A DNA stretch of 64,000 nt from Akkermansiaceae bacterium (GTDB lineage Bacteria; Verrucomicrobiota; Verrucomicrobiia; Verrucomicrobiales; Akkermansiaceae). The stretch is from positions 1 to 64,000 of the forward strand of contig CAIVSK010000096.1 in assembly GCA_903908495.1 (NCBI GenBank), given 5' to 3'. A program made the position numbers and the translations under genes. The notes beneath the pieces are model-generated. The model did no database searches. It had not been told where the DNA came from and saw only the letters and a list, made by a program, of their open reading frames with translations. Below, piece by piece: positions 1 through 64,000 of the stretch (the stretch's first letter is position 1; each line of letters begins with the position of its first letter).

Positions 1-61
1 ACTTCGACTTTTCGGCCGGAGTGAGGCGTCCCTTGCGAACGAGCTGATTGATGGTCGGCAT
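1..61 (-). CDS. rpsL: 30S ribosomal protein S12, N-terminal fragment cut by window edge
   Basis: The reverse complement of the first 61 bases starts with ATG and reads MPTINQLVRKGRLTPAEKSK, the conserved N-terminus of ribosomal protein S12. The gene runs off the left end of the window, so only 20 codons are visible. S12 sits at the decoding centre of the small ribosomal subunit and usually heads the str operon (rpsL-rpsG-fusA); the rest of that operon would lie outside. An AGGA lies about 5 bases before the ATG, one of the few clear ribosome binding sites here. Only the short length limits confidence. Confidence 0.9.
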   Translation of the reverse strand, partial: MPTINQLVRKGRLTPAEKSK

Positions 62-219
62 GATTTCCTGCGTGGTTCTGATTTTCCCGTGGGGACAAAC
101 CGGTGCGCCAGCGAGATTCCTCGCAGGAGCCTTTTTTCCGGAGCTGCACCCGATAAGTTTTTCCCTGATTTGGCGACTCGCTCCGATCTTGCGGCGGCGA
201 GTTGCGATGTGGGGCGGCG

Positions 220-247
220 AACTTAGTGGGCGCGACGACCCTTGCAA
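220..247 (-). promoter_or_regulatory. Candidate promoter for rpsL
   Basis: On the minus strand TTGCAA (242-247) and TAAGTT (220-225) are separated by 16 bases, just downstream of an AT-rich patch (about 252-290) that stands out from the GC-rich surroundings. The predicted transcript would have a leader of about 150 bases before rpsL. Inferred from pattern only. Confidence 0.45.
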
Positions 248-545
248 GCCCTAATTTGATATTTTTTGATTTTTTTATTTCAGACGGCAGATTTTTGGAA
301 AAAACCGGCCTTTTGGCGGGTTCGTTGGGCTGACATGGAGCGCAGCCGGGATGCCCCGCGTTGCTGGGGCGGCGTGGCGAAAAGCCCACTGAGATCAGGC
401 GCGACGGAGTGGAATTCCTCAAACCTCCGGCCATTTGCGCCCGATGCCGGCTGAGACCGGGCCTTTGATGTAATATTCGCATCACCATTACCCGCTAGAT
501 CGCCGGAGGGGCGGGGGGCTACGTCAGGGCGGCATGATTTTGGCT
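248..545. other. Non-coding stretch between rpsL and the DUF1097 gene
   Basis: About 300 bases with no convincing gene. It starts with an AT-rich run (252-290) that probably belongs to the rpsL promoter as an upstream element. The rest is GC-rich, and the one open frame in it has no recognisable protein character. Confidence 0.5.
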
Positions 546-574
546 TTGCATCGGCGGGTGGCTTTCGCTAAAGC
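546..574 (+). promoter_or_regulatory. Candidate promoter for the DUF1097 gene
   Basis: TTGCAT (546-551) and TAAAGC (569-574) are 17 bases apart, followed by a leader of about 75 bases to the ATG at 655. The spacing and the TTGC-type -35 box match other candidates in this window. Pattern-based only. Confidence 0.45.
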
Positions 575-654
575 TCGGCGGGTTCAGGGTGCGATTCCAC
601 CGGCAATGGTTGTCGGCGACGCGTCACAAACCCAAGCGATAACAACGAACCACC

Positions 655-1212
655 ATGTCTCTGTCTCATAAGCAGCTATTTGTAGTGTCCTGCGGATTGG
701 CTCTCCAGGCCGCGATTCTGGTCCTCATCAACGGCAAAATGCCCGCCATCACCCATGGGATGGACATGATGTGGATCGCCTTCCAAGCCTGGGCGGTGTA
801 TTTTATCGTCGGCTGCACCGCCGCCAACGGTCTCAAGGCATGGATCGGCTATCTCACCGGCATCGTTGCCTCCATCGCCATCATCAAGCTCATGGGCATG
901 CCCGGCATCGTGGGGCTGCCTACCGTCGGCGGCATGAATCTGGCGATGGCCGCAGCGGTGTTCATCGTGGTCATCCCTGCCATCATGTCCGAAAATGTCA
1001 AAAACATGGTGCCCGCGCTGTTCATCGGCTCCGGCGCGTTTTTCGCATCCTTCGGCCATAGCGCGCTCGCCGCGGCGGTCCCGAGTGGCGACCTGATGAC
1101 CAGGTTCGCGTATGCGGCGCAGACGGAATTGATCTATTGCGCGCTGGGCCTGAGCTTCGGCTTCATCACCGTGTTCTGGCGCGGCAAGTACGAGGCGTCG
1201 CTGGCCAAGTAA
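655..1212 (+). CDS. DUF1097 family membrane protein (YcdZ-like)
   Basis: This is a 185-residue, strongly hydrophobic protein with about five to six membrane segments, short charged loops and a small charged C-terminus (GKYEASLAK). The spacing of hydrophobic stretches and the glycine-rich middle part (GMPGIVGLPTVGGMN) resemble DUF1097 inner membrane proteins such as E. coli YcdZ, whose function is not settled. A possible transport role is only a guess. The ATG at 655 is used because the hydrophobic N-terminus follows at once. The next gene on the same strand starts 43 bases downstream, so the two may be co-transcribed. Confidence 0.65.
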   Translation: MSLSHKQLFVVSCGLALQAAILVLINGKMPAITHGMDMMWIAFQAWAVYFIVGCTAANGLKAWIGYLTGIVASIAIIKLMGMPGIVGLPTVGGMNLAMAAAVFIVVIPAIMSENVKNMVPALFIGSGAFFASFGHSALAAAVPSGDLMTRFAYAAQTELIYCALGLSFGFITVFWRGKYEASLAK

Positions 1213-1255
1213 CTGCGGCCAGCAAAGCCTCCGTGAGGAGCGCCGCTCCACACTC

Positions 1256-1714
1256 ATGAAATCCTCCTTGCTCGACCACATCCGCGCGGATTTGCGCGCA
1301 CAGTTAGGCAGGCTCGCCAAAGCCGCCACCGAAGCCCACGCCGCCGCCACCGATCCCGGCAGCAAGGCCGAGGGGAAGTACGATACCCGCAGCCTCGAGG
1401 CGTCCTACCTTGCCGCCGGCCAGGCCCGCCAAGTCGATGAACTCGCCGCCGCGCTGCACACGTTTGAGGCCCTCAGTCTGGCGGATTTCGCCAGTGATGC
1501 CGACATCGACGCCGGTGCCTTGGTGGAGGTGGATTTGCACGGCGAGACCGCATTTTTCCTGCTGGTGCCTGCCTCCGGCGGCTTGGTCATCACTCATGCG
1601 GGCGACGAAATCACCCTGCTTTCCCCCGCCAGCGGCCTCTATCAGAAGCTGCGCGGCCGCCACTGCGGCGACTCCCTCGACTCCCCTCCCCTCACCATCC
1701 GCGAGGTGAGCTGA
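1256..1714 (+). CDS. GreA/GreB-like protein
   Basis: A 152-residue protein with an N-terminal helical half (about 1-75) containing SKAEGKYDTRSLEA, as in small Gre-related proteins, and a C-terminal half ending in LLSPASGLYQKLRGRHCGD. That end resembles the C-terminal FKBP-like domain of transcription elongation factors GreA/GreB (ISPxSPLGxALLGKxxGD). The N-terminal coiled coil looks shorter than in true GreA, so transcript-cleavage activity cannot be assumed; it may instead modulate RNA polymerase by binding near its secondary channel. It follows the DUF1097 gene by 43 bases and is convergent with the next gene. Confidence 0.6.
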   Translation: MKSSLLDHIRADLRAQLGRLAKAATEAHAAATDPGSKAEGKYDTRSLEASYLAAGQARQVDELAAALHTFEALSLADFASDADIDAGALVEVDLHGETAFFLLVPASGGLVITHAGDEITLLSPASGLYQKLRGRHCGDSLDSPPLTIREVS

Positions 1715-1730
1715 AGCGCAGCGCGCGGCC

Positions 1731-2306
1731 TCAGCCATTCGGCTCCTCGAGCAACAGCCGCAACGGCCGCGAGAGGGCGGTTTGATCGCGGTTCCAGGCC
1801 GTGACGATGGCCTGGATTTCCAGCAACAGCAGCTCGCAGCCCTTGTTCCATTGCTGGGCGCCACGCAGAATGAGGATACTTTGGCGCAGCCCGACAAAGC
1901 GGATTTCCTCGGCCCCGGCGCTACGCAAGGTGGCCAGTTCGCCGCGCAAGGTTTCGAAAAACCCCAGTTCGTAGCCATTGCCCACTTCCAGCGCCACCCG
2001 CACCAGCGACACCGTCACCGGTGGTGCCAGCGGTTCGAGTTTCTCCGCAATCGGCGTGCAGCCGATCTTGATTAACATCTTGCGCAGATGCTCAAACAAG
2101 TCTTCCAACTGCAACAAGCGCAGCGGGCACTTGGTTTCCAAATATTGGACGATGCCGTCGCAGATTTCCTCCACGAACGGGAAATCCACATGGTCGGCCG
2201 CCAGCGCGGCGCGGCGCAAGGCGGCGTCCAGCCACGTCGTGTCGTAATCGATCACTTGGTAGCGGCCGATTTGGAGGGCGGGGCGGTTGCCGATGAAGGA
2301 GATCAT
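1731..2306 (-). CDS. Conserved hypothetical protein downstream of nrdR
   Basis: A 191-residue soluble, mostly helical protein that I do not recognise. There is no signal peptide, membrane segment or metal-binding cluster. The N-terminal part reads like a small beta structure (MISFIGNRPALQIGRYQVID), followed by acidic helices such as FPFVEEICDGIVQYLE. It lies 61 bases downstream of nrdR on the same strand and is likely co-transcribed, which hints at a role near nucleotide metabolism or genome maintenance, but nothing in the sequence proves that. Confidence 0.55.
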   Translation of the reverse strand: MISFIGNRPALQIGRYQVIDYDTTWLDAALRRAALAADHVDFPFVEEICDGIVQYLETKCPLRLLQLEDLFEHLRKMLIKIGCTPIAEKLEPLAPPVTVSLVRVALEVGNGYELGFFETLRGELATLRSAGAEEIRFVGLRQSILILRGAQQWNKGCELLLLEIQAIVTAWNRDQTALSRPLRLLLEEPNG

Positions 2307-2367
2307 TTGCGGGGTGGGCTAGGATTGGAGAAGTCCGTGAGGGTTGCAAGGGCGGAAATGACCGGTA

Positions 2368-2859
2368 TCAATCGTTGAAAAGCCGGCGTTGAAGGTGGTC
2401 ACGCGCGGCGCGACGCGAAAGTGATTGGATTTCCTGGATGAATTCGTTGACGTCCTCGAACTGCCGGTACACCGAAACATAGCGGACGTATGCGACCGGA
2501 TCGATCTGATGAAGCTTGTCCATCACCTTGGTGCCTATGATGGCGGAGGGTACCTCCGACAAATGGTCCTTGTGCAACTCGGCCAAAATCTCCTCCACCG
2601 CTCGGTCGAGCCGATCCATCGAAACGGGCCGCTTTTCGCAGGCCTTGACCAAGCCGCTCATGATTTTCTCGCGGTTGAGCGCTTCGCGGGCCCCGTTGCG
2701 CTTGACCACCCGCAGCTCGGTGCGCTCGATTTGCTCGTAGGTGGTGTAGCGGTAGGCGCAACTCAAACACTCCCGCCGCCGCCGAATCGACGTCCCATCC
2801 TTCGATGAACGGGAATCGAGGACCTTGTCGTTGAGAGAACCACATTGAACGCAACGCAT
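2368..2859 (-). CDS. nrdR: Transcriptional repressor NrdR
   Basis: NrdR senses ATP/dATP through an ATP-cone and represses ribonucleotide reductase genes at NrdR boxes. The 163-residue protein begins MRCVQCGSLNDKVLDSR and has two CxxC pairs (CVQC near residue 3, CLSC near 31) forming the zinc ribbon. The ATP-cone (about 49-139) begins RVVKRNGAREALNREKI. The length is close to the usual 150-160 residues. No pair of NrdR boxes is visible in front of a gene in this window, so its reductase targets must lie elsewhere. Confidence 0.95.
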   Translation of the reverse strand: MRCVQCGSLNDKVLDSRSSKDGTSIRRRRECLSCAYRYTTYEQIERTELRVVKRNGAREALNREKIMSGLVKACEKRPVSMDRLDRAVEEILAELHKDHLSEVPSAIIGTKVMDKLHQIDPVAYVRYVSVYRQFEDVNEFIQEIQSLSRRAARDHLQRRLFND

Positions 2860-2870
2860 GAGACAGCAGA

Positions 2871-2899
2871 TTTAGATCACAGGAATGGGCAACGCGCAA
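2871..2899 (-). promoter_or_regulatory. Candidate promoter for nrdR
   Basis: On the minus strand TTGCGC (2894-2899) and TCTAAA (2871-2876) are separated by 17 bases, ending 11 bases before the nrdR start codon. This would give an almost leaderless transcript. Pattern-based only. Confidence 0.4.
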
Positions 2900-3031
2900 A
2901 GCGTGAATCAACATCTGGTAGCGTCAACAGAAAAGCATGCCACATTTAGAATGGCAAGCCAAATTCAACGCGGAATCAGGAAAAACCGCCCGCTGTCCGG
3001 CGGTGGAAAAAATTCACCATTATTAACGTTT

Positions 3032-4645
3032 TCACAGGATCGGGCTGGGTCCGGGTGCCGGCGCGAGCCGCGTACCAGCGCCATGAACGTCCCAGGCTGC
3101 CCAGAATGCGCGGGTCTGGCTGGGGTCGGGCACCAACTCCAACAGCACAGCTGGCAAGCCCGGATCGCCGAGGTGGTCGAAGTCATCCGGCGTGCGGATG
3201 CGCAGATGCGACATCCCCCACAGCGTGGCAAAACCGGCGAAATCGGCCGTTTGCGGATTGGTCATCCACTCGACGGCGCGGGGACTCATGGTGGACAGGC
3301 AGGGCAGGCGCTCGAAGATTTTGCCGCCGCCGTTGTTGATGACCGCCAGCACGCGGCCACGGCATTCGATCTGGCCCAGCACAAACGGCGCTGCCAGATC
3401 GTACAGGGCGGTCAGATCGCCGACCAGCGCCCACGATTCGGTCAGATCGGCGGACCAGCCGAGCCAGGTGCTGATTTGGCCGTCGATGCCATTGGCACCT
3501 CGGTTGGCGCGCACCGACGCCAGAGGGCGCTCCATTTGGGCGAATAAATTCCATTCGCGGATGGGCAGGCTGTTGCCGAGGAACAAGCCGCCGCCCAGCG
3601 AGACGTATTGCGAGAGGGTGCGCAGCAGCGACGGCTCGCTGTCCGGATAAGTTTCCAACAATTCGTCGATCAGCGCGGCGCGACGCGAACAGCGCGGCAA
3701 GTAATCCAACGCATCGCCAATGGGTGCCACCTCACCGAGCGCCGCCAACACCCGCTCGAGCGACCCGCGGATGACATTGGACGGCCGCGCCAGCCCGGGC
3801 AGACCGTTGCGGCACACCGACCACACCGAAATATGCGCTAAATCCTCCAGCTCGCGCCAAAACCGGCCGCTCGGCACATCCCCAAGCCGCAGGATGCGGC
3901 CGGGCGGCTGCGCCTGCAACAAACGATCGCCATCCGGCAGCGCCAAATGCTGCAGCGCCTCGCGCAGGCCGCTGGTGGCATCGGCCAGCAACGGCGCACC
4001 CAAAGCCTGACAGAAATGAAACACGTCCTCCCGCTCGTCGGGCTCCAGGCCGCCAAGCAGCACCACGGTGCCCAGATACGCGTCGGCGCGCAGCCAGCGG
4101 GCGAGGGCCGCCACATCGACGCGTTCGCGCGGCGGGGCGAACACGCCGCTATCCGCAGCGCTGAATGTCTCGTCGCCGCAAGCAAACGTTTCCTCCAGTT
4201 CGATGTTCAAATGCAGGGGTTGCTTGCCATCCCACGCCGCCAAGCCGCCGCCAAAGGCGTAATTTCCGAACAGCCCGGGTTGTTCGATGACTTGCGGGGC
4301 ACCGCTGCCGCGATAGGCGGCGGGCCGATCGGCGGTGATGGCCAGGAGCGGGCGGTTTTGATAGAACGCCTCGATGATAGCGGGCAGGAGTTCCGCAGCG
4401 GCGGTGCCACTGGTGGTCACCACGGCACACGGCTGAGCGGTCTCCAGGGTGCGGCCCAAGGCGAAAAACCCGGCGCTGCGTTCTTCAAAATGCCGCCATA
4501 CCCGCGCCACACCCGCCGCTTCCGCCCGCGCCAGCGCCTCGAGCAACGCAGCATTGCGCGCCCCGGCACACACGACAAACTCGGCCACCCCGGCCTTGAG
4601 ACAGGATTTCACCACTTCCAGCGCCGGTTGCCATGCGTTCACCAC
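3032..4645 (-). CDS. menD: 2-succinyl-5-enolpyruvyl-6-hydroxy-3-cyclohexene-1-carboxylate synthase
   Basis: MenD is the thiamine-diphosphate enzyme that joins 2-oxoglutarate to isochorismate in menaquinone synthesis. The 537-residue protein shows the family landmarks in order: GARNAALLEAL near residue 28 (SPGSRN-like), HFEERSAGFFALG near 52 with the ThDP-activating glutamate, and TTSGTAAAELLPAIIEAF near 77. A C-terminal ThDP/metal region with NNGGGKIF follows near 438. It starts with GTG. No other men genes are visible, so the pathway must be completed elsewhere. It implies menaquinone as a respiratory quinone, relevant to the cytochromes at 19-23 kb. Confidence 0.92.
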   Translation of the reverse strand: MVNAWQPALEVVKSCLKAGVAEFVVCAGARNAALLEALARAEAAGVARVWRHFEERSAGFFALGRTLETAQPCAVVTTSGTAAAELLPAIIEAFYQNRPLLAITADRPAAYRGSGAPQVIEQPGLFGNYAFGGGLAAWDGKQPLHLNIELEETFACGDETFSAADSGVFAPPRERVDVAALARWLRADAYLGTVVLLGGLEPDEREDVFHFCQALGAPLLADATSGLREALQHLALPDGDRLLQAQPPGRILRLGDVPSGRFWRELEDLAHISVWSVCRNGLPGLARPSNVIRGSLERVLAALGEVAPIGDALDYLPRCSRRAALIDELLETYPDSEPSLLRTLSQYVSLGGGLFLGNSLPIREWNLFAQMERPLASVRANRGANGIDGQISTWLGWSADLTESWALVGDLTALYDLAAPFVLGQIECRGRVLAVINNGGGKIFERLPCLSTMSPRAVEWMTNPQTADFAGFATLWGMSHLRIRTPDDFDHLGDPGLPAVLLELVPDPSQTRAFWAAWDVHGAGTRLAPAPGPSPIL

Positions 4646-4649
4646 GCCT

Positions 4650-4677
4650 TGCTAGCGCATCCGCGCCAACCCGTCAA
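4650..4677 (-). promoter_or_regulatory. Candidate promoter for menD
   Basis: On the minus strand TTGACG (4672-4677) and CTAGCA (4650-4655) are 16 bases apart. The -10-like box ends only four bases before the first GTG, so either the mRNA is leaderless from the second GTG or the real promoter lies further upstream among the direct repeats. Confidence 0.3.
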
Positions 4678-4703
4678 CCGGCGGCAGGGGGAATGTGCCA
4701 GCA

Positions 4704-4734
4704 GTGTTAACAACATGATGTCAGGCAACATGTT
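4704..4734. repeat. 31-bp direct repeat, copy 1, between menD and pgm
   Basis: A 31-base sequence beginning GTGTTAACAACATGATG and ending AACATGTT occurs here and again, identically, at 4808-4838, exactly 104 bases away. It contains GTTAAC near one end and the palindrome AACATGTT at the other. Both copies lie in the 357-base divergent region between menD and the phosphohexomutase gene. Two equal copies at this spacing suggest a regulator binding site or a local duplication. Confidence 0.85.
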
Positions 4735-4807
4735 GGCATAGGGACCTTTTGTCTCCCTGCCCGTAGAACGCACAAGCGCGGGTCACTGGGCGGCCCTTGC
4801 CGCTGCG

Positions 4808-4838
4808 GTGTTAACAACATGATGTCAGGCAACATGTT
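4808..4838. repeat. 31-bp direct repeat, copy 2
   Basis: Identical to 4704-4734. It lies about 165 bases before the preferred phosphohexomutase start at 5003 and upstream of its candidate promoter, a position suited to an activator site. Confidence 0.85.
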
Positions 4839-4964
4839 TCGTGCGGCCTGGGGCACGCTGGTGCCGGTTCGCGCCGGTTCGCGCCGCGAGTCGCAGCTTG
4901 CACGGCCTGCGGCGGGGACGCCGCAACAACCGGGGTGGTGGCGGGCAGTTTTCGTGGCACGGGG

Positions 4965-4992
4965 TTGCCATGGCGGGAAAATCCCGTAAAGT
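4965..4992 (+). promoter_or_regulatory. Candidate promoter for the phosphohexomutase gene
   Basis: TTGCCA (4965-4970) and TAAAGT (4987-4992) are separated by 16 bases. The box overlaps an in-frame ATG at 4970, which argues that translation starts at the next ATG, 5003, only 10 bases after the -10 box. Confidence 0.45.
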
Positions 4993-5002
4993 GCTGGCCG
5001 CC

Positions 5003-6937
5003 ATGAGCCACCTTTCCGACCTGCTAGCTTCCGCCCAATCCGCCGGCCACCTGCTGCCCGCAGCCAAAGCCAATCTGGAGGCCCTGCTGGCGGGGTCCTC
5101 CCACCCGGTCACCGCAGGCTCCATCGAGGAACTCACCGCCAGCGGTGCCTGGGATGAACTCAACGACCGGTTTTTCCAAACCCTCGCCTTTGGCACCGGC
5201 GGCTTGCGCGGGCGCACCATCGGCCGGGTCATCACCGCGGCCGAACAAGGCGCGGGGGGTCCCAACGGCCGCCCGCAGTGGCCCTGCGTCGGCACCGCCA
5301 CAATGAACTATTTCAACGTCAGCCGGGCGGTGCGCGGCTTGATCGCCTATGCCAAACGGCACGTCGGTGGCGGACGCAAGCCGCGCCTTGTGTTCGCCCA
5401 CGACACCCGGCATTTCTCGCGCGACTTCGCCGAGTTTTGCGCCAAGACCTGCGCCGAGTTGGGCTGCGACGCCTATTTGTTCGAGGGACCGCGCTCGACC
5501 CCGCAACTGTCGTTCGCGCTGCGCCAATTGCGAGCCGATGCCGGCGTCGTTCTAACAGCCAGCCACAACCCGCCCCACGACAACGGCTTCAAGGCGTACT
5601 TCGACGACGGCGCGCAAATTGTCGAGCCGCACGCCTCGGCGATCGTGGCGGAGGTCAACGCGATCACCAGCGAGAGCTACGAACCGCTGCCGGCCGAGGC
5701 GCAGGGCTCGATCACGATGTTAGGCGCGGCGATGGACCAGCAGTACGTCGCATTGCTCAAGACGCTGCTGCTGCAGCCAACTTTGCTAGATGGGGTGAAG
5801 GCGAAAATCGTCTACACCAACCTGCACGGCACCGGTGGCCACATCATCGTGCCGATGTTGCGCGAATTCGGCTTCGAGGTGCAAACGGTGGCGGCGCAAG
5901 ACGTCTTGGACGGACGGTTCCCGACGGTGGCATCCCCCAACCCGGAGAATGCACCGGCCTTGAAGCTGGCCATCGAATTGGCGGAGGCCTCGGGCGCGGA
6001 GATTGTCATCGGCACCGATCCGGATGCGGACCGGATGGGGGTGGCAGCGCGCGATGCCGCGGGGCGCATGGTGTTGCTGACCGGCAATCAGATCGGCTCG
6101 CTGATGGCCTGGTATCGCCTCAAGACCTGCTTTGAGCTGGGGTGGCTGACGGACGCCAATCGCAGCCGCGCGGTGGTGGTGAAGACGTTTGTGACCACCG
6201 AGTTGCAGCGTGCCATCGCCGATGGTTTCGGCGTGGGACTGGTGGACACGCTGACCGGATTCAAGTACATAGCCGGCAAGCTGCGCAAATACGAGGAGGC
6301 CATTCCGGCGGACAAAAAGGGGGATTACCGCGCGCTGAGCCAGGAGGCGACGCGGGCGTTGCGGCTGGAGTACTCGCGGTTCTTTGTGTTTGGCGGTGAG
6401 GAGAGTTATGGGTATCTGGGCTCCGATGCGGTGCGCGACAAGGATGCCAACGGCGCGGCACTGATGTTTGCGGAAGTGGCCGCCTACGCCAAATCCATAG
6501 GCAAAACACTGCCAGACCTCATGGATGACATTTTCGCGGAATACGGCTATCACCTGGAAGTCGGCAAGTCGCTGGTGATGGAAGGTGCCGACGGCGCGGC
6601 GCGGATCCAGGCGTTGGCCGCTTCCTACGCCCACAGCCCGCCCACGGTGGTGGATGGCGCGGCGGTGTTGCGCTTGCGCGATTTCGCCAAACAGGACCTC
6701 TTCGACCAGGAAGGCGACCCGCTGCCCAAAGAAAAAATGTTGTTTGTCGATCTGCAGGACGGCCGTCGCTTTGCGGTTCGGCCGTCGGGCACCGAGCCGA
6801 AGATCAAGTTCTATCTATTTGGCAAGGCGGCGCCGGGCGGGGACTTGGAATCCGCCAAGGACCGGGTCAAATCCGGCTTGGATAGCTTGTGGAAATGGAT
6901 CGAGGAAGATGCGGAGGGCCGCCAAAACCAGCCATGA
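5003..6937 (+). CDS. Alpha-D-phosphohexomutase (phosphoglucomutase/phosphomannomutase)
   Basis: The enzyme moves phosphate between C1 and C6 of hexoses, linking glycolysis with sugar-nucleotide synthesis. All four active-site loops are present: catalytic phosphoserine TASHNPPHDNGFKAYF (Ser near residue 187), metal loop GTDPDADRMG (near 337), sugar-recognition GGEESYG (near 463) and phosphate-binding RPSGTEPKIKFY (near 593). At 644 residues it is of the long PGM2-like type. The frame is open from 4841 and has an ATG at 4970, but 5003 is preferred because a candidate promoter overlaps 4970. Its stop overlaps the next gene by ATGA, suggesting translational coupling. Substrate preference (glucose or mannose) cannot be read from sequence. 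Confidence 0.93.
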   Translation: MSHLSDLLASAQSAGHLLPAAKANLEALLAGSSHPVTAGSIEELTASGAWDELNDRFFQTLAFGTGGLRGRTIGRVITAAEQGAGGPNGRPQWPCVGTATMNYFNVSRAVRGLIAYAKRHVGGGRKPRLVFAHDTRHFSRDFAEFCAKTCAELGCDAYLFEGPRSTPQLSFALRQLRADAGVVLTASHNPPHDNGFKAYFDDGAQIVEPHASAIVAEVNAITSESYEPLPAEAQGSITMLGAAMDQQYVALLKTLLLQPTLLDGVKAKIVYTNLHGTGGHIIVPMLREFGFEVQTVAAQDVLDGRFPTVASPNPENAPALKLAIELAEASGAEIVIGTDPDADRMGVAARDAAGRMVLLTGNQIGSLMAWYRLKTCFELGWLTDANRSRAVVVKTFVTTELQRAIADGFGVGLVDTLTGFKYIAGKLRKYEEAIPADKKGDYRALSQEATRALRLEYSRFFVFGGEESYGYLGSDAVRDKDANGAALMFAEVAAYAKSIGKTLPDLMDDIFAEYGYHLEVGKSLVMEGADGAARIQALAASYAHSPPTVVDGAAVLRLRDFAKQDLFDQEGDPLPKEKMLFVDLQDGRRFAVRPSGTEPKIKFYLFGKAAPGGDLESAKDRVKSGLDSLWKWIEEDAEGRQNQP

Positions 6938-7785
6938 GCGGCGCGCCGTTGACCCGCCGCGGGATGATTCGCACGCTCGTCGGCGCGGGCGTGGCGGCAC
7001 CCGTGCTCGGCGTCTACACATGGCAGATCGCGCCGCATTGGCTTGAAATCGTCGAACGCGGGCTGGCAATCCGCCACCTGCCGGATCCCCTGATCGGCAA
7101 GAAATTGGTGCAGATTTCCGACTTGCATATCGGACCACAGGTGGATGACAACTACCTCTTGGACTGCTTCAGGCGGGTGCGCGAATTGGCACCCGAGATC
7201 GTGGTCTACACCGGGGATTTCATTTCGCGCTATTACGATTATGCCGTGCGTGTCGAGCGAATGTTCCCCCATTTGCCGCTCGGCTCGCTGGCCACTTGCG
7301 GAATCCTCGGCAACCACGACTACGGGCTCAATTGCATCGAGCAAAAGGTGGCCTCACACGTCGCGAGTGCGGCAGCGCAGGCCGGCATCGTCGTCCTGCG
7401 CAACAAAATTTCCGAGGTGGCCGGACTGCAAATCGTCGGCATGGATGACTTCTGGGCGGGACGCTTCCTGCCGGGACTCGCCTTGCGGGGCCTCGACCGG
7501 CAGCGCGCCGCCATTGTGCTGAGCCACAATCCCGACACCGTCGACTGTGCAGGCTGGAATGGCTACGAGGGCTGGATTCTGGCAGGTCACACCCACGGCG
7601 GGCAATGCAAGCCACCGTTTTTGCCGCCGCCCATCCTGCCGGTCAAAAACCGCAGGTACGTCGCGGGCGAATACCCGCTCACCGGTGGCCGCAGCCTCTA
7701 CATCAATCGCGGTGTGGGCCACTTGATCCAGGCGCGTTTCAATGTTCGCCCCGAGATCACCGTGTTCCAACTGACCAAGGCCTGA
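6934..7785 (+). CDS. YkuE-like metallophosphoesterase with probable Tat signal
   Basis: This is a calcineurin-type phosphoesterase of 283 residues. Metal-binding motifs in order are SDLHIG (about residue 61), YTGDF (about 94), LGNHDYG (about 127), LSHNPD (about 196) and GHTHGG (about 218). The N-terminus LTRRGMIRTLVGAGVAAPVLG looks like a twin-arginine signal or anchor, so the enzyme probably acts outside the cytoplasm, as YkuE of Bacillus does. It has no LpxH-specific feature I can point to. The ATG overlaps the stop of the upstream mutase gene, which fixes the start and suggests one operon. Confidence 0.85.
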   Translation: MSGAPLTRRGMIRTLVGAGVAAPVLGVYTWQIAPHWLEIVERGLAIRHLPDPLIGKKLVQISDLHIGPQVDDNYLLDCFRRVRELAPEIVVYTGDFISRYYDYAVRVERMFPHLPLGSLATCGILGNHDYGLNCIEQKVASHVASAAAQAGIVVLRNKISEVAGLQIVGMDDFWAGRFLPGLALRGLDRQRAAIVLSHNPDTVDCAGWNGYEGWILAGHTHGGQCKPPFLPPPILPVKNRRYVAGEYPLTGGRSLYINRGVGHLIQARFNVRPEITVFQLTKA

Positions 7786-7871
7786 GAACGAATCTTCTCC
7801 CGGAGGGGCTCGGATGGCCCACCAGCCAAGCATTCCCCGCAATAGCACTTGAATTCCCGGCGGGACCGCCG

Positions 7872-8897
7872 ATGGTCCGCGCCGTGGTCAAGCAGCCGGA
7901 GGCGTTCCGTGACGCGTTGTTGCAGTGGTTTGCACGGCATGGGAAGGACTACCCCTGGCGGCGGACGCGGGATGCCTATGCAGTGCTGGTCTCGGAGGTG
8001 ATGTTGCAGCAAACCCAAATCGCCACTGTGCTCGGAAAAACCTATTTTTCGCGGTTTTTGGCGACGTTTCCCGACGTGGCTGCGCTGGCGTCGGCCGCGG
8101 ACGATGACTTGCTCAAGGCCTGGGAAGGCCTCGGATATTACCGCCGGGCACGCATGCTGCGGGCTACCGCCAGGGCGGTCATCGCCAACCACGGCGGCGA
8201 GTTTCCGCGGGAAACGACCGATTTATTGGACCTGCCCGGGATCGGGCCCTACACGGCGGGCGCGTTGCGGGCGTTTGCGTTCGACCTGCCGGGGGCGGTG
8301 GTGGACGGCAACGTGGCGCGGGTGTTGGCACGCCTGATGAATTTCAGTGAGCCGGTGGACACCACCGCGGGCCAACGCCAAATGGCGGCGTGGGCGGACG
8401 CGTTGGAGGACAAGCAGCAGCCGCGGAATTACAACTCGGCTCTGATGGAGTTGGGCCAGACGCTGTGCCGGCCCGGCGTGCCAGTCTGTGGCGACTGCCC
8501 GGTGGCACGCTTCTGCCAGGCGCAAACGCCGGCACGCTTGCCGCTGAAGCGCCAGAAATCCACCGTCACCGCGCTCGCCGAGCACGCCCTGTGGCTGCGC
8601 GACGACAGCGGCCGCCTCCTGATGCATTGCGAGGACGGGCAGCGGCGCACCGGGCTGTGGAAATTGCCGACACGCCCGGCCGCCGATATTGCCCATTTGC
8701 CGGTCATCACCGAGCTGCTCTACTCGATCACCCGCTACCGGGTGCGGCTGCGGGTGCATGCCGGCGCAATCCACGGCCTGGTGCCCGTCCCCGGCGAATC
8801 GTGGCTGGAGGTGGACGCGCTGGCCCGCCTGCCGATGCCTTCACCGTTCCGCAAGGTGATGTCCAAATTGTTGGATGAATCGGCAAATCGGATGTGA
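7872..8897 (+). CDS. mutY: Adenine DNA glycosylase MutY
   Basis: MutY removes adenine opposite 8-oxoguanine. The 341-residue protein has the N-terminal helix-hairpin-helix glycosylase: PWRRTRDAYAVLVSEVMLQQ (about 27-46), with the catalytic Glu in SEVMLQQT, then the hairpin LLDLPGIGPYTAGAL and catalytic Asp in VVDGNVARVL. The 4Fe-4S motif CRPGVPVCGDCPVARFC (C-x6-C-x2-C-x5-C, about 198-214) follows. The C-terminal NUDIX-like 8-oxoG recognition part (about 230-341) is present but weakly conserved. The frame is open upstream to 7605, but ATG 7872 fits the family length. It begins 86 bases after the phosphoesterase gene. Confidence 0.93.
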   Translation: MVRAVVKQPEAFRDALLQWFARHGKDYPWRRTRDAYAVLVSEVMLQQTQIATVLGKTYFSRFLATFPDVAALASAADDDLLKAWEGLGYYRRARMLRATARAVIANHGGEFPRETTDLLDLPGIGPYTAGALRAFAFDLPGAVVDGNVARVLARLMNFSEPVDTTAGQRQMAAWADALEDKQQPRNYNSALMELGQTLCRPGVPVCGDCPVARFCQAQTPARLPLKRQKSTVTALAEHALWLRDDSGRLLMHCEDGQRRTGLWKLPTRPAADIAHLPVITELLYSITRYRVRLRVHAGAIHGLVPVPGESWLEVDALARLPMPSPFRKVMSKLLDESANRM

Positions 8898-8930
8898 CGC
8901 GGCGGCCATAATGTGGTTTGTTCGTGGCGG

Positions 8931-9704
8931 ATGAATCGCGCGATGACATACGGCTTGGCGGCGCTGGCAGGCTTGCTGGCGCTGGGCTGCGTGCCGCCGC
9001 CGGGACGTGACGCGCCAGACCAAGCCACCCGCCGCATGGTCGCCGAGCGGGTCAGCGCGGTGGTGGTGACCCGGCGCGACAGCCTGCGGGATTGGAGCGG
9101 CGGGCGGCTGCCCAAAATGTACGAGCGCGAGGACATGGATGGAGGCTCGGCAGCGCCGATCACCGCCGACGGGTACTTCCTGACCGCCGACCACGTCCTC
9201 GAGCGGGTGAAATCGGGCCGCCACGCATTTGTCATCTACCATTCGGACGGCCGTCTGGTCACCGCCAAGGCTCGCATCGTGTGGCGCTCGGCCAGCGCCG
9301 ATTTGGCCTTGTTGCAGGCACCGCTCAAGACGCCGTTTTTCTATCGGTGGACGCCGCCGCAGCACTGGTTGCCGGTCGGCACCCGGATCATCCACGGCGG
9401 CATTGCCACCGGCTTCAAGCCCGGCAGCGGCACGCTCGCCACCGCTCTGCCGCCGGAATATGCCTTCACCGGTGCCCGCAGGTTTGAGATCGATATCCCG
9501 CTGCAACCCGGCGACAGCGGCGGACCGGTGGTCGATGCCCACGGCGATTTGGTGGGGATCAATTCGGCGGTGGAATTTCTGGTGCCGATGGACACCGCGT
9601 TTTTCGTCGACTCGGAAGGCAGCCGCCCTAACACACGGATGCTCGACGAGCTGATCAAACGCGACCGGGCACAAAATTGTGCTGTGCATCCGCTTGCGGA
9701 GTGA
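8931..9704 (+). CDS. Trypsin-like serine protease lipoprotein
   Basis: A 257-residue secreted protein. The N-terminus MNRAMTYGLAALAGLLALGC ends in a lipobox (LALGC), so it should be lipid-anchored. The S1 protease triad is visible: His in TADHVLERV (about residue 84), Asp in SADLALLQAP (about 122) and Ser in QPGDSGGPVVDAHG (about 197). There is no PDZ domain, unlike DegP/HtrA. A role in envelope protein turnover is likely, but the substrate is unknown. ATG 8931 is chosen because it places a normal signal peptide at the start. It lies 33 bases after mutY. Confidence 0.85.
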   Translation: MNRAMTYGLAALAGLLALGCVPPPGRDAPDQATRRMVAERVSAVVVTRRDSLRDWSGGRLPKMYEREDMDGGSAAPITADGYFLTADHVLERVKSGRHAFVIYHSDGRLVTAKARIVWRSASADLALLQAPLKTPFFYRWTPPQHWLPVGTRIIHGGIATGFKPGSGTLATALPPEYAFTGARRFEIDIPLQPGDSGGPVVDAHGDLVGINSAVEFLVPMDTAFFVDSEGSRPNTRMLDELIKRDRAQNCAVHPLAE

Positions 9705-9774
9705 TACCATCCAAACGACGGCCCAGTCATCACTCCACAGCGGAGCGCGCGGCCGCCCTGAGGGAGGCCATTGC

Positions 9775-10266
9775 ATGAAGAAAATTGACGTGAAGAAGCG
9801 GACCCGGAGCGCCCGTGTCTTGTTGGGATTGGCGCTGGTGCTGCTGTGCGGCTGCCAACCGGTGTCCGACGCATGGGCCACCGGCTGGACCGCAACGGCG
9901 GCGCATGACCAAATCATGCTGGTGCGCGAGGATCCTCCCTCACTCGGCCAGCGTCGCTTGCAGAGCCAGTCCGGCGTCTATCCGGATCTGGCGGTCTTTC
10001 TGCAGACCAAGGGAATGCCGGATTTCCTGGCCGAAACCACCACCCACGACCGGCATTTCCTCATCCTCTACTACCTCGCGACCAAGCGCGCCTATGCCTG
10101 CCGCGCCAAGGCTCCGTCCACCCGCCAGATCGAGTTCACCGGCCCATATGCCATCACCCCGCGCGAGGTGCGTGTCCTCCGCGGCTTCAAGCAACAAGCC
10201 AACGGCCGGGTCACCCAACTCAGCTCGTCCCACGTCGCGCCGGATGCCGCCGCACCCGCCCGCTGA
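9775..10266 (+). CDS. Small lipoprotein of unknown function
   Basis: A 163-residue protein with a charged n-region (MKKIDVKKRTRSAR), a hydrophobic core and the lipobox LLCGC, predicting a lipoprotein. The mature part has no known domain that I recognise; it contains a compact beta-like section (about 85-140) with EFTGPYAITPREVRVLRGF. A GGGAGG lies a few bases before ATG 9775 and supports that start. It follows the protease gene by 70 bases and may form a pair with it. Confidence 0.65.
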   Translation: MKKIDVKKRTRSARVLLGLALVLLCGCQPVSDAWATGWTATAAHDQIMLVREDPPSLGQRRLQSQSGVYPDLAVFLQTKGMPDFLAETTTHDRHFLILYYLATKRAYACRAKAPSTRQIEFTGPYAITPREVRVLRGFKQQANGRVTQLSSSHVAPDAAAPAR

Positions 10267-10364
10267 GACGGCTTGGGCGCGCACTGCAATCCCGCTTCGC
10301 CCGGTTGGGGTAAAAATTGCCGCTACAACATCAGCCATCTTCCCATTTGAGCGAACTGGCGCTA

Positions 10365-10388
10365 GCGACGGTCACAGGCCGCTGCTAC
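10365..10388 (+). repeat. 24-bp dispersed repeat, copy A
   Basis: A 24-base sequence starting GCGACGGTCACAG and ending GCTAC recurs with two mismatches at 23623-23646. Both copies are intergenic and on the same strand. This suggests a dispersed intergenic element rather than a gene-specific operator. Confidence 0.75.
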
Positions 10389-10426
10389 GTGGACCTGAAT
10401 TTAACGGTAATAATTCTCATTATTTC

Positions 10427-10456
10427 TTGGAATAGCCGGGGACTGTCTGCTACTTC
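10427..10456 (+). promoter_or_regulatory. Candidate promoter for the giant repeat protein gene
   Basis: TTGGAA (10427-10432) and TACTTC (10451-10456) are 18 bases apart, just after a short AT-rich stretch (10396-10428). The ATG at 10510 follows after about 50 bases. A weak match. Confidence 0.3.
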
Positions 10457-10509
10457 TGCGCTCGTTCACGCGTGGCCTCATGCCGGGGCCAATGGCATGA
10501 CTCCGACCC

Positions 10510-13500
10510 ATGAAGCCAAAATCGACAAACTCACGGTATTTTTCCCGGTTCCAAGTTGCCATGAACGGGATGGCGAACTTCCTTCCCGCGGGGCGATGGG
10601 CGATGTGCCTCGCGGCGACGCTGCAGCCGCTATCGGCGCACATTGCCGCCACCTGGAACGGCGGCAGCGGTTCCTGGACGGATGCGACCCAGTGGAGCAG
10701 TGGCCCGGCCTATCCGCTCAACGGCCAGCCGGCCGCGGGCGATACCTACGCGGTGGCACTTGCCGGCGGCAATGCCATTCGCAACGCGCCCATCACCATC
10801 GCGACGATGAATCTGGCCGGCGGGACCATCAGCGGCAACTCGGCCTTGACAGTGACCGGCGCGATGAGCTGGAGCGGCGGGATGGTGCAGGACGGCGACT
10901 TGCTCTGCAATGGCGGACTGGCCATCACCGGCAACGCCCGGCTCAGCGGCTCGGGAGCGGAACTGATTCTGGCCGGCGGCCAGACCGCGTCGCTCACGGG
11001 TGCCGGCGCGCTATCGTTGGAAAATCAGGCCACGCTGACCAACCATGGCACGCTCAATGCGCGCAATAACGCCGGCATCACCGAGGCAGGTATCTTTCAA
11101 TCGACATTCACCAACGACGGCACCTTCACCCGGGACACCGCGAGCGGGACCTTCACGGTGGGCGTCACGCAGTTTGGCAACTCCGGGACACTCAACCTGA
11201 ACAGTGGCACGCTGGATCTGCTGCACGGCATCACCAACAGCGGGGCCATCCAGATCGCGGCCGGCGCGACGCTGAAAACCAGCAACGCCTCGATCTTCAA
11301 TGCGGGCAGTTCGTTCAGCGGCAGCGGTCAATGGCTGGTTCAAAATGATGAGCAGCACCTGCATCTATCGCTCGTCGTGCCTAACAGCATAACCCTCGGA
11401 TCGACCGCACAGCTCACCCTCTACGACGGTCATACCCTCACCCTCAACGGAGCGCTGGCCTGGGCGGGCGGCACGCTCGGGCGCGAATCGAATTTCTTTG
11501 GCGGCACCCACGGCTATGTCACCCTCAACGGCGGGGCGAGAATCGCCCATGGGTCGAGGTTCTATGGGCTGACCCTCACCAACACCCCGGCCAGCAGCGT
11601 GGTGATGGACAACGCAGCGGCCCTGTGGTTCGGCGGCGACGCGATTTTCCAGAATGCCGGAAACTTCACCCTGCAGGGCGTCAACGCGGGTCTGATTGCC
11701 GACGATGCCACCAGTGGCAATGTCTTCACTAACAGCGGGATCTTCACCAGCAACGCCGACGTGTTGAACACGGCCACCATCCGCGTCGGCTTTGCCAATT
11801 CGGGCACCGTAAACGCCACCCATGGGGACACCGCCATCTTAGCCGGCGGCTCATCGACGGGCACCTTTCAGGTTGCCGCGGGAGCCCAATTGCGCTGGGC
11901 TGACGGCGACTACATCTTCCACGCCGGCACCGCATTCACGGGTGACGGGTCCTTCCAATTCGACGGCGGCAGCCAGACGATTGACGCGCCGCTGACCACC
12001 GCCAGCAGCCTCGAGATCGCCAGTTCTTTAACCCTGCCGGCTGGCGTCACCCTCACCAGCAACGGCACCCTGTCCGTATCCGGCAGCCTCAGCGGCGGCG
12101 GCACCCTGCTGGCCAATGGCAGCCTGAGTCTCAGCGGCGGCATCATCGACGGCTGCAGGCTGGAAAATTCCACCACCGCCACCGCGACCCACCGCGGCCT
12201 CTTCTCCGGATATTCGTACACCCTGACCAACGGCGCGGTGCTGGCAAACAACGGGCTGTTTCTAGCAAGAGACGCAACCGGCTTCACCAACGGCAGCGGT
12301 GCCGGCAATGCCTTTGTGAATGCCGGCACCTTCACCCGCGACTCGGGCACCGGCGTCTACACCATTGCCCCCCGCTTCACCAACACGGGAGTTGTCAATG
12401 TCAACACCGGCACTCTCAAGCTCTCCGGTGGCGGCACCTCCACCGGCGGCACCTTCCAAATCGCCGCCGCGGCGAGCATCGAGGTTTCCGCCGACTACAC
12501 CTTTCAGGGTGGCAACACGACCTCCGGCGCTGGACTGTTTGTGCTGGGCAGCGCGACGGCGACCCAGCCCGTGGTCACCCATACGGTTGCGGCCGATCTG
12601 ACGGCCGCCACGCCGCTGATCCTTGGCAATACCACGCTGAACATCGCACCGGCCGCCACCTTCACTGCCACCGGGCCATGCAACATCCTGCTTGCCACCC
12701 TCGCCGGTGGCGGCACCTTGCAGGCCAATGGAGGCAGCAGCATCGGCCAACTCACCGTCGATGGCACCACCCTGCAACTCGCTGCCGGCAACGACCACTC
12801 CCATGCCTCCGGCTTCGACATCACCCTAACAAACGATGGCATTCTCGACATCTCCGGGGTCTTTCTGGCACAGGCGGACCACGGCATCAGCGTCGGCACG
12901 GGAACGGGCAACGCCATTAACAACTCGGGCTCCTTCATTCGCAACACCGGTAGCGGAACTTATACCGTCGCGGCCCCGCTCAACAACACCGGCACGGTGT
13001 CGGCGCAAAGCGGCACCTTGCTCCTCACCGGCGGCAGCGCCACCGGCGGCACCTTCGATGCCACCGGTGGCCTGCTTCAGTTCACCGGCGACTATGCCTT
13101 CAGTGGCAATTGCAGCTTCACGGGTGCTGGCACAACGGAATTCCTCGCCGGCACCAATACCATCACCGGACCGCTCACTGCGGCTTGCTCCATCGCTCTC
13201 TCCGGTGGCGCGCTCGCCGTGCAGAGCGGGCAATCCGTCACTTCGACCGGTCCGCTGATCTTCGGCACCGCGACGACCGCCGGCTACATCACGGGCGGCG
13301 GCACCTATCAAGCCAACGGCGGCATCACCGTGAACAGCGGCTATGTCGACGCTGCCACCCTCACCAACGGCGCCCTGCAAACCGCCACCCACAACAGCGG
13401 CCCGCTGGTGCTCATGCTGACAAACGGTGGCGCGTTCAACAATGCCGGCACATTTCTGGCCCAGACCGACAGCGGAATAACCGGCGACGGGGCGGCGGCA

Positions 13501-16500
13501 AACATCGTGCGCAATTCCGGCAGCTTTACCCGCAACACCGGACTGGCGACCTATCAAATCGACGTGCCGTTCGAAAACACCGCCACCGTCAACATCGAGA
13601 CCGGCACCCTGGCGTTCACCAAGGCCGTCACCGCTCCCGGCGGCACCTTTCACACCAGCGCTGGTGCCAGCTTGAGCTTCGTCGCCGGATCTTCTTTCGA
13701 TTCCACCACCGCTTTCACCGGTCCCGGCAGTGTCATGCTCAACGGCGGCAGCCATACCTTCGCAACCTCCACCGCCAGCGACAGCGTCATCGCGCTGACC
13801 ACCGGCGAAGTCAGAGTGCCGACGGGCGTATCATTTGACTCCAACGGGTGTTTCCACTGGGCCGGCGGCACCATCTCCGGCGGCGGCACGCTCAACGCCA
13901 ATGGCGGCCTCGATATCACTAACAGCGTCGTCCTGGCTGATTCCACGCTCATGCTGGCAAGCGGCCAGACGGCACAACAAACCGGCAGCGGCCACCTCGT
14001 GCTCAACGGCGGCGCCACCTTGATCAATGCCGGCACCTATCATGCCAGCAACGACTCCGGCATCAGTCCGGGCAGCGGCGCGGGCGCTTCGCTGAACAAT
14101 TCCGGCAGCTGGGTGCGCGATACGGGCAGCGGGATTTTCACCGTCGCCGTGCCATTCCACAACAGCGGGTCCGTCAATGTGCAGAGCGGCACGCTCACGT
14201 TGAGCGGGGGCGGCAGCAGCAGCGGCATCTATCAGGTGGCGGCGGATCTCGATCTCATCATTGCAGGCGACACCAGCTATGCCGGTGACAGCGCCTTCAC
14301 CGGCAGCGGCCGGGTGACATTCCAGAGCGGCGTCCAGACGGTGGCCGATTCGATGCCGGCATCGGCGCTTGTCAACTTGGCCGGCGGCACCCTGAGCATC
14401 GCTGCGGACCAGGTGTTTCTATCCGCAGGCGGGTTCCATTGGAGTGGCGGCACGGTCAGCGGCGGCGGCACCCTGCAAAACACCGGCACCCTGCAGATCA
14501 CCGGCACCGCGCTGCCCCTGGACGGTGCCACCTTGCAGACCGCCGCGACGGGAGTTTCCTCGATCGAAGGCGCGGGGTCGCTGCTGCTCAGCAACGCGGC
14601 CGTCTTGAACAACGAGGGGACTTTCTCCCTGCTCAACAACAATGCGCTGAGCGCCGGCGACGCGAGTGCCGTGCGCTTCGACAATTCGGGAACAGTGAAC
14701 CGCGATAATCAGACCGGCACGTTCTCTATCAACGTGCCGTTCAACCACAGCGGCACCGTCAATCTCAATACCGGCGCCTTGTCGCTCAATGGCGGTGGCA
14801 CCGCGCACGACTCCGCCATCCACACGCAGCCGGGCACCACCTTGAACATCGGCACCAGCTATACCTTTGCTGACAATAACGTCATCACCGGCGGCGGCGC
14901 GGTCAATTTCGCCAGCGGCGTGCTCCATGTGACCGGCTCCCTCAGCTCCGACGCACCGTTCAACTGGAGCGGTGGCTCGCTGGACGGCGGTGGAACCTTC
15001 ACCGTCAAGGGCGGATTGGCAATCACCCCGGCATCAGGCAATGTCACGATTGTCGGCACGACGCTGGAGAACGCGCCTGGCAGCGAGGCAATCATCGGCG
15101 GCAGCGGCTACTGCCTGCTCCAGGACGGCGCCACGTTTCGCAACGCGGGCACCGCCAGATTGCAGGGGAATTATGGCTTCGTCGATAGCGGAGGCGGCGC
15201 CAACGCCATCTATAACTCGGGCACCCTGATCCGCGATGCTGGCGGCGGCGGCTATGCAATCACGCTGCCCATTAACAACACCGGCACGATCCGCTCCACC
15301 TCAGGCTATCTCAGCATCACCAACGGCGGTTCATCCGGTACGGCAAACGGTGTGCTGGAAACCAATGGCGGCAGCATCTATCTGAATGGCGGCAGCTACG
15401 AGTTCAACGGCGGCGCGCTCACCGGATCCGACTTTGTGATCCTCGCCGCGGGCCAGGCGCTGGTCAGCGCGGACACCGGCGCCACCAGCGGGCCGGCTAC
15501 TGGCGGCTTCGGCATCGCGGGTGGCACCTTCGGAGGCAACGCCATGCTGTCGGTGGACCACGGCTATTTGTCCACCGGAACCATGACGGGAACCGCGGTG
15601 TTGCGCTTCTCCGGAGTCTCGACCAAACCGAATTACACCATGTTGAATATGGCGGGTGCCACCATCCGCAATGACGGCGTGTTCAATCAATCGTATCAGG
15701 CCAACTATGACATGGACGTCGACGCTGATGCCGGTGGCGGCAGCATCCAGAACAACGGGGATTGGAACCTCACCAACAGCAATGTCTTCTATAACACCTA
15801 TGGCGAAGGCGTCATCAACAATGCCGGCAATTTCAACCAGGCCGGCGGCGGCAATGTTGTCTACGCGGCGTTTCACAATCAGGCCGGCGGCACAGTCCAC
15901 GCCACCGCAGGGTACATCCTGTTGCAGGGCGGCGGATCCCAGGCGATTGGGGGCACACTCAATGCCAATGGCGGCAGCATCTACTTCAATGGCGGAACCC
16001 ATGTCTTGCACGGCGGTGCATTCGCGGGAGCTGACTTCACCTATGACTCTGCGGGAACAGTCGTGATCGCAGCCAATGTCGGCGCGAACAGCGGACCCGC
16101 GACCGGCGGCTTCGGCATCGCAGGCGGCACTCTCAGGGGCACGGCAATCGTCTCGGCCGATCACGGGTATTTTTCCAACGGCACCATCGCTGATTCCGTG
16201 CGGCTCCGCCTCACCGGAGCATCCAGCAAGGAAAACTATTCCATGCTCAGCATGTCCGGCGGAACCCTCCAAAACGATGGCTCCTACAGCCAATCGTACC
16301 AAGCCAATTATGACATGGACTCTGACGGTGATGCGGGTGGCGGCAGCATCCAGAACAACGGGGATTGGACCCTCACCAACAGCAGTATCTTCTATAACAC
16401 CTATGGCGAGGGAGTCGTCAACAATGCCGGCAACTTCAACCAGGCCGGTGGCGGCAATGTTATCTACGCGGCCTTCCACAATCAGGCGGGCGGCACGCTC

Positions 16501-19257
16501 AATGCCACCGCAGGGTACATCCAGTTGCAGGGCGGCGGGTCGCTTGCGGCGGGCGGCACGCTCAATGCCAACGGCGGCAGCATCTATTTCAACGGCGGAA
16601 CCCATGTCTTGCACGGAGGATCCTTAGCCGGGGCCGACTTCACCTATGACTCCGCAGGAACGGTTGTTGTCGCCGCCAATGTTGGCGCAAGCAGCGGACC
16701 CGCCACCGGCGGCTTCGGCATCGCCGGTGGCACGCTCAGGGGCTCGGCGATCGTCTCGGCGGATCACGGGTATTTTTCCAGCGGCACCATCGCTGATTCC
16801 GTCCTGCTGCGCCTCACCGGAACTTCCAGCAAGGAGAATTATTCCATGCTCAACATGGTCGGCGGCACCCTTGAAAATGACGGTATCTTCAATCAGTCCT
16901 ATCAAGCCAACTATGACCTCGATGCGGACAATGACGCCGGCGGCGGCACGATCCAGAACAATGGCTCATGGAATCTGACCAACTCCAGCATCTTGTACAA
17001 CAGTTATGGCGGTGGCGTCGTCAATAACGCAGGCAACTTCAAACAACTGGGCGGCTACAACTACATCTATGCGACGTTCAACAATCAAGCCACGGGCGTG
17101 CTCACCGCCAACGGGGGCGCTGCCTACCTCCGCGGCGGCGGATCGCAGGACGCAGGCGGGACGCTCAACGCTGACGGCGGCAGCATCTATTTTCACGGGG
17201 GCACGCATGAACTGAACGGCGGCATACTCACGGGCAGCACCTTCAGCTATGTTGCCTCCGGGCTGGTCAATATCAATCAGGCCGTCGGGAACTCCAGCGG
17301 CAGCGCCACGGGCGGGTTCGGGGTGTCGGGCGGCACTCTTGGCGGCTCGGCCATGCTCTCGGCGGATCACGGGTACTTCTCCTCCGGCACCATCCAGGGG
17401 ACAGCGGTGTTGCGCTTCACCGGCGAGTCGGGCAAGGAGAATTACACCACCATCGGGATGGCGGGCGGCACCATCCGGAATGACGGCACCTTCAGCCAGA
17501 ACTATCAAGGCAACTTCGATCTGGACACCGATTCAGACGCGGGCGGCGGCACCATTCAGAACAACGGGTCCTGGAATTTGACCAACTCCAACACCTTCTC
17601 CAACAGCTATGGCAGCGGCGTCATCAACAATGCCGGCAACTTCAACCAACTGGGCGGCTACAACTACATCTATGCGACGTTCAACAATCAAGCCACGGGC
17701 GTGCTCACCGCCAACGCGGGCGCTGTCTACCTCCTCGGTGGCGGTTCGCAAGCCGACGGCGGGACGCTCAACGCCAATGGCGGCAGCATCTATTTTCACG
17801 GGGGCACCCATGAACTGAACGGCGGCATACTCACGGGCAGCACCTTCAGCTATGTTGCCTCCGGGCTGGTCAATATCAATCACAACGTGGGCAACCTCAG
17901 CGGCAGCGCCACGGGTGGGTTCGGGGTGTCGGGCGGCACTCTTGGCGGCTCGGCCATGCTCTCGGCGGATCACGGGTACTTCGCCTCCGGCACCATCCAG
18001 GGGACGGCGGTGTTGCGCTTCACCGGCGAGTCGGGCAAGGAGAATTACACCACCCTCGGGATGGCGGGCGGCACGATCCAGAATGACGGCACCTTCAGCC
18101 AGAACTATCAAGGCAACTTCGATCTGGATACCGACCCCGCCGCCGGCGGCGGCACCATCGAAAACAACGGCAGCTGGAATCTCACCAACAGCAACGTGTT
18201 CTCCAATAGTTACGGCGGCGGACTTATCAGGAATGGCGGCAACTTCAACCAGTTGGGTGGCACCAATTACATCTATGCCGCGGTGGTCAACAGCGGCACA
18301 CTCACCTCGAATGGGGGCACCGTGTATCTGCTGGGTGGCTCGGTTCATAGCGGTGCCCTCATCTCCAACAGTGGCATCGTGCTGGGTGCCGGCACCCACA
18401 CCCTGGCCGGCAGCTCGGCCTGGCTCGGCGGCAGCGGAGAATTGTATGGCAACCTCACGATTTCCGACGGGGCTAAGATCTCGCCCGGCAACTCCGTGGG
18501 GACACTGACGCTCTATGGCGAGGTCGATTTTGTGACCGGTGGTGCCACTCCGGCCTGTCGCATCGAGCTGGCGGGCCCCGGCTCCAACGATCAAATCAAC
18601 CTTGCTGACGGCGCTGCCCTCGACCTTGGGACCAGCCTGACGGACTTGCAGGTCTCACTTCTCTATGCCCCGGCGTTTGGCGATAGCTATCGCATCGTCG
18701 GCGGCAGCGGCCATTACAGCGGCACGTTCCGCAACCTGCCTGGCAGTGGATCGATCATCTTCGCGGCGTACGGCGGGCAATCCTATGCCCTGCAAGTCGC
18801 CTACTCGGGCGGTGGCAGGTACGTCGATCTGACCGTCCTGAGTCCCTATCAAGCCTGGGCCTATGGCAAGGGCCTGCAGGGAGCAGACGCGGAGTTTGAC
18901 GCGGATCCGGATCACGATGGCATCGCCAATGGCATGGAGTTTGTGATTGGCGGAGAGCCCAACCCGGCCAACCCCGGGTCGAATTCCCAAAGCCTGCTGC
19001 CGCAAGTCAGCGTCGATGAAAGCGGCCTGCGGGTGGTCTATCGGCGCAATCAAAACGCGCTCTATCTGAACCCGGGAATCGTCTACGATGGCAGCCTGGA
19101 CGCGGCTTGGACCCCCGCCCAAGCGGGCGTCAACGGGGTGACCATTGACGTCGTCAGCGATGGATTCGGCTCGTCCATCGACCGCGTGGAGGTCAGCATC
19201 CCCCGCAGCAATGAGGTTGCCGGCAGACTCTTTGCACGCCTGCAGGCAACCCAGTAA
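10510..19257 (+). CDS. Giant secreted beta-repeat protein (2915 residues)
   Basis: The N-terminus has a charged leader and a hydrophobic segment ending LQPLSAHIAA, then the mature start TWNGGSGSWTDATQW, typical of autotransporter-associated beta-strand proteins. Almost the whole protein is Gly/Asn/Thr/Ser-rich, with strands like GGGTLNANGG and NSGTFTRDTGSGTYTV, predicting a very long right-handed beta-helix. Landmark motifs recur about every 200 residues, and residues 1616-2620 are five near-identical 201-residue units. No C-terminal autotransporter barrel is seen. It ends with an acidic loop DPDHDGIANGMEFVIGGEPN (about 2799) followed by a beta-rich tail, a module shared with two other secreted proteins here. 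Probably a surface or adhesive protein. Its stop lies 4 bases from the convergent cytochrome gene. Confidence 0.85.
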   Translation: MKPKSTNSRYFSRFQVAMNGMANFLPAGRWAMCLAATLQPLSAHIAATWNGGSGSWTDATQWSSGPAYPLNGQPAAGDTYAVALAGGNAIRNAPITIATMNLAGGTISGNSALTVTGAMSWSGGMVQDGDLLCNGGLAITGNARLSGSGAELILAGGQTASLTGAGALSLENQATLTNHGTLNARNNAGITEAGIFQSTFTNDGTFTRDTASGTFTVGVTQFGNSGTLNLNSGTLDLLHGITNSGAIQIAAGATLKTSNASIFNAGSSFSGSGQWLVQNDEQHLHLSLVVPNSITLGSTAQLTLYDGHTLTLNGALAWAGGTLGRESNFFGGTHGYVTLNGGARIAHGSRFYGLTLTNTPASSVVMDNAAALWFGGDAIFQNAGNFTLQGVNAGLIADDATSGNVFTNSGIFTSNADVLNTATIRVGFANSGTVNATHGDTAILAGGSSTGTFQVAAGAQLRWADGDYIFHAGTAFTGDGSFQFDGGSQTIDAPLTTASSLEIASSLTLPAGVTLTSNGTLSVSGSLSGGGTLLANGSLSLSGGIIDGCRLENSTTATATHRGLFSGYSYTLTNGAVLANNGLFLARDATGFTNGSGAGNAFVNAGTFTRDSGTGVYTIAPRFTNTGVVNVNTGTLKLSGGGTSTGGTFQIAAAASIEVSADYTFQGGNTTSGAGLFVLGSATATQPVVTHTVAADLTAATPLILGNTTLNIAPAATFTATGPCNILLATLAGGGTLQANGGSSIGQLTVDGTTLQLAAGNDHSHASGFDITLTNDGILDISGVFLAQADHGISVGTGTGNAINNSGSFIRNTGSGTYTVAAPLNNTGTVSAQSGTLLLTGGSATGGTFDATGGLLQFTGDYAFSGNCSFTGAGTTEFLAGTNTITGPLTAACSIALSGGALAVQSGQSVTSTGPLIFGTATTAGYITGGGTYQANGGITVNSGYVDAATLTNGALQTATHNSGPLVLMLTNGGAFNNAGTFLAQTDSGITGDGAAANIVRNSGSFTRNTGLATYQIDVPFENTATVNIETGTLAFTKAVTAPGGTFHTSAGASLSFVAGSSFDSTTAFTGPGSVMLNGGSHTFATSTASDSVIALTTGEVRVPTGVSFDSNGCFHWAGGTISGGGTLNANGGLDITNSVVLADSTLMLASGQTAQQTGSGHLVLNGGATLINAGTYHASNDSGISPGSGAGASLNNSGSWVRDTGSGIFTVAVPFHNSGSVNVQSGTLTLSGGGSSSGIYQVAADLDLIIAGDTSYAGDSAFTGSGRVTFQSGVQTVADSMPASALVNLAGGTLSIAADQVFLSAGGFHWSGGTVSGGGTLQNTGTLQITGTALPLDGATLQTAATGVSSIEGAGSLLLSNAAVLNNEGTFSLLNNNALSAGDASAVRFDNSGTVNRDNQTGTFSINVPFNHSGTVNLNTGALSLNGGGTAHDSAIHTQPGTTLNIGTSYTFADNNVITGGGAVNFASGVLHVTGSLSSDAPFNWSGGSLDGGGTFTVKGGLAITPASGNVTIVGTTLENAPGSEAIIGGSGYCLLQDGATFRNAGTARLQGNYGFVDSGGGANAIYNSGTLIRDAGGGGYAITLPINNTGTIRSTSGYLSITNGGSSGTANGVLETNGGSIYLNGGSYEFNGGALTGSDFVILAAGQALVSADTGATSGPATGGFGIAGGTFGGNAMLSVDHGYLSTGTMTGTAVLRFSGVSTKPNYTMLNMAGATIRNDGVFNQSYQANYDMDVDADAGGGSIQNNGDWNLTNSNVFYNTYGEGVINNAGNFNQAGGGNVVYAAFHNQAGGTVHATAGYILLQGGGSQAIGGTLNANGGSIYFNGGTHVLHGGAFAGADFTYDSAGTVVIAANVGANSGPATGGFGIAGGTLRGTAIVSADHGYFSNGTIADSVRLRLTGASSKENYSMLSMSGGTLQNDGSYSQSYQANYDMDSDGDAGGGSIQNNGDWTLTNSSIFYNTYGEGVVNNAGNFNQAGGGNVIYAAFHNQAGGTLNATAGYIQLQGGGSLAAGGTLNANGGSIYFNGGTHVLHGGSLAGADFTYDSAGTVVVAANVGASSGPATGGFGIAGGTLRGSAIVSADHGYFSSGTIADSVLLRLTGTSSKENYSMLNMVGGTLENDGIFNQSYQANYDLDADNDAGGGTIQNNGSWNLTNSSILYNSYGGGVVNNAGNFKQLGGYNYIYATFNNQATGVLTANGGAAYLRGGGSQDAGGTLNADGGSIYFHGGTHELNGGILTGSTFSYVASGLVNINQAVGNSSGSATGGFGVSGGTLGGSAMLSADHGYFSSGTIQGTAVLRFTGESGKENYTTIGMAGGTIRNDGTFSQNYQGNFDLDTDSDAGGGTIQNNGSWNLTNSNTFSNSYGSGVINNAGNFNQLGGYNYIYATFNNQATGVLTANAGAVYLLGGGSQADGGTLNANGGSIYFHGGTHELNGGILTGSTFSYVASGLVNINHNVGNLSGSATGGFGVSGGTLGGSAMLSADHGYFASGTIQGTAVLRFTGESGKENYTTLGMAGGTIQNDGTFSQNYQGNFDLDTDPAAGGGTIENNGSWNLTNSNVFSNSYGGGLIRNGGNFNQLGGTNYIYAAVVNSGTLTSNGGTVYLLGGSVHSGALISNSGIVLGAGTHTLAGSSAWLGGSGELYGNLTISDGAKISPGNSVGTLTLYGEVDFVTGGATPACRIELAGPGSNDQINLADGAALDLGTSLTDLQVSLLYAPAFGDSYRIVGGSGHYSGTFRNLPGSGSIIFAAYGGQSYALQVAYSGGGRYVDLTVLSPYQAWAYGKGLQGADAEFDADPDHDGIANGMEFVIGGEPNPANPGSNSQSLLPQVSVDESGLRVVYRRNQNALYLNPGIVYDGSLDAAWTPAQAGVNGVTIDVVSDGFGSSIDRVEVSIPRSNEVAGRLFARLQATQ
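15355..18369 (+). repeat. Five tandem 603-bp coding repeats
   Basis: Equivalent codons of the motif encoding LNANGGSIYF begin at 15355, 15958, 16561, 17164 and 17767, each exactly 603 bases apart (201 codons, no indels). Units 2-3 and units 4-5 are most alike, suggesting recent duplication or gene conversion. The last unit diverges from about 18290. They lie within the giant beta-repeat gene. Confidence 0.9.
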
Positions 19258-19261
19258 CTAC

Positions 19262-21433
19262 TCAATGCGCCAGGCGGGTGACCATCGCATAGATGATGAG
19301 AACCAGCAGCACCAAGCCGAGGCCGAAGAAGCCAAAGCCGATCGGGCGGGCGATTTTCTTCCAACGGTCCCACTCGTCGCGCACCCGGTACTGGTCGAGC
19401 TTGCCGGTGGCCACCAGCCGGTCATACCAGCTTTTGCGCTCGTGGAGCATTTCGGTTTTCGAGATGCGGCCCGAGAAGATCACGTTGTCCATCGGGAACT
19501 TTTCCAACCTGAAATGGGTGTTGAAGAAGTGCACCGTGAAGATGAATCCGGCAGCTAACAGAGCCTCGTCGGAGTGCACGATCAACGCGATGTTGATGAC
19601 CCAGCCGGGCAGGAATGCGGTGAAAAACTGCGGGAACCACATCACCATACCGGACACGCCGATGGCAAAGATGCCCCAGAAAACCGCAAAATAGTCGAAT
19701 TTCTCCCAATACGTCCAGCGGTCGAACTGCGGCTTGGGGCCTTTGCCGAAAAACCACTTCTGATGGGCGACAAAGTCACGGAGGTCCTGCAGGGTGGGCA
19801 CCATCGAATCGGGGCCGAACACCGCGCCGAATGCCCGCTTGAGTTCCCATTTGCCGGTGGCCGGATTGCGCATGGCACCACGATTCCGCCACGACGTGGT
19901 GACCAGGTCAAACAGGTGCAGAGCGAAGTAGAGGAAGGTGACCAGGGCCCCCACGCGATGCAAGGCGCGCGCGGTTTGGGCTCCTCCGATGATATCAAAC
20001 AGGGTTTGCGCCCAGCTGGTATAGTAGAACTTCAGCGGCATCCCGGTAATCACTAACAAGAGGAAGCTGGTGACCACCAGGAAGTGCAGGAAGCGATCGA
20101 AGGGCGTGAAGCGGGTGAACCATTCGGTGTCGTTCTGGGTATCGAATTTCGTCTCGCGATACGCCTTGGAGTCATGCCGGTAAACCCACACCGAGCGGGC
20201 GAGCCACAGCAAGGTGTGGCCGCCAAAGAACGCAAACACGCACAGCAGCAGTCCGGTCATCAGCACGAAGGTCAGGTGCAGCGCGGGGTATTTCTTGCCG
20301 TCCAGCGGATTGGCATGCGGCACATACTCGGTGAAGCCGGCCGTGGCACCGGGGTGACATTTGGTGCAGGTGGCGCGGATGTTCTGTTTGGACAACTGTG
20401 ATTCCGGATTGGAGACCGGCTGGATGTTGTGATCGCCATGGCAATCGAAACAGGCCGCCACATCGCTGGCGATGTTGGGCTGGCCCAGGGCCATCGCCTT
20501 GCCGTGATAGGTGTCGCGGTAGTGCTTGAGGCTTTCCTCGTGGCACTTGCCGCAGCGATTATCGCTGGCTTGTTTGAAATGGGCGGTGTTGGGGTTTTCG
20601 ATTTCATGCGCCGAGTGGCAATCGTTGCAGACCGGCCCGCGGGAGTCGCCTTTGGCCAGCAACTGGCCGTGGATGCTCTTGTTATAGGTTTCTTCGATGC
20701 CGAGGTGGCACTTGCCGCATGTCTTGGCCAGATTGGCTTTGTTGACCGGCGAGCTGCGGTCCACGCTGCGCTTGATGTCGTGAACGCCGTGGCAATCGTT
20801 GCACGAGGGAGCCACCACCAGCCCCATTTTTTCCATCCCGCGGCCGTGGATGCTCTCTTGATAATGAGCGGCGACATCGGGGAAGCGCATGCGGTATTCC
20901 TTGTTGATGCCGGCATTGTCGTGGCATTTGGCGCAGGTGCGCGACAGGTTGAGCTTGAACGTCGGAGAGTTGGGGTTCTTCGGCGAGAGCATGTCATGGG
21001 TGCCGTGGCAACTGGTGCAGGAGGCGGCCCCGGACGATCCCATCGATCGGCTGATGCCGTGGATGCTGGTTTGATAGATATCTGCCTCCTCCTTGTGGCA
21101 GGTGGCACAATCCACCGGCTTGGGCAGCTTGGCATCGTCGGGATGCTCACCGGTCAGATCGACGTGGCACTCGGCACAGGCGAGCTTGGCGTGGACCGAG
21201 GACTGGCGGATCTTCTCGTCGACAAACAACGTCGAGGTCTTGCCACCGGGCAGATCCTTGGTTAGATCCTTGTCGCTGTGGCACTCCAGACACTTGTCAT
21301 TGGGAATCATCTCCGCGGCGGGCTTGATGAGCGCTGCGGCAGTCTCGGCCGGGGCGGCACACGCGATCGCGGGCCAGGCCATCAGGCAGAGGATGCCGAG
21401 CCAGCGGGCGGCGGAGTGGGATGGGTGGCGCAT
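19262..21433 (-). CDS. Undecaheme cytochrome c fused to cytochrome b membrane domain (CbcL-like)
   Basis: A 723-residue protein with signal peptide MRHPSHSAARWLGILCLMAW. An exported region (about 40-385) has eleven CXXCH sites: CLECH, CAECH, CATCH, CTSCH, CAKCH, CNDCH, CGKCH, CNDCH, CGKCH, CFDCH and CTKCH. A membrane region (about 390-723) with at least five helices and histidines in FLHFLVVTSF, LHRVGALV, LHLFDLV and TVHFFNTHF fits a di-heme cytochrome b. This architecture matches Geobacter CbcL-type quinol:cytochrome c proteins. It likely passes electrons between menaquinol and the periplasm; the direction is not provable. The start at 21433 places the signal peptide correctly. It is a divergent paralogue of the gene at 21789. 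Confidence 0.85.
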   Translation of the reverse strand: MRHPSHSAARWLGILCLMAWPAIACAAPAETAAALIKPAAEMIPNDKCLECHSDKDLTKDLPGGKTSTLFVDEKIRQSSVHAKLACAECHVDLTGEHPDDAKLPKPVDCATCHKEEADIYQTSIHGISRSMGSSGAASCTSCHGTHDMLSPKNPNSPTFKLNLSRTCAKCHDNAGINKEYRMRFPDVAAHYQESIHGRGMEKMGLVVAPSCNDCHGVHDIKRSVDRSSPVNKANLAKTCGKCHLGIEETYNKSIHGQLLAKGDSRGPVCNDCHSAHEIENPNTAHFKQASDNRCGKCHEESLKHYRDTYHGKAMALGQPNIASDVAACFDCHGDHNIQPVSNPESQLSKQNIRATCTKCHPGATAGFTEYVPHANPLDGKKYPALHLTFVLMTGLLLCVFAFFGGHTLLWLARSVWVYRHDSKAYRETKFDTQNDTEWFTRFTPFDRFLHFLVVTSFLLLVITGMPLKFYYTSWAQTLFDIIGGAQTARALHRVGALVTFLYFALHLFDLVTTSWRNRGAMRNPATGKWELKRAFGAVFGPDSMVPTLQDLRDFVAHQKWFFGKGPKPQFDRWTYWEKFDYFAVFWGIFAIGVSGMVMWFPQFFTAFLPGWVINIALIVHSDEALLAAGFIFTVHFFNTHFRLEKFPMDNVIFSGRISKTEMLHERKSWYDRLVATGKLDQYRVRDEWDRWKKIARPIGFGFFGLGLVLLVLIIYAMVTRLAH

Positions 21434-21532
21434 ATGAGTGGGGTGGGATGGTGAGCGGGGTGGAGCGGAGGGCCGGGGGCAAGCGAGTTGCCGGCGGGTG
21501 CCACAGCACGGTGGAGGGTTACACAAGGCGCG

Positions 21533-21560
21533 ACGTTATGGATTTGGACCTGTCCGGCAA
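21533..21560 (-). promoter_or_regulatory. Candidate promoter for the 11-heme cytochrome gene
   Basis: On the minus strand TTGCCG (21555-21560) and TAACGT (21533-21538) are 16 bases apart, about 100 bases before the start codon at 21433. Pattern-based. Confidence 0.4.
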
Positions 21561-21643
21561 GGTTGTAAATTCCGCAGGAGCCCCAATCGCGAGGGATGCG
21601 CAATGATTGCAAAGGGATGCGCAGGGAGCGGGCACATTGGGTC

Positions 21644-21671
21644 TTGCTGGAGGCATGCGCGCGGCTATCAT
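21644..21671 (+). promoter_or_regulatory. Candidate promoter for the 9-heme cytochrome gene
   Basis: TTGCTG (21644-21649) and TATCAT (21666-21671) are 16 bases apart, 117 bases before the ATG at 21789. The 355-base divergent region (21434-21788) otherwise holds no gene. I see no clear FNR- or ArcA-type palindrome in it. Confidence 0.4.
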
Positions 21672-21788
21672 GGGTGTTACAGAAATGCGCTGTGCTGCTT
21701 GTGACCTTGGGGTTAGGGCGGCTTGCCTGCGGCGTTTTAGCCGGTGGCAAACGGTGCGGATCTGGTTGTCCAAGGATATTACTATCTT

Positions 21789-23450
21789 ATGAAACACCAT
21801 CTCCTAACGCTGCTTTCCGCGGTTTTTTGGTTTGCCTGTCCAGTGGAGGCAGCTGGGGAACGGATGCCCAACGACAAGTGCCTGGAATGCCACGAAGACA
21901 AGGACTTGACCAAGGATCTACCCGGCGGCAAGACCCAGTCGATATATGTGGACGCGGCGAAGTTAAAGGACTCGGTGCATGCCAAGACGCAGTGTGCGGA
22001 GTGCCACAAGGATCTAACCATGGAGCATCCGGATGATGCCAAGGCGGCCAAGCCGGTGGACTGCGCCGCGTGTCATGACAAGCAATCGAAGAGTTTCGGA
22101 GCGAGCGTGCACGGCCTCGCGTTGGACAAGGGCAATGCCACGGCGGCCGGTTGCAAGGATTGCCACGGCAACCACGAGGTGTTTTCCCGCAACTCGCCGC
22201 GCTCCAAAATTCACGTCACCAATCTGGAACAAACCTGCGGCCAATGTCACACCGCCGAGGCCGATGACGTGGCGGCAAGCGTACACGGCCAGGCGCGCAG
22301 CAAGGGCGAAGGCGCCACCTGCATCGACTGCCACTCGGAGCACAAGATTGTCGGGCTGAAGGGGCCGGCGGCCTCGTTCCAGACGGCGGAGACGTGCAGC
22401 AAGTGCCACGCCAGCGAACGCATCAACAGCCGCTTCGGCATGCCCAACGACCGGGTCAAGACCTTCTTCGAGAGTTACCACGGGCTGGCCGCGACCGGCG
22501 GATCGACGATGGCGGCCAATTGCGCGAGTTGCCACGGGTTTCACAAGATCCTGCGTTCCAGCAATCAGGAGTCGACCATCCACCCGTCGCACCTGATGCA
22601 AACCTGCGGCAAATGCCACCCCGGGGCGTCGCAGAGTTTTGTCGGCGGCAAGATTCACGCCGACGAGGCCGGCAGCAACGAGACGGGGATGGTGGTGAGC
22701 CGCTGGGTGCGCAACATCTATGTGCTGCTCATCGTGCTGACTGTGCTTCTGCTAGGCACGCACAACGGGCTGGCCTGGTGGCGCAAGGTGGCGGCACGGC
22801 GGCGCGCGCAGGGCGAACTGGTCATGCGCATGGACCGCGGCCAGCGGGCCCAGCATTTCGTGCTGATGGCCAGTTTCATCCTGCTGGCGGTGACCGGCTT
22901 TGCGTTGAAGTTTCCCAACACGTGGTACGCGCATCTGCTGGGCACCGAGGAGATCCGCCGTTGGATCCACCGGATCGCCGGGGTGGTGCTCATCGGCGGC
23001 GGGCTCTATCACATCTATTATGTCCTGTTCACCGCCACCGGCCGCAAGTTGCTGCGCGACCTGTGGCCGCGCTGGCAGGACGCCCGCGATGTGGCCACCA
23101 ACGCCGCCCACCTGACCACCGGCGCGCCCAAGGCCCGCTTCGGGCGCTTCGGCTATCCCGAGAAACTCGAGTACTGGGCGGTGGTGTGGGGCACCGTGGT
23201 GATGGGTGCCACCGGGCTGGCGATCTGGTTCAAGATCGACGTCACCCATTGGCTGCCGCGCTGGATCATCGACGTGGCGGTGACCATTCATTACTACGAG
23301 GCGATCCTCGCCTGCCTGGCGATTGTGATCTGGCACTTCTATCATGTCATGTTCGACCCCGACGTCTATCCGATGAATTTCGCCTGGCTCGACGGCAAGG
23401 TGGCCAGGAAATGGCACGAGGAGGAGCATCCGCTGGAGGAGGAGGAATAG
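21789..23450 (+). CDS. Nonaheme cytochrome c fused to cytochrome b membrane domain (CbcL-like)
   Basis: A 553-residue protein with signal peptide MKHHLLTLLSAVFWFACPVEA and nine CXXCH sites (CLECH, CAECH, CAACH, CKDCH, CGQCH, CIDCH, CSKCH, CASCH, CGKCH) in about 25-285. A membrane b-type domain (about 305-553) carries histidines in QHFVLMASF, IHRIAGVV, GLYHIYYVL and WHFYHVMF. Nine c hemes plus a cytochrome b domain is the layout of Geobacter CbcL, an inner-membrane quinol oxidase used in extracellular electron transfer. The N-terminal 80 residues (PNDKCLECHEDKDLTKDLPG and onward) closely match the 11-heme neighbour, so the two arose by duplication. The acidic tail EEEHPLEEEE is unusual. ATG 21789 is chosen for the signal peptide. 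Confidence 0.85.
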   Translation: MKHHLLTLLSAVFWFACPVEAAGERMPNDKCLECHEDKDLTKDLPGGKTQSIYVDAAKLKDSVHAKTQCAECHKDLTMEHPDDAKAAKPVDCAACHDKQSKSFGASVHGLALDKGNATAAGCKDCHGNHEVFSRNSPRSKIHVTNLEQTCGQCHTAEADDVAASVHGQARSKGEGATCIDCHSEHKIVGLKGPAASFQTAETCSKCHASERINSRFGMPNDRVKTFFESYHGLAATGGSTMAANCASCHGFHKILRSSNQESTIHPSHLMQTCGKCHPGASQSFVGGKIHADEAGSNETGMVVSRWVRNIYVLLIVLTVLLLGTHNGLAWWRKVAARRRAQGELVMRMDRGQRAQHFVLMASFILLAVTGFALKFPNTWYAHLLGTEEIRRWIHRIAGVVLIGGGLYHIYYVLFTATGRKLLRDLWPRWQDARDVATNAAHLTTGAPKARFGRFGYPEKLEYWAVVWGTVVMGATGLAIWFKIDVTHWLPRWIIDVAVTIHYYEAILACLAIVIWHFYHVMFDPDVYPMNFAWLDGKVARKWHEEEHPLEEEE

Positions 23451-23484
23451 CCGGGAGGGTGAGTTGCGGCCGGAGAGCCGTGCT

Positions 23485-23550
23485 GGCATCCCTGCCGGGA
23501 TCCGGGCAGGGTGCCCTGTCCACGGTGGCGCTGGCATCCCTGCCGGCCGC
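23485..23550. repeat. GGCATCCCTGCC-type intergenic palindromes
   Basis: GGCATCCCTGCC (23485-23496) faces GGCAGGGTGCC (23505-23515), then CCACGGTGG, then a further GGCATCCCTGCC. The same arrangement recurs at 39338-39381 and 45854-45898, and translated versions lie in polA. This is a REP-like dispersed element in the gap between the cytochrome gene and the pckG gene. Confidence 0.75.
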
Positions 23551-23622
23551 CATTCTTCAGTAGGGTATCCCCTCAAATACGGCCGCGGTCAGGTGTACTG
23601 ATCCTCTATCCACACATGCGCT

Positions 23623-23646
23623 GCGACGGTCACAGACCGCCGCTAC
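23623..23646 (+). repeat. 24-bp dispersed repeat, copy B
   Basis: Second copy of the 24-base element at 10365-10388, with two differences. It lies next to the GGCATCCCTGCC-type palindromes and a strong hairpin. Confidence 0.75.
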
Positions 23647-23664
23647 AGCGCTGCTACAACGCAA

Positions 23665-23696
23665 CAACGGGCCGCGTCCGGAGACGCGACCCGTTG
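23665..23696. terminator. Hairpin between convergent cytochrome and pckG genes
   Basis: The left arm CAACGGGCCGCGTC pairs with GACGCGACCCGTTG across a 4-base loop: 13 base pairs with a single A-C mismatch. It lies between two convergent genes, as expected of a bidirectional transcription stop. No long T tract follows, so it may act without a classical U-tract. Confidence 0.6.
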
Positions 23697-23727
23697 CTGG
23701 TGTATGAATCAACCTAACAGAATGATA

Positions 23728-25569
23728 TCATGCCATGCGGGCGGCCAGCAATTCGCGTTGGCGCAGGAGCTCGGCCGGCAAATGATCGCCGAGGGAGGCG
23801 AAGAACTCTTCCTGGCCGGCGATTTCGGCCTGCCACTCGGAGCTGTCCAAGGCCATGACCTGGTTGAACTCCTCCTCGGTGAAGCCTTGCAGGCCGTCGG
23901 TGTTGAAGTCGGCGAAGGCGGGACTGGCACCGACCTGGGTGTCGCAGGCAGCGACTTGGCCGTTGCAGCGTTTGACGATCCACTCCAGCACGCGCATGTT
24001 TTCGCCATAACCGGGCCACAGGAATTTGCCATCGGCGCTCTTGCGGAACCAGTTGACGTGGAAGATCTGCGGCAACTTGGTGACGTACTGGCTCATTTCC
24101 AGCCAGTGGCCGAAATAATCGCCCATGTTATATCCGCAGAACGGCAGCATCGCCATCGGATCGCGGCGGACCTTGCCGAGGGTGCCGGCGGCGGCGGCCG
24201 TCATTTCCGAACCCATGGTGGCACCGACGTACACGCCGTGCTTCCAATCGAGCGCCTGGAAAATGAGCGGCATGGTCGTGGCACGGCGGCCGCCGAATAC
24301 GATCGCGTCGATCGGCACGCCGTCCGGGTTCTGCCAGTTCGGGTCGATGGTCGGGCATTGCACGGCGGGGGCGGTGAAGCGCGCGTTGGCGTGGGCGGCG
24401 GTGCGACCGCAATCCGGTGTCCACTCCTGGCCGGTCCAATCGATGAGGTGGGCCGGCGGGGTCTTGGTCATGCCCTCCCACCACACGTCGCCATCATCGG
24501 TAAGGCCGACGTTGGTGAAGATGGCATTGGCCTTGATGGATTCCATGGCCAGCGGGTTGGTTTCATAGGCGGTGCCGGGGGCGACGCCGAAGTAACCGGT
24601 TTCCGGGTTGATGGCGTGGAGTTTGCCATCCTCGTGGGGCCACAACCAGGCGATGTCGTCACCGATGATGGAGGTTTTCCAGCCGGCATCCAGATAGGCT
24701 TTCGGCGGAATGAGCATGGCGAGGTTGGTCTTGCCGCAGGCGGAGGGGAATGCGACGGATAGATAGTTGGTGGTGCCGTCCGGGGCGTGCACGCCGACGA
24801 TGAGCATGTGCTCGGCCATCCACCGGTTGTCGCGGGCGATGTTAGAGGCGATGCGCAGCGCGAGGCACTTCTTGCCTAACAGAGCGTTGCCACCGTAACC
24901 CGAGCCAAACGACATGATCTCGCGGGTCTCTGGGAAATGCACGATATACTTATCGTCATTGCAGGGCCAGGTGGTATCGGCTTGGCCGGCGGCCAGCGGG
25001 GAGCCCACCGAGTGGAGCGAGGGGATGAAGGTGCCGAAGCCGTCGCGTTGTTTGGTGATGACGCCGGTGGCCTCATCTTCGAGGCGTTTGAGGACGTGGG
25101 CGCCCATGTGGCACATGATGCGCATGTTGGTGACGACGTAGGCGCTGTCGGTGATTTCGACGCCGATTTTGGCCAGCGGCGAATCCAGCGGGCCCATGCA
25201 GAAGGGGATCACATACATGGTGCGGCCGGTCATGCAGCCGCGGAATTTTTCATTGAGTTTGACGCGCATTTCGGCGGGATCGGCCCAATGGTTGGTGGGG
25301 CCGGCGCCATCCTTGGTGGCGGAGCAGATGAAAGTGCGGTCTTCGACGCGGGCGACGTCGGAAGTGGTCGAGCGGGCGAGGAAGCAGTTAGGGCGAGTCT
25401 CGGCGTTGAGGCGGGTGAAGGTGCCTTTTTCGACGAGGAGAGAGGTCAGGCGCTCCCATTCGGCCTGTGAGCCATCGCACCACTCGACGGCGGCGGGGGT
25501 ACACAGGGCGGTCATGTCAGTGACCCATTGTTGGAGGGCGGAGTGGGTAGTGGTTGCGGTGTAGGACAT
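23728..25569 (-). CDS. pckG: Phosphoenolpyruvate carboxykinase (GTP)
   Basis: The enzyme converts oxaloacetate and GTP to PEP, GDP and CO2, the entry step of gluconeogenesis. The 613-residue protein is the GTP type: [20 protein letters not shown] near residue 132 and the nucleotide loop [13 protein letters not shown] near 276 with the reactive cysteine. [20 protein letters not shown] lies in the N-terminal domain, and [20 protein letters not shown] follows later. The ATG at 25569 ([10 protein letters not shown]) is used; the frame is open further upstream, but the added residues do not look conserved. It is convergent with the 9-heme cytochrome gene and divergent from the rhomboid gene. Confidence 0.95.
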
Positions 25570-25789
25570 AGCGTGGGGAGAGAAGCCGGTTCGGCAGTTT
25601 TTTGCAACGCTATGAGGGAAACCGACCTGTAATTGGCAATTGATGCGCAACCCATGGTGGCACTGCGCAAGAATTAGCAGCGTGGCCAGCCCGCAGGGTG
25701 GAAGCGGCGATGGGACGATTCGACCGTCCGCTCCATCCGCAAGGCGGAAAGGAGCCCCCCACGACGGGAGGATCTTTTCGTGCGGGGGC

Positions 25790-25817
25790 TTGCGAAAGGT
25801 GGCTTGCTGTGTTAAGC
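25790..25817 (+). promoter_or_regulatory. Candidate promoter for the rhomboid gene
   Basis: TTGCGA (25790-25795) and TTAAGC (25812-25817) are 16 bases apart. The -10-like box ends 9 bases before ATG 25827, so the transcript would be nearly leaderless. The rest of the 257-base region between pckG and this gene shows no gene. Confidence 0.4.
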
Positions 25818-25826
25818 CCGCCTTGC

Positions 25827-26711
25827 ATGGGACTGGCAGAGCGAAATTACGGGCCGCGGCATGAGCAGAGGGATGGCGGAGCTTCCCAGCTTACGCCAGT
25901 GGTCAAATGGCTGATCATCACCAATCTGGCGGTGTTTTTCGGCGACATCCTGTTGTGCAATGGCCAACTGGGCGAGTGGGGGTGCTTCACCATCGACTCG
26001 GCTTTGGGCCACGGCCGGGTGTGGGAGTTTCTAACATTTCAGTTCCTGCATGCCAGTGTGCTGCACGTGGTTTTCAACATGCTGGTGCTGTTTTTTTTCG
26101 GCCCGTGGGCGGAGCGCTGGTGGGGCCCGCGGCGGTTTCTGGCGTTCTATCTGCTCTGCGGCTGCGCTGGCGCGGCCTTCTTCACCTTGCTGGCGTGGCT
26201 GGGCATCCTGCAACCGCCGCCGGGCGCGCCGCCGCTGAGCTACATGCCGCTGGTCGGGGCCTCGGCCGGGATCTATGGCATCTTGGTGGGCGTGGCGGTG
26301 ATTGCACCGGGCCTGCGGGTGGCGTTGTATTTTCCGCCGGTTGAAATGTCGATACGGCAACTGGCCATGATCATGCTGGCGATCGCGGCTGGGTCGGTGA
26401 TTCTGGGTTTGGGCGGCAACGCGGGTGGCGAGGCCGGCCACTTGGGCGGGGCGATTCTGGGGTTTGTGCTGATGCGCCAGCCGCGCTGGCTGGCGTGGGC
26501 CGGCGGCCGCGGGGCTGCGGTGGAGATTCTCCGGCCGAAATTTTTCGGGGTGCGGGCGGAGGCGAAATTGCGGCCGCGCACTGAGATTGACCTCAGCAGT
26601 CAGGACGAGGTGGATCGCATTTTGGACAAAATCACCTTGAGCGGGTTTCAGAGTCTGACCGACACCGAGCGCGCCATTCTCCAACAGGTTGCCAATTCCC
26701 ATCCCCGCTGA
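25827..26711 (+). CDS. Rhomboid family intramembrane serine protease
   Basis: A 294-residue protein with six membrane segments (about 25-220). The rhomboid landmarks are present: an HxxxN-type [19 protein letters not shown] in the second helix, the catalytic serine in [13 protein letters not shown], and the histidine in [11 protein letters not shown]. The soluble tail [20 protein letters not shown] is the short C-terminal domain often attached to rhomboids of this bacterial group. It should cut membrane-anchored substrates; none can be named. No other Met lies near the start, so ATG 25827 is likely. Only two bases separate it from mazG, so they form an operon. Confidence 0.88.
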
Positions 26712-26713
26712 CC

Positions 26714-27532
26714 ATGACCGACGCCGCAATGATGGATGCCCCGGATCCCGCCGCGCAACTCGCCCGGCTGCGGGCGATCATGCACCGGCTGCGGGCCCCG
26801 GGCGGCTGCCCGTGGGATGCGGAACAATCGCATGCCTCGCTCATTCCCAATCTCATCGAAGAAGCCTACGAGACGGTGGATACCATCCAGCGCGGCGATT
26901 TTGCCCACCTGCGGGAAGAGCTCGGCGACTTGTTGTTGCAGGTGGTTTTTCACAGCGAGTTGGCGGAGGAGGCCGGTCATTTCAATCTCGATGACGTTGC
27001 CCGCGAAATCAGCGACAAGCTCATCCGGCGCCATCCTCATGTGTTTGGCCAGAGCGACGCTGCCAGCTCCGACGCCGTGCTCCAACAATGGGACCAAATC
27101 AAACGCGAGGAAAAAGGTGCCAGTGAGCAACCCTACCTCCACGGCATCGGCCACGGCCTGCCCGCCCTCCTGCGCGCCGCCAAACTGCAGAAAAAGGCCG
27201 CCAAGGTCGGCTTCGACTGGCCGGAAGAAAGCGGGGTGCTCGCCAAGATCCGCGAGGAGTTGGATGAACTCCAGCACGCCATCGCGGCCGGCGACCCGGC
27301 GGCCATCGTCGAGGAGACCGGCGACCTGTTGTTTTCCATCGTCAACCTGACCCGGTTCCGACGCTTCGATCCGGAGCTGGTGATGTTCGGCGCCAATGCC
27401 AAGTTTGAACAACGCTTTGGCGTCATGGAGCAGCTGCTCCAATCGGCCGGCCTGGCCCTGGAGGCCGCCAGCCTCGAGCAAATGGAGGCCGCCTGGCAGC
27501 AGGCGAAAGCGCAGCTTAAGGCGTCGTTGTGA
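26714..27532 (+). CDS. mazG: Nucleoside triphosphate pyrophosphohydrolase MazG
   Basis: MazG hydrolyses (d)NTPs to NMP and pyrophosphate, cleaning the pool and affecting ppGpp levels. The 272-residue protein has two MazG domains. The first has CPWDAEQSHASLIPNLIEEA with metal-binding acids in EEAYE and EELGDLLLQ (about 35-85). The second (about 130-255) has VEETGDLLFSIVNLTR. The linker RRHPHVFG is typical of the family. Start ATG 26714 follows the rhomboid stop by two bases. Its last 17 bases overlap the 3' end of the convergent CAP-domain gene. Confidence 0.92.
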   Translation: MTDAAMMDAPDPAAQLARLRAIMHRLRAPGGCPWDAEQSHASLIPNLIEEAYETVDTIQRGDFAHLREELGDLLLQVVFHSELAEEAGHFNLDDVAREISDKLIRRHPHVFGQSDAASSDAVLQQWDQIKREEKGASEQPYLHGIGHGLPALLRAAKLQKKAAKVGFDWPEESGVLAKIREELDELQHAIAAGDPAAIVEETGDLLFSIVNLTRFRRFDPELVMFGANAKFEQRFGVMEQLLQSAGLALEAASLEQMEAAWQQAKAQLKASL

Positions 27533-30233
27533 CCTTCACCCGGAGAAACCCCTTGCCGGTGAGGCCATCCGCCGCATCGAGCTTGAACGTCCGGTATTCA
27601 TAACCACTGGGTGCCGCCGGCAAGCCGGTGGTCACCGCTGGCGCCACCACGGATACCGAACTGGTGAAACTGGCCATGTCGAGCCCGCCTTGGACGGTGT
27701 AGATGACGCCATCCTGGGTGGCCGACGGCGACGGTGTCCCGCTGAAAGTGGGAGTGCCCGCCCGCACGGCGATGGTGAGCAAGAGTTTTTTGGAGCTGCC
27801 ATCGGAGGTGAGCACATTGAGTTTGGCGCGGCCGCTGGGGCTGATGGGATTGCCGCCGAGGGCGAATTCCAGCAGGTCGACCTGCCCGTCCTGGTCCGGG
27901 TCCGCCCCCGGCCCGACAATGGCGGCATCGGTGACTCCGGCAAAGTATGTATTCATCCAGGCTTCAAACAAACTCATGTAGCTGGCGCTGACCAGCGCGC
28001 TGTCGGACTTGCCGGACTTTTTCGCGTAGGCGGTAACCGTCAGGGTGGAGGCATCCGTCGGCACGCTCAGGCCGCTGAGCGGACTCGCGCCGGACAGTTC
28101 GGCACCGCCGTTGATGCGGTAGTAAATGGTGGCACCGCTCTCGCCGGTGAGCGTGATCGCCTGGCCGGAGGCGTACGCGCCACCCACCGGACTGAAGACC
28201 GGCGTGGTGGTGAGAGCCGCCGTGCTGAGCGCCAGTTGCTTCATCGGGCCATAGGGCATCCAGACATTGCCGAGCTTGGTGCGCATCCGCAGGCGCAAGT
28301 CCAGGCCGTTGGTCAGGCTCACCCCCGCAGTGGTGCTGTTGAAGGTGAAGCTGGTGGCGGTGCCGGCCAGGTCATTGGTCTTGGCCAGGTTCAGCCACTG
28401 GCAATTGGTGCTGCTGATGTCATCCAGAAAAATGCCGGTCGGGTAGATGGTGTAGTCGGTCCCCATGTATGCTTGGTCCGCGTAAAACGACTTGCCCGCC
28501 CCCACGCCCAAACGGAAACGCACGCGCAGCGGGACCGCCGAGGCGCTCAGCGGCAGTGCCACGGTGGTGGCGGTGGTATCCGCCGCGGTATTGCCCACCA
28601 CCGCCGCGCCTTGTTGGGTCCAGCTGAGGCCGCCATCATTGCTGAGTTCCACCACCAGACTGCTATCCGGGCTCATGTAGCCGCGCCGGTACTTGAAGTT
28701 GAGGGTGGCGGAAGCACCGGGCAGCAACTCGCGGACCAGTTCGAACGATTGCCCGGGCACCCCGTTGAGCCGCTGGTCATAATATACCGGGAACGTCAGC
28801 CGAAATGATTTGGCACCGCTGATGGGCGCGAAGGTCGGGTAGCCGGCGAAAACGCACGTCGAACGGAACGTATAACTCGCCGCCGTGCTGGGAATGACCC
28901 CGGGGGTCGGCGAGTCCTCCGCAGCTTCGGTCCAGGCGGTGCTCAGCGGTTGAAAACAATTCACCTGGATGGCCTCGGCCTTGGAGGGCGGGCTGAGTTG
29001 ATAGGTTGCGGCGGTGGTGGTCGACGGGGCGCTATCACCGAACACCGATTGATCGGAGGTCAGTTGGTTCGGATTGATCAGGGTCACCGCATAGCTGTAA
29101 GAACCCGGCACCCCGCTGCCGGTCATCCCGCTGACCGTGATGTTGTAGCGGGTATCGGCGCTCACCGTGGTGACCGCCTGTGCATCGGGCACTTGCCACA
29201 CGATGCTCGGATCGCCATAACCGCCGTTCCTGGATTGAATGACCACCGGCACCGTCACCCCGGCCGCCGTCGTCATCGCCACGCTCGCCGTGCCAAACCC
29301 CGCCCCCGCATAACTCAACGACCACAGCGCCGAGTTCAATGGCGCCGGAAAAAACCCCGCCGCCGGATAGGCCACGAACCGGGGTGTCACCACCGCCATC
29401 TCGCTGAGCTTGGGCACCACATACAGGACGTTGGTGGGCGGTCGCACCGTGTTGGTCGACGGGTCATACGAGCCCGGGGTGTCGCCCGTCGCAAAGTCCG
29501 TCGCTGGCGGGTAAAGCGCCCACCGCCTGTGCCCCACCGGCAGGTTCGAGTCACCGGTGGCGTTGAGGGCACTCTCGCCCAGATAGGAATCCACCGCGGC
29601 GGGCCCGTAAAAGCCAAACGCCAGATTGCCGTGATTGTTCGCGTTCCAGGCCGCAGTGGTCCACGCCACGCAACTCGCCTGCAGCGGCGTGTGGGTGATG
29701 GCCGCAGTGGCATTGCCCAAGGGTGGATAGATCGTCGCCCCGCTGCTGTAGCCATAGGTGCGGATGATCATGTAGGCCGAGCGCTGGGCGGCGGCGGCTT
29801 TGGTGACCGACGCCGCCAGCGGCGGGGTGGAGGTCGGACTGTAGAGATTGGTCGGATCGCTCGCGTCGATCAGCACGGTGCCCCCGGTGTTGAGATGGGC
29901 TGTGGCCGGCACCTGGCACAAGGCCCGGAAAAAATTCAGCCGCCGCTCCACGTCGGTGACGAACGCGGCCGCCGTGGCACCCTCCGCATTCGTGTAGGGA
30001 CTGGCCGCCGTGTAATTGCCGGTCCACGCGCAGCGGTCCCAGTAGCCTTCCGACGCTTGATAGACACCCTGCCAGAACGCCACCACATCGTTGCGGCTTT
30101 GCCCGTCGACAGTGAACCCACTGCTGGCCACCGGATAGCTCCCCGGCGTCCACGCCACCAACCCGACGGGCCAGCCAACACAGAACACAACGAGTGCCCT
30201 CAGAAACGCAGCCTTGCCGGTATTTTTACTCAT
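27516..30233 (-). CDS. Secreted CAP-domain protein with chitobiase-like and C-terminal modules
   Basis: A 905-residue exported protein. A signal peptide (about 1-27) is followed by a CAP/SCP-like domain (about 40-260) with ERRLNFFRALC, the conserved-looking LPVGHRRWALYP and AWNANNHGNLAFGFYG. The middle (about 270-640) is beta-rich and unassigned. A CHB_HEX_C-like domain (about 670-755) reads TPVFSPVGGAYASGQAITLT with TIYYRINGG. The C-terminal 130 residues begin with the acidic loop DPDQDGQVDLLEFALGGNP, the module also found in the 2915-residue and 1138-residue proteins. CAP proteins bind lipids or glycans or act as proteases; the activity here is unknown. It is divergent from ilvB. Confidence 0.75.
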   Translation of the reverse strand: MSKNTGKAAFLRALVVFCVGWPVGLVAWTPGSYPVASSGFTVDGQSRNDVVAFWQGVYQASEGYWDRCAWTGNYTAASPYTNAEGATAAAFVTDVERRLNFFRALCQVPATAHLNTGGTVLIDASDPTNLYSPTSTPPLAASVTKAAAAQRSAYMIIRTYGYSSGATIYPPLGNATAAITHTPLQASCVAWTTAAWNANNHGNLAFGFYGPAAVDSYLGESALNATGDSNLPVGHRRWALYPPATDFATGDTPGSYDPSTNTVRPPTNVLYVVPKLSEMAVVTPRFVAYPAAGFFPAPLNSALWSLSYAGAGFGTASVAMTTAAGVTVPVVIQSRNGGYGDPSIVWQVPDAQAVTTVSADTRYNITVSGMTGSGVPGSYSYAVTLINPNQLTSDQSVFGDSAPSTTTAATYQLSPPSKAEAIQVNCFQPLSTAWTEAAEDSPTPGVIPSTAASYTFRSTCVFAGYPTFAPISGAKSFRLTFPVYYDQRLNGVPGQSFELVRELLPGASATLNFKYRRGYMSPDSSLVVELSNDGGLSWTQQGAAVVGNTAADTTATTVALPLSASAVPLRVRFRLGVGAGKSFYADQAYMGTDYTIYPTGIFLDDISSTNCQWLNLAKTNDLAGTATSFTFNSTTAGVSLTNGLDLRLRMRTKLGNVWMPYGPMKQLALSTAALTTTPVFSPVGGAYASGQAITLTGESGATIYYRINGGAELSGASPLSGLSVPTDASTLTVTAYAKKSGKSDSALVSASYMSLFEAWMNTYFAGVTDAAIVGPGADPDQDGQVDLLEFALGGNPISPSGRAKLNVLTSDGSSKKLLLTIAVRAGTPTFSGTPSPSATQDGVIYTVQGGLDMASFTSSVSVVAPAVTTGLPAAPSGYEYRTFKLDAADGLTGKGFLRVKVTTTP

Positions 30234-30463
30234 TTTGGATCAATGTGACAGAAGTACAAATGCCCTGCATCGGGGCGGAGTCAACCATTATAGCCCAACA
30301 ATTTACCAAGTGCATCGCCGGTCCCGGATCCGGTATTCCTACTAAACAGCCGATTTTGCTGCGAACCAATCATGAGACCGAGCAAAATACGGACTAAAAC
30401 CGCGATTTTAACAATTGAAATCATGATTCGACACCGATTTGCCCGAAAATCGTCACATTTTAG

Positions 30464-30491
30464 TTGTCAGTTTTCAAAATCCCGCCAAAGT
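30464..30491 (+). promoter_or_regulatory. Candidate promoter for ilvB
   Basis: TTGTCA (30464-30469) and CAAAGT (30486-30491) are 16 bases apart, with ATG 30514 following after 22 bases. The 280-base divergent region is AT-rich (30340-30513). I see no branched-chain leader peptide or attenuator hairpin. Confidence 0.35.
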
Positions 30492-30513
30492 TTCCTTCTC
30501 AACCCCAATTTTC

Positions 30514-32241
30514 ATGAAAACGGAGCAACTTGATGGCGCACAGGCCCTGATCAAAACCTTGGATGATCTCGGCATTGAATATATTTTCGGCTATTCCGGC
30601 GGTGCGGCGCTGCCGATCTTTGACGCGCTGGAGACGGTCAAGACCAACATGAAGTTCATTCTCGCCCGCCACGAGCAGGGCGCGGTGCACATGGCCGACG
30701 GCTACGGCCGGGCCACCGGCAAGCCCGCCGCCGTGCTGGTCACCTCAGGCCCCGGTGCCGGTAACACCGTCACCGGCCTGATGACCGCCCAAATGGACTC
30801 GGTGCCGATGCTCGTCATCTGTGGCCAGCAGGTGACCTGGATGCTCGGCAAGGACGCGTTCCAAGAGGCCGATATTTTCGGCATCACCATGCCGGTGGTC
30901 AAACACAACTTCCTGGTCAAGCAGACCAACGACCTGCCGCGCATCATCCGCGCGGCCCACCACATCGCCACCACCGGGCGGCCCGGTCCGGTGCTCATCG
31001 ACGTGCCCAAGGACGTGTCGCAGGGGCCGTTCAGCGGCGAACTCGATCCACCGCTGGACCTGCCGGGCTACCATCCGGAGCGGGCGTTCGACATTGATCT
31101 GGCGCTCATCGACGAGGCGGTGCAGCTTCTGTCGCACGCCAAGCGGCCGGTGATTTTGGCGGGTCAGGGCGCGATGATCGCGCGGGCCAGCGCTGAATTG
31201 ATGGAGTTTGCCGAAACCCTCGGCTGCCCGGTCACCAACACGCTGTTAGGCAAGGGCGTGTTCCCGGAGACCCACAAGCTGTCGCTGGGCATGATCGGCA
31301 TGCACGGCACCGCCTACGCCAACAAGGCGATCTGCGAGGCGGACTTGATCTTCAATGTCGGCTCGCGGTTTGATGACCGCATCATCGGCAAACCCGCGGA
31401 GTTTGGCAAAAACGCGAAAATCATCCACGTTGACATCGACCCGGCGGAGATGAACAAGATGATCCGCCCGCACATCCAAATCGTGGGTGACGCCAAGGCG
31501 GTGCTCGACGCCCTGAACAAGCGCATCGGCAAGTTGGAGACGGCGCCGTGGCTCGCCACCCTCGATGGCTACAAGAAGAGATATCCGCTCAACTATAAGA
31601 AGCAAGGCGGCCTGCGGATGCAGCAGGTCATCCAGGAGTTTTACAAACAAACCAAGGGCAAGGCGATTGTGGCCACCGATGTGGGCCAGCACCAGATGTG
31701 GGCCGCCCAGTTCTTCCTCAATGACCGGCCGCACGAATGGCTGTCCTCCGGCGGCGCGGGCACCATGGGCTTCGGCTTCCCGGCCGCCATCGGCGCCCAG
31801 TTCGCCTGCCCCGACAAGACGGTCATTTCGTTCTCCGGCGACGGCGGTTTCCAAATGACCTGCTTCGAGCTCGCCACCGTCGCCATCCACAAGCTGCCGG
31901 TCAAGATCGTGGTCCTCAACAACCACTATCTCGGCATGGTCCGCCAATGGCAGGAAATGTTCTTCGACGACCGCAAGTCCGGCGTGGACCTCATTGGCAA
32001 TCCGGATTTCTGCAAACTCGCCGCCGCCTACGGCATTCCCAGCGTGCACATCAAACGCCCGGCCGACGTCACCCGCATGGTCAAGAAGGCCCTCGCCTAC
32101 CGCGACGGGCCGATGCTCATCCACGCCGAGTGCATCAAAACCGACAATGTGTTTCCGATGATTCCCGCTGGCGCAGCCCTCGAAGACATGCTCATCGAGC
32201 CGCCCAAACACAAACTGGCCAAGCCCACCGGTTCCACGTGA
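30514..32241 (+). CDS. ilvB: Acetolactate synthase large subunit
   Basis: The large catalytic subunit of acetohydroxyacid synthase makes acetolactate from pyruvate in valine/leucine/isoleucine synthesis. The 575-residue ThDP enzyme shows [20 protein letters not shown] near residue 20, the catalytic glutamate in [20 protein letters not shown] near 50, and the C-terminal ThDP/Mg motif [17 protein letters not shown] near 440 with [13 protein letters not shown] after it. It starts at ATG 30514; an open frame continues upstream through TTG 30439 but lacks conserved sequence. The regulatory subunit gene follows after 42 bases. Confidence 0.95.
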
Positions 32242-32283
32242 GCCACGTCCTCCCCCGATCTAACCGCTAACCCGCCACCGTTC

Positions 32284-32823
32284 ATGTCTTCCACCCCTAC
32301 TTCCACCGCGACTCCCGCTGAGACCTCGCCCAGACAGGTGCCGCATACCCTTTCGGTTTACGTCAACAACCGCCCCGGCGTGTTGATGCGGATTTGCCAG
32401 GTGTTCGCCCGCCGCGCCTTCAACATCGATTCGCTCGTCGTCTCGCAGGGCCGCGACGCGCGCTTTTCGCGCATTACCATCGGCCTCACCGGCGATCCCG
32501 AAGGCTTGGAGCAGATTGTCAAGCAGGTCGCCAAGCTCATTGACGTGATCCATTGTTCCGAGCACACCCTCGACCACTCGGTGACCAAGGAAATGGTGCT
32601 CATCAAGATCCGCTGCTCGCCCAATGAACGCTCCCAGGCGCTGCAAATCGCCGAGCACTTCTCCGGCAAGACCGTCGATCTGACCCCGGTCTCGATGATT
32701 GTCATGATCACCGGCGACACCCCCAAGCTCGACTCCGCCATCGCCATGTTCTCGCAGTTCGAAATCATCGAAACCGTGCGCACCGGCAAGGTCGTCATGG
32801 CCCGCGGCGAACAACCGACGTAA
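32284..32823 (+). CDS. ilvN: Acetolactate synthase small (regulatory) subunit
   Basis: The small subunit of 179 residues activates the large subunit and confers feedback inhibition by valine. The ACT domain (about 20-95) begins HTLSVYVNNRPGVLMRICQV with the conserved RRAFNIDSL stretch. The C-terminal domain (about 100-179) holds KEMVLIKIR and later FEIIETVRTGKVVMARG. The gene is also called ilvH. A Ser/Thr/Pro-rich N-terminal extension (about 1-18) precedes the ACT domain. It is an operon partner of ilvB. Confidence 0.94.
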   Translation: MSSTPTSTATPAETSPRQVPHTLSVYVNNRPGVLMRICQVFARRAFNIDSLVVSQGRDARFSRITIGLTGDPEGLEQIVKQVAKLIDVIHCSEHTLDHSVTKEMVLIKIRCSPNERSQALQIAEHFSGKTVDLTPVSMIVMITGDTPKLDSAIAMFSQFEIIETVRTGKVVMARGEQPT

Positions 32824-32873
32824 AGCCCCGCAAGAGGCCAACAGGCGGAGCGCCCGATAGTGTCAATCTAGCA

Positions 32874-32900
32874 GCATGACAGGCATATTGCCTGTCATGC
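32874..32900. terminator. Perfect 12-bp hairpin between ilvN and polA
   Basis: GCATGACAGGCA and TGCCTGTCATGC flank a three-base TAT loop, with no mismatch. It lies between convergent genes. It may be a bidirectional terminator, but its TGACAGGCA core also looks like a dispersed REP-type palindrome. Confidence 0.6.
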
Positions 32901-32915
32901 GTGCCCCCGGATCGC

Positions 32916-42219: not shown

Positions 42220-42550
42220 GCCCCAAGCGTGGCGCGGTTTCCGCAAAATTGCCAGCCCCGGTTTTGCCAGTGCCGCATCGGACCGGGCAAAGCACCCGGG
42301 ATTTGATCCACCAGACAGATGACGGGGCGGAAACGTTTGCGACAGGCAACGACACCGACACCACGGGTGAAATCGATCCGGCCATCTCGAAGCCTGTTTT
42401 CAACACGCGCAGCGACCCATTTTGAGCGGCCTCGCACACGGAGTCACTGCCAGCGATCCATCCAACGGCAGGATGTCCCGGTGGGTTGCGCCAACAAGAA
42501 ATCCCCGCAGCGCGTCCGAGAGCAGGACCGCAGGCATGCGACTATGAATT
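42220..42550. other. Intergenic stretch of 331 bases
   Basis: I see no convincing gene here. The short open frames on both strands have no recognisable features, and no palindrome or repeat stands out. It presumably contains the promoter of the unknown gene at 42219. Confidence 0.5.
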
Positions 42551-42880
42551 TCAGCGGTAGTAGGGCGGCGCGTAATAGCCACGGCCGTGGTAACCTGCTC
42601 GGTAATAGCCCGGGCCGCAATAGGAATGATGGTTGCTAGCGATCGCGTAGCCGAGAAGTCCTGCCGCCGCCACTCCCGCAACCACCAAGCCGGGATCGAC
42701 CACATAGCGCGGCGGGGGCGGGGGCTGTCGCACGGGTTGTTGGTCAACGGAATAGCCCTTCGAATCCTGATTGTAGGCGGAATTGTAATTCGCCGGCGGG
42801 TAAGCGCGATAGCAACCAACACTTGATGCGAAGCAGGCGGTCACCGCCGCCGCCGTCAGCCTTGTAAATCGCATTTTCAT
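42551..42880 (-). CDS. Small Gly/Tyr-rich lipoprotein
   Basis: A 109-residue protein: signal MKMRFTRLTAAAVTACFASS with lipobox SSVGC, then Tyr/Asn/Pro-rich sequence, a proline run (QPPPPPRY), a short hydrophobic glycine-containing stretch (LVVAGVAAAGLLGYAIA) and a Gly/Tyr/His-rich tail ending YYAPPYYR. The stretch after the prolines resembles the glycine-zipper segment of small outer-membrane lipoproteins. Function unknown. The start 42880 places the signal correctly. It lies 44 bases downstream of argF on the same strand and might be co-transcribed, though more likely transcribed on its own. Confidence 0.6.
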   Translation of the reverse strand: MKMRFTRLTAAAVTACFASSVGCYRAYPPANYNSAYNQDSKGYSVDQQPVRQPPPPPRYVVDPGLVVAGVAAAGLLGYAIASNHHSYCGPGYYRAGYHGRGYYAPPYYR

Positions 42881-42924
42881 CACCCATTGGAACGGCGCGG
42901 GTGCCGGTTTATTCAAGCGGATTT

Positions 42925-43845
42925 TCAGATTTTAGAATCCGGCGCGGAGGCGGCGGCAAGCGCGACGAGGATCGCCTTTTGGACGTGAAGGCGGTTTTCG
43001 GCTTGTTGGAAAATCGTGTCGGCGTGGAGCTCGAGGACCTCGGCGCTGATTTCCTTGCCGCGATAGGCCGGCAGGCAGTGCAGCACGATGTGACCGGGCG
43101 CGGCCTCGCCGAGGAGTGCCGCATTGACCTCGAAGCCGGCGAACTCGCGTTCCTTGTCGGTTTGATCTTCCTGGCCCATGGAGAGCCAGACGTCGGTGTT
43201 GATGACGTGGGCGCCGTGGGCGGCTTGGCGGGGATCGGCGGTGACGGTGACATTGGGCGCGGCGAGGGCGGCGAGAAACTCCGCCGGTGGCTGATAGGCC
43301 GGGGGCGCGGCGACGGCCAACTCAAAGCCGAGGTGTTTGGCCGCCCACATCCACGAGCGGGTCATGTTGGAGAAGCCGTCGCCGATGAAGGCGATCTTGC
43401 GGCCGCGCAGGTGGTCGAGCTTCTCAATAATGGTTAGTAGATCGGCCAGAATCTGGCACGGATGCTCGTCGTCGGTCAGCGCGTTGATGGTCGGAATGTT
43501 GGAAAAGGCGGCGAAGTCGCTGACGTCCTGCTGGGCGAAAGTGCGGATGACAGCGCCGTGGACCATGCGGCCGAGCACGCGGGCGGTGTCCTTGATCGGC
43601 TCGCCGCGGCCGAGCTGGATGTCGTTTTTCGAGAGAAACATCGGGAAGCCGCCCAGTTCGCGGATGCCGACCTCAAACGAGACGCGGGTGCGGGTGGACG
43701 ACTTGGTGAAAATGAGTGCCCAGGTCTGGCCGGCCAGCGGTTGGGCGGCGTGGGCACCGCGCCCGCGCTTGAGCTCGGCAGCACTGGCGAGCAAGCGCTG
43801 GATGGCGTCGGCGCTGAGGTGTTCGATGGACAGGAAATGCTTCAT
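42925..43845 (-). CDS. argF: Ornithine carbamoyltransferase
   Basis: Makes citrulline from ornithine and carbamoyl phosphate in arginine synthesis. The 306-residue protein has the carbamoyl phosphate loop SSTRTRVSFEVGIRELGG (about 48-65), the DEHPCQILADLLTI block (about 126-139), the DVWLSMGQE segment (about 219-227) and the ornithine-binding HCLPAYRGKEIS (about 254-265). It starts at ATG 43845, seven bases after the argD stop, so argD and argF form an operon. Confidence 0.95.
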   Translation of the reverse strand: MKHFLSIEHLSADAIQRLLASAAELKRGRGAHAAQPLAGQTWALIFTKSSTRTRVSFEVGIRELGGFPMFLSKNDIQLGRGEPIKDTARVLGRMVHGAVIRTFAQQDVSDFAAFSNIPTINALTDDEHPCQILADLLTIIEKLDHLRGRKIAFIGDGFSNMTRSWMWAAKHLGFELAVAAPPAYQPPAEFLAALAAPNVTVTADPRQAAHGAHVINTDVWLSMGQEDQTDKEREFAGFEVNAALLGEAAPGHIVLHCLPAYRGKEISAEVLELHADTIFQQAENRLHVQKAILVALAAASAPDSKI

Positions 43846-43852
43846 AGGTATG

Positions 43853-45103
43853 TTAGAATGTTGCCAGCACGGCGTGCAAAAGGGCCAGCGCCTCGTCGAT
43901 CTCGGCATCGGTCACGTTGAGGGGCGGGAGCAGGCGGATGGTGTTAGGTCCGGCCGCGGGCACCAGCAGGCCTTGTTCCAGCAGGCGGTGGACGACGACG
44001 AGCGCGGGGGTTTTGCCGGCGGGGGTGGGGATGCGGGCGGGATCGAGGCCGATTCCCAGCAACAATCCCAAGCCGCGAACCGCAGTGATGACGGGCAGTT
44101 GCCAAGCGGCGATGGTGGCACGGATGCGGGATTCCTGGTGGCGGGCGTTGGCGGCGAGGTCGCGCTCGCGGATTTCCTGCAACACGGCCAGCGAGGCGGC
44201 GCACACCAGCGGGTTGCCGCCGTAAGTGGAGCCGTGCGAGCCGGGGCCGAGCAAGGACGCCAACGGGGTGCCGGCGGCATCGATGGCGCGATCGCTGAGC
44301 CAGAACGCGCCGATGGGCACGCCGCCGCCCATGCCTTTGGCCCACGAAATGCCGTCGGGCTCGATCTCCGGAGCAATCGCGCGCCAAGCCATGGCCTGGC
44401 CACAGCGGCCGAAGCCCGTCTGTACCTCATCGAAAAACAACAGCAGGTCGTGCGCTTTGCACAGCGCGGCGACGGCCCGCAAAAACTCCGGCGTTGCGAT
44501 GTTGACACCCCCCTCGCCCTGCACCGGCTCCAGCAATACAGCCGCGGTTTCCGCGCGCACCGCGCCGACCAGCGCCGCCGGATCATTGAAGGGAAGGTAG
44601 CGGAAGCCCGGCAGCAAGGGGTCGAAGCCCTCCTGGATTTTCGCCTGACCGGTGGCGGCCATGGCACCGAGGGTGCGGCCGTGGAACGATTGTTGGAAGG
44701 TGATCACCTCGAAACGCGGTGCCCCATCGGCCTGCGCGCGGCGGTGGCCAAAGCGGCGGGCGGCCTTGATCAGACCGTCGTTGGCTTCCGCTCCCGAGTT
44801 GGAAAAGAAAATTTTCCCGGGAAGCCGGACGTGCTGCTCGTTGATTTCGCGGGCCAGCTCGGCCTGCTGCGGAATCTGATAGAGATTGGACACGTGGATG
44901 AGGGTGCCGGCCTGCTCGCGCAGCGCCGCGACCAGGCGTGGATGGCAATGGCCCAGCGAGCACACGGCGATGCCGCCGCAGAAATCCAGGAAAGAACGGC
45001 CGGCGTCGTCCCACAAGCGGCAGCCCTCGCCGCGCACGGCCACGAGCGGAAATCGGCCGTAGGTTGGAAGCACATGCTGCTGGAATGTCTCGGTGGTGGT
45101 CAT
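43853..45103 (-). CDS. argD: Acetylornithine aminotransferase
   Basis: A class III PLP aminotransferase of arginine synthesis that converts N-acetylglutamate semialdehyde to N-acetylornithine. The 416-residue protein contains FSNSGAEANDGLIKAAR (about 99-115), SFHGRTLGAMAATG (about 137-150), the PLP aspartate in LLFFDEVQTGFGRCG (about 213-227) and the Schiff-base lysine in ISWAKGMGGGVPIGAF (about 242-257). Members also act on succinyldiaminopimelate in lysine synthesis. ATG 45103 (MTTTETFQQ) gives the usual start; the frame is open to 45157 without conservation. Confidence 0.93.
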   Translation of the reverse strand: MTTTETFQQHVLPTYGRFPLVAVRGEGCRLWDDAGRSFLDFCGGIAVCSLGHCHPRLVAALREQAGTLIHVSNLYQIPQQAELAREINEQHVRLPGKIFFSNSGAEANDGLIKAARRFGHRRAQADGAPRFEVITFQQSFHGRTLGAMAATGQAKIQEGFDPLLPGFRYLPFNDPAALVGAVRAETAAVLLEPVQGEGGVNIATPEFLRAVAALCKAHDLLLFFDEVQTGFGRCGQAMAWRAIAPEIEPDGISWAKGMGGGVPIGAFWLSDRAIDAAGTPLASLLGPGSHGSTYGGNPLVCAASLAVLQEIRERDLAANARHQESRIRATIAAWQLPVITAVRGLGLLLGIGLDPARIPTPAGKTPALVVVHRLLEQGLLVPAAGPNTIRLLPPLNVTDAEIDEALALLHAVLATF

Positions 45104-45475
45104 GGGACGGGGGGCCGAACCTAGCAGTCTGCAGCGGATTGGCAATCCGCAAATCACGCGGCGGAATCACGCAATTGCGGGTCGTTGGCGACCCGTTCGC
45201 CAACCCACGCGTCCTCCCACGCGCGCTCCAGCAACAGGGGCTCAGCCTCACCCTCAATCAGCGCACTCAAGGCGAAAGCGACATTGCGGTGGCCGCCGCC
45301 CCGATCCTCGCCCGCGAGTGGATCATCCTCGGGACGGGGCCGCCCGGCCAATCCCCCGATGGATTTCCGGCGACGAAAAAACTCACCCGGTGCCGCACTT
45401 TTTCGCGCGACAAGTCATTGCCAATCAGTTTGTAATGGCCGCGCAGTGCCGCTGCCTCCCTCCCCTTCCTCTCCC
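45104..45475. other. 372-base region between argD and the HU gene
   Basis: No confident gene. Two opposing open frames share codon boundaries: on the minus strand one ends at 45154 and reads ALSALIEGEAEPLLLERAWE; on the plus strand one ends at about 45435 and includes APILAREWIILGTGPPGQSP. Both have high third-position GC, so composition does not decide between them. It may hold a decayed or unknown small gene in addition to the two divergent promoters. Confidence 0.35.
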
Positions 45476-45808
45476 ATGGCCACCATCACCAAACGCGAAC
45501 TCGCCATCAGAATCACCGAAAAGCTCGCCCTCAGAGGCATCGAGATCACCCAGCAAACCATTTCCGAAATCGTTCAGGTACTCATTGATGAAATCACCGA
45601 GACCCTCGCAGCCGGCGACAACGTCGTGATGCGGAAATTCGGCGCCTTCGAGGTCCGCGAGTTGAAGGCAAAACTCGGCCGCAACCCGAAAGACCCCACC
45701 TCCACCGTCAAAATCCCCGCCCGCGCCGCCGTCAAATTCAAACCCGGCAAGGAAATGAAGGAAAAGGTCGCCGCCACCCTCACGGTGGTGCGCGAACGCA
45801 AGAAATAG
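45476..45808 (+). CDS. HU/IHF family DNA-binding protein
   Basis: A 110-residue nucleoid-associated protein that bends DNA. It begins MATITKRELAIRITEKLALR and has the helical dimer base (about 1-45), the GDNVVMRKFGAFEVRELKAK strand region (about 46-65), and the DNA-binding arm GRNPKDPTSTVKIPARAAVK (about 67-86) with the conserved intercalating proline (IPARAAVKFKPGK). The charged C-terminal extension ends ERKK. The segment is closer to IHF (himA-type) than to HU by the PTSTVKIPAR arm, but I would not assign the subunit. An in-frame extension upstream is not conserved. Confidence 0.92.
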   Translation: MATITKRELAIRITEKLALRGIEITQQTISEIVQVLIDEITETLAAGDNVVMRKFGAFEVRELKAKLGRNPKDPTSTVKIPARAAVKFKPGKEMKEKVAATLTVVRERKK

Positions 45809-45853
45809 CAGCGGCGCATGGGCCAAGCATCATGGGACCGGCAATGTCGTCCG

Positions 45854-45898
45854 GCGGGCAGGATGCCCGCTCCACGGTGGGCCGGGCATCCTGCCCGC
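45854..45898. repeat. GGCAGGATGCC-type intergenic palindrome
   Basis: GCGGGCAGGATGCCCGC (45854-45870) and GCCGGGCATCCTGCCCGC (45881-45898) form an inverted pair around TCCACGGTGG. It lies 30 bases before the RlpA-like gene. Same family as at 23485 and 39338. Confidence 0.85.
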
Positions 45899-45927
45899 AT
45901 CAGACAAAGGGGGACTGGCTCAACATC

Positions 45928-46440
45928 ATGAACCTCACCCATTTTATGCGGCAAGCCGCCCGCGCCGGCGCGTTGCTCGTGATCGCCCTGCTCGCCTCGT
46001 GCAGCAGCAGTTACCGCGGCTACATGACCCGCGCCTACACCGTGCGCGGCCAGACCTATCATCCGATGAGCGTCGAGCAGGCGCTCACCTATGAGGAGAC
46101 CGGCACTTGTTCCTGGTACAACGAATCATCGTTTTTCGGCCTCGTGCGCGGCACCACCTCGCTGGGTGAAAAGGTCATGCCGTGGGATCTCATCGGGGCC
46201 CACAAAACCCTGCCCCTGCCCTGCGTCGTCAAGGTCACCAACCTCAAGACCGGCCAATCCGTCAAGGTCCGCATCAATGACCGCGGGCCCTTCATCGCTG
46301 GGCGCTGCCTCGACCTCTCGCCCCGCGCCGCCAATAAAATCGGCTTCTATGGCTCCGGCCTAACCACCACCCACCTCGAAGTCCTGTCCGTCGGCGACGG
46401 CGCCTACAAGCGCAGCAAGCACCACGGGTGGTTTTTCTAG
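45928..46440 (+). CDS. rlpA: RlpA-like lipoprotein
   Basis: A 170-residue lipoprotein (LVIALLASC lipobox) with a double-psi beta-barrel of the RlpA type. GTCSWYNESSFFGLVRGTTS (about 58-77) replaces the usual GxASWYGxxFHGxxTAxGE, then LIGAHKTLPLPCVVKVTNL and SVKVRINDRGPFIAGRCLDL follow with the catalytic NDRGPF. RlpA cuts denuded glycan strands of peptidoglycan, often at the division site. No SPOR domain follows, unlike the E. coli protein, so the septal targeting must differ. It lies 15 bases before cstA. Confidence 0.82.
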   Translation: MNLTHFMRQAARAGALLVIALLASCSSSYRGYMTRAYTVRGQTYHPMSVEQALTYEETGTCSWYNESSFFGLVRGTTSLGEKVMPWDLIGAHKTLPLPCVVKVTNLKTGQSVKVRINDRGPFIAGRCLDLSPRAANKIGFYGSGLTTTHLEVLSVGDGAYKRSKHHGWFF

Positions 46441-46455
46441 CAAGATCGAGAAAGC

Positions 46456-48525
46456 ATGCCGAACATCTACCGCATTTTCCTGTGGACCGCCATTTCCCTG
46501 CTCGGCGCGTTTGCCGTCGGGCTGATGGCATTCCAGCGCGGCGAGCCGGTCAACGCGTTGTGGCTGGTGATTGCCGGGGTGTGCTGTTTTGCGGTGTCGT
46601 ACCGGTTTTACTCGGCCTGGCTGATGGCCAAGGTTCTAACCGTGGATGAGCGGCGCGCGCCGGCGGCCGTCACCTGCAGTGATGGCAAGGACTTTGTGCC
46701 GACGCCCAAGTGGGTGGTGTTCGGCCACCACTTTGCCGCCATCGCCGGCCCCGGGCCGCTGGTCGGGCCGGTGTTGGCCGCGCAGTTCGGCTACCTGCCG
46801 GGGGCGCTGTGGATTCTGGTGGGTGCGACCCTCGGCGGTGGGGTGCACGACTCGGTGGTGTTGTTTGCCTCGATGCGCCGCCAGGGCAAATCGCTCGGCC
46901 AGATGATCCGCGAGGAACTCAACCCGGTGCTCGGCATCATTTCGCTCATCAGCCTGCTGGCGATCATGACCATCCTGCTGGCGGTGCTCGGTCTGGTGGT
47001 GGTCAAGGCCCTGGCTGAAAGCCCGTGGGGCCTCTTCACCATTGCCGCCACCATTCCGCTGGCCTTCATCATGGGCGCGGCCATCAAGAGCGGCAAAGCC
47101 AGCGTCACCCAGGCCACCGTGTTCGGCGTGGCCGGGCTGTTGGCGGCGGTGGTCGGCGGCAAGTACCTGCCGCCGGCGTGGGCGGCGGCGCTCACCTTGA
47201 AAGCCACCCAACTGGCGTGGGCGATCATGATCTACGGGTTCGCCGCCAGCGTGTTGCCGGTGTGGATGTTGCTGGCACCGCGCGACTATCTGAGCACCTA
47301 CATGAAACTGGGCACGGTGACCCTGTTAGGATTATGCATCGTGTTTTTGGCACCACCCTTGCAGATGCCGGCGCTCACGCCATTCATCCACGGCGGCGGC
47401 TTTGTGGTGCCCGGGCCGGTGTTTCCCTTCGTCTGCATCACCATCGCCTGCGGTGCCATCAGCGGCTTCCACGCCCTCATCGCCTCGGGCACCACGCCTA
47501 AATTGTTAGGTAGCGAAGCCAGCATCCGCGTCGTCGGCTACGGCGCGATGATCGTCGAGATGTTGGTGGCGCTCATGGCCGTCATCGCCGCCTGCGCGCT
47601 GCCGCCCGGCGAATATTTCGCCATCAACTCGCCGGTCGATCCTAACAACACAGCCGCGGTCGCCGCGCAAATCCACACCATCAACTCATACGGGCCCACC
47701 TATGCCATCAGTCTGGAGCAGATGCAGGCGCTGGCCAGCGATCTAGGCGAGCCCCACATGATCGGCAAGGTCGGCGGCGCGCCGACGTTTGCGGTGGGCA
47801 TGGCGCGGATGTTTGCCGCCATCATTCCCGGCAAGACCGCGCTCTCGCTGTGGTATCACTTCGCCATCATGTTCGAGGCGCTGTTTATCCTAACAACCCT
47901 GGACGCCGGCACCCGGGTCGGCCGCTTCATCCTGCAGGACCTGCTGGGCGAGGTGGTGCCCCGTCTGCGCGACACCCGCTCATGGGCGGGCAACATTTTG
48001 GCGACCGGGCTGTTGGTGGCGGCGTGGGGGTTTTTCCTCTATCAAGGGGCGCTCGACCCCGAGGGCATCGCCAAGAGCCTGTGGCCGATTTTCGGCATTT
48101 CCAACCAACTGCTGGCGGTCATAGCGTTTTGCTTTGGCACGGTGCTGCTCATCAAGATGGGCAAGGCCCGCTATTGCTGGACCACGCTGGGGCCGCTGCT
48201 ATTACTAACCGTGGCGACGTACAGCGCCGGTTGGTACAAGCTGTTCTCGCCGGCAGCGGCGGGGTTTGTCCCGGCCATCCACAAATTCGAGGCCAAGATC
48301 GCCGGCGGTCTGGACGGGCCGGCGCTGGCCGCCGCCAAGACCTCGCTGTTCAACGCCCGCGTTGATGTGGTGGTCACTGCCACCCTGTTGATTTTCGTCA
48401 CCCTCATCGTGGTCGGCACCGCCTATGAATGCTGGCTGCTGCTGACCCGCCGCAAGCCATGCGTGCTGCACGAGACCCCTTATGTGGCCCTCACGTCTCC
48501 TCCTCACCCTGGATCAGGGCGATGA
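46456..48525 (+). CDS. cstA: Carbon starvation protein A (CstA family transporter)
   Basis: A 689-residue multi-spanning membrane protein with about 15-18 helices. CstA-family signatures include VVFGHHFAAIAGPGPLVGPV (about 87-106) and YLPGALWILVGATLGGGVHD (about 113-132), with FATHPVG-like signatures lacking. CstA/BtsT proteins import peptides or pyruvate, often at nutrient shortage. The last 35 bases overlap the 3' end of the convergent ABC ATPase gene. It lies 15 bases after rlpA and may be read from the same transcript. Confidence 0.92.
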   Translation: MPNIYRIFLWTAISLLGAFAVGLMAFQRGEPVNALWLVIAGVCCFAVSYRFYSAWLMAKVLTVDERRAPAAVTCSDGKDFVPTPKWVVFGHHFAAIAGPGPLVGPVLAAQFGYLPGALWILVGATLGGGVHDSVVLFASMRRQGKSLGQMIREELNPVLGIISLISLLAIMTILLAVLGLVVVKALAESPWGLFTIAATIPLAFIMGAAIKSGKASVTQATVFGVAGLLAAVVGGKYLPPAWAAALTLKATQLAWAIMIYGFAASVLPVWMLLAPRDYLSTYMKLGTVTLLGLCIVFLAPPLQMPALTPFIHGGGFVVPGPVFPFVCITIACGAISGFHALIASGTTPKLLGSEASIRVVGYGAMIVEMLVALMAVIAACALPPGEYFAINSPVDPNNTAAVAAQIHTINSYGPTYAISLEQMQALASDLGEPHMIGKVGGAPTFAVGMARMFAAIIPGKTALSLWYHFAIMFEALFILTTLDAGTRVGRFILQDLLGEVVPRLRDTRSWAGNILATGLLVAAWGFFLYQGALDPEGIAKSLWPIFGISNQLLAVIAFCFGTVLLIKMGKARYCWTTLGPLLLLTVATYSAGWYKLFSPAAAGFVPAIHKFEAKIAGGLDGPALAAAKTSLFNARVDVVVTATLLIFVTLIVVGTAYECWLLLTRRKPCVLHETPYVALTSPPHPGSGR

Positions 48526-50224
48526 AGGCGTCCTCCATCGTCGGCTCGGCATCGTCGGTGGTGGCGGCCAGGCCCTTGAGCTCGTCGGGCGTGCCCTCGG
48601 CGATGAGCTTGCCCCGATAGACCAGGCCGATGCGGTCGCAATATTCCGCCTCGTCCATGAAGTGGGTGGTCACCATCACCGTCACGCCGCGCTCAACCAG
48701 GCCGTTGATGTGGGTCCAGAATTCGCGCCGGGTCACCGGGTCCACGCCCGAGGTGGGCTCGTCCAGAAACAAGATATCCGGCTCGTGCATCACCGCGCAG
48801 GCAAGCGCCAGGCGTTGCTTGAAACCTAACGACAGGGAGTCGGTCTTGGCATCGAGAAACGGCCCGAGGTGGAAAATTTCCGCCATGGTGGCGGTTTTAT
48901 CGCGCCGCTTGGCACCCGTCAGGCCATAGATGCCCGAGAAAAACTCGAGGTTGCTGCGGACGCTCAGGTTGCCGTAGAGCGAGAACTTCTGCGCCATGTA
49001 GCCGAGCTTCTGGCGCGCCCGGCCGGCGCTGTGGCGCAAGTCGAGCCCGACCACCGTGGCGCGCCCCGCGGTGGGTTTGAGCAAGCCGCACATCATCTTG
49101 AAGGTGGTGGACTTGCCGGCCCCGTTAGGACCTAGCAATCCGTAGATCTCACCGCGGCGGACGTGGAAGGTAACCGCGTCGGTGGCGGTGAAATCGCCGA
49201 ATTTTTTGGTGAGTTGCAGTGCCTCGATGACCACGGAGCCGTCGCCGGGGATGGCCCGCACATGGTGGGCGAGCACCGAATCGCCGCCGGGGCCGCCGCC
49301 CATGCGGTCGATGAAGGCGTCCTCGAAGCGCGGAGCCACCGGTGCCCACTCGGTGGCGGGCGGTGCGCCGAGGTCTGCGGGCGGAAAGTTTGGCGGCATG
49401 GCCGCCGCGTCGGCGCGAAACGTCAGCCGCAGGTGATGGCCTTGGATGGTGCCGTCGCTGATGGACGGATGGGACAGTGCCCGGGCCAGCAAGCGGCGTT
49501 TGTTGCCGGCGGGGTTGCGCAGGTGCCAGCATCGGCCGGCCAGCGGTGCGGTCATCGCCTCCGGCGCGCCGGAAAATATCAATTGCCCCTCATTGAGCAC
49601 CAGGGTGGTGCCGCACAGCTCCGCCTCTTCCAGATAGGCCGTGCTCCAGACCACGGCGATGCCATCATCCACCAACCGGCCCACCATGTTGCGGAGTTCC
49701 TTGCGGGATATCGGGTCCACCCCCACGCCCGGCTCGTCGAGCAGCAGCAGCCGCGGCTTTCCTAACAACGCACAGGCGAGCCCGAGCTTTTGTTTCATGC
49801 CGCCGGAAAGCTTGCCGGCAAAACGCCCGGTGAAGCGCTGCAGGTCGGTGAAGGCTAACAGCCGCGCGAACGTCTCCACCCGTTCCTTGCCGGTGACGTT
49901 GCGCAGATCCGCATGCAATGTTAGATTCTCCAACACCGAGAGGTCCTCGTACAAGCCGAACTTCTGCGGCATGTACCCCAGCTCGCGGTGGATCGCCGCG
50001 GCCGCATCCACCGGATCGTGGCCAAGGGTGGTCAGGCGGCCGGAACTCGGCACCAGCAAGCCCGCGATGAGCCGCAACAAGGTGGTCTTGCCAGCACCGT
50101 CCGGGCCGACCAGCCCGGTGATGTAGCCGCGGCGGATCTCGCCGGTCACCGCGGCGAGCGCCGGGGCGGCCATCCCCTTGAACGATTTGGTGAGGTCCGC
50201 GAAACTGACAACAACGTCGGACAC
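48491..50224 (-). CDS. ybhF: YbhF-type double ABC transporter ATPase
   Basis: A 577-residue protein with two ABC domains. The first (about 1-225) has Walker A GPDGAGKTTL, signature LSGGMKQKLGLA and Walker B LLLLDEPGVGVD; its H-loop histidine is Ala (STAYLEEAE), as in YbhF relatives. The second (about 330-560) has GPNGAGKSTTFKM, LSLGFKQRLALACAV, ILFLDEPTSGVD and an intact H-loop in TTHFMDEAEYC. With the membrane-fusion gene upstream it forms half of a YbhFGSR-like exporter, but the two permease genes are absent: cstA follows, convergent and overlapping by 35 bases. Confidence 0.88.
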   Translation of the reverse strand: MSDVVVSFADLTKSFKGMAAPALAAVTGEIRRGYITGLVGPDGAGKTTLLRLIAGLLVPSSGRLTTLGHDPVDAAAAIHRELGYMPQKFGLYEDLSVLENLTLHADLRNVTGKERVETFARLLAFTDLQRFTGRFAGKLSGGMKQKLGLACALLGKPRLLLLDEPGVGVDPISRKELRNMVGRLVDDGIAVVWSTAYLEEAELCGTTLVLNEGQLIFSGAPEAMTAPLAGRCWHLRNPAGNKRRLLARALSHPSISDGTIQGHHLRLTFRADAAAMPPNFPPADLGAPPATEWAPVAPRFEDAFIDRMGGGPGGDSVLAHHVRAIPGDGSVVIEALQLTKKFGDFTATDAVTFHVRRGEIYGLLGPNGAGKSTTFKMMCGLLKPTAGRATVVGLDLRHSAGRARQKLGYMAQKFSLYGNLSVRSNLEFFSGIYGLTGAKRRDKTATMAEIFHLGPFLDAKTDSLSLGFKQRLALACAVMHEPDILFLDEPTSGVDPVTRREFWTHINGLVERGVTVMVTTHFMDEAEYCDRIGLVYRGKLIAEGTPDELKGLAATTDDAEPTMEDAFIALIQGEEET

Positions 50225-50225
50225 T

Positions 50226-51212
50226 TCAAGGCGGGGTTGGATCTAACGAAACAGTCACCGGCATGCCCTGCCGCAGCGAGCCGTCGGAATCCGCGACGAC
50301 GATTCTGAGCCGATAGACCAGCGAGGTTCGCAGTTCGGGGGTTTCGACCGACTTGGGGGTGAACTCGGCGCGCGGCGAAACAAAGCCGACCTTGCCGTGG
50401 AACGGCTTGCCCGGCCGGCCATCGGTGGTGAGCAACACCTGGCTGCCGGGCGGCACCCGGCCGAGCTCGCTCTCATGCACATAGGCCCGCACCCACACCG
50501 GTTGTTCCAGCGACAGGGAAATCACGCTGGCCCCGGCCTGCAGGATCGCTCCCGGTTCGAGCGCGCGGGTCAGCACGATGCCAGCCGACGGCGCCTTGAG
50601 CTGGGTGTCGTCCAGATGGAGGGCGGCGCTGGCACGCGCGGCTTGTGCCTGGGCCACCGCGGCATCGGCAGCGGCGATCTCCTCGGCCCGGAACCCGACC
50701 TCTAACAACTTCAACTTTGCCTCATTGAGCTTCACCCGCTGGTTCGCCTCGTCGCGGGCGGATTCCGCGGATTCCAGATCCTGTTGGGACGTGCCGCCCC
50801 GGCCGACCAAGCCGAGGTGCCGTAGGTGGGCGCGTTCCGCGTTGCGCGCGACCAAGCGGCTTTCCTCCAGGGCCGCCCGCCCTTGCTCGACTTCCTCGCT
50901 GCGGTTGCCGGCCCGTTTCAGCTGCTGGTCGGCCACTGCAGCCGCCACCAGGGCGTCGGCGCGGGCCAGTTCATCGATGTAGGGTTGAGGGTCTATCCGG
51001 GCTAACAACTCACCGGCCTTCACCGCGTCGCCTTCATCCTTGAGCACCTCCGACAAGCGGCCGGCCACCCGGAAACCGAGATCGACGCCGCGGATATCGA
51101 CGTTGCCGTAGAGCGTTAGAGGAGCGTCCGCGGGGGTGAATTTCCCCCGCAAGTACCACGCCGCGGCGAGCACTGCCGCCAGCAACAACAGGATGATGAT
51201 AGACTTTTTCAT
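50226..51212 (-). CDS. HlyD/YbhG-type periplasmic adaptor
   Basis: A 328-residue membrane-fusion protein: an N-terminal anchor (MKKSIIILLLLAAVLAAAWY), a lipoyl/barrel-sandwich half (VDIRGVDLGFRVAGRLSEVL), a long alpha-helical hairpin (about 80-190, LKRAGNRSEEVEQGRAALEE region) and the second lipoyl half and beta-barrel (DTQLKAPSAGIVLTRALEPG). YbhG links the inner membrane exporter to the periplasm. It precedes the ATPase by one base, so they are one operon. The frame is open to 51257, but ATG 51212 places the anchor at the N-terminus. Confidence 0.88.
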   Translation of the reverse strand: MKKSIIILLLLAAVLAAAWYLRGKFTPADAPLTLYGNVDIRGVDLGFRVAGRLSEVLKDEGDAVKAGELLARIDPQPYIDELARADALVAAAVADQQLKRAGNRSEEVEQGRAALEESRLVARNAERAHLRHLGLVGRGGTSQQDLESAESARDEANQRVKLNEAKLKLLEVGFRAEEIAAADAAVAQAQAARASAALHLDDTQLKAPSAGIVLTRALEPGAILQAGASVISLSLEQPVWVRAYVHESELGRVPPGSQVLLTTDGRPGKPFHGKVGFVSPRAEFTPKSVETPELRTSLVYRLRIVVADSDGSLRQGMPVTVSLDPTPP

Positions 51213-51550
51213 GCTACAATTTCGCGCGCCAACGCCCGCATCGGCAGAGCCCGGCACCTGTGCAAGCGCAGCAGGTCAGTGGCCCGCTGCAAGATCCGGG
51301 GAGGGGCGCATCGCGTTGGCATGCCCACCCATAGGGCATCGCCTGCGGAAACGCCATTGATATTTTTGCTTTCCGCCGCAGCAGGATGACGGTCGCGTGC
51401 AGGCCGGCGGGCCCGCGGCGGTGGCACCAAATGCTGTCAGGCCAGCGGATTTTTGTTGGCGAGCAGGCCCGCTTCCGGCAGGCGTCGAGAACCGCACGGG
51501 GTGGAGGATTGCCAAGCGAGGTGAAAGGATTTGCCGTTTCGATTCGTCTC
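51213..51550. other. 338-base divergent gap with repeat-like sequence
   Basis: No supported gene. Both strands have open frames of low protein character, and the composition resembles the translated dispersed elements of this group rather than a promoter region. I cannot prove repeat status from one copy. Confidence 0.35.
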
Positions 51551-52432
51551 ATGGGCATGTCACTCAAAGCATATCTACTCGCCATGGGCAGCGTGTTGCT
51601 GCTTGCCGCAAATGCGCCGGCCCAACATCTTTGGTGGAATCTGGAGAAAGCGAAGGACGCCACTTGTCTCTACGGAGAAATCACGGTGCTGGCTACCCAT
51701 ACCACCATCTACTATTGCGGTGCCAACTGGCATCCGGGCGAAGCTGCGGGCGGCTACTGCGGCATCCAGCACAACAGCCAGACCGAACGCCGCACGATCT
51801 TTTCAATCTGGGACACCTCGCCCACGCTGCACCCGAAGGTGACGGAGGCGGACCCGCAGACCAACGCCGGACGCTTTGGCGGCGAGGGCGAGGGTGGCCA
51901 CACGCACATGATCTGGAACTGGCACGAAGGCGAGACGTTTCAGTTCTTCGTGAGCAAGCAACCCGGTGCCGAACCCGATACCACGGAGGCACGCTACTAC
52001 GTCTATGACCGCCCCACCAGGAAGTGGCTTCATAGCGCCACCATCTCCTGCCCGAACGGCGGCAAAAAATGCGTGACCACCTTGGGAGGCAGCATGAATT
52101 CGTTCCTCGAGAATTTCTCCGGCCAGAACAAGAGCGAGCCCAAGCTCGCGCTCTACCGGCTGTGGCTGGGGCAAAGCGTCACCTCCATGACGTTCCTCAC
52201 GCATGCCAGCGGCGACGGCACCTGGGGTGAGTTGCACGGCTCCTATTTCCTCGCGGAGGGCGACAAGGACAAACTCGGCGCGGTCTTTTCCAAACTGGAA
52301 AAGGACTACGGCAAACCGGTCTTCGGCGGACCAGACAAGAAGCTTGAGGCGATTCCCGACCAGCGCGTGCCGGCGGAAGTTGAAACGGCTTTGAAGGACC
52401 TCCCGCACGCTTCCAAGGTGAAGGGCCAATGA
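51551..52432 (+). CDS. DUF3472 family secreted protein
   Basis: A 293-residue protein with a signal peptide (MSLKAYLLAMGSVLLLAANA). The mature part shows DUF3472 traits: AGGYCGIQHNSQTERRTIFS (about 75-94), FSIWD and the acidic-glycine motif GRFGGEGEGGHTHMIWNW (about 114-131), with FLTHASGDGTWGELHGSYF later. The family is extracellular and often found near carbohydrate-active genes; its activity is not established. The start at 51551 or 51557 is equally possible. It is convergent with the sulfotransferase gene, eight bases apart. Confidence 0.7.
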   Translation: MGMSLKAYLLAMGSVLLLAANAPAQHLWWNLEKAKDATCLYGEITVLATHTTIYYCGANWHPGEAAGGYCGIQHNSQTERRTIFSIWDTSPTLHPKVTEADPQTNAGRFGGEGEGGHTHMIWNWHEGETFQFFVSKQPGAEPDTTEARYYVYDRPTRKWLHSATISCPNGGKKCVTTLGGSMNSFLENFSGQNKSEPKLALYRLWLGQSVTSMTFLTHASGDGTWGELHGSYFLAEGDKDKLGAVFSKLEKDYGKPVFGGPDKKLEAIPDQRVPAEVETALKDLPHASKVKGQ

Positions 52433-52440
52433 CCCGGGCT

Positions 52441-53982
52441 TCATGCGTCATATCCGAACGCCCGGCAATAGGGGGCGAGAGCTTCCTGATAGGGCTCCAG
52501 CGCGGTGGCATAGCGCTGCCAGCGGCCGACGGATCCTTGGTAAACGGGCCGGGTGACGTCGTGATAGGTGGGGGCGTAAAGGAATTTTTTCCGGGCGTTT
52601 TCATGGAACGCGGATTGATCGGGATGCCATTGGAGGCCGAGGAATTCGGTGACCTTGCGGCCCTCGTTTTCCAATCCGGCGACGACGTCCTCGTAGCGGG
52701 TCTCGATCCAATCGAAGCCGCCGAGTTCCCTCATGCGGAGCCACACGTCCATGAGGTCGGCATAGTGTTTCACGGTGCGCTCCAAGCTGAGGAAATTGAC
52801 GTTGGTGGCATTGAGCATGATGTTCTGGAAGAAACAACTGATGACGACATCGCGCGGATCGCGCAGGGCGATGATGACCTTGAGCTCGGGAAAGACGCGC
52901 AGCCAGACGTTGAGCGACATGGTGGGCGAGGGGTTCTTGTCTAGCAGCACCTCCGCATCGGTGGGGCCGGAGACTTCGCGCAGCAGGCTCTTCACATAGC
53001 GGCCGCGCATTTCGTGGATGGCGGTTGCGCTCAGTCCGCCGGGATCCGCCGGAGCGCGGGCAATGATTTCGTGTTGGAATGCGGAGGGCTCGTCGAAGGC
53101 GAGCACAGCGGGATGGCCGCCGAGGATCTGCTCCATGAGGGTGGTGCCGCTGCGTGGATGGCCGCCGAGGAAGGCGATCTGCGGCCCGCCGGATGAACGG
53201 GACGGCTCGTTTCGCCAGCGGTCGATGGTTTCCCGCGTGAGTGAGGCTAACATTTCCCGGCGCAGGCGCTCGGCCTCGTCGTAGCCGCGTTCCAGCACGG
53301 AGGTGTCGGTGATGGTGCGGACCCGGGCCTTCGCCTCGATCAGCCAGCGCAGGGCTTCGTCGTATTGGCCGAGTTCGTCGAGCACGACGCCGAGCAGGTG
53401 GCGGCTGGCGTATTTCACGAAGGGGTACGCCGGCCCGTCTTCTATCAGACGGCGGAGTTCCCGTTCGGCGGCTTGGTGGTCCTTGCGCCGGTGCAGGAGG
53501 AAGGCGTGGAAATAGCGGGCCTGGTCGTCCCTGGGAAAACGGGCGAGGCAGGCATCCACGCACTCCATGGCGTCATCGAGGCGGCGCTGCTTTTCAAACC
53601 AGATGGCGAGATTGATGCGGGCGTCCACGGAGCCGGAGTCCGCGGCCAGCGCGTCCTCATAACAGGACCGGGCGTCGTCGAGCTGGCGGAGGCTCTGGTA
53701 TTGCTGGCCGATCATGCCTAACAGCGGAGCATTGCCACGGGCGAGTTCGCGAGTGCGCAGATAGGCCTGGTTCGCAAGCGGGAAATCCAAGCTGCCGGAC
53801 GCGGCGTTTCCCAGCTCGAACCATAACTCGGCGATGGCGGGATAGCGCCGGGCGAGATCGCGGTAGGCGGTGAGCGCGAGGCGGTGATTTCCCGAGAGCA
53901 AGTGCTGTTGCGCCTTCTGCCATTTGGCGAGATCGCGCGGGTTTCGCCGCATTTGGGCCATTGTTCCGTGCATGGCGGACAT
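52441..53982 (-). CDS. TPR-containing sulfotransferase
   Basis: A 513-residue protein. The N-terminal half (about 15-230) has tetratricopeptide-like repeats (NHRLALTAYRDLARRYPAIA, DDARSCYEDALAADSGSVDA). The C-terminal half (about 255-513) is a sulfotransferase: the 5'-phosphosulfate loop IAFLGGHPRSGTTLMEQILG and the 3'-phosphate motif IALRDPRDVVISCFF. It should transfer sulfate from PAPS to a hydroxyl or amine; TPRs often bind peptides or partner proteins. No substrate is visible. No signal peptide, so it is cytoplasmic. Confidence 0.85.
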   Translation of the reverse strand: MSAMHGTMAQMRRNPRDLAKWQKAQQHLLSGNHRLALTAYRDLARRYPAIAELWFELGNAASGSLDFPLANQAYLRTRELARGNAPLLGMIGQQYQSLRQLDDARSCYEDALAADSGSVDARINLAIWFEKQRRLDDAMECVDACLARFPRDDQARYFHAFLLHRRKDHQAAERELRRLIEDGPAYPFVKYASRHLLGVVLDELGQYDEALRWLIEAKARVRTITDTSVLERGYDEAERLRREMLASLTRETIDRWRNEPSRSSGGPQIAFLGGHPRSGTTLMEQILGGHPAVLAFDEPSAFQHEIIARAPADPGGLSATAIHEMRGRYVKSLLREVSGPTDAEVLLDKNPSPTMSLNVWLRVFPELKVIIALRDPRDVVISCFFQNIMLNATNVNFLSLERTVKHYADLMDVWLRMRELGGFDWIETRYEDVVAGLENEGRKVTEFLGLQWHPDQSAFHENARKKFLYAPTYHDVTRPVYQGSVGRWQRYATALEPYQEALAPYCRAFGYDA

Positions 53983-54050
53983 CTAAGGTTCCGGCAGGGG
54001 AAAATGCCAGCCTCGATTTCCAACACTCCACGCGCATCCCGTTCACCAAT

Positions 54051-54081
54051 CACCCGCCGTCGGCCGGACCGGCGGCGGGTG
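54051..54081. terminator. Hairpin downstream of the LamG protein gene
   Basis: CACCCGCCG (54051-54059) pairs with CGGCGGGTG (54073-54081) and the loop can add CGG/CCG pairs. It lies just after the stop of the minus-strand gene at 54107 and before the sulfotransferase gene. A T tract is not evident. Confidence 0.55.
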
Positions 54082-54106
54082 CGGGATGGGTGATAGAGTC
54101 AGCGGA

Positions 54107-57100
54107 TCAAGGACCCGTCACCTTGAGGCGGGTGAAGGACTTCGGAGTTCCGACCGGCGGGGTGTATTCCAGCGGGCTGCCGTTGTTCAGATTGAGATCC
54201 CCGATCAGGACATCCGTCCAGGTGGATAGGTCCGGCGAGGTTTGCACCACATAATCGACTCCATAAACGCCGCTGTAAGTGGTGCCCTTGGGCCACGAAA
54301 CCTTGCCCGCCACGAGACCCGGATTGGCGGTGAAACCGGATCCGGAGAGGCCCATGAAATACTCGATGCCGTTGGAGACGCCATCATTGTCATGGTCCTC
54401 CGATGCGGATTGACCCGGGGCGTTTGCCAGTGCCCATGCGGCAAAGTCAGGCACGGTCCCCACCATCACCACACCGCTGCCGGTGAAATGGGTGTTGTCA
54501 ATGTGGGTCGCTCCCGATCCGGTGGCTCCCCATCTTCCGGATGCCTGTTGGACACCGCCGAAATTGAGGCTCTTGACGGTTTGATTGAATCCGTTGAGCG
54601 CCATCACGCAGCCTGAATTGATAGAGAGCGCCGCATTCGCGCCGATGCAGTTGGTCGTTCCACAGATGACCGTGCCTCCCTCGATGCTCAGCGCGACATT
54701 GCCGGACGAGGCAACGCCGTTCAGCACCAGCGAGCCGCCGCCGCGCTTGATGAACCCATAATTGTTCTCCACGTTCAGCGGGCCATTGATAATGAGGTCG
54801 CCGGTGGCGGTGTTGGCGCCGGCGTCAACCTGCATCGCCATCCCATAACCGCGGCTGACCATCTGGATGTTGGCATCGATGATGGAACCGGATGCGGCGG
54901 AACTGCAGAAAAGGCCAACCCCGTTGACATCGAAGGTGCCGATACCGGCGAGGCCGCTGCCATATTGGCGGATGGTGGTGGGAGCGCCAAGCAGTTGGAG
55001 CTGGCCGCTGCAGTTGTAACTGGTGCCGCCATTCAGATAGAGTCCGGTGGTGGCTGCAACGCCGGCACCGTACACCTTCAGGTTGGTGCTGGCATATCCG
55101 CCGCCGGTGGAATAGCCGATCTTGAGGGTGCTGTTGCTGGCGACAGAATAGGGGACGTCACCGGATCTCGACGACACGATCAGGGCGCCCTCATACACCG
55201 TGGTGGTGCCGGAGTAGCTGCTCGAACCGGAGAGCGTGAGTGTGCCCGGACCGTCCTTGAAAAGCCCGTGCGTGCCGGTCAGCGTGGCGGCGATGCCGAC
55301 ATCGGTGTTCAGGGTTGTGATCGCCGGCGAGCTGCTGCCGTTATCCAGTGTCAGCATTCCGCCCGAAATGCCCCACGAGTAGCGGTTCCCCTCATCGCCG
55401 AAGATCAGAGTGCCGGCGGATGCGGAGGAAACGCTGGTGACGGCGGTATTGCCCGTCAGGGTGAGCTTGCTGAAATCCACGTTGATTCCGGGAGCATTGG
55501 GCAGCACTCCGCCGGCCCAGTTGCCGGTCGTCTCCCATGTGCCACTGGCCAGACTCGTCCAGGTGGCGGACGAATAGGTGACATAAGTGGCGCTCGCCAC
55601 CGCACTGTCGTTGGTTCCGGAATTGGTGGCATAGGCCTTGATCGTCTCGGTGGTGTCCGCCGGGACGATGATGTCGGTGATCGGGCTGGAACCCGAACTC
55701 CGCGTGCCCGACGTGGTCGGATCGCTGCCATCCGTGGTATAGTAAATCGTCGAACCGCTGTCCGAAGTGAGGGTCACCGACTGTTCGTAAACATATCCTC
55801 CGCCCGCCGGGCTGAAGCTTGGCTTTGAAGTCAAGTTGAGCAGCGTGTTGATGGTCTTGCCCGTGCCGCCATTCCATATCTGGGCGATTTCAGCGCTTTC
55901 CAGCGCCCGGTGCCAGATGGCACAATCGTCATAGGCCGCGCCGCTGATCGTGTCCTGGTCGGGACCGAAACGCGGCTCCCGATACCAAGTGTCGGCACCC
56001 ACGGCGATGTTGTAGCCGGCGCTGAGGGTAGTGCCGCCCACGTCTGCACCGTTGATCCACAGGCGCAAGCTGGTGCCGCTGCGGACCAGCACGAAATGGT
56101 TCCATGTCACGCCGTCGAAGACGGAGTTACCGACGCCGGTTTTGAAGGTGTCGCGGGTGGCCGAACCGATCGACGGATCGTGGAAAGCCACTTCATAGCC
56201 TCCCCCGTTGAGCGAGTAGATTTGCAATCCGTCATCATTATTGCCATCGTTGCCTCGTGCGCCCGCATCGAAAACCCGGTTATATCCCGTGGTTCCCTGG
56301 CGATACCAGAAGGACAGGGTGTAGTCGTTGGTTCCGGGAAGCCAAGTGGAGTTGATCGTGGCGGGATCGGCGGTGGGGCATTCCGGGGTGTCACCCGTAG
56401 TCGAGACATTCAAGGCGTCGCCAAACTTCGCGCCGGTGGTGAAGGTGGTCAGCGAACTGCGGCCCACATTGTCGAGGTTGCCATCATCGCTCCATTGATC
56501 CGTAACGGTGGTCGAGTTGACCGTGCCGGAGTCAAACGTGTAGTAAACTTCGAGGTTGTTGCCGATCGGGACCACGTTGACCGTGGCGACCGCGCTGGTG
56601 GCCGTGCCGTAAAGATTGGTCACCACCAGGTCGTAGTTTCCGCTGTCCGCCGAAGTGCTCACCGCTTTGGTATAGGTCGCCGAGTTGGCACCGGAAATGG
56701 CCGTGCCGTTCTTGCGCCACTGGTAGGACAGCTCGGCGGGCAGGGCGGCGACACTCGAGGTCAGGGTCAAGGGAGGGCCGGCCATGTACGTCCCACCCGC
56801 GGGGGGCACGGTGACGACGGGTTTGTCAGTGATGATGACCCCGCTGATCGCCTCCCGGCCCGCGCCGCCGGCCGGGGTGAGGGTGACCGAGTCATCCGTC
56901 AACGCCGTGCTCGCGGCGGAGATGTAGATGGGACCGCCTGTGCTGCGAGTGAAAAGGTTGGTTTGGGTCAAGGTCTGGGCACCGCTGCCGGTCACGACGA
57001 CCGACTGCGGTCCGCCGCCGTCGGTCCCCGTGACGGCTTGAAGGACGCAGCCGTTGGGGAACTGCGCGTTCAACCCGGTCAGGGAAATGGAGTAAGCGGG

Positions 57101-57523
57101 CGAGAGGAACGCGTAAATAGCCTCGTAGTCGCCTGGATAACCGGTGTATCCGGGCATATTGCTCGGATCGGCCGGGCTCCAGCCGGACCAGGGATTAAAG
57201 TTATGATTGCCCTCGCCCGACGTCCAGGCAAAGCCAAAACCGGGCCCGCCGCTGATCGGAATCACGGTCATGCTACCGCTCGTAAAGCCGTAATTGTAGC
57301 CGGGGGTACCCCCGGTTGTGCCGGTGCCGAACCAGCCCAAGGGGCTGATGCCAAAGGCTCTCTGGGTGACTGCCGCACCCGCATTGTAGCCATAAGCCGA
57401 GCCTTGAATGTTCACGCCGACGCTGGTTACCGCTTGGCTTTCGGCGGCACCGAGCATCAGCGCGGCCATGGGGACAGCCTGCAGCGATTGTTTGAGGTGC
57501 TTGGCGAATAATGGTCTTTGCAT
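54107..57523 (-). CDS. Secreted LamG / autotransporter-associated beta-strand protein
   Basis: A 1138-residue exported protein (signal about 1-31). Order: an N-terminal beta domain, an Ig-like domain (about 235-318, PAELSYQWRKNGTAISGANS), a LamG/concanavalin-like domain (about 330-545, TLSFWYRQGTTGYNRVFDAG and HFVLVRSGTSLRLWINGADV), a chitobiase-C-like domain (about 565-650, GSTIYYTTDGSDPTTSGT) and beta-strand repeats with the PATR motif GPGTLTLSGSSSYSGTTTVY (about 755). The C-terminal module begins with DHDNDGVSNGIEYFMGLSG (about 1042). Glycan binding or surface attachment is likely. It is divergent from the XylR-like gene across a palindrome and may be its target. Confidence 0.8.
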   Translation of the reverse strand: MQRPLFAKHLKQSLQAVPMAALMLGAAESQAVTSVGVNIQGSAYGYNAGAAVTQRAFGISPLGWFGTGTTGGTPGYNYGFTSGSMTVIPISGGPGFGFAWTSGEGNHNFNPWSGWSPADPSNMPGYTGYPGDYEAIYAFLSPAYSISLTGLNAQFPNGCVLQAVTGTDGGGPQSVVVTGSGAQTLTQTNLFTRSTGGPIYISAASTALTDDSVTLTPAGGAGREAISGVIITDKPVVTVPPAGGTYMAGPPLTLTSSVAALPAELSYQWRKNGTAISGANSATYTKAVSTSADSGNYDLVVTNLYGTATSAVATVNVVPIGNNLEVYYTFDSGTVNSTTVTDQWSDDGNLDNVGRSSLTTFTTGAKFGDALNVSTTGDTPECPTADPATINSTWLPGTNDYTLSFWYRQGTTGYNRVFDAGARGNDGNNDDGLQIYSLNGGGYEVAFHDPSIGSATRDTFKTGVGNSVFDGVTWNHFVLVRSGTSLRLWINGADVGGTTLSAGYNIAVGADTWYREPRFGPDQDTISGAAYDDCAIWHRALESAEIAQIWNGGTGKTINTLLNLTSKPSFSPAGGGYVYEQSVTLTSDSGSTIYYTTDGSDPTTSGTRSSGSSPITDIIVPADTTETIKAYATNSGTNDSAVASATYVTYSSATWTSLASGTWETTGNWAGGVLPNAPGINVDFSKLTLTGNTAVTSVSSASAGTLIFGDEGNRYSWGISGGMLTLDNGSSSPAITTLNTDVGIAATLTGTHGLFKDGPGTLTLSGSSSYSGTTTVYEGALIVSSRSGDVPYSVASNSTLKIGYSTGGGYASTNLKVYGAGVAATTGLYLNGGTSYNCSGQLQLLGAPTTIRQYGSGLAGIGTFDVNGVGLFCSSAASGSIIDANIQMVSRGYGMAMQVDAGANTATGDLIINGPLNVENNYGFIKRGGGSLVLNGVASSGNVALSIEGGTVICGTTNCIGANAALSINSGCVMALNGFNQTVKSLNFGGVQQASGRWGATGSGATHIDNTHFTGSGVVMVGTVPDFAAWALANAPGQSASEDHDNDGVSNGIEYFMGLSGSGFTANPGLVAGKVSWPKGTTYSGVYGVDYVVQTSPDLSTWTDVLIGDLNLNNGSPLEYTPPVGTPKSFTRLKVTGP

Positions 57524-57582
57524 GGTTCTTTGAGGTTAATGAAGCGGTTGATTTGGGTACCTTTGGGCCTCTCCGCGTCGTG

Positions 57583-57599
57583 AGAATATCTGATATTCT
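57583..57599. promoter_or_regulatory. Perfect 17-bp palindrome, candidate operator
   Basis: AGAATATCTGATATTCT is a perfect inverted repeat around a central T. It lies 60 bases before the LamG protein start and 67 before the XylR-like start, in a divergent region, so the neighbouring regulator is the natural candidate to bind it. Confidence 0.6.
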
Positions 57600-57640
57600 T
57601 GCTCTGGCTATAGCTCTGGCCGCAAATCGCTATACCTTTT

Positions 57641-57664
57641 CCCCAAGTTGTGCCATGCTTGGGG
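57641..57664. promoter_or_regulatory. Second inverted repeat next to the regulator start
   Basis: CCCCAAG (57641-57647) and CTTGGGG (57658-57664) face each other across 10 bases, ending just before the GTG start at 57666. It could be an autoregulation site or an mRNA hairpin. TATAGC/GCTATA at about 57610-57632 forms a third, weaker pair. Confidence 0.4.
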
Positions 57665-57665
57665 C

Positions 57666-58853
57666 GTGCCTCCATCCTGCAAGCTCGCCTTTGTTTCCCC
57701 ACTGGCGAGCGCCTACACCCACCGCTTGCTGCGCGGGGTGCTGTCGTATGCAGAAACCCAGCTGGGACTGGTGATCCAGGAATTCCGGGTGCCGAGAAAC
57801 ATGCGGCCCCAGGCAGACAGGCGCGACCCGGTGAGCCGCTTGCTGGCCTGGCAGCCGGACGGATTGCTCACTTTTCTGGAAGACGAGGAACTTGACCGGT
57901 GTCTCGCCCTCCTCGCCAGGCCTTGTCCCGTGGTGAGCATGTGCCACATTAAAACCCGGCCGAAGGTGGTCGCCGTGTCCGGTTCGTTTTCCGCCCAGAT
58001 CAGAGCGGCGGTGGATCATCTTCGCCAGCAGGGCTTGCGATCGATCGCCCTGCTCAGGCTGGCGAGCATCAGCTCACCGCAAGGGGATGCGTTCCTGGAT
58101 CTGGTCCGACCGAGACCCGGCGTGCAGGTGATTTTCACGGAGATCGTGGATCCGGCGTTGTTGGATGATCAGGAGCTGCCGCCGGAGCCGATTTCACGGG
58201 CAATGGCGGCTTGGTTGCGGCTGCTTCCCAAGCCGGCTGGAATCTTCTGCCCGGAAATGGGTGGCGGCGGATACGCCATTCGCGTCTGCCGGTCCCTGGG
58301 CCTGCGCGTCCCGGAGGACATCGCCGTGATTGGTTCGGATGACGCGGACGTCAGCCTGTCCAGCCGTCCCACCCTGACGAGCGTCCTCCCGCTCGGAGAA
58401 AGGATCGGCTCCGAGGCGGCGCGGGTGCTCACCCAAATCCTGTCAGGAATGCCGATTCCTTACGAAACCTTGCGATGCGAGGCCATGGACTTGCGGGTCC
58501 GCCAGTCAACAGGGCTCCAACGGGTCCATCTGAGTAACATCGCAGGGGCCGTGGACCACATCGCCCTACACGCCTGTGGCGGATTGACGGTGGAGCAACT
58601 TTTCAGAGCCACCCAAAAGGTTTCCTACAACACGTTTAGCGCCCATTTCAAGGCGGCCACCGGATTGACCCCCGGCCAGGCGATCCAACGCAGACAGCTT
58701 GAGGAAGCCCGCCGCCTGTTGGCCGGCACCCGACTCGCCGTCACCACGGTGGCGGAGAAGTGCGGTTTTAGCAGCAGCAGTGATTTTGCCCGCAGATTCC
58801 GCGCCTTCAAGGGCATTTCGCCCTCGGAATTCCGGCAACAGGATGCCCCGTGA
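57666..58853 (+). CDS. XylR-like regulator (LacI-type sensor with AraC HTH)
   Basis: A 395-residue transcription factor. The N-terminal part (about 1-275) is a periplasmic-binding-protein fold, LAFVSPLASAYTHRLLRG and VPEDIAVIGSDDADVSLSSR, the latter as in LacI-family sugar sensors. The C-terminal part (about 290-395) is an AraC-type double HTH with LTVEQLFRATQKVSYNTFSA and TTVAEKCGFSSSSDFARRFR. This domain order matches XylR-type sugar regulators. The ligand is unknown. Start GTG 57666 is preferred; the upstream TTG is also open. It probably controls the divergent LamG gene. Confidence 0.85.
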   Translation: MPPSCKLAFVSPLASAYTHRLLRGVLSYAETQLGLVIQEFRVPRNMRPQADRRDPVSRLLAWQPDGLLTFLEDEELDRCLALLARPCPVVSMCHIKTRPKVVAVSGSFSAQIRAAVDHLRQQGLRSIALLRLASISSPQGDAFLDLVRPRPGVQVIFTEIVDPALLDDQELPPEPISRAMAAWLRLLPKPAGIFCPEMGGGGYAIRVCRSLGLRVPEDIAVIGSDDADVSLSSRPTLTSVLPLGERIGSEAARVLTQILSGMPIPYETLRCEAMDLRVRQSTGLQRVHLSNIAGAVDHIALHACGGLTVEQLFRATQKVSYNTFSAHFKAATGLTPGQAIQRRQLEEARRLLAGTRLAVTTVAEKCGFSSSSDFARRFRAFKGISPSEFRQQDAP

Positions 58854-58855
58854 TC

Positions 58856-59006
58856 GCGGCCCCAGCCCGCTTCGATCTTCCGGGCTGTTTCCACCAGTCC
58901 GAGCAATTCGGAGGAGAATGTATCGAGGTGGACGCGGCGGATCCCTGAATTGACGAGGCGGAGACGTAAGGGTATCCCCAGTAATCCTTGCGGCGGCCAT
59001 CGAGAT
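58856..59006 (-). pseudogene. Decayed coding sequence downstream of the GH89 fragment
   Basis: On the minus strand, past the stop that ends the GH89 N-terminal fragment, a different frame still looks gene-like (IPLRLRLVNSGIRRVHLDTF) but has no start of its own. It runs into the 3' end of the regulator gene on the other strand. It may be the scrambled remainder of the same lost gene; no family is recognisable. Confidence 0.35.
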
Positions 59007-59273
59007 CTAACTCCAGTCATTGAGCGCGGCGGCGATGGCGACCGGCGAATTGCCACGAAGGACGAGGGTGCCGCCGTCCTTGTCGATGGTGTAGGCGTCG
59101 GTGACCCCAGCGGTTTTCTCGCAGCGGATGCGGTCGGCGGCATCACCTAACAACCTGCGAACCAGCGCTTCCGCCGCTGGAAACGCAGCCCCGTCGGCGG
59201 CGTGGGCACGGGTTGGCAGGAACAGGCAGGCACTGCCCGCAGCGAGAAGTTGCTGAAAATGGCGGCGTTTCAT
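59007..59273 (-). pseudogene. N-terminal remnant of an alpha-N-acetylglucosaminidase (GH89-like)
   Basis: A signal peptide MKRRHFQQLLAAGSACLFLP is followed by AAEALVRRLLGDAADRI and GGTLVLRGNSPVAIAAALND, which resembles the start of the N-terminal domain of GH89 enzymes. The frame stops right after ALNDWS, where full-length enzymes continue into the catalytic barrel with hundreds more residues. This 88-codon piece therefore looks like the remnant of a truncated secreted glycosidase gene. A short functional protein is less likely. Confidence 0.55.
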
Positions 59274-59390
59274 GGATGTCCGGTGAAGCTCGCGCAAAAA
59301 TAACGCCCGCGATTACGGCGATCCCGATCCCGTACTTTCAGGCTAGAAGCCCATCCTCCTGCCAAACTGCCAGTATCGGGCGGCGCGGCC

Positions 59391-59864
59391 TCAGCCGAGT
59401 CCCAGATCCAACAAAATGCTCTGGAACGCGCAATAGAAATGCGAGCGGATGAATGCCGCCAAACCGGTTTGGGAGAGTTGGTTGGGGTTGACGGATTCGC
59501 CAGGACCGAAGTGGTGGATGGCCTCCAAGGCGAGGCGGGCCTGGTTCAAGGCACTGTACCAATGGAAGGCGTCCTCACCGGTGATCCACACGTTGCCGGC
59601 ACCTCCGGCGGCCTCCAATCTGGCGGATTCGATGGCGATAAGGACGGTTTTGAGGTCGGCCAGAAAGCTCGCGCGAATGTCAGGGATGACAAATTCCTCC
59701 CAATCGTGCCAGTCCGCAGCCTGGTCCATGGCACCGCCAACCCGGGTGGCCAGATCGATGCCGGAGTCCTGGGCGTCGCGCAAAATGCCGAGCAACAACT
59801 GCCAATCGGACTTGTCCTCGACCTCGATGTGGAGGCCGCCATCGGCTGAGGGGGCGAGTTTCAT
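59391..59864 (-). CDS. DUF2017-like protein, ClpS partner candidate
   Basis: A 157-residue soluble protein. NQARLALEAIHHFGPGESVN (about 110-129) and IRSHFYCAFQSILLDLGLG (about 139-157) resemble DUF2017, a family found beside clpS in actinobacteria. Here too it is directly downstream of clpS, with its ATG overlapping the clpS stop by ATGA, which argues for a shared function in protein turnover. The rest is acidic and helical with no catalytic motif. Assignment rests on context plus weak motif similarity. Confidence 0.6.
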   Translation of the reverse strand: MKLAPSADGGLHIEVEDKSDWQLLLGILRDAQDSGIDLATRVGGAMDQAADWHDWEEFVIPDIRASFLADLKTVLIAIESARLEAAGGAGNVWITGEDAFHWYSALNQARLALEAIHHFGPGESVNPNQLSQTGLAAFIRSHFYCAFQSILLDLGLG

Positions 59865-60142
59865 GTGGCCTTTTCGAGCGAGGTGGTGAGCTGGTGGCTC
59901 TGGAGTTGCTGGACGAAAAACTCGGCTCGTTCGCGCTGGCCGGACCACACGATCGAGCGCCCTTGCTTGTGGACCTGCATCATCAGCTGACCCGCCTTCT
60001 TTTCATCGTAACCGAAAATTTTCCGCAGCACCCAGGTGACGTAGGCCATCAGGTTGACCGGGTCATCGTGCACCACGACATTCCACGGCACGTCCAGCGC
60101 GGTGTCTTCGCGGGTGCGGGTGAGGGTTTCGGTGTCGGACAT
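59861..60142 (-). CDS. clpS: ATP-dependent Clp protease adaptor ClpS
   Basis: ClpS delivers proteins with destabilising N-terminal residues to ClpAP. The 93-residue protein has the family core WNVVVHDDPVNLMAYVTWVL (about 22-41) with the DDPVN motif that binds the N-degron, and KKAGQLMMQVHKQGRSIVWS (about 49-68). It sits between ispG (11 bases upstream) and the DUF2017-like gene with which it overlaps. The start MSDTETLTRT is chosen by ClpS length. It implies a ClpA/ClpC-type partner elsewhere. Confidence 0.93.
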   Translation of the reverse strand: MSDTETLTRTREDTALDVPWNVVVHDDPVNLMAYVTWVLRKIFGYDEKKAGQLMMQVHKQGRSIVWSGQRERAEFFVQQLQSHQLTTSLEKAT

Positions 60143-60153
60143 GGCGCGCTGTT

Positions 60154-62130
60154 TCAGTGGGGTTGGGGGTCCGAGGCGGGCGGCGGCGGGTCGACCCATT
60201 TGCCATGCTCGCGGATGAGGTCGGTGAGGCGGGCGACGGCGTCGGCTTCCGCAATGTTGAACTGGACGGCCGTTTTGCCAACATAAAGGTTGATCTTGCC
60301 GGGAGCACCGCCGACATAGCCGAAATCCGCATCGGCCATTTCGCCGGGGCCATTGACGATGCAGCCCATCACCGCGATGCGCACACCCTTGAGGTGGCCG
60401 GTGGCGGATCGGATCTTCTGGGTCGTGTGCTGCAGATTGAAGAGCGTGCGACCACAACTCGGGCAGGCCACATAGTCGGTCTTGAAAATGCGGGTGCCGG
60501 CCGCCTGCAGGATGTTGTAGGCCAACCGCAGCGACTGGCCGGGTGCCGACTCGCCTCTAACGAGAATGGCGTCGCCAATGCCGTCGCACAGCAGCGAGCC
60601 GATGTTGCAGGCGGCGCTGATGGTGGCCGTGAGGGCGGCATCCAGCCGCAATGCTTCGTCACCTTCCACCGCCGCGGGCTTAGCCGCCTCCAAAGTATCG
60701 CCATTAGCCGAACCGAGCCAACGCCCATTGACAAGCCCCACCAGCTCCGGATTTTGCATCAGCGTGTCCTTGAGGAGGATCGGATGGCGTGGCGCGGCGC
60801 GGGTGGCGAGCAGGCGATAGGCGTGAATGACTTCCATCGCGACGCCGTCGGCCACGCAGATGAGTTGCGGGTTGGCGGCCGCATTGAGCTCGGTGATGGC
60901 GGCATCGTCGCGAGGGTCGATCTCGCGGACGCCGGATTGCTCGAAGATGACCTCCGGCTTGAAATCGCCCATCGCCGGGATCTTGTGGGCGATGGCGTTC
61001 CAGCGGTCCTGGGTGGTGAACACCCGCACCGTGCGGTCACCGCCAAGCTCGTGCCCCATCACCGCGACAACCGAACTACTACGCCGCTCGTAAGTGAACG
61101 GGTCGTAGGTGGCGGCGGCGGCGGCGTCCCGCCGCAGGCCGTGATCGCGGCGTCTCGCCGCGAGTTCCGGGTCAGCGCAACCCACCCAAGCCCATCCATC
61201 CATTCCCGCCTTCCGGGAGTCATCCGTGCAGCAGCGCACCAGCGCCTGGGCGACGGGGATTTCGTGGATCGAGTCTTCGGTGAGGGAAACGCGGATGGTG
61301 TCGCCAATGCCATCGGCCAGCAGCGAACCGATGCCGATGGCGCTCTTGATGCGGCCATCCTCGCCATCGCCTGCCTCGGTGACGCCAAGGTGGATCGGGT
61401 AATTCCAATCCGGGCCCTCGGCCGCGAGGCGGGCCACCAGCAAGCGATAGGCCTCGATCATGACCTTCGGGTTGGACGCCTTCATGGAAAAGACCAACTG
61501 ATGGTAGTTGTCATCACGGGCGATGCGGGCGAATTCCAGCGCGCTCTCGACCATGCCCAGCGGCGTATCGCCGTAGCGGTTCATGATGCGGTCGGAGAGC
61601 GACCCGTGATTGGTGCCGATGCGCATGGCGCGGCCGAGATCCTTGCAGAGGCGCACCAACGGGGCAAACTCGGCACGAATCCGCTCGAGCTCCTCAAAGT
61701 ACTGCGCATCATCGTATTCGCGAATGGCAAATTTCTTGGAATCGGAGTAGTTTCCCGGATTGACGCGGACTTTTTCGACCCATTTGGCGGCCTCCATGGC
61801 GGCGTCGGGCTTGAAATGAATATCGGCGACCAATGGGACCTGACAGCCGGCGGCGCGGACTTCGCGGGCGATGTGCTGGAGGTTGGCGGCGTAGGATTTG
61901 GTCTGGGCGGTGATGCGGACAATTTCGCAACCGGCTGCGGCGAGGGTGAGGATTTCGGCGACGCAGGCCTGAGTGTCGCGGGTGTCCGCGGTGATCATCG
62001 ATTGGACGCGGACCGGGTGCCGGGCACCGATGCCGAGATGACCGATCCACACCTCGCGACTGGGCCGGCGGGCATAGCGGAGGAGATCCGGGCAGTAGGT
62101 CAAAGGCGCTGGCGGGGTCATCTGCACCAT
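60154..62130 (-). CDS. ispG: 4-hydroxy-3-methylbut-2-en-1-yl diphosphate synthase, long form
   Basis: IspG makes HMBPP, the next-to-last step of the MEP isoprenoid pathway. The 658-residue protein is the three-domain type (TIM barrel, inserted domain, 4Fe-4S domain) seen in Chlamydiae, Bacteroidetes and plants. The barrel has HPVRVQSMITADTRDTQACV and RVNPGNYSDSKKF; the C-terminal cluster has YVACPSCGRTLFNLQ and VMGCIVNGPGEM. At about residues 313-332 an Arg/Ala-rich stretch (ARRRDHGLRRDAAAAA) is encoded by palindromic repeats. It is upstream of clpS by 11 bases. Start at 62130 or 62121. Confidence 0.93.
   Translation of the reverse strand: MVQMTPPAPLTYCPDLLRYARRPSREVWIGHLGIGARHPVRVQSMITADTRDTQACVAEILTLAAAGCEIVRITAQTKSYAANLQHIAREVRAAGCQVPLVADIHFKPDAAMEAAKWVEKVRVNPGNYSDSKKFAIREYDDAQYFEELERIRAEFAPLVRLCKDLGRAMRIGTNHGSLSDRIMNRYGDTPLGMVESALEFARIARDDNYHQLVFSMKASNPKVMIEAYRLLVARLAAEGPDWNYPIHLGVTEAGDGEDGRIKSAIGIGSLLADGIGDTIRVSLTEDSIHEIPVAQALVRCCTDDSRKAGMDGWAWVGCADPELAARRRDHGLRRDAAAAATYDPFTYERRSSSVVAVMGHELGGDRTVRVFTTQDRWNAIAHKIPAMGDFKPEVIFEQSGVREIDPRDDAAITELNAAANPQLICVADGVAMEVIHAYRLLATRAAPRHPILLKDTLMQNPELVGLVNGRWLGSANGDTLEAAKPAAVEGDEALRLDAALTATISAACNIGSLLCDGIGDAILVRGESAPGQSLRLAYNILQAAGTRIFKTDYVACPSCGRTLFNLQHTTQKIRSATGHLKGVRIAVMGCIVNGPGEMADADFGYVGGAPGKINLYVGKTAVQFNIAEADAVARLTDLIREHGKWVDPPPPASDPQPH
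61121..61161. repeat. Paired GC-rich palindromes inside ispG
   Basis: GCGGCGTCCCGCCGC (61121-61135) and GCGGCGTCTCGCCGC (61147-61161) are two nearly equal palindromes 11 bases apart. They keep the ispG frame and encode an Arg/Ala-rich insertion in a poorly conserved loop. A REP-type element, as in polA. Confidence 0.8.
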
Positions 62131-62178
62131 GCATAACCGAAGAATCCCCGTCCGGCAACGCCGACGGCGCATTCTTTG

Positions 62179-62206
62179 CGAACTGGGGGACACGAACTGG
62201 GGGACA
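62179..62206. repeat. Tandem 14-bp repeat upstream of ispG
   Basis: CGAACTGGGGGACA occurs twice, back to back (62179-62192 and 62193-62206), in the 98-base gap between the TPR-like gene and ispG. It may be a degraded end of a mobile element or a regulatory site for ispG. Confidence 0.75.
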
Positions 62207-62228
62207 GAGGAACTGTCAGAAAAACAAC

Positions 62229-64000
62229 TCAGCGATGGTAAGCCTCGGGCCCGGGGGGGCGGGGCCCCGGCAGCGCGGGCAGGACCTTGCCCGCATGATC
62301 CTGCTCGTGCCGCTGCAACGCCTTGCGCCAGGCCGGGGCCTGGTTGGGATCGGCATCGGCACTCCCAACCATCAACTCAGGCAACCGCAATTCCCCGCTC
62401 TTCAACTGCAGCAGCACACTGCGGAAAACGATCCGCTCCTGGCTCATGAAGCTGCTCCAGTCGACCTCCCTCAGCAGCGCCGAGCCGGCCGCGGTGTCGC
62501 CAGCCACCACCCGGGCGGTGCCCTCCAGTGCGCGCTGCATCATGGGTGACACCTCCTTGCCGGCACGCAGCCGCGGCAAACGCTCCAACGCGTCGGCAGC
62601 GCGGCCATCGAGGATTTCGGCCAGCATCAGGGTGGAATTGCATGCCGAGTGCTCGTTTTGGCCGACTTGTTTGGCCAGCAGAGTGGCCACTTGGCTGGGC
62701 GGCATGATGCCGTGAAGCAGCGCGAAATAGTAGTAATTGTTCTGCAGGTCCAGATTGCGTGGCTCAAGGCGCAGCAAGCAGCGAAACATCACCAGCAAAT
62801 CCTCCGAGCGCCCCTTGGCCACCAGCGAGGCGATGACCGGCAGCAAGTCGCGGTAAAGTGGCAGCGGGCCCCAGCCGACCCGCAGCGCGGCCACCCACGC
62901 GGATTCGGCGACATCCATGGCACCGCTGAGTTCGGCGGCGCGGGCGATGTCGATGCAGCGGTTGCGACTGGTGTCGAACGCCGCCCCGCGAAGTGCCCGC
63001 GCCCACGCCGCGTCGGCGGCGATGCGCTCGCCGCGTTTGGATTCAAACGCAGCCTGCACCAACTCCAGCTCGACGCGATCACAGGAGCGCGGAGGAGCTG
63101 CCAACGCGGCCGCCAGCGCGGGGTCATTCGGCAAAGCCAACAGCGCGTGCAACCGTGCGAGGTATGCGGCCGCGCCGGTGGTGGCGGCTGATTCCAACAC
63201 GCTGGCGGCCATGGCGGCTTGCCCGCAACCAACCAGCCAGCAACCCAGCGCGGCTGGATCGCTGGCGGCAAAGCGCACTACCGCCGCTCGATAGCAAAGC
63301 TGCGCCTGCGCCGGGCCGGCTTCAAGCATGGGCGTCATCCCATACAGGTGGTGCAGCGCCGTGGCCTGCGGCTGGGTGGCGAGCCAGGCGGGAAGATCAG
63401 GCAGCGGCGCGCCGGCCGCGAGTCCGCCGGGCACCGCGCCGAGCAGCAACAGGCCAGCCAGCGCTTCCGGGCCGGCTTTGGTGGCTATCAAATCCGCCAG
63501 AATCTGCCGACCCTCGCCCACCCGCGCGGCATCCGGCTGGCAGCAGAGCACCCGCAGCAACTCAAGGCGGACGCCGGGCGGGTCGGACGCTTGCGCAGCT
63601 TCGCGCAAATTCGCCTCGGCCAGGGCGATTTCACCGCGTTGGACGAGCAGCGGGGTGATTGCGGCACGAAACACCACTTGCTCACGCAGGGCTGGCGGCA
63701 GACTGGCATAGGCGCTCAGGGCCACCGCTTGCGGCCCTTGCAAGGCCATCATCTGCAGGTTTTCCAACATGTCCGCGCAGGTGGCGCGGGGGTTGGCGAA
63801 CAATTCGGAGGCGGCCGCGTAGGCGTCTGCCGTGCCGAGTTTGCCGAGGGCGCGGGTCCATATGCGGCAGGCTTCAAGGTCCTGCCCACGGGCCAGCAAA
63901 ACGCTGTGAGCTTTGTCGCGCGCTGCGGCCCAGTCCCCTTGGCGGGCCGCCGTCCTGGCGGCCTGAAGGTTGGCCTCGACGCATTGTGCCCGGTATGCCC
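62229..64000 (-). CDS. Tetratricopeptide-like helical repeat protein (5' end outside window)
   Basis: The frame is open to the right edge, so the N-terminus is missing; 589 residues are visible before the stop. It is an Ala/Leu-rich all-helical protein with TPR-like units (ANLQAARTAARQGDWAAARD, LREAAQASDPPGVRLELLRV, AESAWVAALRVGWGPLPLYR). No catalytic motif or membrane segment is seen in the visible part; the C-terminus ends in a Pro/Gly-rich tail. It likely serves as a protein-interaction scaffold. It precedes ispG on the same strand by 98 bases. Confidence 0.6.
   Translation of the reverse strand, partial: AYRAQCVEANLQAARTAARQGDWAAARDKAHSVLLARGQDLEACRIWTRALGKLGTADAYAAASELFANPRATCADMLENLQMMALQGPQAVALSAYASLPPALREQVVFRAAITPLLVQRGEIALAEANLREAAQASDPPGVRLELLRVLCCQPDAARVGEGRQILADLIATKAGPEALAGLLLLGAVPGGLAAGAPLPDLPAWLATQPQATALHHLYGMTPMLEAGPAQAQLCYRAAVVRFAASDPAALGCWLVGCGQAAMAASVLESAATTGAAAYLARLHALLALPNDPALAAALAAPPRSCDRVELELVQAAFESKRGERIAADAAWARALRGAAFDTSRNRCIDIARAAELSGAMDVAESAWVAALRVGWGPLPLYRDLLPVIASLVAKGRSEDLLVMFRCLLRLEPRNLDLQNNYYYFALLHGIMPPSQVATLLAKQVGQNEHSACNSTLMLAEILDGRAADALERLPRLRAGKEVSPMMQRALEGTARVVAGDTAAGSALLREVDWSSFMSQERIVFRSVLLQLKSGELRLPELMVGSADADPNQAPAWRKALQRHEQDHAGKVLPALPGPRPPGPEAYHR

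What the first reader, a model, noticed from the sequence alone, without database searches (positions are those of the whole stretch)
19262..23450. Divergent pair of multiheme c / cytochrome b fusions resembling CbcL
Sequence shows two divergent genes, each encoding a signal peptide, many CXXCH sites (11 and 9) and a membrane part with several histidines. Their first 80 mature residues are nearly the same, so this is a duplication. The 9-heme version has the layout of Geobacter CbcL, which moves electrons from menaquinol to the periplasm for extracellular respiration. Such genes are not a textbook feature of Verrucomicrobiota-type genomes. With menD in the same window, a menaquinol-driven electron outlet is plausible. 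Two paralogues with different heme counts may work at different redox potentials or in opposite directions.
Basis: partly seen in the sequence, partly recalled or inferred. Interest (0 to 1): 0.8.

Follow-up and report, generated by a model that had tools for sequence, protein, structure and literature searches.

The report
Ancient paired membrane electron-outlet cytochromes
Two neighbouring genes in a freshwater verrucomicrobial genome encode partner membrane cytochromes that probably take electrons from the quinone pool and pass them towards an outer-membrane electron conduit; they look like an old, conserved pair rather than a recent duplication, and only one of them is a close relative of the Geobacter protein CbcL.

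Summary
In detail: two divergent multihaem-c/cytochrome-b fusions with 11 and 9 CXXCH. Both membrane parts match FdnI and keep its four histidine positions; the 9-haem protein has exactly nine further invariant periplasmic histidines (28 of 28 rows). Electron export is supported by context: the genome has a porin-cytochrome cluster with an ImcH-like gene on another contig; in a relative, conduit, ImcH-like gene and both fusions form one 11-kb cluster; the ImcH-like gene is in all 22 genomes, of 337 sampled, that have either fusion.

Two inferences fail. The 11-haem protein, not the 9-haem one, is the CbcL relative (57% against 30% b-domain identity, six against five helices). And it is no local duplication: the b domains form two deep clades, side by side in other phyla too, while only the first ~90 residues were homogenised between partners, in several lineages.

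CbcL homologues and porin-cytochromes were already reported in this phylum; my searches showed no report of the pair.

The parts
19262..21433 (-). 'P' partner: 11-haem c / dihaem b fusion, 723 aa from ATG at 21433 (longest ORF starts TTG 21526); CbcL lineage
   Evidence: ORF and 11 CXXCH; PF01292 and c7/c3 families; P clade with Desulfuromonadia CbcL-like proteins
21041..21307 (-). N-terminal module of P (about residues 43-131; 3 CXXCH), alike by lineage with that of N
19391..20134 (-). cytochrome b domain of P (about residues 434-681); putative b-haem ligands H450, H492, H620, H635
   Evidence: phmmer to 1kqf_C; Foldseek TMt 0.75; VIA Z 13.4, 3.2 A over 206 residues; His conservation
19268..19372 (-). 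sixth, C-terminal membrane helix of P (residues 688-722), also seen in the CbcL-like proteins examined and absent from N
   Evidence: model helices; hydropathy of six CbcL-like proteins
21434..21788 (.). 355-bp divergent promoter region
21595..21623 (+). conserved element GATGCGCA-NN-GATTGCAAAG-N-GATGCGCA; recognisable in all 7 aligned intergenic regions, exact over its first 19 positions in 5 of them; found once in this genome at up to 3 mismatches
21789..23450 (+). 'N' partner: 9-haem c / dihaem b fusion, 553 aa from ATG at 21789 (longest ORF starts GTG 21744); separate subfamily
   Evidence: ORF and 9 CXXCH; N clade
21861..22133 (+). N-terminal module of N (about residues 25-115; 3 CXXCH), alike by lineage with that of P
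22806..23447 (+). cytochrome b domain of N (about residues 340-553); putative b-haem ligands H356, H394, H501, H516 (28 of 28 rows)
   Evidence: phmmer to 1kqf_C; Foldseek TMt 0.75; VIA Z 15.1, 3.4 A over 196 residues
3032..4645 (-). menD, menaquinone synthesis (likely source of the quinol)
   Evidence: TIGR00173 266.5 bits, cut-off 244.2

Best explanation
The two genes encode partner inner-membrane quinol:periplasmic-cytochrome oxidoreductases of one extracellular-respiration module. Each has a periplasmic chain of bis-histidine c haems and an FdnI-type dihaem b domain with a quinone site. Menaquinol is oxidised at the b domains, electrons cross to the c chains, and from there (directly or through a small periplasmic carrier) reach a DmsE/MtrA-like haem protein inside an outer-membrane barrel and an acceptor outside, perhaps humic quinones or Fe(III). 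The 11-haem protein (P) belongs to the CbcL lineage; the 9-haem protein (N) is a separate, deep subfamily. They work together, as a heteromer or as two entry points onto the same periplasmic acceptor, which would explain why only their first three-haem module is kept alike. Shown: domains, haem and histidine counts, fold match, two deep clades, linkage and co-occurrence, lineage-wise likeness of the N-terminal module, presence of conduit and ImcH-like genes in the genome. Inferred: bis-histidine ligation, quinone binding, direction of flow, physical partnership, the acceptor, and that this genome's unlinked conduit is the one they feed.
For: FdnI is the only Foldseek hit at E<=0.001 for both models. 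Histidine sets fit the haem counts. The pair is in 8 of 59 near relatives (own included), always 11+9 haems. A conduit barrel is in those 8 plus 1 of the other 51, the ImcH-like gene in those 8 plus 2 of 51. In 337 phylum genomes: N in 18, P in 19, both in 15, side by side in 12 of these, spread over 7 family codes (Fisher p 7e-20, uncorrected for kinship); ImcH-like in 22 of 22 with N or P and 6 of 315 without. DmsE-like, barrel, ImcH-like, N (13 haems) and P stand in one cluster in L241; DmsE-like, ImcH-like, N and P in L242; DmsE-like, barrel, N and ImcH-like in L246. ImcH-like, P, N in tandem in L065, L066, L070. N and P side by side beyond the phylum in L075, L079, L082. N-terminal module: within-genome identity 0.527 against 0.438, 0 of 10,000 shuffles; b domain no difference, 4810 of 10,000; the module tree needs 4 changes of type (AU p 0.008 against one N clade), the b-domain tree 1. 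CbcL's periplasmic domain reduces PpcA in vitro (PMC9129911, abstract and passages).
Against: No protein data. 7 of the 22 genomes with either have only one (N only 3, P only 4); in 3 of the 15 with both they are not side by side (one 2.3 Mb apart, two on different contigs). Of 20 named loci with the 9-haem N, 5 lack a P beside it, and in 4 of those genomes I found no P at all. In the Desulfuromonadia sample 84 of 98 genomes have a P-type protein and 1 an N type, none both, so neither needs the other everywhere. In the window's genome the conduit and ImcH-like gene are on another contig and the pair's upstream element is not found there. DmsE-like hits are in only 12 of the 22 genomes with N or P, and only 1 of 337 genomes (not ours) passes that family's cut-off. 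In the module test own P ranks first in only 10 of 21 genomes and lies below the average of the others in L065 and G196. Silent codons show no within-genome excess, so gene conversion is not shown; shared selection could do the same. Models are middling (pLDDT 73-74, pTM 0.48 and 0.59).
Confidence: 0.62

Rival explanations
1. The two are independent enzymes used at different redox potentials, as ImcH, CbcL and CbcBA are in Geobacter; linkage reflects co-inheritance only.
For: Geobacter uses separate quinol oxidases by potential (PMC12307469 passages). 7 of 22 genomes hold one type only. The pair is divergently transcribed here, so the two can be expressed apart. An ImcH-like third outlet is in all 22.
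Against: Co-occurrence and adjacency in 12 of 15 genomes over 7 family codes, adjacency in other phyla, and lineage-wise likeness of one module only suggest a shared partner or joint work.
Confidence: 0.35
2. The system runs inwards: electrons from outside donors such as Fe(II) reduce quinone through N and/or P, as proposed for MtoC.
For: FdnI itself reduces menaquinone (recalled). CbcL/MtrH/MtoC homologues occur in Fe(III) reducers and Fe(II) oxidisers, and no feature tells direction (PMC6295460, passages and section 10).
Against: The ImcH-like gene goes with them in 22 of 22 genomes, and ImcH has been implicated only in quinol oxidation (PMC6295460 passages). He et al. found such conduits, among the MAGs of their two lakes, only in those from the humic bog, with homologues elsewhere, and argue for export (PMC5615132 passages).
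Confidence: 0.12
3. The pair feeds periplasmic reductases or detoxifying enzymes, not the outside.
For: 10 of the 22 genomes with N or P have no DmsE-like hit at my threshold. In L070 the cluster also holds a 4Fe-4S protein and an NrfD protein.
Against: Barrel and DmsE-like genes in the same cluster in L241 and L246; a conduit barrel in 8 of 8 pair-bearing near relatives, own included.
Confidence: 0.15

Closest known systems
CbcL of Geobacter sulfurreducens (GSU0274) and Desulfuromonadia CbcL-like proteins
   Same: P: joins them in the b-domain tree, 57% mean b-domain identity to 11 CbcL-like rows, multihaem N-terminus, six membrane helices including a C-terminal one.
   Different: P has 11 rather than 9 haems and lives beside N. 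N has 9 haems, but 30% identity, five helices and its own clade. GSU0274 itself was not compared; I used unnamed class members and Malonomonas rubra, taken as CbcL by their features.
MtrH / MtoC
   Same: Counted with CbcL as one broad family of multihaem-c/cytochrome-b quinone enzymes, sometimes in clusters with conduit genes (PMC6295460, section 10).
   Different: No MtrH or MtoC sequence was obtained, so whether N is close to them is untested.
ImcH
   Same: The companion gene on contig C186 has three N-terminal membrane helices, one CX3CH and 6 CX2CH and matches NapC/NirT, the features given for ImcH.
   Different: Not compared with a Geobacter ImcH sequence. Here the ImcH-like gene can stand next to barrel and DmsE-like genes (L241), while PMC6295460 saw no mtrAB/mtoAB beside imcH.
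Verrucomicrobial porin-multihaem cytochrome clusters (He et al. 2017, PMC5615132)
   Same: C186 holds a barrel next to a DmsE-family-like haem protein.
   Different: The passages I read give the inner-membrane step only as a label in the model figure, 'ET in IM'; N, P and ImcH-like are candidates for it. They report eight haem sites in the periplasmic protein; the one here has 7 CXXCH. I did not compare sequences.
FdnI, cytochrome b subunit of E. coli formate dehydrogenase N (1kqf chain C)
   Same: Fold and all four histidine positions.
   Different: No fused c haems; takes electrons from an iron-sulphur subunit (recalled).

Membership tests
CbcL lineage (P, 11-haem protein) | N-terminal multihaem c domain fused to cytochrome b | tested here: met
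CbcL lineage (P, 11-haem protein) | nine CXXCH, as in CbcL itself | tested here: not met
   11 CXXCH; the broad CbcL/MtrH/MtoC family ranges from 3 to 23 (PMC6295460), so it is filed in the lineage, not as CbcL itself
CbcL lineage (P, 11-haem protein) | six membrane helices | tested here: met
   six long helices between residues 383 and 722
CbcL lineage (P, 11-haem protein) | groups with CbcL-like proteins rather than with N | tested here: met
   set of 12 P and 11 CbcL-like rows, 100/98; a tree with CbcL outside all P types is not rejected, AU p 0.23
CbcL lineage (N, 9-haem protein) | nine CXXCH | tested here: met
CbcL lineage (N, 9-haem protein) | six membrane helices | tested here: not met
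   five long helices, no C-terminal one; four broad-family members have five (PMC6295460)
CbcL lineage (N, 9-haem protein) | sequence close to CbcL-like proteins | tested here: not met
   30% b-domain identity, own clade 100/100; N type in 1 of 98 Desulfuromonadia genomes
FdnI-type dihaem cytochrome b (both) | fold and four haem-ligand histidine positions | tested here: met
   that these four are the ligands in FdnI is recalled
Quinol oxidase of extracellular electron transfer (both) | quinol oxidation and electron transfer to periplasmic cytochromes | not testable with these tools
   needs biochemistry
ImcH (companion gene on C186) | three N-terminal helices, NapC/NirT similarity, CX3CH, 5-9 CX2CH | tested here: met
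   features from PMC6295460 passages
Porin-cytochrome conduit (companion cluster on C186) | outer-membrane barrel next to a DmsE/MtrA-type multihaem protein | tested here: inconclusive
   TIGR03508 167.1 bits, below its cut-off of 192.2; the barrel passes Porin_O_P narrowly (24.8 bits, cut-off 20.9)
MtrH/MtoC | close sequence relationship of N to MtrH or MtoC | not tested
   no sequence at hand

The most novel reading that the evidence does not exclude
N and P form one obligate heteromeric quinol:cytochrome complex, a two-subunit type of electron outlet older than its spread over several phyla. N is a new quinone-enzyme subfamily, and the two N-terminal three-haem modules are repeatedly homogenised because both must dock to the same acceptor, or to each other.
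Probability: 0.35. Interest if true: 0.8.

Novelty: new variant of a known kind. Interest (0 to 1): 0.6.

Why it matters
It offers candidates for the inner-membrane step of the porin-cytochrome conduits of Verrucomicrobiota, which the passages I read of the 2017 report leave as a label. It splits 'CbcL homologues' into two lineages that recur as a pair, so counting haems alone misassigns them. Likeness of one haem module between two deeply separate partners, renewed lineage by lineage, is an evolutionary sign of a shared interface that can be tested directly.

Tried and rejected
Recent duplication of the two genes: rejected, the b domains form two deep clades, and the mixing of types is confined to the N-terminal module. 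Haem count as guide to CbcL kinship: rejected. Recent gene conversion as proven cause: not supported, silent codons show no significant excess (N-terminal module 2093 of 10,000 shuffles, b domain 638 of 10,000). Shared operator between the pair and the C186 conduit: not found. Plasmid-borne relatives of N's b domain: none at E 1e-8. Periplasmic fold: the second look at PDB lists only weak multihaem matches (for P, the hydroxylamine oxidoreductase family, Z up to 7.8; for N, Z up to 6.3), not interpreted. PDB 28pb 'Cytochrome c' is the best sequence match to the N-terminal parts (E 1.6e-15 for N, 3.7e-12 for P); what it does was not identified. Rooting with FdnI is unsafe (its branch is flagged at length 10), so no ancestor is claimed, and spread by descent or by transfer is left open. 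AU test with CbcL outside all P types: p 0.23, not rejected. Literature searches: (one search returned no paper); the listings did not point to the pair, and I opened only PMC5615132, PMC6295460, PMC9129911 and PMC12307469, in passages or one section.

Rows dropped: from the full-length set ORFs under 555 aa, under 5 CXXCH, several cut at locus ends, and L063 (frames broken); all but 10 of the Desulfuromonadia rows L196-L235 (Malonomonas L176 stayed, labelled P there); FdnI, b-only proteins and seven long-branch rows, then thinned to 57. The seven include the N rows of Hydrogenedentota and the FCB bacterium, so their place in the N clade rests on the quick tree and the profile scores. Searches use 21 genome pairs with 9 and 11 haems, one of them (G396) unlinked; pairs with 13-, 19- or 23-haem partners were left out. 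The shuffles treat genomes as independent; the b domain of the same genomes is the control.


Full report
WHAT IS THERE. The minus-strand gene (19262-21433, 723 aa; called P here) has 11 CXXCH; the plus-strand gene (21789-23450, 553 aa; called N) has 9. Both have a signal peptide (read from sequence), c3/c7-type multihaem families and a PF01292 cytochrome b domain above its cut-off, for P only narrowly (31.1 against 30.1 bits). They align at 29% identity and are 66% identical over 80 residues at the mature N-terminus.

IS IT REAL AND CONSERVED. In 59 near relatives (own genome included) the pair is in 8, all of the window's genus, which has 37 genomes in the set. Haem counts are 11 and 9 in all 8. 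Seven have the divergent order, G023 a tandem one. A scan of named genomes gave 46 loci. Twenty carry N of the 9-haem kind (in L063 with broken frames): 19 from records named as Verrucomicrobia members and one (L077) unnamed. Fifteen of the 20 have P beside it (again counting L063). L059, L064, L068 and L083 have no P on the locus, nor did a search of their genomes show one; L077 has it on another contig. How complete those genomes are was not told.

ANATOMY. The AlphaFold models (mean pLDDT 73.4 for N, 74.3 for P) match FdnI of formate dehydrogenase N and no other PDB chain at E<=0.001; VIA gives Z 15.1 (3.4 A over 196 residues) and 13.4 (3.2 A over 206). Four histidine positions align with FdnI. 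They are H356, H394, H501, H516 in N (28 of 28 rows) and H450, H492, H620, H635 in P (18 of 18 for the first two; 17 of 18 with one gap for the others). In its periplasmic part, outside CXXCH, N has exactly nine histidines present in 28 of 28 rows, one per haem. P has eleven that fit: 8 in 18 of 18 rows, 2 in 17 with one gap, and H97 in 16; H190, H285 and H304 are less conserved (11, 15 and 13 of 18) and not counted. P has six long membrane helices, N five; the C-terminal helix is missing in N.

WHICH ONE IS CbcL-LIKE. CbcL has nine c haems and six helices (PMC9129911, abstract and passages; PMC6295460, passages). In 98 Desulfuromonadia genomes the P profile finds 85; one of these, G460, is an N type by score, leaving 84, and no genome with both. 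All 29 such sequences that I read (of 84 genomes, Malonomonas rubra included) have nine CXXCH. That these are CbcL is inferred from features; GSU0274 itself was not compared. On b domains, window P is 57% identical on average to 11 such rows and window N 30%. In the careful tree of 57 rows N is one clade (100/100), and Verrucomicrobiota P joins the CbcL-like rows (100/98). The quick tree of 104 rows, with long-branch phyla, gives the same split (N 48 rows, 95). A tree with CbcL outside all P types is not rejected (AU p 0.23), so its exact place is open.

AN OLD PAIR. N and P lie side by side also in an Ignavibacteriaceae genome (L075, where P is cut by the contig end and only its c part is seen), a Hydrogenedentota genome (L079) and an FCB-group genome (L082). 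In the Acidobacteriaceae genome of L076 a P-type c gene and b gene are separate neighbours. Whether the pair spread by descent or transfer was not tested. In 337 Verrucomicrobiota genomes N is in 18, P in 19, both in 15 (types assigned by me from the two scores), side by side in 12 of the 15 over 7 family codes. Of the other three, one has them 2.3 Mb apart and two on different contigs. Fisher p is 7e-20, uncorrected for kinship. N alone occurs in 3 genomes, P alone in 4.

THE ALIKE N-TERMINUS. In 21 genome pairs the first ~100 residues of N and P are more alike within a genome (0.527) than between genomes (0.438; 0 of 10,000 shuffles). The b domains are not (0.3235 and 0.3234; 4810 of 10,000). 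A sliding window places the effect at about residues 15-114 of N (three windows, 0 of 1000 each); one window further on is marginal (10 of 1000) and the rest lie at 68 of 1000 or more. The module's tree mixes N and P by lineage: four changes of type are forced, and a single N clade is rejected (AU p 0.008); the b-domain tree of the same rows needs one. Not every genome follows: own P ranks first for 10 of 21, and in L065 and G196 own identity is below the average of the others. Silent codons show no significant excess, so I claim lineage-wise homogenisation of the protein module, by old copying or shared selection, not recent conversion.

CONTEXT. Contig C186 of the same genome encodes a 7-haem DmsE-like protein with a lipoprotein-like start, a barrel-type outer-membrane protein and an ImcH-like protein; C315 has a second DmsE-like protein and a barrel match. 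The barrel is in the 8 pair-bearing genomes and 1 of the other 51, the ImcH-like gene in the 8 and 2 of the other 51. In the phylum sample 22 of 22 genomes with N or P have the ImcH-like gene, and 6 of the other 315 do (the G123 hit is partial). DmsE-like hits are in 12 of the 22 and 8 of the other 315, only 1 of 337 over the family's cut-off, and that not ours. In L241 (same class) the order is DmsE-like, barrel, ImcH-like, N with 13 haems, P with 11, within about 11 kb. L246 has DmsE-like, barrel, N, and ImcH-like on the other strand, without P. L242 has DmsE-like, ImcH-like, N, P with no barrel hit in my ORF pick. L065, L066 and L070 have ImcH-like, P, N in tandem.

WHAT IT MOST LIKELY DOES. 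Two quinol-oxidising outlets, probably acting together, that hand electrons to a porin-cytochrome conduit. The family logic is established: CbcL's periplasmic domain passes electrons to PpcA in vitro (PMC9129911), and Geobacter uses ImcH and CbcL at different potentials (PMC12307469, passages). Direction, partnership and acceptor are inferred.

NOVELTY. CbcL/MtrH/MtoC homologues in 15 phyla, Verrucomicrobia among them, with 3-23 haems, were counted in PMC6295460; porin-multihaem clusters in this phylum were described in PMC5615132. The searches showed no report of a two-lineage pair, its N-terminal likeness, or its cluster with ImcH-like and conduit genes; most listed papers were not opened, and supplementary tables of PMC6295460 were not readable, so its Verrucomicrobia entries may include N or P. 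Hence: a new variant of a known kind.

Noticed in passing
window 21595-21623, and the intergenic regions in L033-L038: A conserved element built of GATGCGCA / GATTGCAAAG-like units about 10-11 bp apart lies between the divergent genes; recognisable in all 7 aligned regions, found once in the genome at up to 3 mismatches. Candidate operator.
   Followed up: partly
window 10510-19257: A 2915-aa repeat-rich ORF directly next to the P gene; by eye it looks like an autotransporter-type surface protein (not searched).
   Followed up: no
L072, L073, L084: In Kryptonia and Hydrothermus records, a 17- or 16-haem N-type fusion stands near separate b-only proteins, a 9-haem c protein and 17- to 18-haem multihaem proteins; the one scanned (L072:13236-15245) has a NapC-type domain.
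   Followed up: partly
L070:1572-9731: In a Pedosphaera MAG, a tetrahaem c, a 4Fe-4S and an NrfD protein precede ImcH-like, P and N.
   Followed up: partly
G000:C315 (L041): A second DmsE-like 7-haem protein with a neighbouring barrel match on a 3.7-kb contig, suggesting a second conduit.
   Followed up: no
L082:13493-15214: A large-subunit [NiFe] hydrogenase gene close to an N-P pair in an FCB-group MAG.
   Followed up: no
L063:2828-6725: Both pair genes appear broken or short in frame in one lake MAG; sequencing error or decay not resolved.
   Followed up: no
L083: A MAG labelled Akkermansia muciniphila carries the 9-haem N type at 59% identity, without P on the locus; the species label looks doubtful.
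   Followed up: no
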